A stretch of 64,000 nucleotides of DNA, taken from NCBI RefSeq assembly GCF_900167435.1, contig NZ_FUWS01000005.1, forward strand, positions 220,893 to 284,892, written 5' to 3'. Shown here in pieces: positions 1 to 64,000 of this stretch (within the stretch, counting starts at the first letter, position 1; each line of letters begins with the position of its first letter). The DNA is from Marinactinospora thermotolerans DSM 45154. Lineage in GTDB: Bacteria; Actinomycetota; Actinomycetes; Streptosporangiales; Streptosporangiaceae. The notes beneath the pieces were generated by a model, which worked only from the letters and a program-made list of their open reading frames with translations, did no database searches and was not told where the DNA came from. Both the position numbers and the translations under genes were made by a program.

Positions 1-5
1 TTGTG

Positions 6-95
6 GGGGTCATCCCCGCGTGCGCGGGGAGCAGCTCGACGGTGTTCGTCATGGTGTCCTCCAGGTGGGGTCATCCCCGCGTGCGCGGGGAGCAG
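6..95 (-). CRISPR. Type I-E CRISPR array, leader-proximal end (array continues off the left edge)
   Basis: Two identical 29-nt repeats (6-34 and 67-95) stand 61 bp apart with one 32-nt spacer between them (35-66). The repeat contains the palindrome CCCCGCG-TGC-GCGGGG, which is typical of type I-E; on the minus strand it begins CTGCTCCCCGCGCACG, like the E. coli GTGTTCCCCGCGCC repeat. Orientation is therefore minus, with the leader to the right at 96 onward, and older repeats presumably lie left of the window. The same leader occurs at the second array at 3.6 kb. No cas gene is visible here, so interference would need Cas proteins encoded elsewhere. Confidence 0.9.
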
Positions 96-160
96 TCTTA
101 TTGACCTGGGACGTTATCAGCCGACCCCCTCGGATTCGACCACTTCTTAAGAAAAGGACG
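96..160 (-). promoter_or_regulatory. CRISPR leader, copy 1
   Basis: The bases directly right of the last repeat (TCTTATTGACCTGGGACGTT, then ATCAG) recur almost unchanged beside the second array at 3681. After a 16-nt unconserved stretch, a second shared block, CGACCACTTCTT, follows at the same distance in both places. Conservation at fixed spacing next to the first repeat is what is expected of a leader that carries the array promoter and the spacer-integration signals. The boundary on the right is a guess. Confidence 0.75.
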
Positions 161-511
161 AAACGCGCCACAGGTCGCAAAAACCCATCGAGGCGCCTAA
201 CCGCCGACGTCTCAGAGAAGCCTCCACCGGTCCTGCCGATGGTGCCGGTCGAGGCCATCTCTCCCAGGCGGGTGGCCGAGTCACGGCAGCTGCTCGCCCC
301 CATGGCGACACTCGGTTCACGATCAAGGCGACGCTCTTGCCGAAACCGCCTCCTGGAAAGTCCTGGAACCGGTGCCCCTTGAAGGGCGAAGCGAGGACAT
401 TCACCTCCCCTGGGGGGTCGGCCTCCGCGTGCGCGCCGATGTGTCACGGGTAGGGCTGCGCTCACGCGGTGCCGCCATCCGGACGGCGGTCCGCGGGAAG
501 GGGGATGCTCT
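161..511. other. Intergenic stretch, no intact gene recognised
   Basis: No open frame here looks like a real protein. On the minus strand around 240-330 a fragment reads RDSATRLGEMA, which resembles the RDS...LG.MAF segment near the end of DUF397 proteins. The flanking codons do not continue the family in one frame, so at most it is a decayed remnant. The last bases (about 497-505) hold the ribosome binding site of the gene starting at 512. Confidence 0.4.
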
Positions 512-1024
512 GTGAGGACAACAGAGATCCTGCGCGCGGAGCTGCTCGACCGCGCGAGGCGGGATCGTCGGGCACGTGAGGCCCTGCCCGCCGGGTACAC
601 GACGCGGGACTGGGCCAGGCTGGTGGCTCCGGTCGACGAGGACAATCACGCCTGGCTGCGCGAACTCGTCGCGGCCCACGGGTGGCCGGGGTGGTCGTCG
701 GCCGGTGACGACGGCGCCGAGGCGGCCTGGCTACTGGCCCAGCACGCTCCGCCCGAGGACCAGGAGAGGTTCTTGCCGTTGCTGCGCCGCGCGGTCGAGA
801 ACGGGGACGCCGCACCCGTCCACCTGGCCTATCTGGAGGATCGGGTGCGCGTATGGCGGGGACTGCCGCAACGGTACGGGACACAGTACCGCCGGCTTCC
901 GGACGGCGGGCTGCGCTTGGAGGAGGTGGAGGACCCATCGGGCCTGGACGAACGCCGGGCGTCGGTCGGTCTCGGACCCCAGGCCGAGTACGACGCACGG
1001 CTCCGCGCCTCCGCGTCCGCGTGA
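512..1024 (+). CDS. DUF6624 family protein
   Basis: A 170-residue soluble protein of unknown function. It carries the hallmark blocks of DUF6624: HGWP (56-59) in a WL.EL...HGWP..S..G context, AQHA (76-79), L.DRV (109-112) and QRYGTQ (120-125). There is no signal peptide or membrane segment. The GTG at 512 is chosen because an AAGGGGGA ribosome binding site sits about 7 nt upstream; an ATG at 505 is out of frame. The gene is convergent with the methyltransferase at 1032, with only 7 bp between the stops. Its place beside a RiPP cluster may be coincidence; DUF6624 proteins occur in many contexts. The family assignment is from memory of the motif pattern. Confidence 0.8.
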   Translation: MRTTEILRAELLDRARRDRRAREALPAGYTTRDWARLVAPVDEDNHAWLRELVAAHGWPGWSSAGDDGAEAAWLLAQHAPPEDQERFLPLLRRAVENGDAAPVHLAYLEDRVRVWRGLPQRYGTQYRRLPDGGLRLEEVEDPSGLDERRASVGLGPQAEYDARLRASASA

Positions 1025-1031
1025 TCCTCGC

Positions 1032-2114
1032 TCACGCCGGTGTGATCCGCTGCCCTTCCGGGGTCACGGTGATGGTGTGGTCGCCGATCGCCGGCCTGCC
1101 CGCGGACTCCCACTCCGCGTGGGCGTTCTCCGCAGCGGCCCACAGGTCGCGTGTTCCGGCTGTCCGTACCCTCCCCTCCTCGGCGAGCGCCCAGGACCCG
1201 TCCGAGGTGAACAACAGCGTCCTCTGCCCCATGCGAACGAAGCCGATATCGGGCGCGGCCAGCCACAGGGCCCAGGCCATGTCGGGATCCCCGAGCACGG
1301 CGCCGTCGAGGTCGCTGACGCGGGTGATGGCGTCACGTAGGTCCATGGCGGGTGGAAAACGCCGGTTCGGGGTGGCGGCGTCCGAACGGGCGGGCATGAA
1401 ACAGCCCGGCTCCGCGTGACCGAAGTCGCCGCTCGCGGTGCCGTCGTCGTCAACGGTCAGCCGGGCGATGTGACCGATGTGGGTGTTGCCCACGGAGCGG
1501 ATATCCACCAGGATCACGCCGCCGGGCCTGGTCTGGGACACCCAGGTGTAGGGGACCCGCTCGACGGAGTGGGTCGCGATCACCCGGTCGTAAGGCGCTT
1601 CACCGGGGCATCCCTCGCGGCCGTCGGCGGCGACGAGGACGGGGTGGTGCCCTAGAAAGGCCAGGCGGCCACGGGCCGTCTCCACCAGCTCGGGGTCGAT
1701 GTCGACGGAGACCACGTGGCGGTCCCCGAGCCGGGCCCCCAGCAGGGCGGCGTTGTAGCCGGTACCGGTCCCGATCTCCAGTACGCGCATCCCGTCGGCG
1801 ACGTCCAGGGCCTCCAGCATCGACAGCATGAGGGAGGGGCGGCTGCTGGAGGAGGTGGGCCACCAGTTCTCGGGGTCGTCGGGATGGCGGCGTAACTGTG
1901 TGACCAGGGACTGGTCGGCGTAGACGCCCGGCAGCCACGCGGGGTCGTCGGAGCCGATCCAGGCGGGCGGGTTCCGTTCGTCGTGGAAACCGGGAACGAA
2001 AACGTGCCGGGGAACCGAGAGGAACGCTTCGCGCCACGCGGGATCGGCGGGCGCGATCTCATCGACCAAGGCGTCCAGCAAGGGCCGCCACCGTTCCTCA
2101 GGAATGTTCGTCAC
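1032..2114 (-). CDS. Protein-L-isoaspartate O-methyltransferase, RiPP (graspetide) type
   Basis: A 360-residue SAM-dependent methyltransferase. The PCMT fold is visible as YADQSLVT (65-72), the TSSSSRPSLM segment (87-97, equivalent to the SQP substrate loop), SAM motif I VLEIGTGTGYNAALL (111-125) and the ribose-binding acid in SVDID (136-140). Housekeeping PCMTs are about 210 residues. Here some 130-150 extra C-terminal residues follow, as in the RiPP-associated enzymes ThfM, AmdM, OlvSA and LihM, which methylate an Asp side chain so that it collapses to an aspartimide. GTG at 2114 is chosen over an upstream in-frame extension because it overlaps the stop of the ATP-grasp gene by 4 bp (GTGA), implying translational coupling. 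Predicted substrate: the graspetide made by the two preceding genes. Confidence 0.87.
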   Translation of the reverse strand: MTNIPEERWRPLLDALVDEIAPADPAWREAFLSVPRHVFVPGFHDERNPPAWIGSDDPAWLPGVYADQSLVTQLRRHPDDPENWWPTSSSSRPSLMLSMLEALDVADGMRVLEIGTGTGYNAALLGARLGDRHVVSVDIDPELVETARGRLAFLGHHPVLVAADGREGCPGEAPYDRVIATHSVERVPYTWVSQTRPGGVILVDIRSVGNTHIGHIARLTVDDDGTASGDFGHAEPGCFMPARSDAATPNRRFPPAMDLRDAITRVSDLDGAVLGDPDMAWALWLAAPDIGFVRMGQRTLLFTSDGSWALAEEGRVRTAGTRDLWAAAENAHAEWESAGRPAIGDHTITVTPEGQRITPA

Positions 2115-3091
2115 GGACTCTCCTCGGTCAGCGCGTCGGCGACCAGGGAGCTGATCGGCGCCCCCGTCTCCTCCTGAAGCCAGGCCCACTGCGCGCCGGG
2201 ACCACACTCCAGGAAGTACCAGCCGGCCTCGGTGGCACAGAAGTCGAACACTCCCAGTTCCAGTCCGAGCGCTCGTAGATAGGCGCGGCATCCGATGGTG
2301 ATGGGCTCGGGAACGTCCACCACCTCATAGACGAGATCCCCATAGCCCGTCCGGAAGTCCTGGTGTGCTTGTGGATCCCCGGCGTGGATCGCCACCGCGA
2401 TCTGGCCATGCCGAGTCGCGACCAGACGGACGTCGAACAGTTTCTTCGCGGCCAGGTTGGCTTGGAACTGATGCATCGTGATCCCAATCCGCTGGTTGAC
2501 GGACTCGGAATCGACGGGTGTGGTGTAGATCAGTCGAGCCTGGCCGTCGTCGGCGACCACCTTGTGCATGAGCGTCTTGTAGACGGCACCGCAGCCGACG
2601 TGATCCTGTTCCTCGGCGAACCGGCGGGCGGCCTTGGGATCGTTGGTCAACAGTGTCGGGAGGACCGGAAGTCCGCACCTGACAGCGGTAGCCAATTGCA
2701 ACGGCTTGTACTCGCCGTCAGCGACCCGTCCCGGCGCTCCGGGAACCCAGCGGGCAGGAAGGGCAGCGAACAGTCCGCCAAGACCGAACCGCGCCTCGAT
2801 CCGGGCGAATCGCTCCTCGGGCTCGCTCATCCCCGCGGGAAAGCCGAAAGGCCGAGGTCGCCGGTAGAAGACCGAAGTGACACCGATGAGATCGGCCTTT
2901 CCCTCCCTGGTCCGGACGCGGACACGCCACCCTGCGTTCTCCAGTTCCGCGGTGACCACGCATTCCATCGGAAAGGCCGCTGTATCGAAGGAGAGCACTG
3001 GAACTCCCCGTGCCGCCAGTCGCTCTCGGACGAGTTCTGCCTCCCCATCGTCTCGGGAGGCCAGAAACAGTACGAGCGCCGGGGATTCCAT
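2111..3091 (-). CDS. ATP-grasp ribosomal peptide maturase (graspetide ligase)
   Basis: A 326-residue ATP-grasp enzyme of the actinobacterial RiPP-maturase group (SAV_5884-like). These enzymes activate Asp/Glu side chains of a precursor peptide as acyl phosphates and close ester or amide rings with Thr/Ser/Lys. Visible features are the N-terminal Rossmann-like half with SVFYRRP (73-79), the segment DGEYKPLQLATAVRCGLPVL (125-144) ending in PTLLTN, the nucleotide-binding core with YKTLMHK (171-177), and the metal-site segment DFCATEAGWYFLECGPGAQW near residues 283-302. ATG at 3091 shares one base with the stop codon of the precursor (TGATG), and its own stop overlaps the methyltransferase start, so the three genes form one tightly coupled operon. 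Function is inferred from family and context. Confidence 0.9.
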   Translation of the reverse strand: MESPALVLFLASRDDGEAELVRERLAARGVPVLSFDTAAFPMECVVTAELENAGWRVRVRTREGKADLIGVTSVFYRRPRPFGFPAGMSEPEERFARIEARFGLGGLFAALPARWVPGAPGRVADGEYKPLQLATAVRCGLPVLPTLLTNDPKAARRFAEEQDHVGCGAVYKTLMHKVVADDGQARLIYTTPVDSESVNQRIGITMHQFQANLAAKKLFDVRLVATRHGQIAVAIHAGDPQAHQDFRTGYGDLVYEVVDVPEPITIGCRAYLRALGLELGVFDFCATEAGWYFLECGPGAQWAWLQEETGAPISSLVADALTEESP

Positions 3092-3342
3092 CAGTCCGTG
3101 ACGGTCTGGGTGTAGTCGTCCCTTTCAACCGCACCGTCCTTGGTGTACTCGGTGGGGACCTTCTCCGTCCGACTGGTCGTTGGTTTTTCATGTTTGCCTG
3201 CGAGATCGACCGGCCGAGGAACAACCGCTTGATCCATCCCCCATGGCCTCAATGAGGTCGGCGGGACATTTACCACAGGGACACGGTGGTCCGCCAGGCC
3301 CGCGGGGAACCGATCATGCGCAAGAGCGAGGGGGTCTTCCAC
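3091..3342 (-). CDS. Putative ATP-grasp-modified RiPP precursor (graspetide precursor)
   Basis: A small acidic peptide directly upstream of the ATP-grasp ligase, with TGATG overlap. It has a leader part containing RPWGMDQAV, matching the P(F/W)G(L/M) recognition motif of ATP-grasp precursors. Its C-terminal tail of about 35 residues is rich in Thr and acidic residues: KPTTSRTEKVPTEYTKDG followed by AVERDDYTQTVTD. Thr hydroxyls and Asp/Glu carboxylates are the ring partners in this family, and the single Asp-Gly is the likeliest aspartimide site. Start uncertain: the GTG at 3342 (83 codons) has a GAAAGG ribosome site 6 nt upstream; an ATG at 3372 and a GTG at 3402 are in-frame alternatives with poorer sites. 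Core boundaries and ring pattern are inference. Confidence 0.8.
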   Translation of the reverse strand: MEDPLALAHDRFPAGLADHRVPVVNVPPTSLRPWGMDQAVVPRPVDLAGKHEKPTTSRTEKVPTEYTKDGAVERDDYTQTVTD

Positions 3343-3402
3343 GATTCGCCTTTCACTGCTGGGGGCAAGCATCTTGTTCTTTACCCCGAAACTCCTGCTC
3401 AC

Positions 3403-3590
3403 ACCCCGTTCAGTCTCTGTGTGGCCGGTAGCGGGCAGTGGAAGAAATGATCACTGGCGGCGGTATACCGCATCTCTCAGTAGCTCTGACTTCTTCCCGC
3501 TCGGGGCTGGAGAACGCCCTAGCCTGTTCCCCCTCCTCTCTCGTACGGGACACGCACATCAGGTCTCCGAAGTCCGATGCGTTTTTCCTC
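3403..3590 (-). promoter_or_regulatory. Likely promoter region of the graspetide operon
   Basis: This stretch lies between the precursor and the second CRISPR array. It contains a perfect 12-bp palindrome GCGGTATACCGC (3460-3471) whose centre TATACC could serve as a -10 element for leftward transcription; no convincing -35 hexamer is visible 16-18 bp upstream. The palindrome could equally be a repressor site. No other structure is seen. Confidence 0.35.
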
Positions 3591-3680
3591 TGCTCCATCC
3601 CCGCGTGCGCGGGGAGCACTTGGGCCAAGCCGTACTTACGGGCGAGCTTCGGGGACCATCCCCGCGTGCGCGGGGAGCAC
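3591..3680 (-). CRISPR. Second type I-E CRISPR array: two repeats, one spacer
   Basis: Repeats at 3652-3680 and 3591-3619 have the same CCCCGCGTGCGCGGGG core and the same 61-bp period as the first array, with one 32-nt spacer (3620-3651). The left repeat differs in its first four bases (TGCT in place of GGGA), which on the minus strand is the 3' end; decay there is normal for the leader-distal terminal repeat. The array is thus complete and minimal. Its leader lies to the right (3681 onward) and matches that of the first array. Confidence 0.88.
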
Positions 3681-3745
3681 TCTTGTTGACCTGGGACGTT
3701 ACCAGGCGCTTCCTCTCTCCACGACCACTTCTTGAAATTCCGGCA
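3681..3745 (-). promoter_or_regulatory. CRISPR leader, copy 2
   Basis: Starts TCTTGTTGACCTGGGACGTT, then ACCAG, and has CGACCACTTCTT 16 nt further on, matching copy 1 at 96 in sequence and spacing. Similarity fades after about 45-60 bp, which defines the conserved leader core. The 3746-3910 stretch beyond it holds nothing recognisable before the deformylase promoter. Confidence 0.75.
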
Positions 3746-3910
3746 TAAACCCCATAGACAGCACAAGGCGACAAAGGGACATCCTCGCCTCCTGTCCCGC
3801 GCCCCGGATCGTCCGTCCCGTCCGTCTCGGCGCCTCTCCGTCGCCCCTCTTCTCCCGGCTTCCCGAGGTCATCCCCTCATAGGGCGGAATGCCCGCTCCC
3901 GGAGCGCGGC

Positions 3911-3923
3911 TAATCTTGCGGGC
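3911..3923 (+). promoter_or_regulatory. Possible -10 element for leaderless def transcription
   Basis: TAATCT (3911-3916) lies 7 nt before the ATG of the deformylase gene, and no ribosome binding site precedes that ATG. This spacing fits a transcript that begins at or near the start codon, a common arrangement in actinobacteria. No clear -35 is visible. Confidence 0.4.
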
Positions 3924-4478
3924 ATGACCATGCGGCCCATCGTGTACTTCGGCGACCCCGTTCTCGTCACCCCCACCACGCCCATCACCACGTTCGACCG
4001 GCACACCGAGGCGCTGGTGCGCGACCTGCTCGACACCGTGGACGCGCCCGGGCGCGCCGGGGTGGCGGCGACGCAGATCGGCGTGGGGCTGCGCGCGTTC
4101 AGCTACAACGTCGAGGGGAAGATCGGCTACGTCATCAACCCCGAGATCGTGGAGCTGTCCGAGGAGGTCCAGGAGGGTGACGAGGGCTGCCTGTCGGTGC
4201 CGCGCCTGTGGTATCCGACCCGGCGGGCCCAGCGCGCCGTGGTGCGCGGCGTGGACCTGCGCAACGAGCCGGTCACGGTGTCCGGCGAGGGGCTGATGGC
4301 CCGCTGCCTCCAGCATGAGACCGATCACCTCGACGGCATGCTCTACCTGGACCGCCTGGACCGCGACAACCGCCGCGCCGCGATGCGGGAGGTCCGCAAC
4401 TCCCCGTGGTTCCTGCGGGAGAAGCCCGAACCGGTCTCGCCGTCGAAGCTCCCCAGCGCGTTCGACGGAATCGGATGA
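3924..4478 (+). CDS. def: Peptide deformylase
   Basis: A 184-residue metalloenzyme that removes the formyl group from the N-terminal methionine of nascent proteins. All three family motifs are present: motif 1 as GRAGVAATQ (43-51, the usual GxGxAAxQ with Arg at the second position), motif 2 EGCLSVP (87-93, metal-binding Cys) and motif 3 QHETDHLDG (130-138, two metal His and catalytic Glu). ATG at 3924 is used; ATG at 3930 is equally in frame. The gene stands alone, with CRISPR array 2 upstream and a secreted protein downstream. Actinobacteria often have several deformylases, so this need not be the only copy. Confidence 0.95.
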   Translation: MTMRPIVYFGDPVLVTPTTPITTFDRHTEALVRDLLDTVDAPGRAGVAATQIGVGLRAFSYNVEGKIGYVINPEIVELSEEVQEGDEGCLSVPRLWYPTRRAQRAVVRGVDLRNEPVTVSGEGLMARCLQHETDHLDGMLYLDRLDRDNRRAAMREVRNSPWFLREKPEPVSPSKLPSAFDGIG

Positions 4479-4625
4479 TCCTCCCCATGTCACGACAAAC
4501 AACGACACCGACTAGGCAGATAACGGCACGATCTCGTAAGGTCTGCTGAAGCATCACGTGGCCCAGCGGAACCATTCGCCCCCCATCTCAGGGCGAGGCC
4601 ACAGGTCTGCCCACGGAGCACTCCA

Positions 4626-5630
4626 GTGACGAAACCCCTTGCATCACGCCCCTCTATGCCCACGCGCCGCCGCCGCGCGATGGTGTTCGCCGGCCTGGCC
4701 GCCGCGTTCGCCCTCGCCGTGCCCGCGCCCGCCTACGCCGACCCCGGGGACGAGGTCGACATCGAGGAGCTGAACGAGCGCGCCGAGAAGCTGGAGGAGG
4801 AGTACGACAGCGAACTCGTCCAGTACACCTCCGCCAAGGAGGGTGCCCAGAAGGCCCAGGACGACCTGGACGAGATCAACAAGCGGATGGAGGAGGCCCG
4901 CCAAGGCGTCTCCCAGATCGCCGCGAGCCAGTACAAGAGCAGCGGCCTCAACCCCACCATGGAGGTCGTGTTCAGCAGCTCCCCCGACGAGATGCTCGGC
5001 GACGCGGCTCTCGTCGACCACCTCGCCGACAGCAACGGTGAGCGCGTCCTCTCCCTCGCCGACCTGCAAGCTGAGGCCGAGAAGGCCAAGGAGAAGGCCG
5101 ACGGCAAGCTCAAGGAGGCCGAGGAGCTGATCGAGGACCTGGAGGAGCAGCGCGACGAGGTCCTGGACAAGATCGAGAAGTACGAGGCCGAGCAGACCCC
5201 CGAACCCGCCGAGACGGGTTCGTCCGGCGGCTCCGGCGACGGCACCGTCCCGGCGAGCGCGATCGGCCCCGGCTGGGACGGCGCGACGCCGCGCATGGCG
5301 GCGATCCGCGACGAGATCGTCCGCGAGTTCGGCGCCCCCTTCCCGGTCGGCTGTCTGCGGCCCGGCGACCCGGGCGAGCACGGCTCCGGCCGCGCCTGCG
5401 ACTTCATGATGAGCGCCAACGGCGGCATGCCCTCGGCGGCCAACCAGCAGCTCGGCACGCAGATCGCCGAGTACGCGAAGAACAACGCCGACCGCCTGGG
5501 CGTCATGTACGTCATCTGGGAGCAGCGCATCTGGGACTCCCGCAACCCCGGCGCCGGCTGGAAGCCGATGGAGGACCGCGGCAGCATCACCCAGAACCAC
5601 TACGACCACGTGCACGTCTCGTCGTACTGA
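4626..5630 (+). CDS. Secreted coiled-coil protein with ARB-07466-like C-terminal domain
   Basis: A 334-residue exported protein. A twin-basic N-terminus (TRRRRA, 13-18) and hydrophobic segment end in a Sec signal site near APAYADP (residues 34-40). Residues about 45-195 form a long Glu/Lys/Ala-rich coiled coil, as in NlpC/P60-associated wall proteins. A short Gly/Ser linker leads to a C-terminal domain with VGCLRPGDPGEHGSGRACDF and the closing HYDHVHVS. Those His and Asp residues resemble the metal site of the ARB-07466-like family, which is distantly related to peptidoglycan carboxypeptidases. GTG at 4626 has a GGAG site 7 nt upstream. A role in cell-wall remodelling is inference; hydrolase activity is not certain. 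Confidence 0.8.
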   Translation: MTKPLASRPSMPTRRRRAMVFAGLAAAFALAVPAPAYADPGDEVDIEELNERAEKLEEEYDSELVQYTSAKEGAQKAQDDLDEINKRMEEARQGVSQIAASQYKSSGLNPTMEVVFSSSPDEMLGDAALVDHLADSNGERVLSLADLQAEAEKAKEKADGKLKEAEELIEDLEEQRDEVLDKIEKYEAEQTPEPAETGSSGGSGDGTVPASAIGPGWDGATPRMAAIRDEIVREFGAPFPVGCLRPGDPGEHGSGRACDFMMSANGGMPSAANQQLGTQIAEYAKNNADRLGVMYVIWEQRIWDSRNPGAGWKPMEDRGSITQNHYDHVHVSSY

Positions 5631-5645
5631 CGGGCACGCGACCGG

Positions 5646-5674
5646 GGACGGGGACGCCGGCGGCGTCCCCGTCC
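5646..5674 (+). terminator. Hairpin terminator after the coiled-coil protein gene
   Basis: The arms GGACGGGGACGCC (5646-5658) and GGCGTCCCCGTCC (5662-5674) pair perfectly over 13 bp with a 3-nt loop, 15 bp after the stop codon. There is no T-run, which is usual for GC-rich actinobacterial terminators. The following 200 bp up to 5882 hold nothing recognisable. Confidence 0.7.
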
Positions 5675-5882
5675 GTCGTGTCCGGCCCGCCCCGCAGACC
5701 GGGGTCAGGCGGGCCGGCACCGGAGGGCGGTCGTCCTCCCCCGCGGCCTCGCACCCGCCGTCCCGGCGCTTGACGCTCCTCGGCGCCGTCCCCGCACAGG
5801 CCGTTCCGTGGGATCGCGCGCCGCTCTCACGAGACCGGCCCGACCTGCCGGTACACCGGGCACCGGCGCGTCGCCGCCTCGC

Positions 5883-6531
5883 TCAGGACGACCACCAGAT
5901 CAGCAGGTCGCCCGAGTAGACGACCACGAACGCGACGGCCGTCACCGCCGCGACGGCCACCGCAGCCAGGATCGACCGCGCGTCGCGGAAGCGCCACGCG
6001 CACCCCCACGCCAGCAGGGCCGACCCCGCGGCGATCGACCCCGCCCAGTAGGCCCCCGAGGTGGTCGCCAGGATGTACAGCAGCCCGTAGGCGCCCTCAC
6101 CGACGAGCACCCCGCTCAGCAGGCCGACGCCGTAGGGGGCGAAGGCCGTCCGGAACCGCAGGGCGTGGGCCGTCACCCCCCAGGAAGGGGCCGACGACGA
6201 CGGCCGCCGTCACCCAGAAGAGCGTCACACCGGCCGAGACGGAAAAGCCGCGCAGGACCGAGGCCAGGTCGTAACCGGCCATCATGGCCGCCAACGCCAG
6301 GACGCCCGCGACGACCGCGGCCCACCGCCGTGGCGCGAGCAGCGCCAGCAGGAGCGCCGCCACGCTCCAGGAGCCGGCCGAGTTGGCCAGGGAGTTCAGG
6401 GCCGATGGCAGCCATCCCTGCCCGAACGAGGTCAGGACGCCGATCGCCAGGCCCCCGACGACGGCCGGGGCGAGGGCGGCGACGGAGGCGAGGGGGGAGG
6501 CGGCCGGTGGCGCCGTCGTGCTGGTGGTCAT
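5883..6531 (-). pseudogene. DUF6518 family membrane protein, interrupted by a frameshift
   Basis: The N-terminal frame (6531 to about 6175) begins at an ATG with a GAGGAGAGG site. It encodes the typical DUF6518 start: AIGVLTSFGQGWLPSALNSL, then NSAG and three membrane segments, down to VVVGPFLGG. The C-terminal half of the family, with VTAHALRFRTAFAPYGVGLL and two more membrane helices, continues in another frame (6176 to 5883). The break falls in a run of six C (6176-6181, plus strand); removing one base restores one frame of about 215 codons, close to the family length. Either the gene is recently inactivated or there is a homopolymer sequencing error. DUF6518 proteins are integral membrane proteins of unknown role. 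Confidence 0.75.
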
Positions 6532-6902
6532 GCCTCTCCTCACGAGGGGCCGGTGGCCGCGCGGAGTCTCAAGGACGATCCTGCCCGATCCGGTCCGGGG
6601 AGGCGATCCGCGGCGCCGGCGACCGGAAGGGCCGCGACGGCGCCGCGAGGCCGCCCGTCCGGTGGGCGGCCCCCTGGTGACCGTTTCCGGTCACGGACCG
6701 CGCGTCCCCGGTCCCGGGACGGCGGAGGTGGCGGCGCCGGCCGCCCGCAAGCCGCAGGCCAGCGGCGCGGCGGGACGCCGCGTCCACGTTGAGGCCCGGA
6801 GTTTCGGGCCTCGCCGAATCGCCGCGGAACGTCTCGTCCCGGCCGCGCGATCCGCGTAGCGTGCCCTCCGCCCCGTGCCACACGAGTCAGCAGGAGAACC
6901 AC

Positions 6903-7883
6903 GTGCGTCCCTCACCCCGCCGCGATGGCGAGGCCGGTCTGGTCTCCCGGCGCGGCTTCGGCCGGCTCGCCGCCTTCGGGCTCGCGGCCGGCGCCGACCT
7001 GGTCGGTCCCGCCCCCGCCGCGAGCGCGGCGGCCGACGGACAGGACTACTACGAGCGCGCCCGCGCGCTGGCCGGGGACGATCCGGTCCTGCGGGCCCTC
7101 GCCTCGGCGCTGGCCCCCGACGTCACCTTCCCCGACGTGCCCGCGCCGGCGCCGCTGCTGCTGTTCGACGATCTCGCCCTGGTGAGCGTGGGCTTCGTGC
7201 ACGCCATGGCGCTCCTCACCGACGACGGGATCGTGCTGTTCGACGCGCTCCGCTCCCCCGAGGACGCCGAGGACGTCATCGTCCCGGGGCTGCGCGAGCT
7301 GGGCGCCGATCCCGCGGCGATCAGGTACGTCGTCATCACCCACGGGCACTACGACCACTTCGGGGGCGCCCAGTACCTCGCGGACCGCTATGGGGCCCGC
7401 GTCCTGATGTCGCCGGCCGACTGGGATCTCGTCGCCGGCTCCCGGCCGGACAACGCCCCCGTCCGGGATCTGGAGATCGCGGACGGGCAGCGGCTCACGC
7501 TCGGCGGCACGACGGTCCGCTTCCACCACACCCCGGGTCACACCCCCGGCACGGTCTCGCCGATCTTCCCCGTGCGGGCCGGCTCCGATCGGCACACGGC
7601 CATGTTGTGGGGCGGCACCAACCCGCCCGGCACGCTGCCGGAGCTGCGCGACTACCTGGCCTCCATCGCCTCCTTCCGCGGCCGGATGCGGGAGGCGGGG
7701 GTGGACGTCGAACTGTCCAACCACCCCAACGACTACGGGCTGCAACGCGCCGAGCAGCTGAGGGAGCGGCCCGACGGGGCGAACCCCTTCGTGCTGGGCC
7801 GGCACCGCGCCGACCGGTACATGGCGGTCATGGACCTCATGCTGCGCGGGAGGATCGCCGACGCCGAGGCCGCCGGCGGCTGA
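6903..7883 (+). CDS. Tat-exported MBL-fold metallo-hydrolase (subclass B3-like)
   Basis: A 326-residue protein. The N-terminus carries a twin-arginine motif SRRGFGRLAAFGLAAGADL followed by Ala-rich sequence (cleavage near ASAAAD), so it should be exported folded by the Tat pathway. The metallo-beta-lactamase site is complete: HGHYDHFGG, the TPGHTPGTVS loop and SNHPND near the C-terminus, giving a binuclear zinc centre of the B3 layout. This layout also occurs in many non-lactamase hydrolases, so substrate is unknown. GTG at 6903 is chosen for its AGGAG site (6892-6896) and because the Tat motif starts soon after; a longer frame upstream from 6789 lacks these. It stands alone between a membrane gene and a convergent MFS gene. 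Confidence 0.85.
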   Translation: MRPSPRRDGEAGLVSRRGFGRLAAFGLAAGADLVGPAPAASAAADGQDYYERARALAGDDPVLRALASALAPDVTFPDVPAPAPLLLFDDLALVSVGFVHAMALLTDDGIVLFDALRSPEDAEDVIVPGLRELGADPAAIRYVVITHGHYDHFGGAQYLADRYGARVLMSPADWDLVAGSRPDNAPVRDLEIADGQRLTLGGTTVRFHHTPGHTPGTVSPIFPVRAGSDRHTAMLWGGTNPPGTLPELRDYLASIASFRGRMREAGVDVELSNHPNDYGLQRAEQLRERPDGANPFVLGRHRADRYMAVMDLMLRGRIADAEAAGG

Positions 7884-8128
7884 CCGCCGGCGCCGTGTGG
7901 CGCCGACCGCTCCGATCGCGTCCGCTGCCCGCCCCGGCGCTCGTGGCCGCCGCCGGAGGGACACTCCGGCGGCCGGTGTGCCGGGCCTCGGGCGCGGAGG
8001 TGACCTCCGTGGCCACGTGTCCCGGCTGCGTTCCGGCAACGCCCCGGGAGCGGTGCCGGAGGTCCGCGGGCGGGGAGCGTCCCCTTCCGCGTCCCGCGTC
8101 CGCGCGAGTGGGCCGCGGTGGAGGCGGG

Positions 8129-9367
8129 CTAGCGGGCGCCGGCGGTCTCGTCCCGACCGCGCCGGCCCAGGCGCAGCGCGGTGGGCAGGCACACGGCCGC
8201 CACCAGCGCGGACAGCGCGAACGCCGGACCGTGGCCGAGCCCTTGGGCGACGACGCCCAGGGCGAGCGCCCCCACGCCGGTCCCCGCGTCGTAACCGATG
8301 TTCCACGCGGCGCTGGCCGTGCCGTAGCCGCGCGGCCCCGAGCGGCGCAGCATGACGGTGACGGTGTCGTTCTGCGCCGCGCCGAACCCGGCGCCGAACA
8401 GGGCCGCCCCCGCCACGACCAGGACCGTTCCCGCCGCTCCCGGCCCGCTCCAACCGGGAACGGCGGCCCACAGCGCCCAGGCGATGGCGGCGCACCCCAG
8501 CGCGCAGGCGGCCACCGCCGGTGTCAGCAGGGCCGCGCGGCCGGCACGGTCGCCGAGCACGCCCGCGACCCCGCGGCCGGCGGCCGAGAACACCCCGTAG
8601 GCGAGCAGCGCGACCGTGGCGACCGCCGGGACGCGCTCCAGGGGGATGGCCAGGAACGTGACGAGGCTGTTGGAGGCGACCGCCACCGCCAGCATGACGG
8701 CCAGCGGCGCGGCGAGGAGGAGCCAGGTCCGGGCGTCCGCCGGCCCTTCGGCCCGCGCGCCGTCGCCCCGCCCCCGCGTCCCGGCCGGGGCGCCGTCGCC
8801 GCCGGTGAGCCACACGCCCACCGCGGCCACGGCGCCCAGGAGCGGGCCGACGCAGGCGAACCAGAACACGGCCGCGAACCCGACGTTGAGCGCGATCCAC
8901 ACCCCGCTCGACAGGAAGACGAGGTTGGACAGGCCGACGGCGAGCCCGTAGTAGCCGGTGGCGCGCCCGATCTGCTGGGGCGGGACGAGCCGCGCGGCCA
9001 GCGCCGTGCCCGCGACGGTGGCCATGCCGAAGCCGATCCCGCGCGCTCCCGACAGGGCCAGGAGCGTGGCCAGGTCGGTGGTCAGCGGGTACAGCGGCGC
9101 GGGAAGGCCGAGCAGGAGCGAGCCCACGGCCATGGTCCAGCGGTAGCCGCCCCGGTCGAGGATCCAGGGCATCGCGAGCTGCGTGAGGACGGTCGTCAGC
9201 ATGAACACCGACGTGGTCGCGCCCGCCGCGACCTCGCCGGCGCCGCCGCGCACCGCCCACAGGGGGACGACGGGCAGCAGCAGGACGTAGCCGCTGAAGG
9301 TGGCGATGGTGGCGGCGATGAGGAGCCGGAAGGCCGGCGTGCGCACGCCGCGCCGGGGCGGGGTCAC
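8129..9367 (-). CDS. MFS transporter
   Basis: A 412-residue membrane protein with 12 predicted helices in two halves joined by a hydrophilic Gly/Ala/Arg-rich loop (about residues 200-225). The loop between helices 2 and 3 carries a weak form of the major-facilitator motif A (ILDRGGYRWTM); the second half has VLGDRAGRAAL in the same place. The start is a GTG at 9367 without a strong ribosome site. It lies 67 bp downstream of the alpha/beta hydrolase on the same strand, so the two may be co-transcribed. Most such actinobacterial proteins are drug or metabolite exporters; the substrate cannot be read from the sequence. Confidence 0.85.
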   Translation of the reverse strand: MTPPRRGVRTPAFRLLIAATIATFSGYVLLLPVVPLWAVRGGAGEVAAGATTSVFMLTTVLTQLAMPWILDRGGYRWTMAVGSLLLGLPAPLYPLTTDLATLLALSGARGIGFGMATVAGTALAARLVPPQQIGRATGYYGLAVGLSNLVFLSSGVWIALNVGFAAVFWFACVGPLLGAVAAVGVWLTGGDGAPAGTRGRGDGARAEGPADARTWLLLAAPLAVMLAVAVASNSLVTFLAIPLERVPAVATVALLAYGVFSAAGRGVAGVLGDRAGRAALLTPAVAACALGCAAIAWALWAAVPGWSGPGAAGTVLVVAGAALFGAGFGAAQNDTVTVMLRRSGPRGYGTASAAWNIGYDAGTGVGALALGVVAQGLGHGPAFALSALVAAVCLPTALRLGRRGRDETAGAR

Positions 9368-9434
9368 CGGGGCGTGCCGGGGCGAGCGAACGTGCCGCCT
9401 TTCGCGTCCCGGTCCGCCCCGCGCCCTCGGGGGC

Positions 9435-10259
9435 TCACTTCCCCTCCGGCGCCGGCCCCGAAGCGCCGTCCAGACGCGCGGCCAGCCACCGGGCGACGCG
9501 TTCGGCCCGTTCGGGGGTCATGGCCCGCTCGGCGTGGCCCATGCCCGGTTCGATCCACAGTTCCTTCGGTTCGCGCGCCGCCTCGTGGATGCGCAGGGCG
9601 TGTTCCACCGGGAAGTAGGCGTCGGCGTCGCCGTGCACGACGAGCAGGGGCGCCGGGGCGATCGCGGCGGCCAGCTCCGTGGGGTCGGGCGGAACCGGGT
9701 CCCACTCCCGGTCGGTGACGCGGACCCGGCGGGCGGTGCGCAGGAACCACCGGCCGGCCGGCTTCTCGACCCCGAAGTGCAGCAGCCGCATACGGGGGGT
9801 GCCCCGGTAGAACCAGCGGCTGGGACCGCTGATGGCGACCACGGCGTCCACGCCGCCGAACGTGCCGGCGTGGCGCACGGCGACGGCCGCGCCCATGGAG
9901 AAGCCGACGGTGGCCACACGGGTGTAGCCGAGGCCGCGCAGGTGGCCGACGACCGCCTCCAGGTCGTGGATCTCGCGGTCGCCGACCGTGCACTCACCGC
10001 CGGAGGAGTGGTGGCCCCGGAAGTCGAAGACCATGACGTCTCCGACGGCGAGGAGGCTGCGGGCGATCATGCGGCTGCCGGGGTTGCGCCAGGTGCCGGT
10101 GAAGCCGTTGGCGACGGCGATGGCGACCGGGCGCGTGGCGGTGCCGCGCAGCAGGGCCGCGTCGATGGAGACGCCATCAGAGGTCAGCAGGGTGGCGGGC
10201 TCGGGGTGGGACGGCGTGGTGCCGGGCAGGAGGTCGGACACCGTCCCATCCTGCCGCAT
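9435..10259 (-). CDS. Alpha/beta hydrolase
   Basis: A soluble serine hydrolase of about 274 residues. The nucleophile elbow is GFSMG, the acid lies in VVHGDADAYFP and the base in GMGHAER, in the canonical order. VMVFDFRGHHSSGG resembles the oxyanion-side loop of the BAAT/S9-like hydrolases. ATG at 10259 (GGAAACGGG just upstream) is used; a GTG at 10241 with an AGGATGGG site is an equally good start and would remove six residues. Its promoter would lie in the short gap next to the 265-bp tandem duplication. It probably forms an operon with the MFS gene at 8129-9367. Substrate unknown. Confidence 0.85.
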   Translation of the reverse strand: MRQDGTVSDLLPGTTPSHPEPATLLTSDGVSIDAALLRGTATRPVAIAVANGFTGTWRNPGSRMIARSLLAVGDVMVFDFRGHHSSGGECTVGDREIHDLEAVVGHLRGLGYTRVATVGFSMGAAVAVRHAGTFGGVDAVVAISGPSRWFYRGTPRMRLLHFGVEKPAGRWFLRTARRVRVTDREWDPVPPDPTELAAAIAPAPLLVVHGDADAYFPVEHALRIHEAAREPKELWIEPGMGHAERAMTPERAERVARWLAARLDGASGPAPEGK

Positions 10260-10372
10260 CCCGTTTCCGGGGTCAGGGGGGTGGGCCGGTGATCGGGCGT
10301 GGTGCGGGCCCCACCGGTCCGGGCGCGCGGGCCGGTGGCCGGTGGCCGGGAGCGGCACCGGGGTTCATCGGC

Positions 10373-10901
10373 GTGCCCGGTCGCGCGGCCTTGGGCGGGC
10401 GGTCGCGTCCGGACTTCTTGGAGCCGGCCCGGACGTGGCGTCTCCACGTCGGCCCGGCGGGGCCGGTTTCACGACGCCCGCCCGGTGTCCGCGCGACTCA
10501 GCAAGGCGGCGGGCCGGCCATGGCCAGTGAACCGGGAGGCCGAACACCCCGATAGGCCGCGGCCGATCCCTCCACCGGAGGACGCCTGATCCCGCCTCCC
10601 CACCGGCGTCTCCCCGGACGGGCGCCGCGCCCGCCGCGTGCCCGGTCGCGCGGCCTTGGGCGGGCGGTCGCGTCCGGGCTCCTTGGAGCCGGTCGGGGCG
10701 CGGCGTCTCCACGTCGGCCCGGCGGGGCCGGTTTCACGACGCCCGCCCGGTGTCCGCGCCGCTCACCGAGGCGGCGGGCCGGCCATGGCCAGTGAACCGG
10801 GAGGCCGAACACCCCGATAGGCCGCGGCCGGCCCCTCCACCGGAGGACGCCTGATCCCGCCTCCCCACCGGCGTCTCCCCGGACGGGCGCCGCGCCCGCC
10901 G
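10373..10901. repeat. 265-bp tandem duplication (two copies)
   Basis: The segment starting GTGCCCGGTCGCGCGG at 10373 is repeated head-to-tail starting at 10638. By eye the copies differ at about a dozen positions (roughly 95 percent identity), clustered near the second tenth and the middle of the unit. Copy 1 is 10373-10637 and copy 2 is 10638 to about 10901, ending 7 bp before the stop of the TetR gene. Each copy contains inverted segments (for example GGCGTCTCCACG.., GGCCCGGCGGGGCC) and an 11-codon reading frame from ATGGCCAGTGAACC. No transposase, IS ends or target duplication is visible. Confidence 0.85.
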
Positions 10902-10907
10902 TCCGGA

Positions 10908-11477
10908 TCAGGCGGGGAACAGGCGGGGGAGCGCCGCGGCGAGGGCGGTGGTGGCGGCCCCCTCCGGGTCGGCCACGCCCTCGCCGCCGGCGTTGACGAG
11001 CAGGCCGTCGGTGAGCGCGAGGGCCAGCCTCGCGTCGTCGGAGTCGACGTCCCGTCCGGCTCGGGCGAAGAGCGAGACGATCACGCGGACCAGGTCGGTG
11101 TTCCAGTCGCGTACGACACCGGCGTAGGCGGGGTGGCGTCCGGCCTGGACGTAGCGCTCGTAGAAGGCGAGCGCGCCGGGTTCGCCGACCGGCCCGGCGA
11201 CCATGCGGACCAGGGCCGCGGCGAGTTCGCGCTCCCCTCCCGGCTCGAATCCGGCCAGGACCTCCTCCGCGTGGGCGCGGAACCTGCCGCCGAGGCGGAC
11301 CAGCGCCTGGACGGTGAGGTCCTCCAGCGAGTCGAAGTAGTAGGTGGTGGAGCCGAGCGGCACGCCGGCGCGCGCGGCGACCGCCCGGTGGCTCAGCGCG
11401 GCGAAGCCCTCGCCGAGGATGATGTCCACCGCGGTCTCCACCAGTTCGGCCTTGCGCCGTTCGCCGCGTTCGGTCAC
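10908..11477 (-). CDS. TetR/AcrR family regulator, probable repressor of the SMR gene
   Basis: A 189-residue regulator. The N-terminal helix-turn-helix is clear (ALSHRAVAARAGVPLGSTTYYF, roughly residues 28-48), followed by a helical ligand domain. GTG at 11477 has a GGAGGAGG site. It lies 21 bp downstream of the SMR efflux gene on the same strand, so the pair should share one promoter and the repressor should control itself. Two palindromic sites upstream of the SMR gene (11835-11870) are the obvious targets. The inducer is probably a cationic drug carried by the transporter; that is inference. Confidence 0.88.
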   Translation of the reverse strand: MTERGERRKAELVETAVDIILGEGFAALSHRAVAARAGVPLGSTTYYFDSLEDLTVQALVRLGGRFRAHAEEVLAGFEPGGERELAAALVRMVAGPVGEPGALAFYERYVQAGRHPAYAGVVRDWNTDLVRVIVSLFARAGRDVDSDDARLALALTDGLLVNAGGEGVADPEGAATTALAAALPRLFPA

Positions 11478-11498
11478 GCCGCCTCCTCCCTCGGGTCG

Positions 11499-11822
11499 TC
11501 AGTGGGCGCCGCCGCCCGCCAGTTGCAGGGCGACGACCCCCGCCAGGATGAGCACGATCGCGACGATACGCAGCACCTGGACGGGATCGCCCAGGAACAT
11601 CATGCCGAAGACCGCGGTGCCCGACGCCCCCAGACCGGTCCACACCGCGTAGGCGGTGCCGACGGGCAGGGAGCGCAGGGACAGGCTGAGCAGGGTGAAG
11701 GACGCCGCGGCGGCGGCGAAGGTGACCGTGGGCCACAGTCGGGTGAATCCCTCGCTCATCTTCAGGGCGATGGCGAAGACGGTCTCCAGCAGCCCCGCGA
11801 TGATCAGCAGGATCCAGGCCAT
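11499..11822 (-). CDS. SMR family small multidrug efflux protein
   Basis: A 107-residue membrane protein with four helices. It has the invariant glutamate in the first helix (MAWILLIIAGLLETVFAIAL), the loop LPVGTAYAVWTGLGASGTAV and helix-4 pattern typical of the EmrE/SugE family, which act as proton-coupled antiporters of quaternary cations, working as dimers. GLGASGTAVFGM is closer to the SugE/Gdx (guanidinium) branch than to EmrE, but I cannot settle this by eye. ATG at 11822 is chosen for its AAGGAG site 6 nt upstream, discarding a TTG start at 11852 that lies within the operator. First gene of an operon with the TetR regulator. Confidence 0.9.
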   Translation of the reverse strand: MAWILLIIAGLLETVFAIALKMSEGFTRLWPTVTFAAAAASFTLLSLSLRSLPVGTAYAVWTGLGASGTAVFGMMFLGDPVQVLRIVAIVLILAGVVALQLAGGGAH

Positions 11823-11834
11823 GACGAACTCCTT

Positions 11835-11870
11835 TTGTACGGCTGTACACAATTGTACGGTCGTACAATT
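11835..11870. promoter_or_regulatory. Tandem TetR operators in front of the SMR-TetR operon
   Basis: AATTGTACG-GT-CGTACAATT (11851-11870) is a perfect palindrome with 9-bp arms. Next to it, TGTAC-GGCT-GTACA (11836-11849) is a second palindrome with the same GTAC-N4-GTAC core. They lie 13-50 bp before the SMR start codon, overlapping the place where the leftward promoter must be. Symmetry, spacing and position fit a TetR repressor site; the cognate regulator is presumably the one encoded at 10908-11477. Confidence 0.75.
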
Positions 11871-12341
11871 TCAGGGGCAACGTCAGACCGGTCACCTCCG
11901 GAGCCCTCTCGCGTCGCCGCACGGCGGCGCGAGGGCGGGAACGCGGCGGGCTGTCTCCTCGTGGCCCTCCACGGCCCGGGATGCGGACCCGCGGGATCGG
12001 CCGCGCTGGGGTCCCGGGCCACCGCGCGCCTCCTCGCCGGAGCGGCTCGACCACCTCGCCTCCCCCGACGATCGGCCGGCCACGGAGCCGGCCGGACCCA
12101 ACACCCGTCGGCGACGAGGGCGACCGCCCACTCGAGGCACGGCGACAGGCCGCCACCCGGCCGGACGGCACCGGTCCCCGCGGGAGACGGTCCGCCGGAC
12201 AGGACGCGGCCCCGGTGGGCGCCCCGCGTCGGCGGCGGGATCGATCACCTCGCCGGCGAACCGGAGCATCGCGCCTCTAACCACCCGAGAACGCGGGAGG
12301 ACGGTGCCGCGCCCCGTCCCGGCAGGTCCGCCCCGGGCCGG
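11871..12341. other. Intergenic region without recognised gene
   Basis: About 470 bp between the efflux operon and the CPBP protease gene. Reading frames here are Arg/Pro/Gly-rich and none has a family look or a ribosome site. CTCGCGTCGCCG...GGCGGCGCGAG (about 11907-11934) could form a hairpin. Nothing else is seen. Confidence 0.4.
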
Positions 12342-13142
12342 CTACAGCTCCGGCGCGCGGTGGCGGCGGCCGGTTCCGGTCAGCAGCAGCGCCCTCGTGT
12401 CCAGCAGGATGTGCAGGACGACGGGGATGAGCAGGCTTCCCGTCCCCAGGTAGAGCACCATGAACAGGGCGCCGAGCAGCCCGGGGCCCACCAGCCCCCA
12501 CCAGCCCTGGTAAACGTGGGCGAGCGCGAACAGGACGCACGACGCCACGGCCGCGGCCCACAACGGCAGCCCCAGGGACACCCCCAAGGCGACGAACAGA
12601 CCGCGGTACAGCAGCTCCTCGCAGATCCCCGTTGTGACGGCCAGGCCGATCCCCAGCCGCCGCTCGGTCCGCGAGCGCGGCGCGAGCGTGGTGATGACGT
12701 GCCCGCCCGGGGTCGCGCGCGACGACGACGGCGCTCCGCCCGCGCGCCCGCCCCCGCCCGCGCGGCCGGAGCGCCGGGACCCGCCCGAGGCGCCACGGTC
12801 GCGCGTCAGCAGCCACAGCACCAACGCCGCCAGGCAGAAGCCGATGACCGCGGCCAGCAGCGGCCCCCACTGGCTGGGCGCGCGCAGGCCCAGGTGCTGG
12901 GCCCGCACTCCCGGGGACAGCAGGACCGCGACGACGATGAGCGCGGTCCAGGTCCACTCGACGCCGATCGTCGTCCGGTACAGCCGGGTCAGCGCGCGCG
13001 GGTCCGAGGGGCGTCTTCGCTCCAGCCGGGCGAACCCGCGTCGGCCCAGCAGCGGCTCACCGACCGCCGCGTAGGCCACCAACACGATGCCGATGATCGT
13101 CGCGGCCGTACTGAACTGGGGAACGCTCTCGCTCCATGGCAC
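12342..13142 (-). CDS. CPBP family intramembrane metalloprotease
   Basis: A membrane protein of about 266 residues. The abortive-infection/CaaX-protease motifs are all present: EELLYRG (motif 1, EExxxR), FALAHVYQG (motif 2, FxxxH) and HILLDTRAL (motif 3, HxxxD). A long hydrophilic Gly/Arg/Ser insert separates the N-terminal helices from the catalytic domain. GTG at 13142 is used because the frame upstream of it is low-complexity and without a ribosome site; GTG at 13124 is an alternative. Divergent from EF-G2 with a 220-bp gap. Bacterial relatives include bacteriocin-immunity and signalling proteases, but the substrate here is unknown. Confidence 0.85.
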   Translation of the reverse strand: MPWSESVPQFSTAATIIGIVLVAYAAVGEPLLGRRGFARLERRRPSDPRALTRLYRTTIGVEWTWTALIVVAVLLSPGVRAQHLGLRAPSQWGPLLAAVIGFCLAALVLWLLTRDRGASGGSRRSGRAGGGGRAGGAPSSSRATPGGHVITTLAPRSRTERRLGIGLAVTTGICEELLYRGLFVALGVSLGLPLWAAAVASCVLFALAHVYQGWWGLVGPGLLGALFMVLYLGTGSLLIPVVLHILLDTRALLLTGTGRRHRAPEL

Positions 13143-13363
13143 GGGCCACAGCCTAAGAGATCGCGAGGGCCGTTCGGGTCCCGGCGGCGCACCCGGATCC
13201 CCTCCTTCTCCGAATCTCCTACGTAGCCGGATGACCTGGGCTTTCGCCCCGGCGTGTCGTGTTTTCCCCCTTGCGGGATGTGCCGATGGGGGGTGACCGT
13301 AGAAGGTGTCCCCTGTCACACAGGACGCGGGACATCTGTCTCTTCCCATGGGAGTGATGCACC

Positions 13364-15526
13364 ATGGCGGACAAATCCGGTACGGTCACCGCCGGCAGGG
13401 CGCCCACGGCCGATCAGCCCGCGAACATCCGCAACGTCGCGCTGGTCGGCCCTTCCGGCTCCGGAAAGACCACGCTGGTCGAGGCGTTGCTGTCGGCCTC
13501 CGGGACGATCGAACGCGCCGGCCGGGTCGAGGACGGCACGACCGTCAGCGACCACGACGACGTGGAGGTCCGGCAGAAGCGGTCGGTGAACCTCGCCATC
13601 GCCCCCGTCCGGGTCGGCGGCGTCAAGGTCAACCTGATCGATACACCCGGTTACGCCGACTTCGTCGGTGACCTGCGCGCCGGACTGCGCGCCGCGGACG
13701 CCGCGCTGTTCGTGGTCTCCGCGATCGACGGCGTTGACGGGCGCACCCGGCTGCTGTGGGACGAGTGCGCGCGGATCGGGATGCCGCGCGCCGTCGCGAT
13801 CAACAAGATCGACCACCACCGGGCCGACTTCGACGGCGTCGTCGAACAGTGCCGGGCCGCGTTCGGCGAGGGGGTCGTCCCCGCCTACCTGCCGGTGGTC
13901 TCCGGCGAGGGAGACGAGCGCACCGTGCGCGGGCTGGCGGCCCTGTTGTCGGGGCGCTACACCGACCACACGGGAGCCGAGCGGACGGTCCGTGACGGGC
14001 TGCCCGAGGAGATCGCCGCGCAGGCCGGGCCGCTGCGCGACGCCCTCATCGAAGGCGTGATCCAGGAGAGCGAGGACGAGACGCTCATGGACCGCTACAT
14101 GGAGGGCGGGCAACTCGACGCGACGCTGCTGATCACCGACCTGGAGGCCGCGGTCGCGCGCGGCGGGCTGCACCCGGTGCTCGCGGTCTCGGCCACCACC
14201 GGCGTGGGCGTGGCCGAGCTGTTGGAGGAGCTGCCCCGGGCCTGCCCCTCCCCGCCCGAACGGCCGATCCCGCCGGTGACCACGCCGGAGGGGCGCCCGG
14301 TCTCCGACCTGACGTGCGACCCCGACGGGCCGCTGCTGGCCGAGGTCGTCAAGACGGTGAGCGATCCCTACGTCGGCCGGGTCAGCCTGGTCCGTGTCTT
14401 CTCCGGGCGGTTGCGCCCCGACTCGTCGGTCCACGTGTGCGGACGCGGCCTGGCCGATCGCGGCCACGAGGACCACGACGCCGACGAACGGGTGGGCGCG
14501 CTCGCCGAGCCGTTGGGCAACCGGTCCCGGCCGGTGGGCGAGGTCCTGGCCGGTGACGTCTGCGCCGTGGCCAAGCTGGCGCACGCCGAGACGGGGGACA
14601 CCCTGTCGGACAGGGAGCGTCCCCTGCTGATGCCGCCGTGGACGTTCCCCGACCCGCTGCTGCCGGTGGCCGTGCACGCGGCACACGCCTCCGAGGAGGA
14701 CCGGCTCGCCCAGGCGGTGGCGCGACTGTCGTCCGAGGACGTCACGCTGCGGGTCGAGGTCAACCCCGAGACGCACCAGCTGGTGGTGTGGTGCATGGGC
14801 GAGGCCCACCTCGACGTGGCCCTGGACCGGCTCGCGCACCGCTACGGGGTGGAGGTCGAGACCGAGGAGGTGCGCATCCCGCTGCGCCAGACGTTCACGA
14901 TCCCGGCGCAGGGCATGGGACGCAACGTCAAGCAGAGCGGCGGCCACGGCGAGTACGGGGTCTGCCACATCAAGGTCGAGCCGCTGCCGTCGGGGTCGGG
15001 GCTGGAGTTCGTCGACGAGATCGTCGGCGGCGTCGTGCCGCGCCAGTACGTGCCCTCGGTCGAGAAGGGCGTGCGCGCCCAGATGGAGCAGGGGGTGGGG
15101 CCCGGGTACCCGGTGGTGGACATCCGGGTGACCCTCTACGACGGCAAGGCCCACTCGGTGGACTCCTCCGACATGGCCTTCCAGAAGGCGGGGAGGCTGG
15201 CGTTGCGGGACGCCGCCGAGAAGGGGCAGGTCACCCTGTTGGAACCGGTGGACGAGCTGTCGGTCGTCGTCGCCGACGCCTACATGGGCGCGGTGATGAG
15301 CGATCTGAGCTCCCGGCGGGGCAGGGTGGTGGGCACCGAGTCCCTGCCCGGCGGGCGCACCCTGATCCGGGCCGAGGTCCCGCAGGCGGAGATCGCGCGC
15401 TACGCGATCGACCTGCGCTCGGTCTCCCACGGGACGGGCACGTTCAGCCGGCGCTACCTGCGCCACGAGGCGCTGCCCCGGCACCTGGCGGACAGGTACG
15501 TCACGCCGAAGGCCGGGGCGCGCTGA
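13364..15526 (+). CDS. Elongation factor G-like protein EF-G2
   Basis: A 720-residue translational GTPase homologue. G1 GPSGSGKT (29-36), G3 DTPGYADF (93-100) and G4 NKID (147-150) are intact, and domains II-V follow with a clear domain IV (SGGHGEYGVCHIKVEPL) and a domain V start at LLEPVDELSVVVAD. The switch I region reads RSVNLAIAP instead of the RGITI of canonical EF-G, which marks the EF-G2 group of actinobacteria. That group has GTPase activity and ribosome binding but is not the main translocase; its role is poorly known. ATG at 13364 has a GGGAG site. Convergent with the ABC-F gene across a hairpin terminator; two ribosome-acting factors are thus neighbours. Confidence 0.9.
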   Translation: MADKSGTVTAGRAPTADQPANIRNVALVGPSGSGKTTLVEALLSASGTIERAGRVEDGTTVSDHDDVEVRQKRSVNLAIAPVRVGGVKVNLIDTPGYADFVGDLRAGLRAADAALFVVSAIDGVDGRTRLLWDECARIGMPRAVAINKIDHHRADFDGVVEQCRAAFGEGVVPAYLPVVSGEGDERTVRGLAALLSGRYTDHTGAERTVRDGLPEEIAAQAGPLRDALIEGVIQESEDETLMDRYMEGGQLDATLLITDLEAAVARGGLHPVLAVSATTGVGVAELLEELPRACPSPPERPIPPVTTPEGRPVSDLTCDPDGPLLAEVVKTVSDPYVGRVSLVRVFSGRLRPDSSVHVCGRGLADRGHEDHDADERVGALAEPLGNRSRPVGEVLAGDVCAVAKLAHAETGDTLSDRERPLLMPPWTFPDPLLPVAVHAAHASEEDRLAQAVARLSSEDVTLRVEVNPETHQLVVWCMGEAHLDVALDRLAHRYGVEVETEEVRIPLRQTFTIPAQGMGRNVKQSGGHGEYGVCHIKVEPLPSGSGLEFVDEIVGGVVPRQYVPSVEKGVRAQMEQGVGPGYPVVDIRVTLYDGKAHSVDSSDMAFQKAGRLALRDAAEKGQVTLLEPVDELSVVVADAYMGAVMSDLSSRRGRVVGTESLPGGRTLIRAEVPQAEIARYAIDLRSVSHGTGTFSRRYLRHEALPRHLADRYVTPKAGAR

Positions 15527-15540
15527 GACCCGTCCGCCGC

Positions 15541-15570
15541 TGGGGGCCGTCCCGATCGGGGCGGCCCCCA
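15541..15570. terminator. Bidirectional terminator between EF-G2 and ABC-F genes
   Basis: TGGGGGCCGTCCCG (15541-15554) pairs with CGGGGCGGCCCCCA (15557-15570), with one G-T wobble and a 2-nt centre. It sits midway between two convergent stop codons. Confidence 0.75.
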
Positions 15571-15596
15571 CACGTGCCGGCGCGGCGGCGCGGCGC

Positions 15597-17255
15597 TCAC
15601 CCCCGTCTCCCGGCGGGCACCTCCTCCCGCGATCGGCTCCGCGGTGGCGCCACGACCCGGCCCTCCTCGACCCACAGCTCGGCACCGGCGAACGCGCGGC
15701 ACAACGCCCGGTCGTGCGAGACGACGACGATCGCCCCCGGGTAGTGCCTCAGCGCCTCCTCCAGCTCCTCGACCAGGTCGAGGGAGAGGTGGTCGGTGGG
15801 TTCGTCGAGTAGCAGCAGGTCGGTGTCGGCGGCCAGGACGCGGGCGAGGGAGAGCCGGCGCAGCTGCCCGGTCGACAGCGTCCCCAGCCGCGCCTCCAGC
15901 CGGTCGGGGCGGAACAGGCCGAACGACAGCAGCCGTTCGGCGTGCTCCTCAAGGGTGCCGGGCCTTCCGGCGGCGAAGGCGTCCAGCAGGGTCCGTCCGG
16001 GGTCGGTGACCACGGTGTGCTGGGGGAGCAGACCGATCCGGCCGCGGCGGCGTACCACGCCCCGGTCGGGCCGCACCTGTCCGGCGATCACCCGCAGCAG
16101 GGTGGTCTTGCCGGCCCCATTAGGGCCGCGCACCAGGAGGCGCTGTCCCGCCTCGATCTCCAGGTGGGCGACGGCGAGCCGGTCGCCGACCGCCACGTCC
16201 GCCATTCCGACGAGCACGCCCCGCGTCTCGCCGCCGCCGGGGCGGGCCGTGAAGCGCAGGGGGTCGGGCGGGCGCGGCACGGGGTCGGCGTGGAGGCGGC
16301 GCAGCCGTTCCCGGGCGTTGCGGATGCGGGCGGACATCGACCCCTGGACCCGGCCCGCGGCCCGATCGTAGGCCATCTTGTTGTTGTCCCTGATGGCACG
16401 GCCGGGGGCGACCTGCCGGGCGGTGAGGGCGACCTGCGCGGTGAGGCGTTCCACGTCGCCGCACCACCGCTCGTAGTCCTGTTCCCACCGCCGGCGGGCC
16501 GCGGCCTTGCCCTGGAGGAAGCCGGCGTAGCCGTCGCCGTGGCGCACGACGGTACGGCGCTGGGCGTCGACCTCCAGGATCGCGGTGGCGGTGCGTTCCA
16601 GGAAGAGACGGTCGTGGGAGACGGCGACGACGGTGCCCCGGTGGGCGCGCACCCGTTCCTCCAGCCAGGCGGTGGCGTCGGCGTCGAGGTGGTCGGTGGG
16701 CTCGTCGAGCAGGAGGATCTCGGGCGGGGCGGCGAGCAGGCCGGCCAGGGCGAGCCGGACGCGCTGTCCCCCGGAGAGGGTGGAGAGGGGGCGGTCATGG
16801 CCGATTCCGGCCAGGCCGAGGATGTCGAGGGCCGCGGCGACGCGGGCGTCGGCCTCGTATCCGCCGCGCGCCTCGAAGGCGGAGAGCAGGTCGCCGTAGG
16901 CGGCGAGATCGGCGGGACGGGCCTGGTCGAGGACCGTCTCCAACTCGCGCATGCGCCGTTCCATGGCTCGCAGGTCGGCCAGGGCGGTGTCGATCGCCTC
17001 GCCCACGGTGTGTTCCCCGGGCAGGGCCACGACCTGGCCGAGGTGGCCGACACCGTTGTCGGCGTCCACGGTGACGCTTCCGCTGTCGGGCTGCTGTTCG
17101 CCGGCCATCAGGCGCAGGAGGGTGGACTTGCCGGCGCCGTTGTCGCCGACGACCCCGACACGCTCGCCGGGGGTGACGGTCAGGGAGATCCGGTCGAGGA
17201 TCAGTCTCCCGTCGTAGGAGACGGTGACGTCACGCAGGGAGAGCTGAGTAGGCAA
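15597..17255 (-). CDS. ABC-F ribosomal protection protein, TlrC/OleB-like
   Basis: A 552-residue soluble protein with two ABC domains and no membrane segment. NBD1: Walker A GDNGAGKST (37-45), signature LSGGQ (160-164), Walker B LLLLDEPTDHLD (about 180-191). NBD2: Walker A GPNGAGKTT (377-385), signature LSTGQLRRL and a second LLLLDEPTDHL. The linker (about 245-335) is long and Arg-rich, as in the antibiotic-resistance ABC-F proteins TlrC, OleB and SrmB, which bind the ribosomal E site and dislodge macrolides and related drugs. The start is a TTG at 17255 with a GGAGT site. Divergent from a TetR gene, with an operator in the shared promoter and short upstream reading frames that overlap this start. 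The drug it protects against is unknown. Confidence 0.85.
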   Translation of the reverse strand: MPTQLSLRDVTVSYDGRLILDRISLTVTPGERVGVVGDNGAGKSTLLRLMAGEQQPDSGSVTVDADNGVGHLGQVVALPGEHTVGEAIDTALADLRAMERRMRELETVLDQARPADLAAYGDLLSAFEARGGYEADARVAAALDILGLAGIGHDRPLSTLSGGQRVRLALAGLLAAPPEILLLDEPTDHLDADATAWLEERVRAHRGTVVAVSHDRLFLERTATAILEVDAQRRTVVRHGDGYAGFLQGKAAARRRWEQDYERWCGDVERLTAQVALTARQVAPGRAIRDNNKMAYDRAAGRVQGSMSARIRNARERLRRLHADPVPRPPDPLRFTARPGGGETRGVLVGMADVAVGDRLAVAHLEIEAGQRLLVRGPNGAGKTTLLRVIAGQVRPDRGVVRRRGRIGLLPQHTVVTDPGRTLLDAFAAGRPGTLEEHAERLLSFGLFRPDRLEARLGTLSTGQLRRLSLARVLAADTDLLLLDEPTDHLSLDLVEELEEALRHYPGAIVVVSHDRALCRAFAGAELWVEEGRVVAPPRSRSREEVPAGRRG

Positions 17256-17332
17256 AGAGGACTCCGATCGCTTCGGGCGCGGCCGTGTGGCGCGCGAGGG
17301 GTGGGGGAAGGGGCGCGTCCTCGCAGGTCCAT
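17201..17332 (-). CDS. Candidate leader peptide overlapping the ABC-F start
   Basis: A 43-codon frame starts at ATG 17332 behind a GAGGAG site (stronger than that of the ABC-F gene) and runs 55 bp past the TTG start of the ABC-F gene in a different frame. It reads MDLRGRAPSPTPRAPHGRAR onward and has several Pro-rich stretches. A second frame, GTG 17349 to 17230 (39 codons), begins 5-6 nt after a possible -10 (TAGGTT) and also overlaps the ABC-F start. Either could control ABC-F translation or transcription by ribosome stalling, as shown for other ABC-F genes. Expression of these frames is not proven. Confidence 0.35.
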   Translation of the reverse strand: MDLRGRAPSPTPRAPHGRARSDRSPLCLLSSPCVTSPSPTTGD

Positions 17333-17358
17333 GACTGGTGTCTCCTCACGTACGAACC

Positions 17359-17380
17359 TAAGGCAACTTTAGTTGCGTTA
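17359..17380. promoter_or_regulatory. TetR-type operator in the divergent ABC-F / tetR promoter
   Basis: TAAGGCAACTTTAGTTGCGTTA is a near-perfect inverted repeat: TAA-N-GCAACT-TT-AGTTGC-N-TTA. On the minus strand it lies between a possible -35 (CTTAAC) and -10 (TAGGTT) spaced 16 bp apart, so a bound repressor would block ABC-F transcription directly. The TetR gene starts 52 bp to the right. Confidence 0.75.
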
Positions 17381-17431
17381 AGCTGATCCTGGACCATTTC
17401 CGCTCCCGACGCAACCGGAGAATCGCGTTCC

Positions 17432-18037
17432 ATGGAGGACGAGAACACGCCCGGCACCCGACGGCCCGGCGGACGGACCGCCCGCACCCGGGCGGTCGTG
17501 GTGGCCGCGACACTGGCCGAACTGGGCGAATACGGCTATGGCGGGCTGACCGTCGAGGGCGTCGCCCGTCGGTGCGGCGTCCACAAGACGACCCTGTACC
17601 GGCGCTGGGGCGGCGTTGACGGCCTGCTCTGCGACGCCCTCGACGCCGCGAACGACGACACCTGGCTGCCGGCCGACACCGGGACGATCGACGGCGACCT
17701 GCGCGAGATCGCCCGCGAGGTGGTGCGGGGCTTCACCGGCCCGCAGGCCCCGGTCCCCTCCGCCGTGATCGCCGCGGCCTTCCAGTCCGAACGCGCCGCG
17801 GCGGCCCTGCGCGGGTTCTTCGCCGTCCGTCACCGGCGCTGCGCCGTCGCCGTCGCCCGGGCGGTGGAGCGCGGCGAACTGCCCGCTGACGTCGACGCGG
17901 TGGACCTGGTCCGCACGGCGGTCGCGCCGTTGTACTACCGGCTGTTCGTCAGCCGTGAGCCGGTCGGACTCGACGACGCCGACCGCGCCGCCGCCACCGC
18001 CCTCGCCGCGGTCCGGGCCACCGCGCACCGCGGCTGA
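17432..18037 (+). CDS. TetR/AcrR family regulator, probable repressor of the ABC-F gene
   Basis: A 201-residue regulator. Residues about 15-65 hold the helix-turn-helix (LTVEGVARRCGVHKTTLYRRW); the rest is the helical ligand-binding domain of the TetR_C_11-like type. ATG at 17432 has a GGAG site 11 nt upstream. It is divergent from the ABC-F resistance gene across a 22-bp palindromic operator, the standard layout for local control of a resistance gene, with the drug or a related metabolite as likely inducer. The threonine-dehydratase-like gene follows 83 bp downstream on the same strand and may be read through. Confidence 0.85.
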   Translation: MEDENTPGTRRPGGRTARTRAVVVAATLAELGEYGYGGLTVEGVARRCGVHKTTLYRRWGGVDGLLCDALDAANDDTWLPADTGTIDGDLREIAREVVRGFTGPQAPVPSAVIAAAFQSERAAAALRGFFAVRHRRCAVAVARAVERGELPADVDAVDLVRTAVAPLYYRLFVSREPVGLDDADRAAATALAAVRATAHRG

Positions 18038-18120
18038 CGGTCCGGTCCACCCGGTTGCGCCCCGACCGTATCGAGGCGCGGGGAAGACCGGTATCAACGG
18101 GAAAGTCGGCGGAAAGCCGC

Positions 18121-19122
18121 ATGCCCGGACAACAGGCAGAGAGTCCACCACGGGATGAATTCGCCGCGCTCTACCATGCGCACATGCCGAACGCTGCCCT
18201 CAGCCTGGACCGAATCGAAGCGGCCAGCCGCCTCATCGACCCCGTTTTCCGCGACACCCCCCACCTCGCCGACGAATCGCTTTCCCGAAGCCTGGGACGC
18301 GAGGTATTCGTCAAGATCGAAACGCTCACCCCGGTCCGCTCGTTCAAGGGACGCGGCGCGGACTTCCTGCTCGGCCACACCAAGGAGACCAGGACGGTGG
18401 TGTGCGCCTCCACCGGCAACTTCGGCCGGGCGCTGGCCCAGGTGGCCCGCCGCCGCGGCCTGGGCGCCTGCGTCTTCGCGCCGGTCGGCACCGCCCCGGC
18501 CGAGATCTCACGGCTGCGCGGGCTGGGCGTCCGCGTCGTCGTCGAGGGGCGCGACATCGACGACGCCCGGCACGCCGCGAGCGTCTACACCCGCGGACGC
18601 GGCGACCTCGTCCTGATCGAGGAGGGGCGGGAGGCCCGGATCGCCGAAGGCGCCGGGACCATCGGCGTGGAACTCGCGCCGTTACGCCCCGACACCGTCC
18701 TCCTCCCGGTCGGCAGCGGCGCGCTGGCCGCCGGCGTCGGCCGTTGGCTGAAGGCGCGCTCCCCCCGCACCCGCGTGATCGGCGTGTGCGCGGCCGGCGC
18801 CCCCGCCATGGCCCACAGTTGGCGCGCCGGATCACCGATGGCCACCGCGCACGCGCGCACCTTCGCCACCTCCCTGGCCGTGCGCTCGCCCACGCCCGAG
18901 GCGGTGGAGTGGATGCGCGACGTCGTCGACGACGTGCTCCTCGTCGAGGAGAAGGCCATCGACGACGCGCTGCGCCTGCTCCGCGACACCCTCGGCCTCC
19001 TCGTCGAGCCGGCGGCCGCGGTCGGCATCGCCGCCGTGCTGGCCCACGATCCACCCGGGGCGCGGACGGCGACGGTCCTGACCGGCGGGCGCTCCCCGGT
19101 GGAGGCGGTGCGCGCCCCCTGA
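18121..19122 (+). CDS. PLP-dependent threonine/serine dehydratase-like enzyme
   Basis: A fold-type II PLP enzyme of about 330 residues. The Schiff-base lysine is in VRSFKGRGA, the Gly-rich phosphate loop is VGSGALAAGV and CASTGNFGRALAQVA matches the substrate-binding Asn loop of threonine dehydratases. The catalytic domain starts near LSLDRIEAASRLIDPVFRDT, so ATG 18184 would give the usual family length. ATG 18121 is chosen because a GGAAAG site lies before it, but the extra 21 residues look unconserved. There is no C-terminal ACT domain, so allosteric control by isoleucine is not expected. It could act on threonine, serine or a related amino acid. Confidence 0.83.
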   Translation: MPGQQAESPPRDEFAALYHAHMPNAALSLDRIEAASRLIDPVFRDTPHLADESLSRSLGREVFVKIETLTPVRSFKGRGADFLLGHTKETRTVVCASTGNFGRALAQVARRRGLGACVFAPVGTAPAEISRLRGLGVRVVVEGRDIDDARHAASVYTRGRGDLVLIEEGREARIAEGAGTIGVELAPLRPDTVLLPVGSGALAAGVGRWLKARSPRTRVIGVCAAGAPAMAHSWRAGSPMATAHARTFATSLAVRSPTPEAVEWMRDVVDDVLLVEEKAIDDALRLLRDTLGLLVEPAAAVGIAAVLAHDPPGARTATVLTGGRSPVEAVRAP

Positions 19123-19147
19123 CCCCCGCCACGCGAACGCTCCACGG

Positions 19148-19945
19148 TCACAGCAGCCGGCCCGGCCGCTCCCGGTCCCGCAACGCCGCGAACCGCCAGG
19201 TGTTGATGGGATGGCTGGACAGGAAGTTGACGAGCAGCACGAAGAACCCCTGGTCGGTGTGGGCGCGGGCGACGATGTCGTCGAAGTCGACCCGCCGGTA
19301 GAGGTACTTGCCCGCGGCCAGGACCCGCAGCCCCTCCACCCCTTCGGGGCAGAACACGTAGGCGTAGTTGTCCGCCGTGTACTCCTGGGCCCGGCTCAGA
19401 CCGGCCCCCACCCCGGGGACGAACTCGGCGATGGACACGCCCAGCTGACGCCAGAACGAACCGTGGCCCGCCGCGATGTGGCCCACCTCGTGGCCGATGA
19501 CGAAGCGCAGCGCGTCGCGGTCGGTCATGCGTCCGCCGATCTCGAACAGATCGCTGTGGATCGCCACGTAACGACGGAACCCGTGTCCCGAGGCGAAGGC
19601 GTTGATCCGCCCGTTGCCCGGTACCACGTAGGCGTCGGGGACATCGGGCAGGCCGAAGGAACGGGCCGCGTCCACCACCATCCGGTGGACCTCGGGAAAC
19701 TGCCCGGGGCCGATGCGCACCCCGTTGACCCGCTGGCGGGCGTAGAGCTGCCCGCGGGTGAAGTAGACCAGGGCCGGGATGCCCAGAAGCAGGAGGGGGC
19801 GCCCGGTGTCCCCATCGAAGACGCGGTTGAGCGTGCCCACGATCGTCAACACGGTCACGACCACGCACAGCGCCAGCAGCGCGTTCTCCCGGGGATGGCG
19901 CAGGGCGCGCCGCCGGTCGCGGTCACCCCAGCGCAGGACGGGCAT
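19148..19945 (-). CDS. M48 family metalloprotease
   Basis: A 265-residue membrane-bound zinc peptidase. Two hydrophobic segments near residues 20-60 anchor it. The zinc motif is HEVGH (FVIGHEVGHIAAGH), with the third ligand Glu in SRAQEYTADNYA, the EYxAD pattern of the M48 peptidases. RINAFASG upstream is the conserved edge strand. The short C-terminus ends in SSHPINTWR, equivalent to the SSHP/THP motif of HtpX-like enzymes. The family does quality control or maturation of membrane and envelope proteins. ATG at 19945; the gene is convergent with the dehydratase-like gene. Confidence 0.87.
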   Translation of the reverse strand: MPVLRWGDRDRRRALRHPRENALLALCVVVTVLTIVGTLNRVFDGDTGRPLLLLGIPALVYFTRGQLYARQRVNGVRIGPGQFPEVHRMVVDAARSFGLPDVPDAYVVPGNGRINAFASGHGFRRYVAIHSDLFEIGGRMTDRDALRFVIGHEVGHIAAGHGSFWRQLGVSIAEFVPGVGAGLSRAQEYTADNYAYVFCPEGVEGLRVLAAGKYLYRRVDFDDIVARAHTDQGFFVLLVNFLSSHPINTWRFAALRDRERPGRLL

Positions 19946-19999
19946 GGGCTCATTGTCGTGGCGCGGGCCCCTCCGCGAAATCCCTTCGGCCCGACCGGG

Positions 20000-21787
20000 T
20001 CACTCCCGGTACGGGTAGGGCAGATCGTCGCTCAGCGGGTCCTCTCCCGACGCGGGCGGCGGGGCGGCGACCGGCGGACCCGACGGCGGAGGGGCGGGGA
20101 AGGCCGGCCCCGTGGGCGGCTGCGGTCCCACGGGCTGTTGCGGGCCCGTGGGCGGCCGGCCGGGACCGGTGTCGGTGCCGCGCGTGGGCCCCGTGGGCGG
20201 CGGAGGCGGTTCCTGCGGCAGCCCCGCCCGATCGGCCCGGCCCTCGTCGGCCCGGCCCTCGTCGGCCCGGCCCTCGTCGGCCCGGCCCTCGTCGGCCGGG
20301 TCCTCCTCGGCGAGCAGGGCCGCCATGTCCGCGTCGCGGGTGGAATCCAGCTCGGGCTCCTCCTCCACGACGGACTCCCCGGCCGGGGCGGGGACGGGCG
20401 CGGACGGCTCGCCCAGGAGGGAGGGGTGGCCGGCCGTCGCCGTCTCGGCCGGCGGCCGGGGCGAGGTGTGCCCCAGGTAGGTGAGCGCCCCCAGGGTGAG
20501 CGCGGCCAGGCCGACGCGCAGGGTGGGTTCGCGGTCGGGGGCGAAGAACGGCGAGTGGTTGCCGGGCACCCCGGCGAGCTTCTCGTAGGGGGTGCTCCCC
20601 GGTGCCGCGTTCCACACGTCGTGCGGGGTCCCGCCGATGAACCAGAACACGTAGGGCACGGGGTCGGGGCCGTCGGACAGCCCGAAGTCGCCGAAGTCCT
20701 CGCTGCCGGTGAACGGCTCGGGCATGTCGACGACGTAGGCGTCGCCCAGGTAGGCACGGTGCGCGGCGGCCAGCGCGGCGGTGTGCGCGGGGTCGTTGCG
20801 GGTGACGCCGGCCTGCTGGACCAGGGTGATCTCGGGCTCGCGGGGCGCTCCGGAGGCGGCGGCCTCGGCCCGGACGATCCGCTCGATGGCCGCGTGGAGA
20901 CGCCGCTGCACCCGCTCGTCGAAGGAGCGGGTGTTGACCTCCAGGTAGGCCTCGTCGGGGATGATGTTGGCCTTGTTGCCCGCCCTGAGCACGCCGACGG
21001 TGACCACCGCGCTGTCGGCCGGGTCGATCTCGCGCGACACCACGGTCTGCAGCCTGGTGACGATGGAGGCCGCGATGACCACCGGGTCGATCGCGTTGTG
21101 CGGCCGCGAGGCGTGCCCGCCGGAGCCGAACACGCGGACCCGCAGGGTGGCGCCGGCCCCCAGGATGACGCCGGCGCGGTGGGCGATCAGGCCGGCCGGC
21201 TGTGGACCCACGTGCTGGGCGAGCGCGATGTCGGGCCGGCCGAACCGCTCGTACACGCCGTCGCGGAGCATGCCCTGCGCGCCGTCGATCATCTCCTCGG
21301 CGGGCTGGGCGACGATCATGAGGGTGCCGCTCCACCGCTCGCGGGTGCTCGCCAGCAGGTCGGCGGCGCCCACGAGACAGGCGGTGTGCACGTCGTGGCC
21401 GCAGGCGTGCATGATCGGGACCTCGTTGCCCTCGCTGTCGACACCGCGCGCGGTGCTGGCGTAGGGCAGGCCGGTCTTCTCCTCCACCGGCAGCGCGTCC
21501 ATGTCGCCACGCAGCATCACGGTGGGCCCGGGGCCGTTGCGCAGCACACCGACGACGCCGGTGCCGCCGACGCCCGAGGCCACCTCGAACCCGGCGCGCG
21601 ACAGCCACTCGGCGACGGCCCGCGAGGTGCGGTGCTCCTGGTGCGACAGCTCGGGATTGCGGTGCAGGTCAACGTAGAACCCCTCGACGAGCGGAAAGAT
21701 CTCGTCAACGAGTCGCATCACCGCTTCGCCGTGCTGGGCGACACGTTGTGGATCGACCGCCTGCGGCACTGCTTCCACCGCCTTCAT
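20000..21787 (-). CDS. M20 family amidohydrolase with long disordered C-terminal extension
   Basis: A 595-residue protein. Residues 1 to about 425 are a complete M20D amidohydrolase: DLHRNPELSHQEHRT, the metal motif GDMDALP, MHACGHDVHTA, PAEEMIDGAQGM, the dimerisation-domain segment SGGHASRPH, and the final metal His in GNHSPFF. Members hydrolyse N-acyl amino acids or related amides. Beyond this, some 150 residues are low-complexity: Pro/Ala/Glu-rich, four ADEGR units in tandem and a Pro/Gly tail ending PYPYRE. This extension is unlike the usual family length of about 400 and has no recognisable domain. ATG at 21787. No signal peptide is seen, so the enzyme should be cytosolic. Confidence 0.88.
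   Translation of the reverse strand: MKAVEAVPQAVDPQRVAQHGEAVMRLVDEIFPLVEGFYVDLHRNPELSHQEHRTSRAVAEWLSRAGFEVASGVGGTGVVGVLRNGPGPTVMLRGDMDALPVEEKTGLPYASTARGVDSEGNEVPIMHACGHDVHTACLVGAADLLASTRERWSGTLMIVAQPAEEMIDGAQGMLRDGVYERFGRPDIALAQHVGPQPAGLIAHRAGVILGAGATLRVRVFGSGGHASRPHNAIDPVVIAASIVTRLQTVVSREIDPADSAVVTVGVLRAGNKANIIPDEAYLEVNTRSFDERVQRRLHAAIERIVRAEAAASGAPREPEITLVQQAGVTRNDPAHTAALAAAHRAYLGDAYVVDMPEPFTGSEDFGDFGLSDGPDPVPYVFWFIGGTPHDVWNAAPGSTPYEKLAGVPGNHSPFFAPDREPTLRVGLAALTLGALTYLGHTSPRPPAETATAGHPSLLGEPSAPVPAPAGESVVEEEPELDSTRDADMAALLAEEDPADEGRADEGRADEGRADEGRADRAGLPQEPPPPPTGPTRGTDTGPGRPPTGPQQPVGPQPPTGPAFPAPPPSGPPVAAPPPASGEDPLSDDLPYPYRE
20233..20292 (-). repeat. 15-bp tandem repeat encoding ADEGR x4
   Basis: CGGCCCGGCCCTCGT is repeated four times without change from 20233, then decays. 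On the coding strand it encodes four ADEGR pentapeptides in the C-terminal tail of the M20 amidohydrolase. Copy number may vary between strains by slippage. Confidence 0.9.
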
Positions 21788-22122
21788 CGGGTACGGGCCT
21801 GGGGCGCGGCGGTGCCCCGGACATGAGGCGCTCCGCCGCGCCGATTCTCCCGCCAGGGATGACGAATCTCAAACGCGGGTGCGGCGCACCGCTCCCCTCG
21901 TGCGGGTTCGCTCCCGATGAGAAGGTTCGTCCCCAGCGGATCAAGATCAAAGTGGAATCAAGTGTCCACGAAGGAGTAACGTCCGTCCCAGCGATTCCAC
22001 AGGTTTGTGCGCTAAGGGCCGGCTTCGCCATGGCGGAGGACCGGCGATCCCCTGTGGGTGAACCCGCTGTGGGCGACCCGCTCCGCCCGTCGCGTCGACA
22101 CAGAACAACGACCGGAGTTTCC
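21788..22122. promoter_or_regulatory. Divergent promoter region of the amidohydrolase and acyltransferase genes
   Basis: About 335 bp between two divergent genes. GTGGAATCAAGTGTCCACG (about 21952-21970) can form a short hairpin. No clear -35/-10 pair or operator is seen; the ribosome site CGGAG for the acyltransferase lies at its right end. Confidence 0.35.
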
Positions 22123-23208
22123 GTGCCCTCGTCTTCCCCGTCAACCCCCCTCGACCATGCCCGGACGCGGGAGGGGAGTCCCGCGCCTCCTCCCCCGAAA
22201 CAGCGCGACGCGCTGCTCGACAACGCCAAGTTCCTGCTCATCGGCCTGGTCGTGATCGGCCACGCGATCAGCCCCCTGGAGAACTCCCGCTCCGCCGAGG
22301 TGCTGTACTTCTGGATCTACCTGTTCCACATGCCGGCGTTCGTGCTGATCAGCGGCTACCTGTCGAAGTCCTTCGACGCCTCCCCGCGCCGGCTCGACAA
22401 ACTGCTGACCACCGTGGCCGCGCCGTACCTGGTGTTCTGGTTCCTCTACGCGCTGCAGTCGCTGTGGGTCGGGCGCGACATCCCCGGCTCGCCCCTCCAG
22501 GCGCTGTGGTTGACCTGGTTCCTCGCCGCGCTGTTCGTGTGGCGGCTGACGGTCCCCCTCTGGTACCGGGTGCGCCACCCCGTGCTGATCTCGATCGCGA
22601 TCTCGTGCTGTGCCGCAGTGGTCGACCTGGGCACCGTCATGGCGTTGCCGCGCATTCTCAGCCTGTTGCCGTTCTTCGTTGCGGGCCTGTTCCTGGAACC
22701 CCGCCACTTCGCGTTCCTCCAGCGCACCTGGGTGCGGGTGTGCGCGGTGGTCACGGTGGCGGCGAGCGCCGTGGCGACCTACCTGTTCCTCCAGCCGGAG
22801 CTGCACCCGACGTGGCTGTTCTGGAGCAGGAGCCTGACCGACCGCGACATCGAGCTCTTCCCGCTGGGGCTGCCCATCCGGCTCTTCCTGCTCGTCACGG
22901 CGGCCGTGCTGACCGCGGCGTTGCTGGCGCTGACCCCGCGCCGCGCCACCTGGTTCACCGGCCTGGGGGCGCTGACGATGTACGCGTTCCTGCTGCACGG
23001 GTTCCCGATCCGGTTCGCCCAGTACTTCGGGCTGTACGACCACCTGTCGGGCCTGTCCGGACTCGTGGTGGTCGGCGTGGCCGCGGTCGGGCTGACACTG
23101 CTGTGCATGACCCCGTGGGTGCGGCGGGCCACCTCCTGGGCGGTGGAACCGAAGGTGGGGCCGCTGATCCTGCGCCCCTCCAAGCCGAGATCCCCCCAGG
23201 GCTCCTGA
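22123..23208 (+). CDS. Acyltransferase family membrane protein (Acyl_transf_3 type)
   Basis: An integral membrane protein of about 361 residues with roughly ten helices. The first helix begins LLDNAKFLLIGLVVIGHAI, containing the H of the GH motif that is catalytic in this O-acyltransferase family; FHMPAFVLISGYLSKSF and WFLAALFVWRL follow in the expected order, and LHGFPIRF near the end is the late conserved block. The family O-acetylates sugars or polymers at the cell surface. GTG at 22123 is chosen for its CGGAG site 5 nt upstream; the in-frame region before it is not protein-like. The N-terminal 35 residues are Pro/Ser-rich and cytosolic. Substrate unknown. Confidence 0.85.
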   Translation: MPSSSPSTPLDHARTREGSPAPPPPKQRDALLDNAKFLLIGLVVIGHAISPLENSRSAEVLYFWIYLFHMPAFVLISGYLSKSFDASPRRLDKLLTTVAAPYLVFWFLYALQSLWVGRDIPGSPLQALWLTWFLAALFVWRLTVPLWYRVRHPVLISIAISCCAAVVDLGTVMALPRILSLLPFFVAGLFLEPRHFAFLQRTWVRVCAVVTVAASAVATYLFLQPELHPTWLFWSRSLTDRDIELFPLGLPIRLFLLVTAAVLTAALLALTPRRATWFTGLGALTMYAFLLHGFPIRFAQYFGLYDHLSGLSGLVVVGVAAVGLTLLCMTPWVRRATSWAVEPKVGPLILRPSKPRSPQGS

Positions 23209-23234
23209 ATTCCCGCCGGAGGCCCGAACGTCGG

Positions 23235-23268
23235 CGGGGGCCGGGTCCGCTCGTGGACCCGGCCCCCG
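23235..23268. terminator. Bidirectional terminator
   Basis: CGGGGGCCGGGTCC (23235-23248) pairs perfectly with GGACCCGGCCCCCG (23255-23268) around a 6-nt loop, between the convergent acyltransferase and phosphatidyltransferase genes. Confidence 0.8.
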
Positions 23269-23281
23269 TTGCCGCACCGGT

Positions 23282-24283
23282 TCACCCGGCCTGGATGCGG
23301 TTCATCTCCTTGGTGAAGTCCCGGGTCGCCAGCCACAGCTTGTAGACGATCACGACCTCGAAGAACAGCAGGGCCGCGCAGGAGAGGACCACGACCGGCA
23401 CGATCAGGCCGGGCAGCGGCGAGATCGGCGCGAGGAGCGCGGTGAGGGGCGCCAGCACGCACACGAACATCTCGAACTCGATGCCGCTGAACAGGTGCGG
23501 ACGCACCCGGCTGCGCAGCAGGAAGGCGCGCACCCGCTCGTACCAGCCGAACTTGCGGCTGAACCCCTGGTGGACGTCGATGACGCGGGCCCCCGACAGG
23601 TGCGCCCCCGACCGCACCTGGTCGGCGTCGAGGTCGGGGTTCTCCCGCAGGACCTCCTCCATGAACACCACCGGCGCGCCGTCCCCCGCGGTCGCCGGCG
23701 CCGCGTCGATGGGCTGCTCGGCGGTCTCGGTGCTCTCCGGGTCGTCACCGGCGGTGTCGGCCGGGCTCCCCGTGGCCGCGGCGCGCAGCTTCTCCCGCAT
23801 GCTCTGCCGGGTCTTGGCGACCTGTGATCCGTTGAGGTAGCGCAGCAGGTCGACGAAGGTCACCACCGGCGTCAACAGCAGGTAGACCACCTCGCCGGTG
23901 GCCGCCCACTGTCCGACGAGCAGGGCGAGCATGCACCCGAAGAACCGGATGCGGTCGAAGATGAAGTCCACCCACGCGCCGAACACCGAACCGTTGTTCT
24001 TCAGCCGGGCGATCTTGCCGTCCATGCAGTCGAGCACGAAGCTCAGGTGGAACAGGATCGCGCCGGCCACCAGCCAGGGCCAGTCGGCGAGGGCAAAGCA
24101 GATCGCCGACCCCAGGCCGAGCACGCCCGCGCCGAAGGTGATCTGGTTGGGCGTGATGTTGGTGTGGTTGGCGGTCCACACGACCAGGCGGGACGCGAGC
24201 GGGTCGACGAGGAACACCGTCCACCACGCGTCCCGTTTCTTATAGGTGCGCTCGCGGACGTCCGCGAGTGTGAAGCTCGTCAT
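23282..24283 (-). CDS. CDP-alcohol phosphatidyltransferase family protein
   Basis: A membrane enzyme of about 333 residues. The active-site signature D..DG..AR........G...D...D is present as DCMDGKIARLKNNGSVFGAW followed by VDFIFDR. These enzymes move a phospho-alcohol from CDP-linked donors to an acceptor in lipid or cell-surface polymer synthesis. A cytosolic, Ala/Glu-rich insert of about 90 residues splits the membrane domain in the middle, which is longer than in phosphatidylglycerophosphate synthases and fits the actinobacterial group of unknown substrate. ATG at 24283 has an AGGAG site; the 22 residues upstream in the open frame are rejected. It shares a divergent promoter region with GuaB1. 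Confidence 0.85.
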   Translation of the reverse strand: MTSFTLADVRERTYKKRDAWWTVFLVDPLASRLVVWTANHTNITPNQITFGAGVLGLGSAICFALADWPWLVAGAILFHLSFVLDCMDGKIARLKNNGSVFGAWVDFIFDRIRFFGCMLALLVGQWAATGEVVYLLLTPVVTFVDLLRYLNGSQVAKTRQSMREKLRAAATGSPADTAGDDPESTETAEQPIDAAPATAGDGAPVVFMEEVLRENPDLDADQVRSGAHLSGARVIDVHQGFSRKFGWYERVRAFLLRSRVRPHLFSGIEFEMFVCVLAPLTALLAPISPLPGLIVPVVVLSCAALLFFEVVIVYKLWLATRDFTKEMNRIQAG

Positions 24284-24441
24284 CTCATCTCCTGCGGGTC
24301 TCCCGCCGGTGGCGCGCGCCACGTCACCGTGCGCGTCGCAAGGGGACACGACCGGGGGAGGGGAGGGTGGGTGTCAGCCGGAAGATCATTCCAGACGGTA
24401 TGCCGGGTGACCTAATCGGCGCGGTCATAATTGACAAGTAA

Positions 24442-25947
<1,506 letters not shown>

Positions 25948-25959
25948 CGGCCCGCCGAG

Positions 25960-25994
25960 GCCCGGGGTGGCGGGATTGGACCGCCGCCCCGGGC
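25960..25994 (+). terminator. Terminator after guaB1
   Basis: GCCCGGGGTGGCGG (25960-25973) pairs with CCGCCGCCCCGGGC (25981-25994), one T-G wobble, 7-nt loop, 13 bp after the stop codon. Confidence 0.75.
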
Positions 25995-26118
25995 TGTTCC
26001 TCCCTCTTGACCTGCGTGATCCGCCTTTCCACCGGGAAGGCACAGGTTCGGCCAATGGCACGCGCGTCGCGTTGAGTTTCCCGTTGCGCTCCGTGAGGCT
26101 CGAAGGACACGGCGGAAC

Positions 26119-27168
26119 GTGTCCTCTCCCGAGCCGCCCGGCCGGGCCGGAGGTACGCGGGACGAGGGGGCCGAACGGATGCGTCGGGCGACGGGAGCGC
26201 GGGTGGAGGCCCGTGGGCTGGGGCTGCGTACGGGCAGGGGCCCGGTGTACCAGGACGTCGACTTGGACGCCGCCCCCGGATCGCTGACGGCCGTCCGGGC
26301 CGAACGGGGCTGTGGACGGACCTCGCTGCTGTTGACGCTGGCCGGACGGATGCGGCCCACCTCCGGCTCCCTGCGCGTGGACGGCCACGCGCTCCCCCAC
26401 AGGGCGCGGCTGGTGCGGCGGATCGCCGCCCTGGGGGTCAGCGAGGGGGTGAACGACCTCGACGACCGGTTGCGGGTGCGCGAACACCTGCGCGAGCGGC
26501 TGCACCTGCGGATGCGCCCGGCCCGTGGCGCGCTGACGGGCGCGGCGCTGGAGTCGGCCGGGTTGGCGGAGTCGGACGGACGCCGGCTGGTCCGAGATCT
26601 GAGCACGCTCGAACGGCGCCGGCTCGGGGTGGCCCTGGCGCTCCTGGAGGAGCCCCGGCTCCTGCTGGTGGACGACCTCGACCTGGGGCTGGGACCGGAC
26701 CACCAACGCGACCTGTGGCGGACCCTGCGCGACCTCGCCGACGACGGACCCACCATCGTTACCGCCTGCGCCGACACCACGGCGTCCGAGGACGTGGCAC
26801 CGGCGGTGGTGGAACTGCGCCGTCCCCCGGCCCGCACCGCGGACGAGGAGACGGCCGCCGCCGAGGACACCGAACCGCTGGAGCCGCTGCCCTCCCACCG
26901 CGCCCCGTCCCACTACGTCCCCGCCCACCGTGCCCCCTCCCGCGGTCTCCTCTCCCTCTCTCTTCGGGGAAGGTCCCACCCCCGGGAGGAGGGGTCCGCG
27001 CCCCCGGTCCCGACGCCGCGCCGCGGGGAGGGGCGCCTCCCCGACCACGCTCCCCTCCGACCGCCCCGGCCGCGCGGCGGCCACGTGCGGACGCTCCAGC
27101 CGGACACGGGGCCGCGCCCGCCCCGGCACGCGCGCCCCGACACGGAACCGGTGGAGGAGGGGAGGTGA
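26119..27168 (+). CDS. Degenerate ABC ATP-binding protein, partner of the YhgE/Pip protein
   Basis: A 349-residue ABC domain with altered catalytic motifs. The Walker A position reads AERGCGRTSLL, with Arg in place of the invariant Lys; the signature is LSTLERRRL instead of LSGGQ; the Walker B end is LLLVDDLDLG instead of DEP. The fold order is otherwise normal to about residue 240. The last 110 residues are Pro/Arg/Glu-rich and disordered. GTG at 26119 is used; ATG at 26179 is an alternative. It ends 7 bp before the YhgE/Pip gene and must be co-translated with it. It may bind nucleotide without turnover, or act as a structural subunit. Confidence 0.75.
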   Translation: MSSPEPPGRAGGTRDEGAERMRRATGARVEARGLGLRTGRGPVYQDVDLDAAPGSLTAVRAERGCGRTSLLLTLAGRMRPTSGSLRVDGHALPHRARLVRRIAALGVSEGVNDLDDRLRVREHLRERLHLRMRPARGALTGAALESAGLAESDGRRLVRDLSTLERRRLGVALALLEEPRLLLVDDLDLGLGPDHQRDLWRTLRDLADDGPTIVTACADTTASEDVAPAVVELRRPPARTADEETAAAEDTEPLEPLPSHRAPSHYVPAHRAPSRGLLSLSLRGRSHPREEGSAPPVPTPRRGEGRLPDHAPLRPPRPRGGHVRTLQPDTGPRPPRHARPDTEPVEEGR

Positions 27169-27175
27169 CCGGACC

Positions 27176-29605
27176 GTGAGTCCTCGCGTGCTGCCCTCGG
27201 CCCGCGTCGCCGGCCTGGGGCTGTTGTCCTTCCTGCGGGCGCCGTTGCCGGCCGCAACGCTGGCCGCGCTCATCCTCATCCCGCTGCTCTACTCCGGCCT
27301 GTACCTGTGGTCGTTTTGGGACCCGTTCGACCGACTGGAGCGCCTTCCGGTGGCGCTGGTCAACGAGGACCGGGCCGTCACCGTGGACGGCTCCCGGCTG
27401 CACGCGGGGGCGGACCTCACCGACGAGCTGCTGAAACGCGGCGATCTGGACTGGCACGCCGTGGGCGCCGAGACGGCGGCCCGGGGGGTCGCCGACGGCA
27501 GCTACTACCTTTCCCTGACCATTCCCCACGACTTCAGCGCCCATCTCGCCACGCCCGCCGACCCCGAGGCCGAACCGGTCCCCGCGGAGCTGGAGGCCCA
27601 CTTCAACGACGCCAACGGCTACATCGTGCGGGAGGTGGTCGGCGCCGTCTTCGTCGAGATCAAGGACGCGGCGGGGGCGACGGCCGCCGCGCGCTACCTC
27701 GACCGCATCTTCCTCGGCTTCAACGAGATCCACAGCCGGACGGAGGAGGCCGCCCACGACACCGCGAAACTCGCCGAGGGGGCCGACGACGCCAAGAGCG
27801 GCGCGGACCGGCTGGCCTCCGGTCTCGCCGACGTCGGGGACGGTGCCGGCGAGCTCGGCTCGGGACTGGAGGAGGCCAAGAACGGATCCGCCTCACTCGC
27901 CTCGGGCACCGCCAGCGCCGACAACGGCGCCCACGAGCTCGGCTCGGGACTGGAGGAGGCCAAGAACGGATCCGCCTCACTCGCCTCGGGCACCGCCAGC
28001 GCCGACAACGGCGCCCACGAACTCGCCGCGAGCCTGGCCGAACTCGACGCGGGGGCGGCCGAACTGGCCTCCGGCGCCACTGCGGCCTCCGAGCGGGTCT
28101 CCGCGGCCGCCGACGCGCTCGGCCCGATCGCCGCCGAGGTGATCCCCCGGTTGCGCGACGACGCCCCCGCGATCCAGGCCGGCGCCGGCGCGGTGGCCGA
28201 CGCCGCGACGGCGCTGGCCACCGCGCTGGAGGAGCTGCCGACCGCCGTCTCCGCCGCGGAGGAGGGGACGGCGGATGTCGGCGGCCGGATCGGCGCCTAC
28301 CTCGACGCCCATCCCCGGCTCGCCGAGGACGATCCTCTGCTGTACGCGCTGCTCACCGACGCGCGTACCGCCGTGGACCGCGCGGTCGCGGTCGAGGCGT
28401 TCGTCCGCGACAACGACGAGAGGATCTCCGCCATCGCCGCCGACGCCACCGAGGCGGCGGCGCTGGCCTCGGCGATCGCGGCCGAGGCGCCTAATCTCGC
28501 CGACGACGCCGAGGCGGCGGTGGGCGCGGTGGACGAGCTCGACGCGGCCCTGGCCGAAATCGCCGAGGGCGCCCGGACGCTCGACGACGGGCTGGACGCG
28601 GCCTCGGCCGGGGCGGCCGACCTCGCCGACGGCCTGGACTCGCTCTCCCAGGGGGCGAGCACGCTCGATGACGGCCTCGGCGACCTCGGCAACGGCGCGA
28701 CCACCCTCGCCGACGGCCTCGACGACCTCAACGACGGCGCGACCACCCTCGCCGACGGCCTCGACGACCTCGACAACGGCGCGACCACCCTCGCCGACGG
28801 CCTCGACGACCTCGACAACGGCGCGACCACCCTCGCCGACGGCCTGGGCGATCTCAGTGACGGAGCGCACGGCCTGTCGGAGGGCGTGGCGAACGGCCTC
28901 GACCAGATCCCCACCTATGACCAGGGGGAACGTTCCACGCACCGGACGATGATGAGCGACCCGGTACGGCTGAGCGAGAGGGTCGACAACGAGGCGCCCC
29001 ACTACGGCACGAGGTTCGCGCCCTTCTTCCTGCCGTTGTCGCTGTGGGCCGGCGCGATGGTGACCTACCTGGTCCTGCCCGCCGTGTCCGGTCGGGCCCT
29101 GGCCAGCACCGCTCGGTCGTGGCGCGTCACCCTGGCGGGGTGGCTTCCCGCTGCGGCCATCGGCGCCGGCCAGGTCATCGTCATGCTGTCGGTGCTCCAC
29201 CTGGCCCTGGGCCTGGACGCGCGCCGTTGGCCGGCGACCGTGGCCCTGATGGTGCTGTGCGCGCTGAGCTTCGCCGCCCTGATCCAGTGGCTCAACGTCC
29301 AGTTCGGCCTGATCGGCCGGGCCATCGCGCTGGTGTTGCTGATATTGCAGCTGACCTCATCGGGGGGCACCTATCCGTTGGAGACCAGCCCGGGCTTCTT
29401 CCAGACCGTCGCCCCCTTCCTGCCGATGAACAGGACGGTGGCGGCGCTGCGCCACCTCATCAGCGGGGGCCAGACCGCCGAGATCTGGCAGGCCACCGCG
29501 CTCCTGACGGGCTACCTGGTGGCGGCGCTCGTCTTGACCTGGATCGCCGTGGCCCGCAGGCGTGCCTGGACCCTGGGACGGCTGCACCCGACCCTGGTGG
29601 TGTGA
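27176..29605 (+). CDS. YhgE/Pip family membrane protein with internal repeats
   Basis: An 809-residue protein. One N-terminal helix (about 20-45) is followed by a very long extracytoplasmic region (about 50-590) and then a C-terminal block of five or six helices (LPLSLWAGAMVTYLVLPAVS onward), the architecture of YhgE/Pip and related ABC-2-like proteins, which include phage-infection and ESX/type VII-linked proteins. The extracytoplasmic part is full of Ala/Gly/Asp/Leu heptad-like repeats predicted to form a rod: two identical 28-residue units (about 226-281) and four 14-residue units of the GATTLADGLDDL type (about 507-562). GTG at 27176 follows GGAGGGGAGG. It is coupled to the degenerate ABC gene and followed by a TetR gene. 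Confidence 0.85.
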   Translation: MSPRVLPSARVAGLGLLSFLRAPLPAATLAALILIPLLYSGLYLWSFWDPFDRLERLPVALVNEDRAVTVDGSRLHAGADLTDELLKRGDLDWHAVGAETAARGVADGSYYLSLTIPHDFSAHLATPADPEAEPVPAELEAHFNDANGYIVREVVGAVFVEIKDAAGATAAARYLDRIFLGFNEIHSRTEEAAHDTAKLAEGADDAKSGADRLASGLADVGDGAGELGSGLEEAKNGSASLASGTASADNGAHELGSGLEEAKNGSASLASGTASADNGAHELAASLAELDAGAAELASGATAASERVSAAADALGPIAAEVIPRLRDDAPAIQAGAGAVADAATALATALEELPTAVSAAEEGTADVGGRIGAYLDAHPRLAEDDPLLYALLTDARTAVDRAVAVEAFVRDNDERISAIAADATEAAALASAIAAEAPNLADDAEAAVGAVDELDAALAEIAEGARTLDDGLDAASAGAADLADGLDSLSQGASTLDDGLGDLGNGATTLADGLDDLNDGATTLADGLDDLDNGATTLADGLDDLDNGATTLADGLGDLSDGAHGLSEGVANGLDQIPTYDQGERSTHRTMMSDPVRLSERVDNEAPHYGTRFAPFFLPLSLWAGAMVTYLVLPAVSGRALASTARSWRVTLAGWLPAAAIGAGQVIVMLSVLHLALGLDARRWPATVALMVLCALSFAALIQWLNVQFGLIGRAIALVLLILQLTSSGGTYPLETSPGFFQTVAPFLPMNRTVAALRHLISGGQTAEIWQATALLTGYLVAALVLTWIAVARRRAWTLGRLHPTLVV
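27851..28018 (+). repeat. Perfect 84-bp tandem duplication inside the YhgE/Pip gene
   Basis: Copy 1 (27851-27934) and copy 2 (27935-28018), both starting GAGCTCGGCTCGGGACTGG, are identical base for base and encode the 28-residue unit beginning ELGSGLEEAKNGSASLASGT. Identity at silent sites means the duplication is recent or kept uniform by conversion. Confidence 0.95.
28694..28861 (+). repeat. 42-bp tandem repeat inside the YhgE/Pip gene (four units)
   Basis: Four 42-bp units start GGCGCGACCACCCTCGCCGA at 28694, 28736, 28778 and 28820; the last diverges after the first half. They encode 14-residue units GATTLADGLDDLND and variants. The period is two heptads, as expected in a coiled-coil rod. 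Confidence 0.92.
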
Positions 29606-29673
29606 GCGGGCCGGACGCGACGCGCGGAGCCGATAATGGAGGTTGTGCCCGCCCCCACCGACGAGGAGATCCG

Positions 29674-30312
29674 ATGAGCGCCCGCCGTGAGGCGACTCGG
29701 CAGAAGTTGTTCGAGGCAGCGATCACGTTGATCTCCGAACATGGTTTCGGCGCGACCACGGTGGATCAGATCGCCGAGCGCGCGGGGGTCGCGAAGGGGA
29801 CCGTCTACTACAACTTCGCCGGCAAGGCGGAGCTGTTCACCGCGCTCCTGGAGTGGGGGGTGGACCGCCTCGCCGAGCATCTGCGCGCGGCCGTCTCCGG
29901 CCCGCCCCGGGCCGCGCTGACCGAGGTGCTGCGGGCCGAGCTGGCGTTCATCGGCACGCACGAGGCGTTCGCCCGCCTGCTCATGGCCGAGACGTGGCGG
30001 ACCAACCAGGTGTGGTACGCGGCCGTGCGCCAGATCCGTTCCAAGGCGATCGGCGTCATCTCGGGGCTGTTGGAGGAGCTGGCCGCCGAGGGAGAGCTGC
30101 CCGCCGGGCTGGACGTCGGTGTGGCGGCGTCGGCCCTGTTCGGGATGGTGCTGACCGTGGCGCTGGACTGGCGCACCCTGCAACCTGACCGTCCCTTGGA
30201 GGAGGTGCACACGACCGTGGCCCGCATGGTCGAGGGCATGCTCCGCGCGGACGACCGGTCCGGTGAGACGAACGGCGGGCCTTCGCTCACCCCCAGGCGA
30301 ACACCCCGATGA
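29674..30312 (+). CDS. TetR/AcrR family regulator
   Basis: A 212-residue regulator with an N-terminal helix-turn-helix (FGATTVDQIAERAGVAKGTV, then YYNF; about 25-49) and a helical C-terminal domain. ATG at 29674 has a GAGGAG site. It lies 68 bp after the YhgE/Pip gene on the same strand, probably as the last gene of that operon and its regulator. Its 3' end overlaps the convergent DUF3592 gene by 26 bp. No palindromic operator could be identified upstream of the ABC gene at 26.1 kb. Confidence 0.85.
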   Translation: MSARREATRQKLFEAAITLISEHGFGATTVDQIAERAGVAKGTVYYNFAGKAELFTALLEWGVDRLAEHLRAAVSGPPRAALTEVLRAELAFIGTHEAFARLLMAETWRTNQVWYAAVRQIRSKAIGVISGLLEELAAEGELPAGLDVGVAASALFGMVLTVALDWRTLQPDRPLEEVHTTVARMVEGMLRADDRSGETNGGPSLTPRRTPR

Positions 30313-30667
30313 GCGCCCCGATGAGCAGGCAGGCACCGCCCAGCATCCCGACCATGGCCCGCACCCCGCCGCTCTGCCACGGCCCCTCGACGACCCTGGC
30401 CCGTTCGGGCCGCGCCCGGTCGTAGGAGACGACGACCGGTTCGCCGGTGCGGGCCGCGGCCCAGGCGGTGCCGGCGTCGGTGGTGAGGATGTCGCGGCCG
30501 TCACGGGTGCGGAACCGCACCACCATGCGCGAGGTGCGCCCTGTCTCCTGATATCCCACGATCTCGCCGGGTGCCCGGATCCCCGACCTGGTGAGCCCCA
30601 GGTCGCGTGCCGCCCACGCGAGCAGGGCCAGGCCCACGACGATGGGCAGTAGCGGGTACAGCTCCAT
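30287..30667 (-). CDS. DUF3592 domain membrane protein
   Basis: A 126-residue protein with an N-terminal helix (LLPIVVGLALLAWAA), a beta-rich middle (PGEIVGYQETG...VVRFRTRDGRDI, then GEPVVVSYDRARPERARV) and a C-terminal helix. This is the standard DUF3592 layout; function unknown. ATG at 30667. It is read in the same direction as the 211-residue protein and the VWA gene upstream, 60 bp after the former, so it may belong to that operon. The last 26 bp overlap the TetR gene tail-to-tail. Confidence 0.8.
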   Translation of the reverse strand: MELYPLLPIVVGLALLAWAARDLGLTRSGIRAPGEIVGYQETGRTSRMVVRFRTRDGRDILTTDAGTAWAAARTGEPVVVSYDRARPERARVVEGPWQSGGVRAMVGMLGGACLLIGALIGVFAWG

Positions 30668-30727
30668 GAGTCCACTCCGCGATGTGTCCGGATGAGCGCC
30701 GGAGTCCCCTACCCCGTCTCTGTGCGC

Positions 30728-31363
30728 TCAACGGTCGGCCGGATCGGAGTGTTCCGGGGGAAGCTCGCGCAGTATGCCGGCGGCGATCTGGTCGGCGGCG
30801 GCCACGCCGTGACCGAGCTCCCCGAGTTCGACCATCACCGCCTCGACCGTGGACCGCCCGTGCTCCCCGTCCGCCTCGGAGAGGAGCGCCAGGAGCCGTT
30901 CCAGCCCCAGGACGGTCGCCGCCAGCCGGTGGCGGACCTCCTCGTGCCGGAACCGGTGGTGGGGCGGGTGGTCCGCCGCGTCCAGGCGCAGCCCCACCAG
31001 ATGCGAGGTGGCGGCGAGCCGCTCGACCGCGGCGACCACGGAGGCGAACGCCGCGGGCACATCCACGCCCGCCGTCCCCGCCCGCCGGGCCGACCGGGCG
31101 GCCTCCCCGGCGACGCGCCGCGCCCGGTGGACCGCGTCGGCTTCGGGACCGGCCGGCGCGGCCGCCCCTCGGTTCGGAGGCTCCTCGGGGAAGAGGTAGC
31201 CGAGGACGAGGACCCAGGTGAGCCAGACGATCGCCGCGACGGCGACCGAGGCGAGGAGGGGAACCCCGACGGCCCACGCCAGCCCGCCGGCGATCGCGCC
31301 GGTGAGAAGGCCCCTGGGGTCGGTGAGCCTGCGCTGGAGCAGGGCACGTGCGCGCATGGGCAT
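30728..31363 (-). CDS. Membrane protein of unknown function, co-transcribed with the VWA protein
   Basis: A 211-residue protein that I do not assign to a named family. Two hydrophobic segments lie at about residues 18-60 (LLTGAIAGGLAWAVGVPLLA, then VAVAAIVWLTWVLVLGYLF). The rest is a helical, Ala/Arg/Glu-rich cytosolic part. The layout recalls XpaC/toxic-anion-resistance-associated proteins, but there is no diagnostic motif. ATG at 31363 lies 3 bp beyond the stop of the VWA gene, so the two are almost certainly one operon, and this protein may anchor or assist that system. Confidence 0.65.
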   Translation of the reverse strand: MPMRARALLQRRLTDPRGLLTGAIAGGLAWAVGVPLLASVAVAAIVWLTWVLVLGYLFPEEPPNRGAAAPAGPEADAVHRARRVAGEAARSARRAGTAGVDVPAAFASVVAAVERLAATSHLVGLRLDAADHPPHHRFRHEEVRHRLAATVLGLERLLALLSEADGEHGRSTVEAVMVELGELGHGVAAADQIAAGILRELPPEHSDPADR

Positions 31364-31366
31364 GGC

Positions 31367-33182
31367 CTAGAAGTTGGAGATGACGGCCTCGAACACCTCA
31401 CCGATGCTCTCGGGGTCGGAGGAGTCGTAGGCGGCGGCTTCGGTGGTCTCGGCGATGCGGGTCACCGTCTCCAGGTCGGCGTCCTCCCCGTAGGCGATGG
31501 TGAAGACCCGGGTGGTCTCACTGCCGGCCTCCGCCTCCAGTTCCCCGATCAGCTCCTCCAGGCCGACGCTCTGGGCGTCCTCGTTACGCCCGTCGGTGAG
31601 GAAGACGACCGCGTTGATCGCGTCGTCGCGTCCCTCGGCCGAGACGTGGCGGTGCGCGGCGAGGACCGTGTCGTACAGGCCGGTGCCGCCCGCCGCGGGC
31701 AGTCCCTCGACCCGTTCGACGATCTCCTCGCGATGGGTTCGGCCGTCGCTGCGCTCCCCCATCGGGGCGATCGGGGCGAGTTCGCGCCAGTCCCGCCCGT
31801 CGTCCCCCAGCTCGGTGCTGAACATCCACAGACCGACCTCGTCGGTGTCGGCGAACTGTTCCAGCGAGTCCGTCGCCGCGGCCTTGGCCAGTTCCAGCTT
31901 GGTCCTGCCGGTGCCGGGGACCTCCTGCTGCATCGACCCGGAGGTGTCGACGACGATCAGGACGTCGGCCGGCTTGCGCAGCTCGGCCCAGTTGCCCAGC
32001 ATCTCGTCGAGCACCCCCGAGGAGGGCAGGGTGAGCAGGTCGCCGGGCTCTTCCGCGATCAGCCCGTTGTCAAGGGTGTGCGCGTCTCCCGTGGCCCCTT
32101 CGTGGTCGCGGAAGCCGTTGTCCAGGAGGGTCTGCTGGACCTCGGCGCCGAGCAGGTAGTCGAGGAAGCCCTCAGCGGCCGTCCGCCGCGCGTCGTCGGC
32201 CCAGTCCAGGACCACGTAGGGGTGGTCCGACATCAGGGTGCCCTCCTCCGGGTAGACGGCGACGAGCGGCACCTCGGGAGCGGCGTGGTCCCCGAGGGTG
32301 GCGGGGTCGCCGCTCGGGTTGCCCTGGTTGTAGTGCAGCACCGACATCTCCTCGACCGCGACCGCGGAGATGTAGGTGAGTCCCTGTCCTTCCTCGTCGG
32401 CGCGCTGGAGGTTGGCCAGGAAGGTCATGGTGATGTCGCCGTAGTGGACGATGGACCGCTCCACCCCGCTGACGAAGGCCCTGGTCCGGCTCGACGCGAG
32501 TTCGTCGACGGTCAGGTCGGAGGTCAGGCCGGTGGCCGCGAAGTAGGCGCCGATCGTGGCATTGAGACCGGAGGTCGAGTAATTGGGGTTGGTCTTGCCC
32601 ATCCGGAAGTCCCCCCACTCGGGGTGACCGACGCTGCCCCAGCCCTCGCCATCGGTGGACAGCTCCAGAAGGTCCGACCAGCCGATGGACTCGTCGGGCC
32701 AGCCGAGCGCCTCGGCCATGGGACGGGGCATCGCGATGACGAGCGGGGAGTTGGCGATGGAGGGGAGATCCTGCGGGATGAGGGCCTCGTGTTCGCCGCC
32801 CTGGAGCCGGTCTCGGGCGATCTGCACCCAGCTGGAACTGGCCGGGAGCCACACGTCGGGGCGCGGGCCGAGTTCGGCCTCGTCCCACTCCCCCGACCCG
32901 ATGGCCTCCAGCGTGGTGCCCGACGCCTGTTCGACGACCTCGACCGTGACGCAGGCGCCCTCGGCCTCGGTCTCGCCGTACTCCTCCGCGAACCGCTCCA
33001 TCAGCCGCGCCTTCTCCGGGGAGGAGACGACGGTGAGGGGCCTGCTCTCCCCCGGACAGCCGGCGAAGGAGGGAGGGGGCGCCGACCGCGGCCCAGCGTA
33101 CGAGCGCGATGACAAGGACCGCCACGAGCGCGACGATCGTGGCGGGGAGGATACGTTTCCGCCGCGGTGTCCCGTTTGCCAT
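31367..33182 (-). CDS. Solute-binding plus VWA domain protein, apparent N-terminal frameshift
   Basis: About 600 residues. The N-terminal two thirds resemble a periplasmic binding protein (LTVVSSPEKARLMERFAEEY, then PDVWLPASSSWV, SPLVIAMPRP, LNATIGAYFAATG). The C-terminal third is a VWA domain with an intact metal site: DVLIVVDTSGSM, the Thr in GTGLYD and FLTDGRN. This binding-protein/VWA fusion is common and uncharacterised in actinobacteria. The natural start is ATG 33182 (MANGTPRRKR, then a hydrophobic anchor), but that frame runs out. The body, beginning near SFAGCPGESRPL, is one base out, and the break falls in a G5 run at 33075-33079. Deleting one base joins the frames. It is either a sequencing error or a real mutation that removes the export signal. 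Confidence 0.75.
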
Positions 33183-33680
33183 CTCAACCGCCCAACTTCG
33201 CCCAGGTATGCCCGCGCAAGTTGGAGGAAGGCCAGGCGTACCAGGTTGCATCACGGCGGCGGTTCGGAACGGTTACTCCAACGTTCCCGTCCTCCCCCGG
33301 CCACTCCGTCGCGTGACACGCCTGACGCTAAGCGTAACTATTTGGTAATTCTTCACGTTCGCTCCGTTATCGCGCTCTCTCCCCTCTCCTCGTCGACATG
33401 GGCAAACGCCCGTGGGGCGATCACAGACCGACACATGACCCGTTTAAGGTCCAAAGGCCCTGTCACCCAAGCGAATGCCGTTTCGGACAGACAAGGTACG
33501 ATCCGATGGCCGGATTCGTCTTCTGGCGGAGCCGCGACTTCTTTCCGTTGCGCCCACCCGGCCTCCCCTGAGCGGTGGCGCCCCCGGACCCGGGCACCCG
33601 CCCCACCGGCGGGGCCGCGCCGTCCCCTCGTCGGCCGCCCTCGCCACGCGCACGGCGATCCACGGGCTAGTAGGAGAACA
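33183..33680. promoter_or_regulatory. Divergent promoter region between the VWA operon and the conservon
   Basis: About 500 bp with lower GC than its surroundings near 33320-33360 (TAAGCGTAACTATTTGGTAA). GGAACG (33266-33271) and CGTTCC (33282-33287) form an inverted repeat. AGGAG at 33672-33676 is the ribosome site of cvnA. A complete promoter cannot be assigned with confidence. Confidence 0.4.
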
Positions 33681-36164
33681 GTGCAGGCAGCAGATCGACG
33701 CAAGGAGCAGTCCATCCGGACCCGGCTCCACCGAATCGTCCTCGTCCCCACGGCCGCCCTGGTGGCCCTGTGGCTCGTGGTCAGCGGCTACCTGTTCTAC
33801 GGCGCGACGGTCCAGTACGCGATCGTCAAGGGCAACGAGGAGCTGTTGACGCCCTCCGCGCTCGCGCTCACCTCTCTCATGGACGAGCGGTCGGCGACGC
33901 TGGCCTACCTGGAACGCCCCGCCGAGCACACCACCGCGCTCCAGGAGGCGCGCGCCGCCTCCGACGCCTCGATGACCTCGATCCTCGACAAGTTCGAGGG
34001 GCTCCTGCCGTTCTCCCCCGCGAAGGTCCAGACGCGCATCGAGGACCTGCGCGAGAGCTTCGATCGGGTTCCCGAGATCCGGGCCCTCGTGGACAGCGGT
34101 CAGGCGACGCGCGACGACGTGTCGGAGTACTACGACGGGCTGATCCTGGCCGGCGCCGACCTGTTCGACGAACAGGCCCGGCTCAACCCCTCCAAGGAGG
34201 CCGTCGGCCCCGGGCTCAGCGCCACCTACCTCTTCCGCGCCGTCGACCTGATGTCCCAGGCCGACGCACAGCTGTCCCGTGCCTTCGCCTCGGGCGAGCT
34301 CAGCACCGCCGACCAGCAGGAGTTCACCCGCCTGGTCGGCGCCTACCACTCCATGCTCGGCGCGGTCGGCGACTACCTGGGCCCCGAGCAGGCGGAGCGG
34401 CTGGAGGCCATCCGGGCCGACGAGCGCTGGAGCGACCTGGTCGCGCTGGAGGGCGAGATCTCCGGCCGCGTGGTGGCCACGACCACCGACCCCTTCACCG
34501 GCGGGCAGGTCGAGGACACCTCGATGCCCGTGGGCGAGGAGGAGTGGCGCACCGTGTACGCGCCCACCAAGGACGCCCTCACCGAGCTCGGCGCCGAGCA
34601 GGCCCGGTGGGCCGGTAACCTCCAGGCCGAGATCGCCAACGGGGCGATCCTGCTCGCCGTGGCCGGCAGCCTCGGCGTGGCCGCCGTCTCCGCCCTCGCC
34701 TTCACCATCTCCATCCGCGCGGCGCGAGGCCTGGTGGCCCGGCTGAACCGGCTCCGCGACGAGACCCAGGAGCTGGCCGACCGCCGGCTGCCCGGGCTGG
34801 TCGAACGGCTGCGCCGCAACGAGGAGGTCGACGTCGCGGCCGAACTGCCCGAGGTCTCCCAGAGCCCGGACGAGATCGGCGAGGTCGCCCGCTCGTTCAA
34901 CGCGGCCCAGCGCACCGCGGTCGAGGCCGCCGTCCAGCAGGCCGAACTGCGCGAGGGCGTCAACCGGGTGTTCCTCAACATCGCCCACCGCAGCCAGACG
35001 CTCGTCCACCGCCAGCTGCGCCTGCTGGACCGGCTGGAACGCGAGCAGGAGGACCCCGAGCAGCTCACCGAACTGTTCAAGCTCGACCACCTCGCCACGC
35101 GCTCCCGCCGCAACGCCGAGAACCTGCTGATCCTGGGCGGCGAGTCGCCCGGACGCACCTGGCACCGCCCGATGCCGTTGATCGACGTGATCCGCGGCGC
35201 CATCTCCGAGTCCGGCGACTACACCCGGGTCAAGCGCCAGCGCATCGCCCGCGTCTCGCTGAGCGGCCCCGCCGTCGCCGACGTCATCCACCTCGTCGCC
35301 GAGCTCGTCGACAACGCCACCACCTTCTCGCCGCCGCACACCAGCGTCCACCTGCGCAGTGAGCAGGTGCCCAACGGGGTCACGATCGAGATCGAGGACC
35401 GCGGGCTGGGCATGAAGGAGGAGGAGTTCGCCGCCACCAACGAACTACTGGCCAATCCGCCGGAGTTCGACGTGATGCGGCTGAACGAGAAGATGCGCCT
35501 GGGGCTGTTCGTGGTCTCGCGCCTGGCCCAGCGCCATGGCATCAGCGTGCGGTTGCGCTCCTCGCCCTACGGCGGGGTGCAGGCGATCGTCCTGCTGCCC
35601 TCCTCCCTCATCGTCGCCGACCCGAAGGGGCCGGATCCCAAGGACGGGGCCACCGACTCCGCCCCCGAGGACGACGCCCCGTCCCACGAGGACGGCGCGG
35701 CCGGCGCCGAAGCGGCGCCGGGCGACGTGCTCGCCGCCGTGCCCGACGGCGAGGAGCGCACCCCCTCACCGCAGCGGCTACCCCGCCGCTCCCCCGGGCT
35801 CAGCCGGGCGTCCCTTGCCCCCAGCGGCCCGCTGTTCCCTCCGAGCCCGGCTTCCCCCACCGACACACAGCCGAAGCCCACAGCGGAGGACGAGCCCGCG
35901 GAGGGGGACGCCCCCGCGCAGGGATCGTCCACCGAACGGCCCCGGCTCCCCAAACGCCGCCCGCAGGCCAACCTCGCCCCCCAGCTGTACGACACCTCCC
36001 TCGTCTCCCTCCCCGAGAGGAAGCGGGAGGCCGACCCCGGTGACGACGCCGGGCCCGACCGGTCGCTGCGGCTCCGTCGAAACATGTCCGCGTTCCAGCA
36101 AGGCACCCGGCGAGGACGCGAAGAGGGCCGGCAGCGGCAGAACGACACCGAGAAGGATGCATGA
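33681..36164 (+). CDS. cvnA: Conservon sensor histidine kinase with nitrate/nitrite-sensing domain (CvnA)
   Basis: An 827-residue membrane sensor. Helix 1 is at about 19-41; an extracytoplasmic helical NIT-like domain extends to about 310 (LTSLMDERSATLAYLERP is its typical start); helix 2 at about 318-345 leads to a HAMP-like linker. The kinase part has FLNIAHRSQTLVHRQLRLLD in the dimerisation helix and an ATPase with AELVDNATTFSPP (N box), EIEDRGLGM (G1) and GLFVVSRLAQRHGI (G2). About 200 disordered Pro/Glu-rich residues end the protein. GTG at 33681 has an AGGAG site. Its stop overlaps the roadblock gene (ATGA). In Streptomyces, CvnA-D complexes resemble eukaryotic G-protein-coupled receptors and affect development and antibiotic production. 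Confidence 0.9.
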   Translation: MQAADRRKEQSIRTRLHRIVLVPTAALVALWLVVSGYLFYGATVQYAIVKGNEELLTPSALALTSLMDERSATLAYLERPAEHTTALQEARAASDASMTSILDKFEGLLPFSPAKVQTRIEDLRESFDRVPEIRALVDSGQATRDDVSEYYDGLILAGADLFDEQARLNPSKEAVGPGLSATYLFRAVDLMSQADAQLSRAFASGELSTADQQEFTRLVGAYHSMLGAVGDYLGPEQAERLEAIRADERWSDLVALEGEISGRVVATTTDPFTGGQVEDTSMPVGEEEWRTVYAPTKDALTELGAEQARWAGNLQAEIANGAILLAVAGSLGVAAVSALAFTISIRAARGLVARLNRLRDETQELADRRLPGLVERLRRNEEVDVAAELPEVSQSPDEIGEVARSFNAAQRTAVEAAVQQAELREGVNRVFLNIAHRSQTLVHRQLRLLDRLEREQEDPEQLTELFKLDHLATRSRRNAENLLILGGESPGRTWHRPMPLIDVIRGAISESGDYTRVKRQRIARVSLSGPAVADVIHLVAELVDNATTFSPPHTSVHLRSEQVPNGVTIEIEDRGLGMKEEEFAATNELLANPPEFDVMRLNEKMRLGLFVVSRLAQRHGISVRLRSSPYGGVQAIVLLPSSLIVADPKGPDPKDGATDSAPEDDAPSHEDGAAGAEAAPGDVLAAVPDGEERTPSPQRLPRRSPGLSRASLAPSGPLFPPSPASPTDTQPKPTAEDEPAEGDAPAQGSSTERPRLPKRRPQANLAPQLYDTSLVSLPERKREADPGDDAGPDRSLRLRRNMSAFQQGTRRGREEGRQRQNDTEKDA

Positions 36165-36607
36165 CCGTGACGAAGAACGCTCCCAGGGACCTGGACTGGC
36201 TACTCGACGAGCTCGTCGACCGGGCGGTCGGCGCCCAGTACGCCATCGTGCTCTCCGCGGATGGCCTGCTCATCGGCAAGTCGCGGGAACTGGGCAAGGA
36301 CGACGCCGAGCACCTGTCCGCCCTGGCCTCGGCGTTCCAGAGCCTGGCCAAGGGGACCGGACGGCAGTTCGGCGGGGGACGGGTCCTCCAGACGGTCGTG
36401 GAGATGGAGCACGCCTATCTCTTCGTCACCGGAGCGGGGAACGGCGCCTGCCTGGCCGTGGTCGCCGGCGAGGAGTCCGACGTCGGCCTCATCGCTTATG
36501 AGATGAACGTGCTCGTGGAGCAGGTGGGCAAGTTCCTCGACGCCGCCCCGCGCAACGGCGAGGAGCAGGCGAACACCGAATCCGCGTCCCTGGAAGCCGA
36601 CCGGTAA
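36161..36607 (+). CDS. cvnB: Roadblock/LC7 domain protein (CvnB)
   Basis: A 148-residue soluble protein. Residues about 8-110 form a roadblock/LC7 fold: LDWLLDELVDRAVGAQYAIV, LSADGLLIGKS and HLSALASAFQSLAKG are characteristic. In conservons this protein binds the GTPase and is thought to act as a regulator similar to a GTPase-activating protein. The start ATG overlaps the stop of cvnA by 4 bp, and the next gene starts 11 bp after its stop. The C-terminal 25 residues are acidic and disordered. Confidence 0.93.
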   Translation: MTVTKNAPRDLDWLLDELVDRAVGAQYAIVLSADGLLIGKSRELGKDDAEHLSALASAFQSLAKGTGRQFGGGRVLQTVVEMEHAYLFVTGAGNGACLAVVAGEESDVGLIAYEMNVLVEQVGKFLDAAPRNGEEQANTESASLEADR

Positions 36608-36618
36608 CGGAGGCCGGA

Positions 36619-36996
36619 ATGCCCGACCGTCACGAAACCGACCCCGGTTCCCCCGAGGCCGGCCCTCTGGTCCGGCCCTACGTCATGACGTGGGGCCGGC
36701 AACGTTCCGACGCCGTCCAGTTGGACATGATCAGCGTGGTCATCGCGGCGCGCCGTGCCGAGGTGGACGAGATGGCGCTGGAACCCGAACAGGTGGCGAT
36801 CCTCGACCTGTGCCGCAGACCCCAGTCCGTGGCGGAGGTGTCGGCTCGCCTGGACATCCCGGTGGCCGTGGTCAAGGTCCTGTTGAGCGACCTCATCGGG
36901 CGTGGCTATGTCCTCGCCCGCGCCCCTTACACGACGGAGAGCCCGGTGAGCCGGGACGTATTGCAGGCGGTACTCGATGGCATCCAAAGGCTCTGA
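36619..36996 (+). CDS. cvnC: DUF742 protein (CvnC)
   Basis: A 125-residue protein with the DUF742 pattern: LVRPYVMTWGRQ near the N-terminus, IVxLCRRP-like LDLCRRPQSVAEVSARLDIP in the middle and VLLSDLIGRGYVLA, then DVLQAVLDGIQRL at the end. The middle resembles a winged helix. Third conservon component, with an adaptor role. ATG at 36619 follows GGAGG; its 3' end overlaps the GTPase gene by 20 bp. Confidence 0.93.
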   Translation: MPDRHETDPGSPEAGPLVRPYVMTWGRQRSDAVQLDMISVVIAARRAEVDEMALEPEQVAILDLCRRPQSVAEVSARLDIPVAVVKVLLSDLIGRGYVLARAPYTTESPVSRDVLQAVLDGIQRL

Positions 36997-37570
36997 CCCC
37001 AGTAGTGGCGAGAACGTCATCCCCTCGGCGATCAAGATCCTGATCGCGGGCGGCTTCGGCGCGGGCAAGACCACGATGGTCGGCTCGGTCAGCGAGATCG
37101 CCCCGCTCAGTACCGAGGAGTTGATGACCGAGGCCAGCCTCGGCGTGGACGACCTCTCGGGTGTGGAGGAGAAGTCCACGACGACGGTCGCGCTGGACTT
37201 CGGCCGTATCACCATCAACGACGGTCTGGTGCTCTACCTGTTCGGTACGCCGGGCCAGCAGCGCTTCTGGTTCATGTGGGACGAGTTGGCGCTGGGTTCG
37301 CTGGGCGCGGTCGTGCTGGCCGACACCCGCCGGCTGGAGACGTGTTTCCCCTCGGTTGATTTCTTCGAACGGCGCGCAATCCCGTTCGTCGTCGCCGTGA
37401 ACTGCTTCGAGGGCGCGCATCGCTACGATCCCGAGGAGGTGCGGGAGGCGCTCAGCATTTCCCCTCACACCCCTATCGTGTTGTGTGACGCGCGTTCGCG
37501 GGAATCCAGCAAAGAGGTCCTGTCGACCCTGGTCAACCACGTCGCGGAAACGGTTGCGGCGGGAGTGTAG
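36977..37570 (+). CDS. cvnD: Ras-like small GTPase of the conservon (CvnD)
   Basis: A 197-residue GTP-binding protein. P-loop GGFGAGKTT (about 26-34), STTTVALDFG in the switch I region, GTPGQQRFWFMWDE as G3/switch II, and VNCFEG in the NKxD position, the usual conservon variant with Asn but no Lys. SISPHTPIVLCDARSRESSK is the G5 region. It cycles between GTP and GDP under control of CvnA-C at the membrane. ATG 36977 lies inside the end of cvnC, so the two are translationally coupled. Confidence 0.94.
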   Translation: MASKGSDPSSGENVIPSAIKILIAGGFGAGKTTMVGSVSEIAPLSTEELMTEASLGVDDLSGVEEKSTTTVALDFGRITINDGLVLYLFGTPGQQRFWFMWDELALGSLGAVVLADTRRLETCFPSVDFFERRAIPFVVAVNCFEGAHRYDPEEVREALSISPHTPIVLCDARSRESSKEVLSTLVNHVAETVAAGV

Positions 37571-37765
37571 CCGCCGGAAGGCCCCGCGCCGTCGGCCTTA
37601 CCGCCATCAAGCCCCCGAATCAACTGAAATGGATAAACGTGTGTCCACCCCACGATTCCATTTCCGCCACCCTCGGGATTAGGCTGTTGAGAGGCGATCC
37701 GGCGGCGCGTGGCATCGGCGCGCGAAACACGTCGGAATCTGGACGGCGAGATCGAGAGAGCCTTG

Positions 37766-38716
37766 ATGAAACGCTACGACTGGTACGACGAGATCCACCG
37801 GCTGGACGCCGAGGCCGACTGCCTGCGGATCACCCAGATCATCGCCACACACGAATTCCCCTGGGATATGACCCAGGCCCTCGGGTTGGCCCTGTACCGG
37901 ACCTACGCGGTGCCCAGCATCGGCGAACTGCTGTACCGGACCCGTGAGTTCACCGAACGGACCCAGCACCGCTACGACGACACCGGGCTGATCCTGGACG
38001 CCATCTTGGAGCACGGTTTCGAACCGGGGCCGGGGCGCGACGCGCTACGCCGGATGAACCAGATGCACCGCTCCTACGACATCTCCAACGACGACTACCT
38101 CTACGTGCTCAGCACGTTCGTGGTCATGCCGGTGCGCTGGCTCAACGACTGGGGCTTCGGCTGGCGCCGGCTCAGCGACCACGAGATCACCGCGGGCACC
38201 AACTACTACCGCCGGCTCGGCAAGCACATGGGGATCAAGGACATCCCCGAGACCTACGCCGACTTCCTGGAGCTGTTCGACTCCTACGAGCGGGCCCACT
38301 TCGGCTACACCGAGGGCGGGCGCAAGGTGGCGGACGCGACGCTGGACCTGATGGTCGACTTCTTCCCCTCATGGCAGCGCCCGGTCGTCCGGCCGTTCAC
38401 GATGGCGCTGCTGGACGACCGGTTGATCACGGCGTTCCGCTATGACGAGCCGTCGCGGACCTGGCGTTTCCTCGCCCGGGCCGGCCTGAAGGCCCGCGCC
38501 AGGGTCGTCCGCATGATGCCCCCGCGCAAGGAGCCGATGTGGGTGCGGATGAGCCCCAACATCCGCAGCTACCCGAACGGGTTCGACGTGTCGCAGATCG
38601 GGACCTTCCCCAAGGGCTGCCCCGTGCCCCACGGTCTGGCCACCGTCGAGGTGCCCGAGACCGGTGCGCGGGTTCCGGTGCCGCAGTCCGCGCAGGGGAC
38701 GGCCGGCCCCGCCTGA
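37766..38716 (+). CDS. MpaB-type oxygenase (DUF2236 family)
   Basis: A protein of about 316 residues, mostly helical. ALYRTYAVPSIGELLYRTRE, then RTQHRYDDTG and MNQMHRSYDISNDDYLYVLS are conserved blocks of the MpaB/rubber-oxygenase catalytic domain, a haem-b-binding fold; the His in MHR and in the RTQHR segment are candidate ligands. ATG 37766 (GAGAG upstream) gives the usual family N-terminus; a GTG at 37709 is in frame. It starts 195 bp after cvnD on the same strand. Streptomyces conservons often end with a cytochrome P450 (cvnE), so a haem oxygenase in the same place is a suggestive parallel, but co-transcription is not shown. A terminator follows. Confidence 0.82.
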   Translation: MKRYDWYDEIHRLDAEADCLRITQIIATHEFPWDMTQALGLALYRTYAVPSIGELLYRTREFTERTQHRYDDTGLILDAILEHGFEPGPGRDALRRMNQMHRSYDISNDDYLYVLSTFVVMPVRWLNDWGFGWRRLSDHEITAGTNYYRRLGKHMGIKDIPETYADFLELFDSYERAHFGYTEGGRKVADATLDLMVDFFPSWQRPVVRPFTMALLDDRLITAFRYDEPSRTWRFLARAGLKARARVVRMMPPRKEPMWVRMSPNIRSYPNGFDVSQIGTFPKGCPVPHGLATVEVPETGARVPVPQSAQGTAGPA

Positions 38717-38731
38717 CCCGCGCACGCCACT

Positions 38732-38764
38732 GTGTGGGGGAGGGCGACGCGCCCTCCCCCACAC
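38732..38764. terminator. Bidirectional terminator
   Basis: GTGTGGGGGAGGGC (38732-38745) and GCCCTCCCCCACAC (38751-38764) form a perfect 14-bp stem with a 5-nt loop between the convergent MpaB and FMN-reductase genes. Confidence 0.85.
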
Positions 38765-38770
38765 GTGTGA

Positions 38771-39289
38771 TCACACGGAGACGACCGTCGCCTGACGCAG
38801 CGTCGGCGCGGCCACCTCGCTCCAGGCGGCGATGACCCCCGCCGGATCGCCCAGCTCGTCACGGGCCAGCAGCAGCCCCGGCTCGATCACCCTGGCGCCC
38901 AGGTCCGAGAGCAGGACGCGCAGGTCGTCCTCCACCCCGCGTCCGGTGCGCAGATCGTCCACGACGGCCATGGGGACGGCGATGGTGTGGCCGAGACCGA
39001 CCTCGGGGATCCGGTCCAAGAACACCTTGAGCAGGCCCGTGTAGCTGCCGTGGACCTGGGGCGAGACCACCAGGACGACGTCGCTGGCGCGCACCCGGCC
39101 GAGCGCGGCCGTGACCTCCTCGCCCGGATCGGCGGCCAGCAGCGCGGAGCCGAAGGAGGCGAGGTCGACGACCTCGACGGGGTCGGAGATCCCGGTGGGC
39201 GGGAGCAGGGCCTCGGCGGCGTGGAGGGCGGCGGCGCGGAGGGCCGAGTGGGACTGGGGGGCACCGATGAGCACGGTGAAGCTGGTCAT
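38771..39289 (-). CDS. NAD(P)H-dependent FMN reductase (SsuE-like)
   Basis: A 172-residue flavodoxin-fold protein. The phosphate loop is at LIGAPQSHSALR (about 7-18) and the flavin segment is SPQVHGSYTGLLKVFLDRIP (about 76-95), which is the diagnostic block of NADPH:FMN reductases such as SsuE, enzymes that feed reduced FMN to sulfonate monooxygenases. ATG at 39289 has an AGGAG site. The gene has a long 5' region that contains a short peptide ending in Leu-Cys-Cys-Ser, which points to control by cysteine supply and supports a role in sulfur metabolism. No monooxygenase partner is next to it. Confidence 0.87.
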   Translation of the reverse strand: MTSFTVLIGAPQSHSALRAAALHAAEALLPPTGISDPVEVVDLASFGSALLAADPGEEVTAALGRVRASDVVLVVSPQVHGSYTGLLKVFLDRIPEVGLGHTIAVPMAVVDDLRTGRGVEDDLRVLLSDLGARVIEPGLLLARDELGDPAGVIAAWSEVAAPTLRQATVVSV

Positions 39290-39344
39290 GGAGGATCTCC
39301 TGGTGAGACATGGCCGCGAGGCCGGGAGGAACGTGGCGCTGGAG

Positions 39345-39387
39345 CCGGCCGGGCGGGACTACGGTGTCCCCGGCCGGGCCCTGTCTC
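39345..39387 (-). promoter_or_regulatory. Strong hairpin in the FMN-reductase leader RNA
   Basis: CCGGCCGGGCGGGAC (39345-39359) can pair with GTCCCCGGCCGG (39366-39377) with a small bulge. An outer pair is formed by GAGACA (39305-39310) and TGTCTC (39382-39387). The structure ends about 15 nt from the start codon region and could act as an attenuator or mask the ribosome site. The link to the leader peptide 170 bp upstream is inference. Confidence 0.4.
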
Positions 39388-39552
39388 GCGAAACGATGGG
39401 ATCGCGGCGAGAAAGGCTGGTAGTGGCGGCGTCTGGAAAATCCCCGCAGCCGCGCGCGACGTTCCACAACGTGGAGATCACCGGGATCTGGACCGTGAGC
39501 CGAGCACCGCGGGGGACGAGAACAGCGCAGGGCGGATGCCCTGGACTGGCGC

Positions 39553-39630
39553 TCAGCTACAACACAGTGCGCTCGCCTGCTGTCGAAGATCGACGTGCAG
39601 GCGCTGGACAAGCAGCTCACCGGGGGCCAT
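39553..39630 (-). CDS. Leader peptide ending LCCS, putative cysteine-responsive attenuator
   Basis: A 25-codon frame, ATG 39630 to TGA 39553, reads MAPGELLVQ then RLHVDLRQQASALCCS. It matches the actinobacterial group of short leader peptides with a R.HVDL...S.LC core found upstream of sulfur genes; adjacent Cys codons just before the stop are what a cysteine-sensing attenuator needs. A promoter with TTGACG puts the transcription start at or next to the ATG, so translation is probably leaderless. It lies 264 bp upstream of the FMN-reductase gene, on the same strand. Polycysteine short ORFs of this kind have been shown to work as attenuators in mycobacteria. Confidence 0.72.
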   Translation of the reverse strand: MAPGELLVQRLHVDLRQQASALCCS

Positions 39631-39637
39631 AGTCCCC

Positions 39638-39666
39638 ATGATGCGCGGGGGCGGCACTATCGTCAA
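39638..39666 (-). promoter_or_regulatory. Promoter of the leader peptide / FMN reductase
   Basis: On the minus strand TTGACG (39666-39661) and CATCAT (39643-39638) are separated by 17 bp. The -10 is weak, but its distance to the leader ATG (7 nt) fits a leaderless start at 39630. Confidence 0.5.
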
Positions 39667-39829
39667 TGCGCGGTAGGGGTTTCCTCCCCCTCCCGAGCAT
39701 GACGGCGGACGGTCCGATGTGCCCGCTCGGCGCGAAACAGCCCAGTTCCCGGGCTCCTTTCACACCGGTGGCGGCGCACTCCCGACACAACGGCACACGG
39801 TGTGGTATACGGCACAGGAAGGTGCGGAC

Positions 39830-40966
39830 ATGGGCACGGTGGAGAACGCTCGCCTGGTCACTCCCGACGGAGTGCTGGAGGGATGGCTACGCGTCGAGGA
39901 CGGACGTATCACGGCCCTGGGGCCGGGCCCCGTCCCCGAACCCCGCGGTGAGACGGTCGACGCCGAAGGACGCTGGGTACTGCCCGGCGCGATCGACATC
40001 CACGTGCACGGTGGCGCCGGCGCGGCCTTCACCGACGCCGACCCCGAACGGGCCCGTTCGATCGTGGAGTTCAACCGCTCGCACGGCGTCACGACCGTGG
40101 TCGGGGGACTCGTCGCGGCCTCCCCCGAGGACACGTTGCGTCAGGTGGCCGCCCTCGCCGAACTCGCCGACGACGGTGACCTCGCCGGCGTCTACCTCGA
40201 AGGCCCCTACATCGCGAAGAGCCGGTGCGGGGCACATGACCCGGCGCTGCTGCGCGACCCCGACCTGGAGGAGTTCGCGGCGGTGCTCAAGGCCGGCCGC
40301 GGGCACGTCCGGATGATCACCGTGGCGCCCGAGCTGCCCGGCGCGCTGGACCTCATCCGCGCGGCGACCGCCGAAGGCGTGGTGGCCGCTGTCGGCCACA
40401 CCGAGGCCACCTACGACCAGGCGCGCGCCGCGTTCGACGCGGGCGCCACCGTCGCCACCCACCTGTTCAACGCGATGCGGCCCCTGCACCACCGCGAGCC
40501 CGGGCCCATCGCCGCCGCGTTGGCCGACGAGCGGGTCACCGTCGAGCTGATCAACGACGGCGTGCACCTGCACCCGGCGATCGTCGGCCTGGCGGCGGCC
40601 CAGGCCGGCCCCGAGCGGGTCGCGCTCATCACCGACGCCATGGCCGCGACCGGCCTGGGGGACGGCGAGTACACACTGGGGAAGCTGCGGGTGCGCGTCG
40701 AGAACGGCAACGCGGTGGTGGTCGAGACCGGCGCGATCGCCAGCAGCACGATCGTGCTGCCCGAGGCGATCAGCCGGGCGGTCCACCATGTCGGCCTGCG
40801 CCTGGAGGACGCCGCCCGGTCGGCCTCGGAGGTTCCGGCCCGTGCCCTGGGACTCACCGGGGTCGGCTCACTGGTCGAGGGCGGGCGGGCCGACCTGCTC
40901 GTGCTCGACGAGGACCTGAGTGTGGCCGGCGTGATGCACCGCGGGAACTGGATCCGCTCGTTGTGA
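39830..40966 (+). CDS. nagA: N-acetylglucosamine-6-phosphate deacetylase
   Basis: A 378-residue amidohydrolase-superfamily enzyme that deacetylates GlcNAc-6-P to GlcN-6-P and acetate. The first metal site is IDIHVHGGAGAAF (about 57-69); YLEGPYIAKSRCGAHD carries the metal Glu; VGHTEATYDQ and THLFNAMRPLHHREPG hold the two metal His and the substrate loop; ITDAMAATGLGDGEY has the catalytic Asp. The order matches NagA throughout. ATG 39830 has an AGGAAGG site. It stands alone; a GH3 lipoprotein of the NagZ type and PTS enzyme I at the right end of the window belong to the same amino-sugar economy but are not linked. Confidence 0.93.
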   Translation: MGTVENARLVTPDGVLEGWLRVEDGRITALGPGPVPEPRGETVDAEGRWVLPGAIDIHVHGGAGAAFTDADPERARSIVEFNRSHGVTTVVGGLVAASPEDTLRQVAALAELADDGDLAGVYLEGPYIAKSRCGAHDPALLRDPDLEEFAAVLKAGRGHVRMITVAPELPGALDLIRAATAEGVVAAVGHTEATYDQARAAFDAGATVATHLFNAMRPLHHREPGPIAAALADERVTVELINDGVHLHPAIVGLAAAQAGPERVALITDAMAATGLGDGEYTLGKLRVRVENGNAVVVETGAIASSTIVLPEAISRAVHHVGLRLEDAARSASEVPARALGLTGVGSLVEGGRADLLVLDEDLSVAGVMHRGNWIRSL

Positions 40967-41027
40967 ACCGCCATGGGACGGCCGGGCCGGCCTGGCCGGG
41001 CCGTCCCGCGGTCGCCATGATGGACAC

Positions 41028-42065
41028 ATGGATCCTCGTTCCGCGCACCTCCTGTGGGATGCCGCCCCTCTCTGGCTCAACACCGCCCAGTACGGACTTC
41101 CGCCCCGCCCGGCCTACGAGGCCCTGCATGCGGCCCTGGACGGCTGGCGGCACGGCAGGCAGACGCCCGAGGTCTGGTTTCCCGCCGGCGAGGCCGCACG
41201 GGCGCGCTTCGGCGAACTCGTGGGGGCGCCTCCACAGGACGTGGTCCAGGGGGCCGCGACCTCACAGCTGCTCTCCGCGATCGCCCTGGCCGTCCCCGAC
41301 GGCGCCCGGGTGGTGATCCCCGACGGGGAGTACACCTCCAACGCCTACCCCTGGATGGTCCACGCCGACCGCGGGGTGAAGGTCGTGACCGTGCCGCCCG
41401 GCGAGCTGGCCGCCGCGATCGACTCCGAGACCTGGGCGGTCGCGTTCAGCCTGGTCTCCTTCTCGACCGGGGAGATCGCCCCCGTGGACGACATCGTCGC
41501 GGCGGCCCGGCGGCACGGCACGAGGGTGATCGTCGACGGCACCCAGGCGGTGGGCTGGCTGCCCGTGGACGCCACGCGCTTCGACGCGCTGGTGTGCTCC
41601 TGCTACAAGTGGCTGATGGCGCCGCGCGGGCTGGCGTTCGGCTACCTGGCCCCTGGACTGCGCGCCGTGATGCGCCCGATCGCGGCCGGACCGAGCGCGG
41701 CGGCCGATCCCGCGGGGGCGTTCTCCGACATGGACATGCGCCTGTCGCACAGCGCGTCCCGGTTCGACATCTCGCCGAACTGGTTCGCGGGGGTCGCCGC
41801 CGCCGCCTCCCTGGGGGTGCTGCTCGACATCGGGGTCGAGCGCGTCCACGCGCACAACGTGGCCATGGCCGACCGGTTCCGCGCCGGGGTCGGGCTGCCT
41901 GCGGGTGACTCGGCGATCGTCTCGGTCCGCCTGCCCGGTGGCGCGGAGCGGCTTCGGGAGGCGGGTGTGCGCTTCTCCGAACGTTCCGGCCGACTCCGGC
42001 TGTCCTTCCACGTCTACACGACGGAGTCCGACGTGGACCGCGCGGTGCGGGCCCTCACCGGCTGA
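41028..42065 (+). CDS. Class V aminotransferase family protein
   Basis: A 345-residue PLP enzyme of fold type I. The lysine that binds PLP is in CSCYKWLMAPRGLAFGYLAP, the cofactor Asp and Gln in VIVDGTQAVGWLPVD, and the phosphate-binding segment is AATSQLLSAIAL; this is the NifS/cysteine-desulfurase-like class V pattern. The mobile active-site Cys loop of true cysteine desulfurases is not evident, so an isopenicillin-epimerase-like or unknown aminotransferase role is more likely. ATG at 41028 has no ribosome site and follows a CATGAT element by 8-9 nt, suggesting leaderless translation. 61 bp after nagA. Confidence 0.82.
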   Translation: MDPRSAHLLWDAAPLWLNTAQYGLPPRPAYEALHAALDGWRHGRQTPEVWFPAGEAARARFGELVGAPPQDVVQGAATSQLLSAIALAVPDGARVVIPDGEYTSNAYPWMVHADRGVKVVTVPPGELAAAIDSETWAVAFSLVSFSTGEIAPVDDIVAAARRHGTRVIVDGTQAVGWLPVDATRFDALVCSCYKWLMAPRGLAFGYLAPGLRAVMRPIAAGPSAAADPAGAFSDMDMRLSHSASRFDISPNWFAGVAAAASLGVLLDIGVERVHAHNVAMADRFRAGVGLPAGDSAIVSVRLPGGAERLREAGVRFSERSGRLRLSFHVYTTESDVDRAVRALTG

Positions 42066-42170
42066 ACCGCCGCGCAGGAGGCCGCGGCGTGTCGGCGGCG
42101 CGCTCCACCCCGACTCGACCACGGAGGGTGACAATGGCGGGAGACCCACCGCATCTCCCGTGAGGACAGC

Positions 42171-42524
42171 ATGTTCCGTGCCGAGCGCGCCCGTCGACCT
42201 CCCCGGACCCCGGTATCACCGCCGCCGCCGGTCCTGTCCGCCCTGCCGGTCACGCCCACCGGGCCGGCCGAACGCCATCAGCTCGCCGAACTCGCCTCCG
42301 CGCTCTCCGGCTACGGTGTGTGGGCGCGGGTGATCGAGAACGGCGTTCCGTTCCTGCGCGTGAGCAACCCCCGGTCCTTCTACGCGGTCGAGGACGTGGT
42401 CTGCGAGCGGCACGCCGACTCCTTCACCTTCCGGACCTCCTTCGGCGTCGTGCTCGGCACCAGCAGGGAGCTTCCCCGCGCCGCGGTGCGCACGGCCTGG
42501 CTCGTCGGCGCGATCGACCGCTGA
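42171..42524 (+). CDS. Hypothetical actinobacterial protein
   Basis: A 117-residue protein not assigned to a named family. The first 30 residues are Arg/Pro-rich; residues about 34-117 look folded, with LAELASALSGYGVWARVIEN, FLRVSNPRSFYAVEDVVCER and SFTFRTSFGVVLG, suggesting a small alpha/beta domain. Codon use is that of a real gene. ATG 42171 has a weak site (GAGGAC). The late-start possibility is a GTG near 42179. It may be a small conserved protein without membrane or export signals. Confidence 0.6.
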   Translation: MFRAERARRPPRTPVSPPPPVLSALPVTPTGPAERHQLAELASALSGYGVWARVIENGVPFLRVSNPRSFYAVEDVVCERHADSFTFRTSFGVVLGTSRELPRAAVRTAWLVGAIDR

Positions 42525-42541
42525 CCCCCGGGGGCCGTGGA

Positions 42542-42739
42542 TCAGCCGGCCCGCTTGCGACCGCGCCGCATGGCCCCGCCCAGGACGGTCAGCACCAGCC
42601 CGAGCACGGCGATCCCCAGGTAGGCGGTCTGGGACAGGTCGAACCACAGATGCAACAGCCCCATCTCCCTGTCGAGGAACGGCCCCGCGAATCCGAGGAC
42701 TCCCTGGATCAGCACGAGGATCCCGACGATCTCCACCAT
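42542..42739 (-). CDS. Small two-helix membrane protein
   Basis: A 65-residue protein: MVEIVGILVLIQGVLGFAGP is helix 1, LSQTAYLGIAVLGLVLTVLG is helix 2, and the end is basic (RRGRKRAG). The inward positive end suggests both termini in the cytosol. ATG 42739 is used with GGGAACCGG just upstream; the longer frame above it runs into the ssrA terminator and is not protein-like. It lies downstream of the tmRNA terminator on the same strand. Function unknown. Confidence 0.6.
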   Translation of the reverse strand: MVEIVGILVLIQGVLGFAGPFLDREMGLLHLWFDLSQTAYLGIAVLGLVLTVLGGAMRRGRKRAG

Positions 42740-42883
42740 GGTTCCGGTTCCCTTCCCGACGTTCGCCGGCCACGGAGGCGTCGTGGCTGTGGCCGCTGGA
42801 CCCATGCTCACGCCCGAAGGGCAGGCTTTCCTCCTCCCGGGGAGGGAGATCTCCTCCTCCGAAGGAATGAGGGCCGCAAACGC

Positions 42884-42917
42884 GCAGAGCCGCCGGCCTG
42901 ATGGCCGACGGCTCTGC
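42884..42917 (-). terminator. Terminator of ssrA
   Basis: GCAGAGCCGCCGGCC (42884-42898) pairs with GGCCGACGGCTCTGC (42903-42917), one G-T wobble and a 4-nt loop, 10 bp beyond the tmRNA 3' end. On the minus strand it is followed by GCGCGTTTGC, a weak T-run. Confidence 0.8.
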
Positions 42918-42926
42918 GTCACTGGG

Positions 42927-43294
42927 TGGAGGTGGCGGGAATCGAACCCGCGTCCTTCGGTACCGCAACAGGGCTTCTCCGGGCGCAGTCTGCTGTACGT
43001 TCTACTCGGCTCCAGCGCTCACGCAGACGTGTCGCTGACAAGCCCAGCCACGTGAATTTCCCGATCGGGCCCCGTGGCCTGATCCGACCGGTAAGTCTCC
43101 TGAACGATGCCGGAACCTGAGCCGGAGACGAGCTCAGGCCGACAGAGTCGCTATCGCTTAGGCAGCGAGAGCGAACTCAGTGCGCTTAGAATTGGCACTT
43201 GTATTTATGCGATCGCAGGATTTACGAGGTCACAACCGCAACCCTCGGCCCGCTTCCCCTGGAACAACCACCGAAGTCGAAACCGATCACCCCC
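42927..43294 (-). ncRNA. ssrA: Transfer-messenger RNA (tmRNA)
   Basis: About 368 nt. The 5' end GGGGGTGATCGGTTTCGACT and the 3' T-arm plus acceptor (GGGTTCGATTCCCGCCACCT) form the tRNA-like domain; GGGGGTG pairs with CACCTCC over 7 bp. The tag reading frame follows the resume codon as ANSKRTEFALAA with a TAA stop, ending in the protease-recognised FALAA. Pseudoknot-like GC stems fill the rest. It rescues ribosomes stalled on broken mRNA together with SmpB, whose gene lies 2.6 kb upstream on the same strand with the PBP-like gene between. Confidence 0.95.
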
Positions 43295-43358
43295 TGTGGA
43301 ATTTTCAACGGGCCCGAGGACCCGCGCGCGGGGCCGCCGCAGCGGTCCCGACGTTCTC

Positions 43359-43388
43359 ACGCTACCGGTACAACGGCCGCGGAGCCAA
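43359..43388 (-). promoter_or_regulatory. Probable ssrA promoter
   Basis: On the minus strand TTGGCT (43388-43383) and TAGCGT (43364-43359) are 18 bp apart. Transcription would begin about 55-60 nt before the mature tmRNA 5' end, consistent with a precursor trimmed by RNase P. Confidence 0.45.
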
Positions 43389-43891
43389 GTCGATTCCCGC
43401 CCGGCGGAGATTTTTCGGAGCGACGTCACAACCGGGCCGATGAGCGCCGGGGACTCCAAGCCCGCACATGAGAAACCCCCGCGGGCGCGGACGGGATCCA
43501 TCGACGCTGCCCGCGAGGGCGGCCGGCAGGGTCGGGCCGGCCTCGAAACGACAGGGCCTCCCCCGAGACGAGGTCCTGTCCCTCAGGACTGGTCACCGCA
43601 ACCCCCTTTACGGTTCCAGTCATAGGGGAAGACGCCCCACACCACGGGCCGGGTTGCCCCATTGGCCGAGTTTGCTGGTGTTTTGCCCGGTGAGCTCTTC
43701 CCGGAAGCCGCCGTCCCGACCGTCCAAGGACCACCCGCCCCCGTCCCGGGAGATCCCTACCACCGGCCCTTGGCCACACCCGCGAACACGGCGGGCACGC
43801 CCTGTGCCCCGACCCGCGGTCCCCACGGCCACCCCGTCCGGTCCGCGACCGGCGATCCCGTCGTCGCGCGGGCCGGGGTCGGAAAAACGGA
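43389..43891. other. Intergenic stretch between ssrA and the PBP-like gene
   Basis: About 500 bp without a believable reading frame, tRNA or riboswitch. GGGCCTCCCCCGAGACGAGGTCCTGTCCC near 43553-43582 can fold weakly. Nothing else is seen. Confidence 0.4.
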
Positions 43892-43922
43892 CGTGGGGCC
43901 GGGCGAATCGCCCGGCCCCACG
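43892..43922 (-). terminator. Intrinsic terminator of the PBP-like gene
   Basis: CGTGGGGCCGGGCG (43892-43905) and CGCCCGGCCCCACG (43909-43922) make a perfect 14-bp stem with a 3-nt loop. On the minus strand it is followed after three bases by TTTTT (43887-43883), so this is a classical Rho-independent terminator for leftward transcription. Confidence 0.9.
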
Positions 43923-43935
43923 TCAGCGGCGGAGG

Positions 43936-45900
43936 TCAGTACACCGGGTCGACGGCGGGAACCCCACCGGCGTCGGCGGCGCTTCCCTCCTGCGCCGTCG
44001 TGTCCTGCACATACCCGTAGGGCAGGCGCTGGAGGAAGTCGGCCGCGGCCGAGACCGCGAAGGAGTAGGTGTTCGCGGGGTCGGTCTCCACCGCCACCGC
44101 GAAGGCGACCTGGCCCTGGTAGCCGACGAACCACTGGACCGCGCCGGCCTCGCCGTCGATCTCCTGCTCGGCGAAGCCCACCTGGCCGTGCACCGGCACC
44201 ATCCCGATGTTGGCCGCCGCCGCGGACCCCTCTTGCACGGTCGAGCGCATCATCGCCCGCAGCGACTCCACCACGGCCGGATCGAGCTCGACGGAGGGGG
44301 ACTCCTCGGTGCCTTCCTCGTCGGCGACCAGGCGAGGCGCGTGCCAGGTCCCCTCGGCCACCGCCGCGGCGACCGTGGCCATCGTCAAGGGGCTGACCTT
44401 GACACCGTCGGCGCCCACCATGGCCGCCGCGATGCCGGCCTCGCCGCCTCCCGGGGCGAACTCACCGGTGTAGGCGGGCACCGGAACCTGCCAGTCGCCT
44501 CCGATACCGAAGTCGGCCGCGGCGGCGTTCAGCGCCTCGGGGTCGGCCTCGGCCGCCAGGCCGGCGAAGGTGGTGGCGCAGGCGTTGGCGAACGCGCGGG
44601 TCAGGTCGGGCTGGCCCCACATCAGGGAGGCACCGCCGGGGTTGGTGAAGGTGCGGTCGCCGATGGTGGTCTCCGCGTCGCAGGTCACCGCCTGGTCCGC
44701 GCTCACCGCACCGGAGCCCAGGAGGGCGGCGGCCGAGACGATCGTGAACGCCTCACCCGGGTGGTACTCCCTGGTGAAGGCACCGACGTTGTCGACCTCG
44801 TCGGGCCGGCCGGCGGCCCCCAGGATCTCGCCGTTGCGGGCGTCGAGGGCCACGAGGTAGGCGCTGCCCGGGAGCAGCTCCAGAGCCCCCTCGGCGGCGG
44901 TCTGGACGTCGCTGTCGAGGGTGGTGGTGAGCGAACCGCTCTCCTGTCCGGCCCACTCGTGCAGGACCTCGGTCTCGCCGCCCTGTTCGTCGAGGGTGAC
45001 CACCTTGGTGGTCGCGGATCCCGCGAGCCTTTGCTGGTAGACGCTCTGCAGGCCGCCGAGGCCCACCGTGTCGCCGGCCTGGTAGGGGCCCGAGACCCGG
45101 GAGGAGACCTTGTGCTCGACCGTTCCGGCGACCTCGCCGACGATCGCGGAGGCCATGTTGGGGGCGAGCGGCATCTTCAGCTCACTCGTCTCGACGCCGG
45201 GAATACCCGTGGCGCGGGACAGGAGCGAGGGGTCGACGTCCTGGGCACGCATGAGCACCAAGGGCTGGAACTCCTCCGGCGGCGCCGAGCGCACCCGGTT
45301 GAGCAACGGCTCGGGATCCTCGCCGAGGATCTCGGCGAGGTCCTGGATACCGCCCTCCATGTCGTCCATCCGGGCCGGGCGGACACCGAAGGCGATGACG
45401 TCGGTCTCGCCGACGAGCGGCTGCTCGGAACGGTCGTAGATCTGGCCGCGGTCGGGCACGTCGTAGGTGATGGCCAGCCGCTCGCCCTCGGCGAGGCGCG
45501 GGTGGATGACGGCGGGCGACCAGTTGATGGCCCACCCCTCGGAGGTGCGCGAGAGGGGCATGCTGCCCTCGTACTCCCACACCGGGTCGCCGATCCCCAG
45601 GTCGGCCTGTACGTCGAACGAGGCTGTCGCCGTGTCCCCATCGATGGAGATGGGTCCCAGGCCCAGCCGTAGCGCCGCCAGGTCGAGCTGGTCGTGCGCC
45701 TGCTGGAGGGCCGCGGCGACCGAGTCGACGTCGCCGTCGGTCTGGCGGGCCGCGGCCTCGTAGTCGCCGGCCTGCCAGTCGAGCAGGAACGTGCGGACGG
45801 CGACCTCGGGGCTGGGCTCCGCCGCGCAACCGGCCATGACGGTCACCGTGGCGGCGCTCACCGTCGCGGCCAGGAAACGACGGAGGTGACGGGGGGACAC
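43936..45900 (-). CDS. Lipoprotein with NTF2-like and transpeptidase-like domains, catalytic motifs lost
   Basis: A protein of about 654 residues. A lipobox VMAGC (21-25) marks a lipoprotein; an NTF2-like MecA_N domain, a PBP dimerisation domain (GQIYDRSEQPLV) and a transpeptidase-like domain follow. The fold signature is clear (LDSDVQTAAEGAL, then ALDARNGEILGAAG), but the three active-site motifs are all replaced. SxxK (as in YPPGSTFK) is YHPGEAFT, SxN is ACA in FANACATTF, and KTGT is QVGF in GQVGFAEQ. It should therefore not form an acyl-enzyme with peptidoglycan or beta-lactams and is probably a structural or regulatory wall protein. GTG 45900 follows AAAGGA; longer starts are less likely. 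It sits 22 bp after smpB. Confidence 0.88.
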   Translation of the reverse strand: MSPRHLRRFLAATVSAATVTVMAGCAAEPSPEVAVRTFLLDWQAGDYEAAARQTDGDVDSVAAALQQAHDQLDLAALRLGLGPISIDGDTATASFDVQADLGIGDPVWEYEGSMPLSRTSEGWAINWSPAVIHPRLAEGERLAITYDVPDRGQIYDRSEQPLVGETDVIAFGVRPARMDDMEGGIQDLAEILGEDPEPLLNRVRSAPPEEFQPLVLMRAQDVDPSLLSRATGIPGVETSELKMPLAPNMASAIVGEVAGTVEHKVSSRVSGPYQAGDTVGLGGLQSVYQQRLAGSATTKVVTLDEQGGETEVLHEWAGQESGSLTTTLDSDVQTAAEGALELLPGSAYLVALDARNGEILGAAGRPDEVDNVGAFTREYHPGEAFTIVSAAALLGSGAVSADQAVTCDAETTIGDRTFTNPGGASLMWGQPDLTRAFANACATTFAGLAAEADPEALNAAAADFGIGGDWQVPVPAYTGEFAPGGGEAGIAAAMVGADGVKVSPLTMATVAAAVAEGTWHAPRLVADEEGTEESPSVELDPAVVESLRAMMRSTVQEGSAAAANIGMVPVHGQVGFAEQEIDGEAGAVQWFVGYQGQVAFAVAVETDPANTYSFAVSAAADFLQRLPYGYVQDTTAQEGSAADAGGVPAVDPVY

Positions 45901-45922
45901 CTTTGGGGTTCCTTTCACACGC

Positions 45923-46387
45923 TCAGCGCCGACGCCGCAGGGCGCGTTCGACCTCACGCTGGGCCTCACGTTCGGCGATGTCGTGGCGTTTGTCGTATTC
46001 GCGCTTACCGCGCGCCAGCGCGATCTCGACCTTGGCCCGTCCGTCGCTGAAGTACAGCGACAGCGGGATCAGGGTGCGACCCGCTTCCTGGGTCTTGCCG
46101 ATGAGTTTGGCGATCTCCTCGCGGTGCAACAGCAGCTTGCGGGGCCGGCGCGTCTCGTGGTTGGTCCACGTCCCTTGGGTGTACTCCGGGATGTGGACGT
46201 TGTGCAGCCACACCTCGCCGTCCCTGACCAGCGCGAAACCGTCCACCAGGGAGGCCCGTCCGGCACGCAGCGACTTCACCTCGGTGCCGGTGAGGACGAG
46301 CCCCGCCTCGTAGGTGTCGTCAATGTGGTAGTCGTGCCGGGCACGCCGGTTCTGGGCGATGGTCTTGCGCCCCTTTTCCCGTGGCAC
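45923..46387 (-). CDS. smpB: SsrA-binding protein SmpB
   Basis: A 154-residue RNA-binding protein that carries tmRNA to stalled ribosomes. The OB fold is intact: [33 protein letters not shown] and [17 protein letters not shown] are the family blocks. The C-terminal tail is rich in Arg/Lys ([20 protein letters not shown] onward) and inserts in the mRNA channel. GTG at 46387 has AAAGGGG upstream. It follows ftsX by 22 bp and precedes the PBP-like gene; ssrA lies further downstream, so both partners of trans-translation are in one neighbourhood. Confidence 0.96.
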
Positions 46388-46409
46388 TGAAGAACCCCTT
46401 TCTGCCGCC

Positions 46410-47318
46410 TCACACCCGCAGGTAGCGCCGCAGCGTCAGGAAGGAGGCGATGGTACAGAGCAGCACGCCGAGGATCATCGACACGCCGATGACGTAGAAG
46501 ACCGAGCCCATACCCAGCGTGACGTCGAACTGGAACCAGTCCTGGACCTTGTCCAGCAGGAAGAACTTCGTCGCCACGATGAAGCCCGAGGCGAAGATAC
46601 CGCCGATGAGACCGGCGATCGCGCCCTCCAGGAGGAAGGGGAGCTGGATGTAGAAGTTCGACGCGCCGACGAGCCGCATGATGCCGGTCTCGCGACGGCG
46701 GCTGTAGGCCGACAGGCGGATGGTGTTGCCGATCAGCAGCGCGGCGGCGGCCAGCTGGACGGCCGCGACGACGAGAGCGGCCCACTTGAGACCGTCGAGC
46801 AGCTCGAAGAACTGGTCGAGGACCTCCTGGTCGTTGGAGACCGAGTCCACGCCCGGCATTTCGGCGACCGCGCCCGCGACCGTGTCGTGATCGCCGGGGT
46901 CCTGGAGCTGCACCCGGAAGTTCGCCGGGATGTCCCCTTCCTCGGTCGCCTCGACCAGGGCCTCGCTGTTGGAGAAGCGGTCCTGGAAGTCCTGCCACGC
47001 CTCGCTCTCGGTCATGAAGGTGACCTGGGCGACCTCGGGCATGGACTCGAGCTGGGACTGGATCGCCTGCCGCTCTTCGTCGCTGGCCGCTCCGCTCTCC
47101 TGGCAGATGGCGCTCGGAGAGGTGTCGTTGCACAGGTAGACCGTGAGCGAGACACGCTCGCCCCAGTACCCGCGCATCTCGGAGACCTGCTGGTTGATGA
47201 GCAGACCGGCACCGAAGAGTGCCAACGAGATGGCCACCGTGGTGATCACCGCGATGGTCATCGTCAGATTCCGGCGCAGACCGATCCAGATCTCGGAAAG
47301 TACGAACTGTGCTCGCAT
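46410..47318 (-). CDS. ftsX: Cell division protein FtsX
   Basis: A 302-residue membrane protein of the FtsEX complex, which activates septal peptidoglycan hydrolases (RipC-type proteins in actinobacteria). Helix 1 (about 20-42), an extracytoplasmic domain with two Cys ([12 protein letters not shown]) and the conserved FRVQL segment, then three C-terminal helices around [20 protein letters not shown], which is the FtsX cytosolic loop touching FtsE. ATG at 47318. It lies 77 bp after ftsE on the same strand. Confidence 0.95.
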
Positions 47319-47395
47319 GATGTTCTAAGGGTCCATCCTTGTGGGGCTTCGCCGCGCTGGTTCACCAACGCTGGAACGCGTAGCCGGCCGGCGTC

Positions 47396-48085
47396 TCAGT
47401 ACGCCTGACCGTAGACACCACGCGACTGGTCCCGCACGACCTGGCCCTCTTCGAGCTCGATGACACGTTTGCGCATCGAGTCGACGATGGCGGCATCGTG
47501 GGTCGCCATGACGACGGTCGTTCCCGTCCGGTTGATTCGGTCGAGCACCTTCATGATGCCGATCGAGGTGGCAGGGTCGATGTTCCCGGTGGGCTCGTCG
47601 GCCAGCAGGATCTGCGGACGGTTGACGAACGCGCGCGCGATCGCGACGCGCTGCTGCTCACCACCCGAAAGCTCGTCGGGCATGCGGGTGGACTTGCCTT
47701 CCAGCCCGACCAGCTCCACGACCTCGGGAACGACCTTGCGGATGAATCGGCGGGGCTTGCCGATGACCTCCAGCGCGAACGCGACGTTCTCGAAGACGTT
47801 CTTGTTCGGCAGCAGCCGGAAGTCCTGGAAGACGCAGCCGATGCGGCGCCGCAGGTGCGGCACCTTCCAGTTGGACAGACGAGCGAGGTCCTTGCCCGCG
47901 ACATGGACCCGCCCCTTGGTGGGCTTCTCCTCCTTGAGGACGAGCCGCAGGAACGTTGACTTACCCGAGCCGGACGGACCGACGAGGAAGACGAACTCCC
48001 CCTTGTCGACGTCGATGGAAACGCCGTCGAGAGCGGGGCGTTTCTGGGTCGGGTAGACCTTGGTGACGTTTTCGAAGTGGATCAC
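47396..48085 (-). CDS. ftsE: Cell division ATP-binding protein FtsE
   Basis: A 229-residue ABC ATPase. Walker [10 protein letters not shown], the Q loop, signature LSGGEQQR and Walker [13 protein letters not shown] are all intact, and [20 protein letters not shown] is the FtsE N-terminus. It drives FtsX to switch on wall hydrolases at the septum. GTG 48085 gives the standard family length; the open frame upstream is not protein-like. Its ribosome site is weak. A 360-bp gap separates it from prfB, so it probably has its own promoter. Confidence 0.95.
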
Positions 48086-48448
48086 AGGTGCATCACAAGG
48101 TTCTCGAAGGTTGGGGAGCCCAGGCGGAACCCATCCGCTCGGGGCAGTACCGGCCACAGGGCCAATCGACAGTGTAGGGGTGAATGCAACCCGGAATGTC
48201 CAGATCGAGACTCGTTCCCGGAACGATCCCACGGAGGCGGAACCGGTTCTCCGGAACGGCCGTCTCTTCCTCCCCCTGCCACCACGGCGTCGCCATCGCG
48301 CCGGGACACCGGGGGTTCACGGGGCATCCACTCCCACGCCGCGCTCGACCGAGCTGCGGAACGGAACAGCAGGACCGAGCATATCGGAAGAGTCAACCGG
48401 TGATAACGTTCACATATACGTGTTTCCGATAAAACCGCTGCTCCGGCG
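48086..48448 (-). promoter_or_regulatory. ftsE upstream region with a candidate promoter
   Basis: On the minus strand TTATCA (about 48406-48401) and TATGCT (about 48383-48378) stand 17 bp apart and could be the ftsE promoter, leaving a 5' leader of nearly 290 nt. An AT-rich patch with TGATAACGTTCACATATACG (plus strand, about 48400-48420) lies at its upstream edge. No conserved RNA structure is recognised. Confidence 0.4.
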
Positions 48449-49564
<1,116 letters not shown>

Positions 49565-49601
49565 GCTCCCAAGTCTAGGGCGTCGCGGAGGCGTCCTTCA
49601 C

Positions 49602-50450
49602 TCACAGCCCTCGCGCCGCGCAGGCGGCCTCGACCCTGCGGCGAACGTCGGCGACCACGGCGACCAGCTCCTGGGGGATCTCCAGCCCCCGCAGCCGGGC
49701 CAGCGCGAGCGCCGCGTCCCCGGGACGGCCCAGGCGCAGGTCGGCCTCGATCGCCTCGATGAGCGGCAACGGGCCGCGCGAGCCGGTCCAGTGCCGCCTG
49801 ACCAGGGCCGCGCAGATCGCGTCGTGTCCCTCGGCGGCCAGGATCCGCGCGGCGGCTGCCAGCGGTCCCGGCTCGGAGGGGGCCGACCGGCAGGCCGTCT
49901 CGAACAGGTCCAGGGCCGTCTGCGTGTCCCCGCCGCGCAACTCCAGCTCACCCAGGATGATCCGGGCGCGCCAGCTCCGCTCGGACCGCTCGGCCACCCA
50001 CTGGGCCGCCGCCTGCGGCCCCTCCTCGCGCAACCGGTACTTGTACCCCCATTCCAGCGCGTCGGGGTGGTCGGGGTCGTGGCGCAGCGCGTTGTCCAGT
50101 GCCGTCGCGACATCGCGGTCGCTGCCCCGCCACGAGGCCAAGGGGGCGAGCGCGAACCAGGTGTCCGCGCTGCCGCCGCGCGCGCGGATGTGCCGGATCA
50201 AGACGTTCTCGGCCCGGGCGTGCTCGGCACAGGCCCGCAGGACGAGGGCGTGCGCGAGCACCGCCCGCTGCGCGTCGTCGTCGATGTCGCGCAGCCGCTC
50301 GGCCGCGGGCAGCGCCTCGCGCGCCCGCCCCTGGTCGAGCGCGCGCAGGACGGCCGCGTACAACAGGTCGGGGTCGTCCCAGACCTCACCGGTCTCCTCG
50401 TAGGGCCCGTCCGGGCGAGCCGTCTGTCGTCTGTCGTCCATCGTGCCCAC
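49602..50450 (-). CDS. Tetratricopeptide-repeat protein
   Basis: A 282-residue, Ala/Leu/Arg-rich helical protein without signal peptide. The sequence is organised in helix pairs of about 34 residues (for example ALDQGRAREALPAAERLRDI, ALDNALRHDPDHPDALEWGY, ILGELELRGGDTQTALDLFE), which is the TPR or TPR-like pattern. Such proteins are scaffolds; no partner is indicated. GTG 50450 or ATG 50441 could be the start. It lies 37 bp before prfB on the same strand and downstream of the glutamate dehydrogenase terminator. Confidence 0.7.
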   Translation of the reverse strand: MGTMDDRRQTARPDGPYEETGEVWDDPDLLYAAVLRALDQGRAREALPAAERLRDIDDDAQRAVLAHALVLRACAEHARAENVLIRHIRARGGSADTWFALAPLASWRGSDRDVATALDNALRHDPDHPDALEWGYKYRLREEGPQAAAQWVAERSERSWRARIILGELELRGGDTQTALDLFETACRSAPSEPGPLAAAARILAAEGHDAICAALVRRHWTGSRGPLPLIEAIEADLRLGRPGDAALALARLRGLEIPQELVAVVADVRRRVEAACAARGL

Positions 50451-50502
50451 GACACTAGATCGCGCCCCTCTCCACCGCCTCGCGTGGTCCGGGGTAACGA
50501 CG

Positions 50503-50537
50503 CGGCGGGGGCGCGCCCCGTGGGCACGCCCCCGCCG
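50503..50537 (-). terminator. Terminator after the glutamate dehydrogenase gene
   Basis: CGGCGGGGGCG (50503-50513) pairs with CGCCCCCGCCG (50527-50537), 13-nt loop containing a second short GC pair, 19 bp beyond the stop codon. Confidence 0.75.
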
Positions 50538-50555
50538 TCGGCGAACCGGTTCCGC

Positions 50556-53500
50556 TCAGCCGCCCGCCACGAGCGCCCGGACCGAGCGCAGCGCCACGGA
50601 GAGGGTGGACAGGTCGAAGCGTTCGCTCTCCCAGATCTCCGAGAGCGTCTGGCCGGCCCGACGGACCGCGGTCTCGTTCTGCGCCGTCCAGTGGGCGCGC
50701 AGCTCGTCGGGGGTCTCGCCGGAACTCCCCGACGCCAGGACGTCGCGGGCCAGCTCGGCGTGCGCGGCGTAGAGGTCGTCGCGGATCGACCCGCGGGCCA
50801 TCGTGTTCCAGCGGTCGTCACGCGGCAGCGCGATGATGCGCTCGCGCAGCCGGCTCAACTGGAGCTGCTCGGCGAGGTCGAAGTAGACCTCGGCGACCTC
50901 ACGCAGCGGTCGGTCGATCTGCCGCGCCACCTCGACCAGGTCGAACGTGGAGTAGGCGGGGACCATGCCGGCGACCCGCTCGGCGAGCTCGACCGGAACG
51001 CCGCGGGCGGCGAAACGGTCGCGCCGCTCGGTGAACGACGCCAGGTCGCGCCCCTGGAGCAGCTCCGGCAACTGCGGCACGATGTGGCGCACCCCCTCGG
51101 CGAAGAACGCGATCTCCTCGCCGAGGTCGAACATCGACGTCCGGTTGCGCAGCAGCCAACGGGTGGCGCGCTCGGTGAGCTTGCGGGCCTCCAGCAGCAT
51201 CGACAGCTGGGTGTCGACGTCGATCTGGCCGCCGAGCTCCTCGACGGCCTGCCAGAAGTCCCGCAGCCCGAAGGCCTCGCTGACGACGAGGTAGGCGCGG
51301 GCGATGTCGGCCGCGCTGGCCCCGGTCTCCTCGTTGATCCGGAACGCGAAGGTCGTCCCCGAACGGTTGACCATGTCGTTGACGACCTGGGTGGTGATGA
51401 TCTCGCGCGCCAGCGGGTGCTCCGGCATCGCGTCGGCGAAGCGCTCGCGCAGGGCCGACGGGAAGTAGGCCGTGAGCGTGCCCCGCAGGAACGGGTCGCC
51501 CGGCAGGTCGGAGGCGAGGATCTCCTCGCTCAGCACGATCTTGGTGTAGGCCAGCAGTGTGCCGAACTCCGGACTGGTCAGGCCCTGTCCGGCCGACCGC
51601 CGCGCGGCGATCGTCTTGTCGTCGGGCAGGAACTCCAGCTTGCGCTTGAGGTGACCGGACCGTTCGAGCCTGCGCAGGTAGCGCGCGTGGACGTGGAGCA
51701 TGCCGCCGGCCTGCTTGCGCGACGCCGAGAGGACCACGTTCTGGTGGTAGTTGTCCCCCAGCACCAGCCGGGCGACCTCGTCGGTCATGCCGACGAACAG
51801 CTCGTCGCGCTCCTCCTTGGTCAACCGTCCGGCGCGCACCTCGCGGTCGAGCAGGATCTTGATGTTGACCTCGTGGTCGGAGGTGTCCACCCCGGCGGAG
51901 TTGTCGATGAAGTCGGAGTTGACGCGACCGCCCTCGAGCGCGAACTCGATCCGGGCGAGCTGGGTGAGCCCGAGGTTGCCGCCCTCGCCGACGACCTTGC
52001 AGCGCAGCTCGGTGGCGTCGACACGGACCGGGTCGTTGGTCTTGTCGCCGACCGCGGCGTGGGACTCCGTGGACGCCTTGACGTAGGTGCCGATGCCACC
52101 GTTCCACAACAGGTCCACCGGGGCCCGCAGGATGTGGCGGATCAGCTCCGAGGGGGTCAGCGAGGTGATCCCCTCGTCGATCCCCAGCGCCTCGCGGACC
52201 TGCGGGGTGATGGGGATGGACTTGGCGGTACGCGGGTGGACGCCACCGCCCGCGGAGATCAGCTTCTCGTCGTAGTCGGCCCAGGAGCTGCGCGGCAGCT
52301 CGAACAGACGGCGCCGTTCGGCGTAGCTCGTGGCGGCGTCGGGGGTCGGGTCGAGGAAGACGTGCCGGTGGTCGAAGGCCGCGACGAGCCGGATGTGGCG
52401 CGACAGCAGCATCCCGTTGCCGAACACGTCCCCGGACATGTCCCCGATGCCGACGACGGTGAAGTCCTCCCGCTGGACGTCGACGCCCATCTCGCGGAAG
52501 TGGTACTTGACCGACTCCCACGCGCCCCGGGCGGTGATCCCCATGGCCTTGTGGTCGTAGCCGACCGACCCGCCGGAGGCGAAGGCGTCGCCGAGCCAGA
52601 ACCCCCGCTCGGCCGCGATCCGGTTGGCGATGTCGGAGAACGTCGCGGTGCCCTTGTCGGCGGCGACCACGAGGTAGGCGTCGTCGCCGTCGTAGCGGAC
52701 CACGTCGTCGGGGTGACGCACGTCGCCGTCGACGAGGTTGTCGGTGACGTCGAGCAGACCGCTGATGAACTGCTCGTAGCAGGCCACCACCTCGGCCTGG
52801 ACGGCGTCGCGGTCGCCGCCCACCGGCAGGTTCTTGCAGACGAAGCCGCCCTTGGCCCCGTTGGGGACGATGACGGAGTTCTTCACCGTCTGCGCCTTGA
52901 CCAGGCCGAGGATCTCGGTGCGGAAGTCCTCGGGCCGATCCGACCAGCGCAGGCCGCCACGCGCGACCGAACCGAACCGCAGGTGGACGCCTTCGGTGCG
53001 CGGCGAGTAGACGAACATCTCGAACTTGGGCCGGGGCGCGGGCAGGTCGGGGATGCGCTGCGGGTCGAGCTTGTAGACGAGGTAGGGCTTCTCCCGTCCG
53101 TCGGCGTCGCGCTGGAAGTAGTTGGTGCGCAACGTCGCCTCGACGGCCGCGAGGAAGGAACGCAGGATGCGGTCGTGGTCGAGGCTCGCGACCGCGTCGA
53201 GCTCGCCGCGGATCTCCTCGGCGATGGCCTCGCTGCGTTCCGCGCGCCCCTCGTCGAGCCCCGGCGTGAACCGCGACTCGAAGAGGCGGACCAGCAGTCC
53301 GGCGACGTGGACGTTGGAGAGGAGCACGCCGGCGATGTAGGCGGGGGTGAAGGTGCTGCCGGTCTGACGCAGGTACTTCGCGTAGGCGCGCAGGATGGTG
53401 ACCTGGCGCCAGGTGAGCCGGCCGCGCACGACGAGCGCGTTGAACCGGTCGGACTCGACCCGGCCGTCCCACATCGCGAGGAAGGCGTCCTCGAAGAGGG

Positions 53501-55406
53501 TGCGCAACCGCTCCTCGCCCCCGCTCCCCTCGGGAAGGTCGGCGAGGCCGAAGTCGTAGATCCAGCCCCATTCCCGCCGCTGCCCGGAGGAGTCGGGGCG
53601 CCCCAGCCCGTAGGGCCACTCGTCGACGATCTCCAGCCCCATGTGCTCCAGCAGCGGGAGCGCGCGCGACAGCGAGATCGGGGCGCCGGTGCGGTAGACC
53701 TTGCAGCGCCACTCGCCGGGACGGGCCCCCTCGCGCCGGTAGAGCCGCACGGCGATGTCGTCGTCGCCGAGCCGGTCGATGTGGTCGAGGTCGTCCACCG
53801 CGACCTGGGCGGGCACGTCGACCTTGTAGCTCTCGGGCAGCGCGTCGGCGTAGGAGCGCAGGAGCGTGGCGGCGCGGTCGGCGCCGAAACGCGCGGTCAG
53901 CTCCTCGGCGAGGCCGTCGTCCCAGGAACGGGTGGCCCGGACGACCTCGGCCTCCAGCGCGGCGTGGTCGATGTCGGGCAGGGCCCTGCCGCGCTCGGCC
54001 CGCACGACCAGGTAGAGCCGGGCCAGCGGCGCGGAGCTGACCATGACGGCGTGGTCCATGGAGGCGCCTTGGAACGCCTCGGCCAGCACCTGCTGGATGT
54101 CGAGTCGGACCTGGGTGGTGTAGCGGTCCCGGGGCATGTAGACCAGGCAGGAGATGTAACGCCCGTAGACGTCGCGGCGCAGGAAGAGCTTGGTCCCGCG
54201 GCGCTCGCGCAACCGCAGCACGCCCAGCACGATGTCGTAGAGCTCCTCGACCGGGACCTGGAACAGCTCCTCGCGCGGGAAGCCCTCGAGGATCTCGATC
54301 AGGTCCTTGCCGTCGTAGCTGTCGGCGTCGAAGCCCGCCAGGTCCAGCACCTCGGCGAGTTTGCGCTTGAGGATGGGGATCTGGGCGATGCTGGTGGTCA
54401 CGGCGTCGTGGGTGAACAGGCCGAGGAAGCGCCGCTCGCCGATGACGTTGCCCTGGGCGTCGAACTTCTTGACGCCGATGTAGTCGAGGTACTTGGGCCG
54501 GTGGACCGTGGCGCGGGAGTTGGCCTTGGTGAGGACGAGGACGTGCGGCTCCCGGGCGTGGGTGCGGACCTCCGAGGGCAGCGCGGCGAAGCTCTTCGAG
54601 GCCGGGGCGTCCATCCGCAGCAGTCCCAGCCCCGTGCCGGCGACCGGGCTCAGGGCGTCGTTGCCCTGCTCGTCGCGCACCAGGGTGTACTCGCGGTACC
54701 CCATGAAGGTGAAGTGCCGGTCGGCGACCCAGCGCAGGAACTCCGCGCCTTCGTCGACCTCGCGCTCGGTGGGGCCCTCCGCGCTCGACGGGAGCGCGGC
54801 GACCTCGTCGGCGAGCCGCAGGGCGCAGTGACGCATCCGGGCGGAGTCCTCGTCGACGTGACGCACGTCGGCCAGGACGCGCTCCAGGTCGGCGGCGAGC
54901 TGTTCGAGCTGGCCGGGGTCGGTGCGGCGGTCGATCTCGATGCGCATCCACGACTCGGCGAGCGGGGTGAGGGTCGGCTCCTGGGGGTCGATCTCGATGA
55001 GGCGGCCCACGATGTCGCGTTCCACCCGGAGCTGGGGGTGGATGACCAGGTGGACGCCGATACCGTGGCGGGCCAGTTCCATCGTGACGGAGCTGACGAG
55101 GAAGGGGGCGTCGTCGGTGACGATCTCGACCACGGACGGGGCGGCCTCCCCCTCGGGGGTGGTGACCCGCACCTTGGCGCGTCCCTGGGGACGGATCTCG
55201 CCGAGCTCGCGGTGGGCCAGCGCCGGCCCGTAGATGTCGGCGGGACGGCGTTCCTTGAGTTCCTCAGGGGCGACGTGCCGGTAGTACAGCCGGAGGAACC
55301 GCTCGACCTGGTGCACTTCGACGGGTGATCGGCCGGAGAGCTCGGACCACTGCGCGACCGCGTCGCTCAGCAGGTGGTCCCTGACGGCGTCAGACTGCCC
55401 GGACAT
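50556..55406 (-). CDS. NAD-specific glutamate dehydrogenase, large 180-kDa class
   Basis: A protein of about 1,616 residues of the L-180 class, known from Streptomyces clavuligerus. The long N-terminal half holds ACT-like regulatory segments (VVEIVTDDAPFLVSSVTMEL). The catalytic core follows with RTEILGLVKAQTVKNSVIVP, the substrate lysine region GAKGGFVCKN, the nucleotide-binding GIGDMSGDVFGNGMLLS and AFDHRHVFLDPTPD, and WNGGIGTYVKAS. It catabolises glutamate to 2-oxoglutarate. ATG 55406 begins MSGQSDAVRDHLL; the 52 residues before it in the open frame are not conserved-looking. A complex repeat-rich region lies upstream. Confidence 0.94.
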   Translation of the reverse strand: MSGQSDAVRDHLLSDAVAQWSELSGRSPVEVHQVERFLRLYYRHVAPEELKERRPADIYGPALAHRELGEIRPQGRAKVRVTTPEGEAAPSVVEIVTDDAPFLVSSVTMELARHGIGVHLVIHPQLRVERDIVGRLIEIDPQEPTLTPLAESWMRIEIDRRTDPGQLEQLAADLERVLADVRHVDEDSARMRHCALRLADEVAALPSSAEGPTEREVDEGAEFLRWVADRHFTFMGYREYTLVRDEQGNDALSPVAGTGLGLLRMDAPASKSFAALPSEVRTHAREPHVLVLTKANSRATVHRPKYLDYIGVKKFDAQGNVIGERRFLGLFTHDAVTTSIAQIPILKRKLAEVLDLAGFDADSYDGKDLIEILEGFPREELFQVPVEELYDIVLGVLRLRERRGTKLFLRRDVYGRYISCLVYMPRDRYTTQVRLDIQQVLAEAFQGASMDHAVMVSSAPLARLYLVVRAERGRALPDIDHAALEAEVVRATRSWDDGLAEELTARFGADRAATLLRSYADALPESYKVDVPAQVAVDDLDHIDRLGDDDIAVRLYRREGARPGEWRCKVYRTGAPISLSRALPLLEHMGLEIVDEWPYGLGRPDSSGQRREWGWIYDFGLADLPEGSGGEERLRTLFEDAFLAMWDGRVESDRFNALVVRGRLTWRQVTILRAYAKYLRQTGSTFTPAYIAGVLLSNVHVAGLLVRLFESRFTPGLDEGRAERSEAIAEEIRGELDAVASLDHDRILRSFLAAVEATLRTNYFQRDADGREKPYLVYKLDPQRIPDLPAPRPKFEMFVYSPRTEGVHLRFGSVARGGLRWSDRPEDFRTEILGLVKAQTVKNSVIVPNGAKGGFVCKNLPVGGDRDAVQAEVVACYEQFISGLLDVTDNLVDGDVRHPDDVVRYDGDDAYLVVAADKGTATFSDIANRIAAERGFWLGDAFASGGSVGYDHKAMGITARGAWESVKYHFREMGVDVQREDFTVVGIGDMSGDVFGNGMLLSRHIRLVAAFDHRHVFLDPTPDAATSYAERRRLFELPRSSWADYDEKLISAGGGVHPRTAKSIPITPQVREALGIDEGITSLTPSELIRHILRAPVDLLWNGGIGTYVKASTESHAAVGDKTNDPVRVDATELRCKVVGEGGNLGLTQLARIEFALEGGRVNSDFIDNSAGVDTSDHEVNIKILLDREVRAGRLTKEERDELFVGMTDEVARLVLGDNYHQNVVLSASRKQAGGMLHVHARYLRRLERSGHLKRKLEFLPDDKTIAARRSAGQGLTSPEFGTLLAYTKIVLSEEILASDLPGDPFLRGTLTAYFPSALRERFADAMPEHPLAREIITTQVVNDMVNRSGTTFAFRINEETGASAADIARAYLVVSEAFGLRDFWQAVEELGGQIDVDTQLSMLLEARKLTERATRWLLRNRTSMFDLGEEIAFFAEGVRHIVPQLPELLQGRDLASFTERRDRFAARGVPVELAERVAGMVPAYSTFDLVEVARQIDRPLREVAEVYFDLAEQLQLSRLRERIIALPRDDRWNTMARGSIRDDLYAAHAELARDVLASGSSGETPDELRAHWTAQNETAVRRAGQTLSEIWESERFDLSTLSVALRSVRALVAGG

Positions 55407-55638
55407 GTGCGATCTCACTCCCTTGTGAGTCGTCGGGGGTTGGTTGCCTGCCTCGGGAGGTTCCCGGCCAGGCGATACAGATTGTGAAGTTTTGTTAACC
55501 CGGATGTGAAGCCGGGATACGGGGAAGGACGGCCCGGCTCGCACACCAGGACCCATGCACACAGGTCAAGGCGCGAAACGGAAGGACTTCTTTGTCCGAT
55601 CCATGCCCGCGCCTAGGCTACTGCGTTTCACAACTTGC
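55407..55638. promoter_or_regulatory. Upstream region of the glutamate dehydrogenase gene
   Basis: This part of the 500-bp gap is relatively AT-rich. TGTGAAG occurs twice, 23 bp apart (about 55484 and 55507), flanking TTTTGTTAACCC. On the minus strand TTAACA could be a -35 and TATCGC a -10 with a short 15-bp spacer. No firm promoter call. Confidence 0.35.
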
Positions 55639-55691
55639 AACAGCGTTCAACGCTGTTAACAGTAGGTTTCGCCCGTTAGCAGTTTGTTTCG
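55639..55691. promoter_or_regulatory. Palindrome plus direct repeats, probable regulator-binding cluster
   Basis: AACAGCGTT-C-AACGCTGTT (55639-55657) is a perfect palindrome. Overlapping its end, GTTAACAGTAGGTTTCG (55655-55671) is repeated with three changes as GTTAGCAGTTTGTTTCG (55675-55691), a 20-bp period equal to about two helical turns. The arrangement suggests cooperative protein binding. The remaining stretch to 55913 shows nothing else. Confidence 0.65.
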
Positions 55692-55913
55692 TGGGAACGT
55701 CCGACCTCCACCCGTGGCGGCCCGTGTGCGGGGCGTCACCGGGTTCCCCTGTCCGCTTCCGGACATGAGTCCCCTCCCCGTCTCCTTAACCGCAAAACGT
55801 GACACTACGTCGGATTTAGGGCGTTGGCCAGTCCCGCTACGGTCTTCCGTCCTCTTCCTACCCGAGCGCGCCCCCGTCCCGTGGGATTCCCACACGATCG
55901 ACCTTGTGCGGCC

Positions 55914-56675
55914 TCACGCCCGCCCGGCGCCCGAGGTGACCTCCTCGACCGCCGCGACCAGCGCCCGCGGGTCGGTGAGGTCGGGCAGGACCCGGCGCGC
56001 GCCCGCCGCGCGCAGCTGCGTCTCCGTCGCCGACCCGCTCACGACCGCGATGGGGGCCGCACGGCCGATGCAGGCCGCCTCGACATCGCGCACCGACTCG
56101 GTGATGTAGACCGTGCTCGCCTCGGGGAAGGACCTGCCGTAGGCCTCCTCCGCGCGCATCCGGGTGAACTGGATCAGGCTCGCCTTGGGATAGTGCTCGG
56201 ATCCGAACCCCCCGATGGCGAGGTCGAGATAACCGTCCAGGCCGAAGGCGGCCAGTTTCGCCATCGCCCCGGACATGATCGAGCCCGTCACGACGCTCTG
56301 TACCGTGTCGGCCATCCGGGCGACGGCGGCCAACGCCTCCTGCGCGCCGGGCAGGGCGCGTCCGTTCGCCACCATCTCCTCACGACGCCGGGCGAAGGCC
56401 GTCCCCAGGGCCTCGGTGAAGGCCGGGAGCAGGTCGACCGCCTGCTCGGAGTCGATGTCGTTGCGGGCGAGGAACTCGAAGAAGATCTCCGAATCGGTCC
56501 GTCCCGCGGTCTGCGCCAGGTAGACCAGCGGCTGGCCCGTGACCTTCTCGAACGCCTCGGCGTAGGCCGCGCGCGTGACGCGGGCGACGTCGACGAGGGT
56601 GAAGTCGATGTTCCACAACACCAGGCGGCTGATGGGGGGCTCCTCGGGAAGGGGACCTGCGTGTTCGGTGCCCAT
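55914..56675 (-). CDS. HAD-superfamily protein with altered motif I
   Basis: A 253-residue protein with a HAD fold: motif I LVLWNIDFTLVD (about 18-29), motif II in VVTGSI, and the later YPKASLIQF (motif III Lys) and VYITESVRDVEAA (motif IV region). The first Asp of the DxD nucleophile pair is Asn here (codon AAC), and motif IV has ITES in place of the usual GDS/DD. Both changes argue against normal phosphatase turnover; the protein may bind a phosphate ligand or be inactive. ATG 56675. It is the last gene of the leftward group that includes DUF6912 (220 bp away, with a hairpin between). Confidence 0.8.
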   Translation of the reverse strand: MGTEHAGPLPEEPPISRLVLWNIDFTLVDVARVTRAAYAEAFEKVTGQPLVYLAQTAGRTDSEIFFEFLARNDIDSEQAVDLLPAFTEALGTAFARRREEMVANGRALPGAQEALAAVARMADTVQSVVTGSIMSGAMAKLAAFGLDGYLDLAIGGFGSEHYPKASLIQFTRMRAEEAYGRSFPEASTVYITESVRDVEAACIGRAAPIAVVSGSATETQLRAAGARRVLPDLTDPRALVAAVEEVTSGAGRA

Positions 56676-56819
56676 TGTGCCGCACGACGGCCCCGCTGGG
56701 GGTTCCCTATCCGGTCCGATCCGGTCGCAACGCCGGTGCCGCAGGGGTTTTCGGGGGTTCTCCCCGTGCCGCCGACCGCCCCGCTCCGGCCCTCGGGTCC
56801 GCTGGGACGCGCCGGTGGC

Positions 56820-56895
56820 CGGTGAGGGGCGCGGGGGAACTCCCTGCTCCGGCGCCCTGCGGGCGCAGAGCGTCCCCCGCGCGCCCCTCAGCCGG
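56820..56895 (-). terminator. Large imperfect hairpin after the DUF6912 gene
   Basis: GGTGAGGGGCGCGGGGGAAC at about 56819-56838 pairs imperfectly with GTCCCCCGCGCGCCCCTCAG at about 56872-56891, with a nested GCGCCC-TGC-GGGCGC stem inside. It directly follows the stop codon of the DUF6912 gene on the minus strand. Confidence 0.6.
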
Positions 56896-56896
56896 T

Positions 56897-57352
56897 TCAC
56901 CCCACCAGGTACCTCAGCTCCTGGGTGGCGTACCACATGAGCTCGTGTTCGTCGGCGTGGCCGGCTTCGGGCTCGGCGAGCGCGGCGGCGATGTCCTCGG
57001 CGGCCTCGGCGTCGTCGACATGGGCCGAGACGACCCGCTTGAGCGGGACGCCGCCGTCCACCTCGACCCCGGCCGGTCCGTCGGAGGCGGTCGGCCGGAG
57101 GACGCCGTCGGGGACCTCCGCGGCGATGACGACCCGACGGCGCGGGGCTGTCGGGTCCGCGGCGAGCAGTCGCAACGAGGCGTCGGCCGCCGCTCCCATC
57201 GCCATGTACTCCAGCTCCTCGTCGTCGTGCCCGTCGTGGCGGCGGCGCAGCGTGTCGGTCACCGCGTAGGCGATGAGCGGCGCGCCGCGCACCTCTCCGT
57301 CGGCCAGGACCACGGCGAGGGCGGACAGGGTGCTCGGCAGGTAGATGCGCAT
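56897..57352 (-). CDS. DUF6912 family protein
   Basis: A 151-residue protein of unknown function. It begins MRIYLPSTLSALAVVLADGE and ends ELMWYATQELRYLV, both characteristic of this actinobacterial family (MRVYLPAT.. start, WYA.QE....L end). A middle segment RRRVVIAAEVPDGVLRP and the acidic HVDDAEAAEDIAAAL are also typical. It is soluble, with no catalytic motif in view. ATG 57352 is chosen; the 14 residues above it are not conserved-looking. It follows the HAD hydrolase at 57437-58093 on the same strand by 84 bp. Confidence 0.8.
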   Translation of the reverse strand: MRIYLPSTLSALAVVLADGEVRGAPLIAYAVTDTLRRRHDGHDDEELEYMAMGAAADASLRLLAADPTAPRRRVVIAAEVPDGVLRPTASDGPAGVEVDGGVPLKRVVSAHVDDAEAAEDIAAALAEPEAGHADEHELMWYATQELRYLVG

Positions 57353-57436
57353 CGTTGGTCTCGTCATTTCGGCCGGTCGGATGGACGGTGGCACCAGTCT
57401 CCCAAACCTCGGCCGGCACCGTGCGCCGCGTGCGGG

Positions 57437-58093
57437 TCAGACCATGACGTCGAGCCGGACGCCGCAGGCCTCCTCCAGGCGGACCCGGGTCTCCTCGGGG
57501 TCGCGGTGCAAGATGCCGAGCATGCCCAGCTCCCTGGCCGCCTCGACGTTGCGCTCGACGTCGTCGACGAACACGCACTCCCGCGCGCTCAGGCCGACCA
57601 GGCCGAGGGCGTGGGCGAAGATCTCCGGCTCGGGCTTGCGCATGCCGACCTCACCCGAGATGACCACCGCGTCGAAGGTGTCGACGAACATCTCGCGCGG
57701 ATAGCCGTTGCCCCAGGAGTTGGACAGCAGGCACGTGCGCACGCCCTGGCCGCGCGCCTGCCGCAGGGCCGCGTACATCGACTCCACCGGGAGGAAGCCG
57801 GCGAACATCCGCTCGATCAGCCCCTCGGCGGGGACCGCGCCGCCGTCGACCAGGCGCAGCTCGGCGGCGAGCCTGCGCTCGAACTCCGTCGTCTCGACCT
57901 CGCCCCGCTCCAGCGCGTGGACCGGGCTGACGGCGCCTCCCGCGTAGGCCTCCTGGAGCCAGCCGCGCATGACGCGGCGGTAGTGCTCGTGGTCGATCCC
58001 GTCGGCGGCCAGCCAGGCGTCGATCGTCTCGGGCAGCGGAGAGGTGAGCACGCCACCCCAGTCGGTGATGATGCCGCGGCGCGCGATGGTCAT
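57437..58093 (-). CDS. HAD-IA family hydrolase
   Basis: A 218-residue phosphatase-type HAD protein. Motif I is GIITDWGGVLTSPL (nucleophile Asp; the second acid is Gly, as in the epoxide-hydrolase N-terminal group), motif II LLSNSWG, motif III Lys in GMRKPEPEIF and motif IV FVDDVERNVEAARELGM. The helical cap lies between residues 18 and 85. ATG 58093 has a GGAGG site 7 nt upstream; the longer frame is rejected. It is divergent from the acyl-CoA dehydrogenase. Unlike the HAD protein at 55914, its catalytic residues are intact. Confidence 0.87.
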   Translation of the reverse strand: MTIARRGIITDWGGVLTSPLPETIDAWLAADGIDHEHYRRVMRGWLQEAYAGGAVSPVHALERGEVETTEFERRLAAELRLVDGGAVPAEGLIERMFAGFLPVESMYAALRQARGQGVRTCLLSNSWGNGYPREMFVDTFDAVVISGEVGMRKPEPEIFAHALGLVGLSARECVFVDDVERNVEAARELGMLGILHRDPEETRVRLEEACGVRLDVMV

Positions 58094-58252
58094 CCGGTCG
58101 CCTCCGTTCACTCGGGAATGGGACTCCAGCGGGTCCCGCCCCCACCAGGACGGTCCGCCCCGCGCGGACCACCGCGCCGGGGGATGAGTTTTCCCCGGCC
58201 GCCGGGGATCGAATCCTCGGGGATCCCCGTCCGGCGTCCGCCATCCAACGGT

Positions 58253-58279
58253 ACCGACCGGTCGGTCTGGTGGCATACT
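58253..58279 (+). promoter_or_regulatory. Palindromic operator and -10 of the acyl-CoA dehydrogenase gene
   Basis: ACCGACCGGTCGGT (58253-58266) is a perfect 14-bp palindrome of a type often bound by TetR-family regulators of lipid catabolism. CATACT (58274-58279) follows as a -10, 7 nt before the ATG at 58287, so the mRNA is probably leaderless and the palindrome overlaps the core promoter. Confidence 0.65.
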
Positions 58280-58286
58280 CGGCGGT

Positions 58287-59486
58287 ATGGACTTCGAACT
58301 CAGTTCCACGGCGCGCGCCTACCTGGACAACCTCCACGAGTTCATGGACGAGCACGTCTATCCAGCCGAGCCCGTCTACCACCGCTGGCGGGCCGAGGCC
58401 GGCCGCGACGACCACACCCTTCCGCCGATCATGGAGGACCTCAAGGCCGAGGCCCGCCGGCGCGGCCTGTGGAACCTCTTCCTCCCCGACGTGAGCGGCC
58501 TCAGCGTCACCGACTACGCCCCCCTCGCCGAGCTCACCGGCCGCTCCCCCCTCCTGGCCCCGCAGGCGCTGAACTGCTCGGCGCCCGACACCGGGAACAT
58601 GGAGGTGCTGCACATGTTCGGCACCCCCGAGCAGCAGGAACGCTGGCTGACCCCCTTGCTGGAGGGGCGCATCCGGTCGGCGTTCGCGATGACCGAGCCC
58701 GACGTCGCCTCGTCCGACGCCACCAACATCTCCACCTCCATCACCCGCGACGGCGACGACTACGTGATCAACGGCCGCAAGTGGTGGATCAGCGGTGCGG
58801 CGGACCCCCGCTGTGCCGTGTTCATCGTCATGGGCAAGACCGACCCCGATGCCCCGACGCACCGCCAGCAGTCGATGATCATCGTCCCGCGCGACACCCC
58901 GGGCCTGGAGATCGTGCGCGCCCTGCCGGTCTTCGGCTATCAGGACCAGGAGGGCCACTGCGAACTGCGCTTCACCGACGTCCGGGTTCCGGCGACAAAC
59001 CTGGTGGCCGGCGAGGGGGACGGCTTCATGATCGCCCAGGCCCGGCTGGGCCCCGGACGGATCCACCACTGCATGCGCGCGATCGGCATGGCCGAGCGCG
59101 CCTTGGAACTGATGGTGCGCCGCGCGCGCGAGCGGGTCGCCTTCGGACGCCCTCTGGCCGATCAGGGCGTGGTGCAACAGCAGATCGCGGAGTCGCGCCT
59201 GGCGATCGAGCAGGCCCGCCTCCTCGTACTGAAGACGGCCTGGCTGATCGATAACCGCGGCACCAAGGAGGCCCGGACCGAGATCTCCGCGATCAAGGTG
59301 GCGGCACCGCGCGTGGCGGTGGAGGTACTGGACCGCGCCATCCAGGTGCACGGTGGAGCGGGGGTCAGCGACGACTTCCCCCTCGCGGAGATGTACGCGC
59401 ACGCGCGCGCCATGCGCATCTTCGACGGCCCCGACGAGGTGCACCTGCGCTCCCTCGCCCGGCAGGAGATCAAGCGGCACGGTTGA
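58287..59486 (+). CDS. Acyl-CoA dehydrogenase
   Basis: A 399-residue flavoprotein that oxidises acyl-CoA thioesters. [17 protein letters not shown] is the FAD/substrate signature, [20 protein letters not shown] the beta domain, [20 protein letters not shown] and [20 protein letters not shown] the C-terminal signature. A Glu at the FadE catalytic place is plausible in FDGPDEVH. The layout matches the ACAD11/FadE-like group with broad substrates. ATG 58287 lies 7 nt after a -10 element without a ribosome site, so translation is likely leaderless. A perfect palindrome upstream points to TetR control. Confidence 0.92.
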
Positions 59487-59577
59487 GCCGCCGTGTCGGA
59501 ACGGTCGAGGGCGCTCGCGGGACGACCGCGGGTGCCCTCGCTCTTTCCCGCCTTACCCCCCGGAACAGGACATATGG

Positions 59578-59599
59578 TATAAGAACGAAAACGGTTTTC
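59578..59599 (+). promoter_or_regulatory. Zur box over the aztD promoter
   Basis: TATAAG (59578-59583) is a good -10. GAAAAC-G-GTTTTC (59587-59599), a perfect 13-bp palindrome extended to ACGAAAACGGTTTTCATTT, matches the zinc-uptake-regulator box of actinobacteria and covers the expected transcription start. Zinc-loaded Zur should repress this promoter. Confidence 0.8.
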
Positions 59600-59617
59600 A
59601 TTTGTCGAAGGAGTGCC

Positions 59618-60991
59618 ATGCGCAGGTCAGCGCTTGCCGCACCCCTTGTTCTCCCCCTGGTGATGCTGGCGAGCGCATGCGGAACCGAGGAGAGCGAAGG
59701 GAACAACGGACCCGACCCCAGCCCCTCGCCCGCGGCCGGCTGGGAGGCGCGCGAGGCGTCCCACGGCGCGGCCCTGCCCCGCCTGGTCGTCTCCGCCGCC
59801 GACAGCGGCGCGGTGCACGTCATCGACGTCGCCTCCGGCGAGACCGCGGGAAGCGTCGAGGCCACCGGCCCCGCCCTGCTGTCCGCCGCGAGCCCCAGCG
59901 GCGGACAGGTGTTCCTCGTCCAGACCGGCGACGACACCGTGCAGCTCCTCGACGCGGGGATCCGCTACACCGCGCACGGCGACCACGCCGACCCCGACCA
60001 CGTCGAACCCGCCCTGGTCGAGGGCGCGATCGAGGTTCCCGAACCCTCACACGCCCTCGTCCACGGCGACCACGCCGCCGTGTTCGCCGACGGCGACGGG
60101 TCGGTCTCCCTCGTCAACGTCGGCGACGAGGCGCCCGACGAACTCGCCGCCGAGGCCACCACACCGTCCGGCACGGCCCACCAGGGTGTCGCCATCCCCC
60201 TTGGACACGACATCGTGGCCAGCCGCGCCGACTCCTCCGGCGAGGTGACCGGTGTCCAGGTCCTCACCGAGGACGGCGACGTCGAGGCCGAGTTCGACGA
60301 CTGTCCCGACCTGCGCGGCGCCTTCGCCCCCGACTCCGAGACCGCGCTGTTCGGCTGCTCCGACGGGGTGCTGAAGGTCCACTCCCACGACGGGACGTGG
60401 GAGGCCACCAAGATCGACGCCCCCGAGGGCGGCGGCGAGGACGCGCGGGTCACCATGCTGGCCGGCGCCCCCGGCGCCGAGCAGGTCCTCGGCTCCTACT
60501 CCGACGGCCAGGTGGCGGTGATCGACACCGCGGCCGAGGAGATCTCCCCGCTCGACCTGCCCGCCGACTTCGTGACACTGGCCTGGGACCCGTTCTGGGA
60601 ACAGGGCCTCGTTCTCACCTCCGACGGCTCCCTGCACGCCGTCGACCCCGCCAACGGCGAGATCACCCACTCCACGCGGGCCACCGGGGAGGTGGGCGAC
60701 GCGACCGAGGACGGCGGGCGGGCCGCCGTGGTCGCCGGGGAGAACTACGCCTACGTCGTCAACCCGACCACCCGTGAACTGGCCGAGGTGTCGGTGGGCG
60801 GCGACGGGCTCGCCCTCGAACGCGCGATGACGCTGGACTTCACACCGCGCGACCTCGCCATCGTCGGCCTGGCCGAACTCGGCGGCCACGAGGAGCACGA
60901 GCACACGCACGAGGAGGGGCACGACCACTCCGCAGACTCCGGCGAGGGCCACGACCACGCCCACGACGAGGAACACGACCACGCGCACTGA
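59618..60991 (+). CDS. AztD-like zinc metallochaperone lipoprotein
   Basis: A 457-residue exported protein. Signal peptide with lipobox LASAC (Cys 21). The body is a seven-bladed beta-propeller-like repeat region (units such as AGSVEATGPALLSAASPSGG and EQVLGSYSDGQVAVIDTA), and His clusters lie in TAHGDHADPDHVEP. The C-terminus is a His/Asp/Glu-rich tail (GHDHAHDEEHDHAH). This is the make-up of AztD, which passes zinc to the solute-binding protein AztC of an ABC importer. AAGGAG sits before ATG 59618. The Zur box upstream supports a role in zinc scarcity. No aztA, aztB or aztC is next to it, so its partner must be elsewhere. Confidence 0.85.
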   Translation: MRRSALAAPLVLPLVMLASACGTEESEGNNGPDPSPSPAAGWEAREASHGAALPRLVVSAADSGAVHVIDVASGETAGSVEATGPALLSAASPSGGQVFLVQTGDDTVQLLDAGIRYTAHGDHADPDHVEPALVEGAIEVPEPSHALVHGDHAAVFADGDGSVSLVNVGDEAPDELAAEATTPSGTAHQGVAIPLGHDIVASRADSSGEVTGVQVLTEDGDVEAEFDDCPDLRGAFAPDSETALFGCSDGVLKVHSHDGTWEATKIDAPEGGGEDARVTMLAGAPGAEQVLGSYSDGQVAVIDTAAEEISPLDLPADFVTLAWDPFWEQGLVLTSDGSLHAVDPANGEITHSTRATGEVGDATEDGGRAAVVAGENYAYVVNPTTRELAEVSVGGDGLALERAMTLDFTPRDLAIVGLAELGGHEEHEHTHEEGHDHSADSGEGHDHAHDEEHDHAH

Positions 60992-61005
60992 CCGACGCGC
61001 GTGGT

Positions 61006-61039
61006 GACCGCGGGCCGCGCAGGGGCGCGGCCCGCGGTC
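61006..61039. terminator. Bidirectional terminator
   Basis: GACCGCGGGCCGCGC (61006-61020) pairs perfectly with GCGCGGCCCGCGGTC (61025-61039) around AGGG, between the convergent AztD-like and GH3 genes. Confidence 0.85.
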
Positions 61040-61044
61040 GCGGC

Positions 61045-62718
61045 TCAGTACGTCAGGCCGTCCCCGAGGCCGAGGTCGGTGCCCGGGATGTCCACGGGCA
61101 GCCGTCCCGAGGGGTTCACCTCTCCGGTCAGCACCCGGGCGGCGGCCGTCCGGGAGACCTCCACCGAGGAGTAGGTGGCAAGGTAACCGTCCGGCTCGGC
61201 GATGGCGACGATGTCGTAGGGGGTCCCCTGGGCGACCACCACCACGGGGGTGTCCGAGGAGCCCGCCGATTCCACCATGGCCTGCTGCTCGGCGTCGCCA
61301 CGGGCGCCCTGGGTGCCGACCACGACGACGTCGGCCTCCCCGGCGGACCCCGTCACCGTACGGCCGAGTTCCTCCAGCGCCGCCGAGATCTCCTGGGCCC
61401 CGGCCCCGGTCACGTGCACCCGGGCCCCTTCGGCCAGGGGCAGCACGTCACCCTCGTTGCGCAGCAGGGTGACCGAGCGGTCCGCCACCTCCTGGGCGGC
61501 CCGCCGGTGCTCCGCCGACCCGACCGTGTCGCGCGCGTGGTCCGGATCGGCGGGGGCGGCGTCGAACAGGCCGCGCTCCAGCTTGAGCTCCAGGACCCGC
61601 CGCACCGACGCGTCCAGCCGTTCCCGGTCGATCCTGCCCTCCTCGACCGCGGCCAGCACCGCGGCGTGGGCGGTGGCGAGGTCCGGCGGCATGAGGAGCT
61701 GGTCGGCGCCGGCCAGCACCGCGCGGACGGCGATCTCGCCGTCGTCGTGGGTCTGGCGCACCCCCTCCATGTTGAGGGCGTCGGTGGTGACGACCCCGTC
61801 GTAGCCCAGCTCACCGCGCAGGACCCCGTCGATGACCTCCGGGGACAGGGTGGAGGGCTCACCGGATCCGTCGATGGCCGGCATCACCACGTGGGCGGTC
61901 ATGATCATGTCGACACCGGCCTCGACCGCCTGGCGGAACGGCGGCAGGTCCACCCGCTCCCACTCCTCGCGGGTCTTGTCCACCACGGGCAGGCCGGTGT
62001 GGCTGTCCACGTCGGTGTCGCCGTGGCCGGGGAAGTGTTTGACGACGGGGACCACCCCGGCCTCCTCGAACGCCTCGGCCTGCGCGGGCACCATGGTCGC
62101 CACCAGCTCGGGGTCGGAACCGAAGGAGCGGACGCCGATGACCGGGTTGGCCGCGTTGACGTTGACGTCGGCGACCGGTGCGTAGTCGAGGTTGATCCCG
62201 AGCGCGGACAGCTCGGCGGCGGTGGTGCCGGCGAGCGTGGCCGCGGCCTGCGGGTCCCGGGTGGCCCCGATCGCCATCGCGTCGGGGAAGCGCGCGCCGA
62301 ACGGCAGCCGGGCCACCATGCCCTGCTCCTGGTCGATCCCCAGGAACAAGGGGATGCCGGCACCGCTGTCGGCGGCGAGGTCCTGAAGACCGTTGGACAG
62401 GGTGGCGACCTGTTCGGGGTCGGACAGGTTCTCGGGGAAGTAGATGAGCCCCCCGGGGTGGTAGGTCTCGATCAGATCGGCGTTGTCCTGCGCCTGTGTT
62501 CCGCTGACGGTGGCCACGAACAGCTGGCCGACCTTCTCCTCCAGGCTCATGTCGGCGAGCAGTTCGGCGGCCCTGGCCGCGGTGTCCGGGGAGGGTGCCG
62601 TGGACCCCCGTGAGCTCGATCCGTCGTCCCCTCCCCCCTCTTCCGAGGCGCCGCCACAGGCGGTCGAGGACAGCAGGAGACCCGCGCCGACCAGCGCGAG
62701 GAGACGTCGAAGGGCCAT
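61045..62718 (-). CDS. Glycoside hydrolase family 3 lipoprotein (beta-N-acetylhexosaminidase type)
   Basis: A 557-residue lipoprotein (lipobox SSTAC, Cys 21). The GH3 barrel has GGLIYFPENL, GIDQEQGMVARL and the NagZ-type loop KHFPGHGDTDVDSHTGLP, whose Asp-His pair serves as acid/base; the nucleophile Asp is in VVTTDALNMEGV. A C-terminal sandwich domain follows (ADRSVTLLRNEGDVLPLAEG onward), which NagZ of Gram-negatives lacks. It likely removes N-acetylhexosamine from muropeptides or other glycans at the cell surface. ATG 62718. It is convergent with the AztD gene and 120 bp downstream of ptsI. Confidence 0.92.
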   Translation of the reverse strand: MALRRLLALVGAGLLLSSTACGGASEEGGGDDGSSSRGSTAPSPDTAARAAELLADMSLEEKVGQLFVATVSGTQAQDNADLIETYHPGGLIYFPENLSDPEQVATLSNGLQDLAADSGAGIPLFLGIDQEQGMVARLPFGARFPDAMAIGATRDPQAAATLAGTTAAELSALGINLDYAPVADVNVNAANPVIGVRSFGSDPELVATMVPAQAEAFEEAGVVPVVKHFPGHGDTDVDSHTGLPVVDKTREEWERVDLPPFRQAVEAGVDMIMTAHVVMPAIDGSGEPSTLSPEVIDGVLRGELGYDGVVTTDALNMEGVRQTHDDGEIAVRAVLAGADQLLMPPDLATAHAAVLAAVEEGRIDRERLDASVRRVLELKLERGLFDAAPADPDHARDTVGSAEHRRAAQEVADRSVTLLRNEGDVLPLAEGARVHVTGAGAQEISAALEELGRTVTGSAGEADVVVVGTQGARGDAEQQAMVESAGSSDTPVVVVAQGTPYDIVAIAEPDGYLATYSSVEVSRTAAARVLTGEVNPSGRLPVDIPGTDLGLGDGLTY

Positions 62719-62788
62719 GTGGATCTTCCGGACAGGATGCTGGGAAAGTGCGGAATGGGATATTCACGCTGAGTCCCCACCATAAGCC

Positions 62789-62824
62789 GTGGGGCGGTGG
62801 GCCGTACCCGGCCCACCGCCCCAC
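62789..62824 (-). terminator. Terminator after ptsI
   Basis: GTGGGGCGGTGGGCC (62789-62803) pairs perfectly over 15 bp with GGCCCACCGCCCCAC (62810-62824), 6-nt loop, 17 bp beyond the ptsI stop codon. Confidence 0.8.
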
Positions 62825-62840
62825 ACGTCCGCCTTCGGCC

Positions 62841-64000
62841 CTAAAACCCCAGCTCGGCCAGGCCCGGCAGATGGTCCCGGGCCGCCCGGCCCGCGCCCTC
62901 CGCGTCCCGGGCCGCGCGCGCGGCCGAAGCCGCGGCCCGGCACTCCTGGAGGGTGACCCGGGAGAGCGCCGCACGCACCGCGGGCAGCGCGCCGGCCCCC
63001 ATCGACAACGAGGTCACCCCCAGGCCGGTGAGGACACAGGCCAGGACGGGATCGGCGGCGGCCTCGCCGCACACCCCGCACTCGCGTCCCGCGGCGTCGG
63101 CCGCCTGCGCCGCCATCGCCACCAGGTCCAGCACCGCCGGCTGCCAGGGGTCCTGGAATCTGCCGAGCGCGCCGACCTCGCGATCGGCCGCGCAGGTGTA
63201 CTGGGTCAGATCGTTGGTCCCGACGCTGAAGAACCCCGCCGTCGCGGCGATGTGCGCGGCGCGTATCGCGGCGGCGGGCACCTCGATCATGACCCCCGCC
63301 CCCTCGATGCCGGCCTTGGCCGCCGCCTCGGCGAACCACGCCGCGTCGGCCTCGTCGGTCACCATCGGGGCCATGACCCGGAGTTCGGCCGCGGTGTCCC
63401 GGGCCGCCTCCGCGAGCGCGGCGAGCTGCGTCTCCAGCACCTCGGGGAACAGCCGCATCATGCGCACGCCCCGCTCCCCCAGCGCCGGATTGGGCTCTCC
63501 CGCGCTCGGCGGCAGGAAGGCCAGCGGCTTGTCGGCCCCCGCGTCGAGGGTGCGCACGACGACCTTCGCGCCCGGGAACGCCTCCAGCACGGCGCGGTAG
63601 GCGGCCACCTGCTCCTCGTGCCCGGGGGCGTCCGCCCGGTCCAGGAAGAGGAACTCGGTGCGATACAGCCCGACCCCCTCGGCCCCGTTCTCCAGCGCCG
63701 CCGGCACGTCCTTGGGGCCGCCGATGTTGGCGAGGAGGGGAACGGGATGCCCATCGGCGGTCCGCCCGGGGCCCACGCTCGCCGCGACGGCCGCGGCCCG
63801 CGCGGCGGCCCGCTCCCGGGAACGCTCGACCAGTTCCGGCGCGGGATCGACGGTGACCGTTCCACCGGCGCCGTCGACCAGCAGCGTGGTGCCGTCGGTC
63901 ACGGCACGCGCCCCCGGACAGGCCACCACGGCCGGCAGCCCCAGCGCACGCGCGAGGATCGCGGTGTGGCTGGTGGGCCCGCCCTCGGCGGTCACCAGCG
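62841..64000 (-). CDS. ptsI: Phosphoenolpyruvate-protein phosphotransferase (PTS enzyme I), 5' end beyond the window
   Basis: The C-terminal 386 residues or so of enzyme I, the first phosphate carrier of the PTS sugar uptake system. The active His is in TAEGGPTSHTAILAR at the edge of the window; GVGLYRTEFLFLDR, VVRTLDAGADKPL, GERGVRMM and the late FFSVGTNDLTQYTCAADREV plus GVCGEAAADP (catalytic Cys) complete the PEP-binding barrel. The N-terminal HPr-binding domain lies to the right of 64000. The C-terminal 40 residues are Ala/Arg-rich. Stop at 62841 is followed by a terminator. Confidence 0.95.
   Translation of the reverse strand, partial: LVTAEGGPTSHTAILARALGLPAVVACPGARAVTDGTTLLVDGAGGTVTVDPAPELVERSRERAAARAAAVAASVGPGRTADGHPVPLLANIGGPKDVPAALENGAEGVGLYRTEFLFLDRADAPGHEEQVAAYRAVLEAFPGAKVVVRTLDAGADKPLAFLPPSAGEPNPALGERGVRMMRLFPEVLETQLAALAEAARDTAAELRVMAPMVTDEADAAWFAEAAAKAGIEGAGVMIEVPAAAIRAAHIAATAGFFSVGTNDLTQYTCAADREVGALGRFQDPWQPAVLDLVAMAAQAADAAGRECGVCGEAAADPVLACVLTGLGVTSLSMGAGALPAVRAALSRVTLQECRAAASAARAARDAEGAGRAARDHLPGLAELGF

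Follow-up and report, generated by a model that had tools for sequence, protein, structure and literature searches.

A putative graspimiditide cluster of a small side-branch in Marinactinospora thermotolerans

Some 1000 to 1400 clusters for graspimiditides, the group 13 graspetides, are known, yet just four of their products have been made so far (PMC13001092). In these four characterised members the aspartimide is located on the Asp of the loop, and a WXXXGXP motif has been reported for the PIMTs of graspimiditides, lassimiditides and imiditides (PMC13001092). The rings of fuscimiditide are T7–D18 and T3–D22 (PMC12291112), and its genes are ordered thfA–thfB–thfM. Amycolimiditide, albusimiditide and SsfA, likewise of group 13, are each produced from a precursor by an ATP-grasp ligase and a PIMT, and form stem-loops with a methylated Asp in the loop (PMC13001092); they are reported with up to four or five esters, and are set beside the present locus by description only.

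The same three components are encoded in the 64,000-nucleotide stretch of the M. thermotolerans DSM 45154 genome (contig NZ_FUWS01000005.1) analysed here, referred to below as the window. Three overlapping minus-strand open reading frames, arranged head to tail between positions 1032 and 3402, encode a precursor peptide, an ATP-grasp ligase (tgmB or graspetide synthetase; 326 aa, 2111–3091) and a PIMT-type O-methyltransferase with a C-terminal domain (tgmC; 360 aa, 1032–2114). At the first junction (TGATG, around 3091) the ligase start codon overlaps the precursor stop; the ligase and methyltransferase frames meet at GTGA (2111–2114). A preliminary description of this DNA had recognised the trio and both overlaps, a small Thr/Asp/Glu-rich peptide before the ligase, and no adjacent transporter or protease gene, and these observations hold, with the Thr/Asp-rich precursor on the minus strand. 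It had also proposed a new aspartimide-bearing graspetide, a proposal supported by the family matches, leader motif and loop spacing described below. Judged from sequence, the trio would be a graspimiditide cluster whose product contains two nested Thr–Asp esters and a loop aspartimide, a reading to which we assign a probability of roughly 0.88.

For the precursor, GTG 3342 is the probable start codon (83 aa, 3091–3342, minus strand; MEDPLALAHDRFPAGLADHRVPVVNVPPTSLRPWGMDQAVVPRPVDLAGKHEKPTTSRTEKVPTEYTKDGAVERDDYTQTVTD) instead of GTG 3402 (103 aa), because homologues begin there and GAAAGG is located six bases upstream (start-codon context GAAAGGCGAATCGTG). All 15 precursor homologues found in other genomes start approximately 20 residues after the 3402 position chosen previously, and the 20 extra residues of that longer form are absent from them. 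The leader contains the motifs DRFP..GL and RPWGM. Column counts over the 16 precursors define the predicted core TTSRTEKVPTEYTKDGAVERDDYTQTVTD (3091–3180 with the stop codon, minus strand), in which T0, T9, D20 and the C-terminal D28 are invariant in 16 of 16. T9 and D20 are 11 residues apart in every case, corresponding to a 10-residue loop, and position 14 within it is Asp in 15 of the 16 precursors, followed by Ser, Gly or Asn; one precursor (L074) is without the loop Asp, yet its cluster retains the methyltransferase. Near-invariant Thr residues are also found 2, 4 and 6 residues before the C-terminus. As Thr makes up 29% of the cores in this branch, conserved Thr alone is weak evidence. 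Adjacent to the ligase gene there is thus a precursor with a leader and a conserved Thr/Asp core, as in graspetides, and D14 would lie within the loop of the innermost ring, as in group 13, if T9 and D20 are joined as predicted.

NCBI's precursor model, TIGR04186, matches none of 15 branch precursors (that of the window and 14 relatives), whereas ThfA, the fuscimiditide precursor, clears the cut-off of 25 with 57.9 bits. The window precursor has no family match in searches of the NCBI family or Pfam models, and the earlier suggestion that the cluster has a core sequence of its own agrees with these results.

The best family for the ligase is TIGR04187 (E = 2.2e-89, 299.8 bits; curated cut-off 350) and for the methyltransferase TIGR04188 (E = 1.3e-104, 350.5 bits; curated cut-off 380), both scores lying under the curated cut-offs for NCBI tgmABC membership. 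Pfam places an MvdD pre-ATP-grasp domain in the ligase above cut-off, and the ligase profile matches six distinct solved sequences (7m4s AMdnB, 9bou, 5ig8, 5ig9, 7mgv CdnC and 7drm), with solved graspetide ligases matched at E = 1e-54 to 3e-19. On this evidence the cluster encodes its own ATP-grasp ligase, a member of the graspetide synthetase family.

In the methyltransferase, the PCMT domain covers residues 88–211 of 360 (Pfam), so that the long C-terminal extension noted in the preliminary description is real. The enzyme carries the SAM motif EIGTGTGYN, and the segment WESAGRP (residues 335–341) fits WXXXGXP, with W335, G339 and P341 conserved in the alignment; a PIMT homologue with a C-terminal domain and this motif is what group 13 clusters contain. 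All best matches to the predicted structure (pLDDT 83) are L-isoaspartyl methyltransferases, with Z about 25. Among the leading matches only 1dl5, the PIMT of T. maritima, which also has a C-terminal domain, spans nearly the full length, aligning with model residues 12–360. Ligase and methyltransferase trees recover the same 12-member clade (support 100/100 and 100/99, respectively), outside which ThfB, ThfM and the other graspetide enzymes of the family fall, suggesting that the two enzymes have been co-inherited. The PCMT domain and the fold would also suit an ordinary protein-repair PIMT (Pcm) placed beside a peptide cluster by accident, but such an enzyme would be expected to match a repair model best and to be without the RiPP C-terminal domain. 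Here the best family is TIGR04188 and not a repair PIMT model, the WXXXGXP C-terminal domain is present and the gene appears to travel with the ligase, all of which make the repair enzyme a highly improbable reading.

For this cluster we infer the following chemistry, with its timing, its ring number and pairing, and whatever function the product may have. The ligase would bind the leader at the RPWGM region, phosphorylate the side chains of D20 and D28, and join both to upstream Thr residues. The simplest pairing would combine an inner T9–D20 ring, enclosing the 10-residue loop, with an outer T0–D28 ring, so that the peptide forms a stem-loop with two rings; of the two pairings the outer is uncertain, because its 8/7 stem is longer and less symmetric than the 3/3 stem of fuscimiditide. 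A cluster of the same kind could instead form three or more esters, through D21, E18 or the C-terminal carboxylate, or pair its Thr residues otherwise. The core does hold E18 and D21 besides D20 and D28, the Thr residues near its C-terminus are conserved as described, and esters number four in amycolimiditide and probably five in SsfA, where one involves the C-terminus (PMC13001092). We nevertheless consider this unlikely, as D20 and D28 are the only such acids common to all 16 precursors and beyond the loop the core at locus L075 contains no further acid.

In the preferred two-ester product, the methyltransferase would act only once the peptide has been cyclised, methylating the loop residue D14, whose next residue is Gly; collapse of this ester would then yield an aspartimide, assigned to the loop Asp by analogy with the characterised graspimiditides. 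The expected mass shift would be −18 Da per ester and −18 Da for the aspartimide, about −54 Da in total, and leader removal and export would depend on proteins encoded elsewhere. The end product may alternatively be the isoaspartate form, with the methyltransferase serving Asp-to-isoAsp conversion and not a stable aspartimide. SsfA and some pamtides have been isolated as isoAsp, and isoAsp is also the main hydrolysis product of the fuscimiditide and amycolimiditide aspartimides (PMC13001092, PMC10787088); with three of the four characterised graspimiditides purified as aspartimides (PMC13001092), however, this outcome is possible but doubtful.

Among 299 genomes belonging to the same family, 12 strong precursor homologues were detected; in 11 cases a ligase homologue comes immediately after the precursor gene, and a methyltransferase gene after that. 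Named genomes were scanned as well and contributed identically ordered loci in Actinomadura syzygii and A. rubrisoli, the A. rubrisoli ligase match being split into two overlapping segments. The trio is thus found in the same order at 13 actinobacterial loci besides the window, in Thermobifida, Nocardiopsis, Actinomadura, Sinosporangium, Streptosporangium and one further genus, and the precursor homologues beside other ligase/PCMT pairs on which the preliminary proposal depended do exist. Since in a dozen other genomes the gene directly 5′ of a homologous ligase encodes a precursor homologue (E = 1e-16 to 6e-28), the cluster is not a chance arrangement. Ligases of this general type occur in 154 of the 299 family genomes at E = 1e-20. 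Across 395 genomes of the class, all precursor matches of full length came from the same family; a wider spread was considered and rejected, one weak leader-only match being all that lies beyond the family. The window's own genus is represented by one genome in the set searched. From these sequence comparisons, the cluster very probably belongs to a small side-branch of the known graspimiditides, with precursors that the current annotation model misses.

Murinocardiopsis flavida (L104 9567–10375) and A. roseirufa (L105 9855–10435) retain part of a precursor and remains of a ligase, with no methyltransferase nearby, and look like decayed relatives. In one genome (G128, L139), a Gly/Lys/Asp-rich peptide and a PIMT (3428–4860), a probable imiditide pair, are located directly upstream of the graspimiditide cluster (5131–7480), the precursor of which has NNGG in place of the loop Asp.

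Convergent with the methyltransferase gene, and ending 8 bp from it, is a plus-strand gene for a DUF6624 protein (512–1024, 170 aa; PF20329, E = 1e-18), absent from the preliminary description. All three Thermobifida carriers have DUF6624 in the same place and orientation, 64–65% identical to the window copy and as the single copy of each genome. DUF6624 is present in 60 of the 299 family genomes, and lies beside a ligase in at least five (the window, the three Thermobifida and G056; positions compared by eye). In G056 (L136 5874–8041) it is directly 3′ of a graspetide ligase, no PIMT being present and the frame upstream of the ligase appearing acetyltransferase-like by eye. A 2026 survey lists DUF6624 as frequent in graspetide groups 18, 20, 23 and 42 and as a possible biosynthetic enzyme, group 13 not being named (PMC13097080).

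These placements, together with the frequency in other graspetide groups, raise the tentative possibility of a four-part system, in which DUF6624 acts on the modified peptide in tailoring, processing or self-protection. Against this, the gene is on the opposite strand and therefore outside the operon, it was not found beside the remaining trio carriers, and most DUF6624 genes of the family are away from the ligase matches listed. The four adjacent cases may moreover reflect one ancestral event; in the DUF6624 tree the window copy groups weakly with those of Thermobifida (81/58). A structure model of DUF6624 based on two sequences reached pLDDT 58, a quality insufficient for proposing a fold or for a fold search. 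That the branch is a four-component variant with DUF6624, and with a product whose stem ring is about twice that of fuscimiditide, seems unlikely; the gene next to the trio nevertheless offers, in three Thermobifida genomes, a compact system for learning its role in graspetides.

Unusually, the cluster sits between two type I-E CRISPR mini-arrays of two repeats each, which the preliminary description had not recorded (arrays 6–95 and 3591–3680). The first is an array end, type I-E-like (6–123, plus strand), with two repeats and one spacer in the window and a leader-like sequence to its right; the second (3591–3708, plus strand) also has two repeats, one spacer and a leader-like sequence, the 57 nt common to both leaders being 89% identical. 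Insertion of the cassette inside a single array is not supported, because each flanking array has its own leader-like sequence. The two flanking spacers gave no exact 22-nt protospacer match in viral contigs. About 1–10 kb away, open reading frames sized and ordered like those of a type I-E cas operon (C16 210983–220157) form a putative operon of this kind, judged from length, order and position. Genome-wide, about 145 I-E-type repeats are dispersed in roughly 28 short arrays scattered among ordinary genes (for example, C16 197064–224571), with two repeat/leader types: GGGGAGCA with TCTTRTTGACCTGGGACGTTACCAG, and GGGGCTTA or CTCA with AGAAGATGACCTGCGGCTTT. Elsewhere in the window is a tandem duplication (10371–10900; 265 bp, 95% identical).

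Five of the seven PIMT-like genes of the genome lie within about 0.9 kb of a CRISPR array (C8 213–1385 and 2829–3995, C18 1255–2379, C22 500141–501319, and this cluster at C16 221.9–224.3 kb), and the two on C33 and C34 have no array near. As 28 arrays can have no more than one or two percent of genes as neighbours, this exceeds chance, for a count that was noticed after the fact, takes C8 twice and includes the ends of C22 and C18, which seem to be neighbours. A conserved link between cluster and CRISPR was rejected, no relative showing it: no I-E array was found near the 12 named ligase relatives or in 29 ligase loci, and one in 30 imiditide-type methyltransferase loci has such an array, that of this same genome, the short repeat at L148 not being of I-E type. 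Most simply, the arrays and the peptide cassettes would occupy the same variable regions of this genome.

A small precursor overlaps the methyltransferase start at the first C8 locus and at the C18 locus, which look like imiditide clusters. Imiditides and type I pamtides, of which these two are probable examples in the same genome, share with the window cluster a PIMT with a C-terminal domain but have no ATP-grasp ligase, the aspartimide being their only modification (PMC13001092). Closer to the window are Thermobifida cellulosilytica (L094) and two further Thermobifida loci (L137, L138), which belong to the same branch with the same order and orientation and are 60–63% (ligase), 67–69% (methyltransferase) and 58–60% (precursor) identical to it. 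Their cores differ from that of the window at several positions, no CRISPR arrays occur in the 10 kb flanks of L094, and no characterisation of the three loci was found in the literature.

The fuscimiditide genes, located through the core TMRVT...SDVEKD in genome G040 (L050), taken as Thermobifida fusca, belong to the same family set in which relatives of the window were searched. Both clusters share the gene trio and its order, the leader motif RP[W/F]GM, an inner loop of 10 residues (T9–D20 in the window, T7–D18 in fuscimiditide; PMC12291112), Asp-Gly in the loop and Asp as last residue, and a comparison of profiles shows a weak but significant similarity of the leader to that of ThfA (E = 5.6e-5, 35 columns). 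Their ligases are in separate clades and about 41% identical, and their methyltransferases about 40%. The stems differ, with 8/7 residues in the window, if T0 pairs with D28, against 3/3 in fuscimiditide, and the loop Asp occupies position 5 of the loop in the window and position 3 in fuscimiditide. The branch retains the 10-residue loop of fuscimiditide with an altered stem, and thereby tests what a graspetide ligase measures.

Follow-up and report, generated by a model that had tools for sequence, protein, structure and literature searches.

The question raised by this locus is what a protein with the fold of a penicillin-binding protein (PBP) does when the residues that make such a protein an enzyme are missing. 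In the window, i.e. the whole stretch of 64,000 nucleotides from Marinactinospora thermotolerans DSM 45154 that was analysed, an open reading frame on the minus strand runs from a GTG start codon at 45900 to a stop codon at 43938-43936. A sequence-only reading had reported that all three PBP active-site motifs are replaced in its product, that smpB, ftsX and ftsE are its neighbours and that a terminator follows it; the open reading frame, the coordinates and the strand given there are all correct. The features concerned are the following.

43936-45900, minus strand: pseudo-transpeptidase gene, encoding a lipoprotein of 654 amino acids with MecA_N, PBP_dimer and a Transpeptidase domain without catalytic motifs
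45484-45810, minus strand: MecA_N (NTF2-like) domain, residues 31-139 (Pfam PF05223, 1.8e-12)
44968-45459, minus strand: PBP_dimer domain, residues 148-311 (Pfam PF03717, 8.1e-16)
44044-44859, minus strand: Transpeptidase domain without catalytic motifs, residues 348-619 (Pfam PF00905, 1.2e-26)
44743-44757, minus strand: GEAFT at the SxxK position, residues 382-386
44575-44583, minus strand: ACA at the SxN position, residues 440-442, Cys441 being conserved
44173-44184, minus strand: QVGF at the KTGT position, residues 573-576
43890-43924, minus strand: hairpin resembling an intrinsic terminator, with a 16-pair stem and a T5 tail, after the stop codon
42925-43294, minus strand: tmRNA gene ssrA (ARAGORN), downstream of the pseudo-transpeptidase gene
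45923-46387, minus strand: smpB, directly upstream at a distance of 22 bp (Pfam PF01668)
46410-47318, minus strand: ftsX (Pfam PF18075 and PF02687)
47396-48232, minus strand: ftsE, so named by sequence and location; the listed start probably lies too far upstream

MecA_N, PBP_dimer and Transpeptidase all scored well above the Pfam cut-offs (94 bits against a cut-off of 22 for Transpeptidase), which is the domain set of a MecA_N-type class B PBP. A lipobox, VMAGC, is found at residues 21-25 and provides the predicted membrane anchor; a simple lipobox-like pattern is present in 142 of 154 relatives. SxxK, SxN and KTG are the catalytic motifs defining penicillin-binding transpeptidases. Here SxxK reads EAFT, with Glu383 in place of the Ser and Thr386 in place of the Lys, SxN reads ACA, and KTGT reads QVGF (neither KTG nor KSG). 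The protein is a class B PBP by descent and fold, whereas by the catalytic features tested it would not be a functional one, and pseudo-transpeptidase appears to be the name due to it.

The AlphaFold2 model had a mean pLDDT of 89.4 and a pTM of 0.83 (53 sequences), with a pLDDT of 95-98 in the ten-residue blocks containing the motifs. The helix of penicillin-binding transpeptidases normally begins at the catalytic Ser; in the model a helix begins at residue 382, where the SxxK helix belongs, and residues 570-581 form a strand at the place of the KTG strand. Foldseek placed the model among the active MecA_N-type class B PBPs (B. subtilis PBP3, E. faecium PBP5 and S. aureus PBP2a), and the comparison with class B-like transpeptidase structures by VIA-align gave Z scores of 37-40 (maximum 39.8) over residues of about 146-632. 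As the VIA-align rows span residues 139-637 and barely cover MecA_N, the fold of that domain rests on Pfam and Foldseek. Model, Foldseek and VIA-align thus all give a class B PBP fold.

An alignment artefact, or a catalytic Ser shifted to another place, was considered and rejected, because the intact paralogue of the same genome and the intact orthologues align through the same columns and the model helix begins at residue 382. The replacement of the three motifs by GEAFT, ACA and QVGF was thereby borne out, and the displaced catalytic Ser that would have told against it was not found.

Regarding the spread of the loss, the motif columns were read in the 150 genomes of the Streptosporangiales order sample and nine further genomes of the order, the own genome included (159 in total). 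Searched with the protein, 149 of the 150 sampled genomes gave a match at E <= 1e-60; at E <= 0.001 a match was obtained in 41 of 41 genomes, the weak matches from distant families possibly representing other PBPs. Absence of the gene from the remaining genome (G048) was rejected, as its contig carries smpB and then breaks off after the first 56 residues of the gene; its motif columns were unreadable. The gene is therefore present in every Streptosporangiales genome sampled, incomplete copies sitting at contig ends. Internal stops suspected in two copies (L232 and L263) proved to be terminal stops.

Three genomes of family f3 carry intact motifs (STFK, SCN and KTGT). Outside this family, the Lys of SxxK (position 386) was found in none of the 155 readable rows, own included, and a local oddity or a sequencing error was rejected on this count; the Lys of KTG (position 573) was found in none of 154. 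The Ser of SxxK is retained in 14 of 155, yet without the Lys; at SxN the Ser is retained in 38 and the Asn in 15 of the 155 rows, and all five catalytic residues are gone in 96. No single replacement residue is fixed at the catalytic positions of the degenerate clade: residue 383 is T in 58 rows, G in 31, E in 19, S in 14, M in 11 and another residue in 22, and residue 386 is S in 75, T in 50, G in 28 and another residue in 2. The surrounding positions are nearly invariant in the degenerate rows, namely G382 (155/155), F385 (154/155), C407 (155/155) and C441, W590, F591 and G593 (each 154 of 154 readable). Neither Lys was kept in any of 80 loci from named genomes, which include Nocardiopsis, Streptomonospora, Thermobifida, Actinomadura, Actinoallomurus, Nonomuraea, Planotetraspora, Microbispora and Sphaerisporangium; these are the best 80 of 400 matches obtained with a degenerate query and thus biased to the degenerate clade, and because they were ranked by likeness to that query the count over the 150 and nine genomes is the more trustworthy. 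The losses, for which fixation within Nocardiopsaceae had been proposed as a check, are fixed well beyond that family.

Orthology could be followed through the neighbourhood. In 157 of 158 other Streptosporangiales genomes the gene comes directly after smpB on the same strand (median gap about 50 bp), and in the one exception (G047) the start of the contig falls inside the gene. Intact orthologues linked to smpB were found in family f3 (three of three, L212-L214) and, outside the order, in two more distant families (L176 in f9 and L177 in f37), all with ftsX and ftsE further upstream; in the remaining intact members of the class that were examined smpB does not adjoin the gene. In a tree of 71 proteins with the motif columns removed (quick search and midpoint root, the deeper branching not being firm), the 31 degenerate rows form one clade with an SH-aLRT support of 100 and require a single state change, and the MecA_N paralogues with intact motifs that these genomes also carry fall elsewhere. 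Given this single origin and the intact orthologues beside smpB, catalysis was therefore lost once and the gene was kept. The simplest history would begin with an active, smpB-linked class B PBP in a common ancestor with f3, f9 and f37, catalysis then having been lost a single time on the line leading to f1 and f2. Orthologues with intact motifs, which had been expected to speak against a dead PBP, thus do occur (f3, f9 and f37); they do not refute it and instead polarise the change from an active ancestor through one loss. An active ancestor, a fixed loss of catalytic residues and a retained gene, the marks of a pseudoenzyme, are all found. As a separate observation, a second MecA_N-type PBP of another actinobacterial family (L208, G040:C1:4088064-4093617) reads TAFK, SCN and TTGT, with an intact copy (L180) beside it in the same genome; it is possibly an independent case of active-site loss under way.

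smpB and ftsX were confirmed upstream on the same strand, as had been stated, ftsE being named from its sequence; an ftsE relative occupies the same place in 79 of the 80 named loci (best 80 of 400 matches). The terminator likewise stands, as the 16-pair stem and T5 tail at 43924-43890. ssrA had been missed; with it at 42925-43294, the pseudo-transpeptidase gene lies between smpB and ssrA, and the gene order is ftsE, ftsX, smpB, the dead PBP and ssrA. ssrA likewise follows the gene at the intact loci L176 and L177 and at 27 of the 29 degenerate loci that were scanned; none was seen in the 2-3 kb covered downstream of the three f3 genes or at six other intact loci scanned. The tmRNA tag of the window is ANSKRTEFALAA; several Streptosporangiaceae loci have a longer predicted tag of different composition, e.g. 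ANNMRTEASQGSLALAA in L111. An S41 peptidase with a PDZ domain lies between ftsX and smpB in Actinomadura and others (L099:2264-3466) and, by sequence, at that place in L177; the window has no room for it.

The selection acting on the gene was estimated from 20 independent close pairs (dS 0.04-0.30) by simple Nei-Gojobori counts with the G+C bias uncorrected, which gave a pooled pN/pS of 0.38 for the pseudo-transpeptidase, compared with 0.085 for SmpB and 0.20 for FtsX, and of 0.30 for MecA_N, 0.31 for the dimer domain and 0.43 for the transpeptidase domain. Estimates of dN/dS from more distant pairs were dropped, since ratios above 1 occurred between distant species and the G+C-rich genes appear to be saturated at synonymous sites. 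MecA_N is the best conserved part of the protein in the degenerate clade: among the 31 degenerate proteins its mean identity was 47.7% as against 39.6% for the transpeptidase domain, which was the better conserved in only 60 of 465 pairs. The order is reversed among 22 intact orthologues (the long-branched rows L194 and L195 excluded), with 50.2% for the transpeptidase and 28.7% for MecA_N and the transpeptidase higher in 230 of 231 pairs; in 13 intact paralogues the transpeptidase was better conserved in 78 of 78 pairs. Positions of MecA_N conserved at 85% or more only in the degenerate clade include Q43, A50, A51, T54, D73 and D100, and many positions conserved only in the intact proteins are catalytic or adjoin the active site. 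Constraint has shifted away from the transpeptidase and onto the MecA_N domain, a pattern that would be expected if catalysis gave way to binding, though the compared groups differ in breadth. As the transpeptidase domain is relaxed relative to the N-terminal domains, the N-terminal half seems to carry more of the function that was kept. The earlier statement that selection has kept the domain and not the chemistry thus holds for the protein, which is retained under purifying selection, and less so for the transpeptidase domain itself, whose constraint is relaxed against that of the N-terminal domains.

A second, active paralogue had been suggested as a thing to look for, and one that is active by its motifs was found. 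The own genome holds nine PF00905 loci, of which L004 is the nearest relative of the dead PBP. Both belong to the same MecA_N and transpeptidase families (39% identity over residues 251-626); L004 differs in its intact motifs (SAFK, SCN and KTGS), in a PBP_dimer domain of which only a fragment is left, and in its location on contig C33 rather than on that of smpB. With L004 as query, 145 of 150 genomes matched at 1e-80, three of them f3 genomes, where nothing but the smpB-linked gene matches even at 1e-30. The paralogue was found in 142 of 147 degenerate-group genomes at 1e-80, and a more distant one (42%) in G071, which gives 143 of 147 as against none of three f3 genomes. None was found with this query in G121, G024, G138 and G166, and it is also absent from G034 and G240. 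In all 13 paralogues examined the Ser and Lys of SxxK are present and the middle of the dimer domain is missing.

This complementary wear of two MecA_N-type PBPs suggests a division of labour. A tentative proposal is that two class B PBPs share the work, the smpB-linked one having kept the anchor, MecA_N and the dimer domain and the paralogue having kept catalysis; since four genomes have no paralogue, such a partnership is not obligatory everywhere. The dead partner may position or activate the live transpeptidase at a division site controlled by FtsEX, much as pseudokinases serve kinases, and would itself be immune to beta-lactams. Elsewhere in the own genome, an ORF of 403 amino acids (L009, G000:C23:52179-52718) with a weak Transpeptidase match reads AETFE at SxxK and keeps YGKSG; it is perhaps a second pseudoenzyme, and presumably resembles a class D beta-lactamase or the sensor domain of BlaR, a likeness noted by eye.

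The pseudo-transpeptidase probably serves wall synthesis as a scaffold or regulator without catalytic activity. It would be a pseudoenzyme derived from a MecA_N-type class B PBP: its two catalytic lysines would have been lost first, in the ancestor of f1 and f2, and much of the remaining active site later, every sampled descendant retaining the protein. With its class B PBP fold it would most likely be held on the outer face of the membrane by the lipid anchor and be acylated by neither peptidoglycan nor beta-lactams, and it may scaffold or regulate wall synthesis (probably septal) through partners contacted via the MecA_N and dimerisation domains. The MecA_N-type paralogue, with its intact active site and reduced dimerisation domain, would be the likeliest catalytic partner. 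Because the motifs are missing, and from the motifs alone, we infer that catalysis is wholly absent, and we likewise infer the role in division and the identity of the partner. A beta-lactam-insensitive regulator or scaffold, as first proposed, is plausible on these grounds. The 14 rows that keep the Ser of SxxK without the Lys speak against this interpretation. As FtsEX also neighbours smpB and ssrA, the neighbourhood alone is no proof of a division role, and the weaker constraint on the transpeptidase domain would equally fit a slow decay of that domain.

Four other explanations were weighed. A ligand-sensing receptor, in which the dead cleft binds D-Ala-D-Ala stems, lipid II or beta-lactams unreacted and signals to FtsEX or another partner, would agree with the (near-)invariant residues around the cleft (G382, F385, C407, C441, W590, F591 and G593) and with the high confidence predicted for this part of the fold; it is improbable, given that the residues lining the catalytic site vary and that the transpeptidase is the least constrained domain, which does not suggest one specific ligand. 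The invariance of Cys441, together with a Ser or Thr at 386 in 125 of 155 rows, could also point to an enzyme that uses another centre of the cleft, e.g. Cys441 or a Ser/Thr at 383 or 386. Cys441 is, however, shared by 40 of 40 intact relatives along with Cys407 (39/40), which would fit a disulfide, neither catalytic position holds a Lys, and 383 and 573 vary, so that this explanation is very unlikely.

Equally slim is the chance of a decaying relic heading for loss: the pN/pS above those of SmpB and FtsX and the relaxed transpeptidase domain are what it would predict, whereas retention in every sampled genome of the order already disfavours it, as do the newly conserved positions in MecA_N. 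That the gene is flanked by smpB and ssrA in 27 of the 29 degenerate loci scanned could mark it as a component of ribosome rescue or a mere passenger of the smpB-ssrA locus; the protein is by sequence an exported lipoprotein, and ordinary class B PBPs occupy this place where the orthologue is intact, which leaves this explanation with hardly any likelihood. The non-catalytic scaffold or regulator remains the preferred reading, and annotation of the gene as a transpeptidase from its domain would mislead on function. The pseudo-transpeptidase also offers a way to study the non-catalytic role of class B PBPs free of catalysis and of inhibition by beta-lactams.

Among known proteins, the MecA_N-type class B PBPs (B. 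subtilis PBP3, E. faecium PBP5 and S. aureus PBP2a) share the three-domain order and the fold. The best PDB match by sequence was B. subtilis PBP3 (7bn9, E 5.2e-25), which was also the best Foldseek match (E 6.8e-39, TM 0.60). These three are active enzymes that are acylated by beta-lactams, and several of the PDB entries matched by Foldseek are acyl-enzymes, whereas the pseudo-transpeptidase lacks SxxK, SxN and KTG. Natural PBP pseudoenzymes spread over an order were not met in the literature searches, whose coverage leaves out most subscription journals, so that absence from print is not implied. The smpB-linked gene was not mentioned in the titles and opening lines of abstracts returned, nor in the matching passages of reviews of actinobacterial PBPs (word search).

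Mycobacterial PBP-lipo (Rv2864c, MAB_3167c), which we take to carry a MecA_N domain, is likewise an actinobacterial class B PBP named as a lipoprotein. Unlike the pseudo-transpeptidase it requires its catalytic Ser: PBP-lipo of M. abscessus has a septal role and S364A gives no rescue, Ser364 being needed (PMC9170245), so that a scaffold role is no general property of lipoprotein PBPs. Class B PBPs that matter without transpeptidase activity are already known from engineered mutants. In B. subtilis, catalytically dead PBP 2B (S309A) supports division provided that PBP 3 is present (PMC5656894), and in C. difficile the class B PBP3 with a mutated Ser (S299A) promotes septum formation (PMC12539705). 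Both are point mutants made in the laboratory, whereas the loss in the pseudo-transpeptidase is natural and fixed over nearly the whole order. Evolution appears to have run the catalysis-loss experiment once, and to have kept the result over nearly an entire order of actinobacteria.
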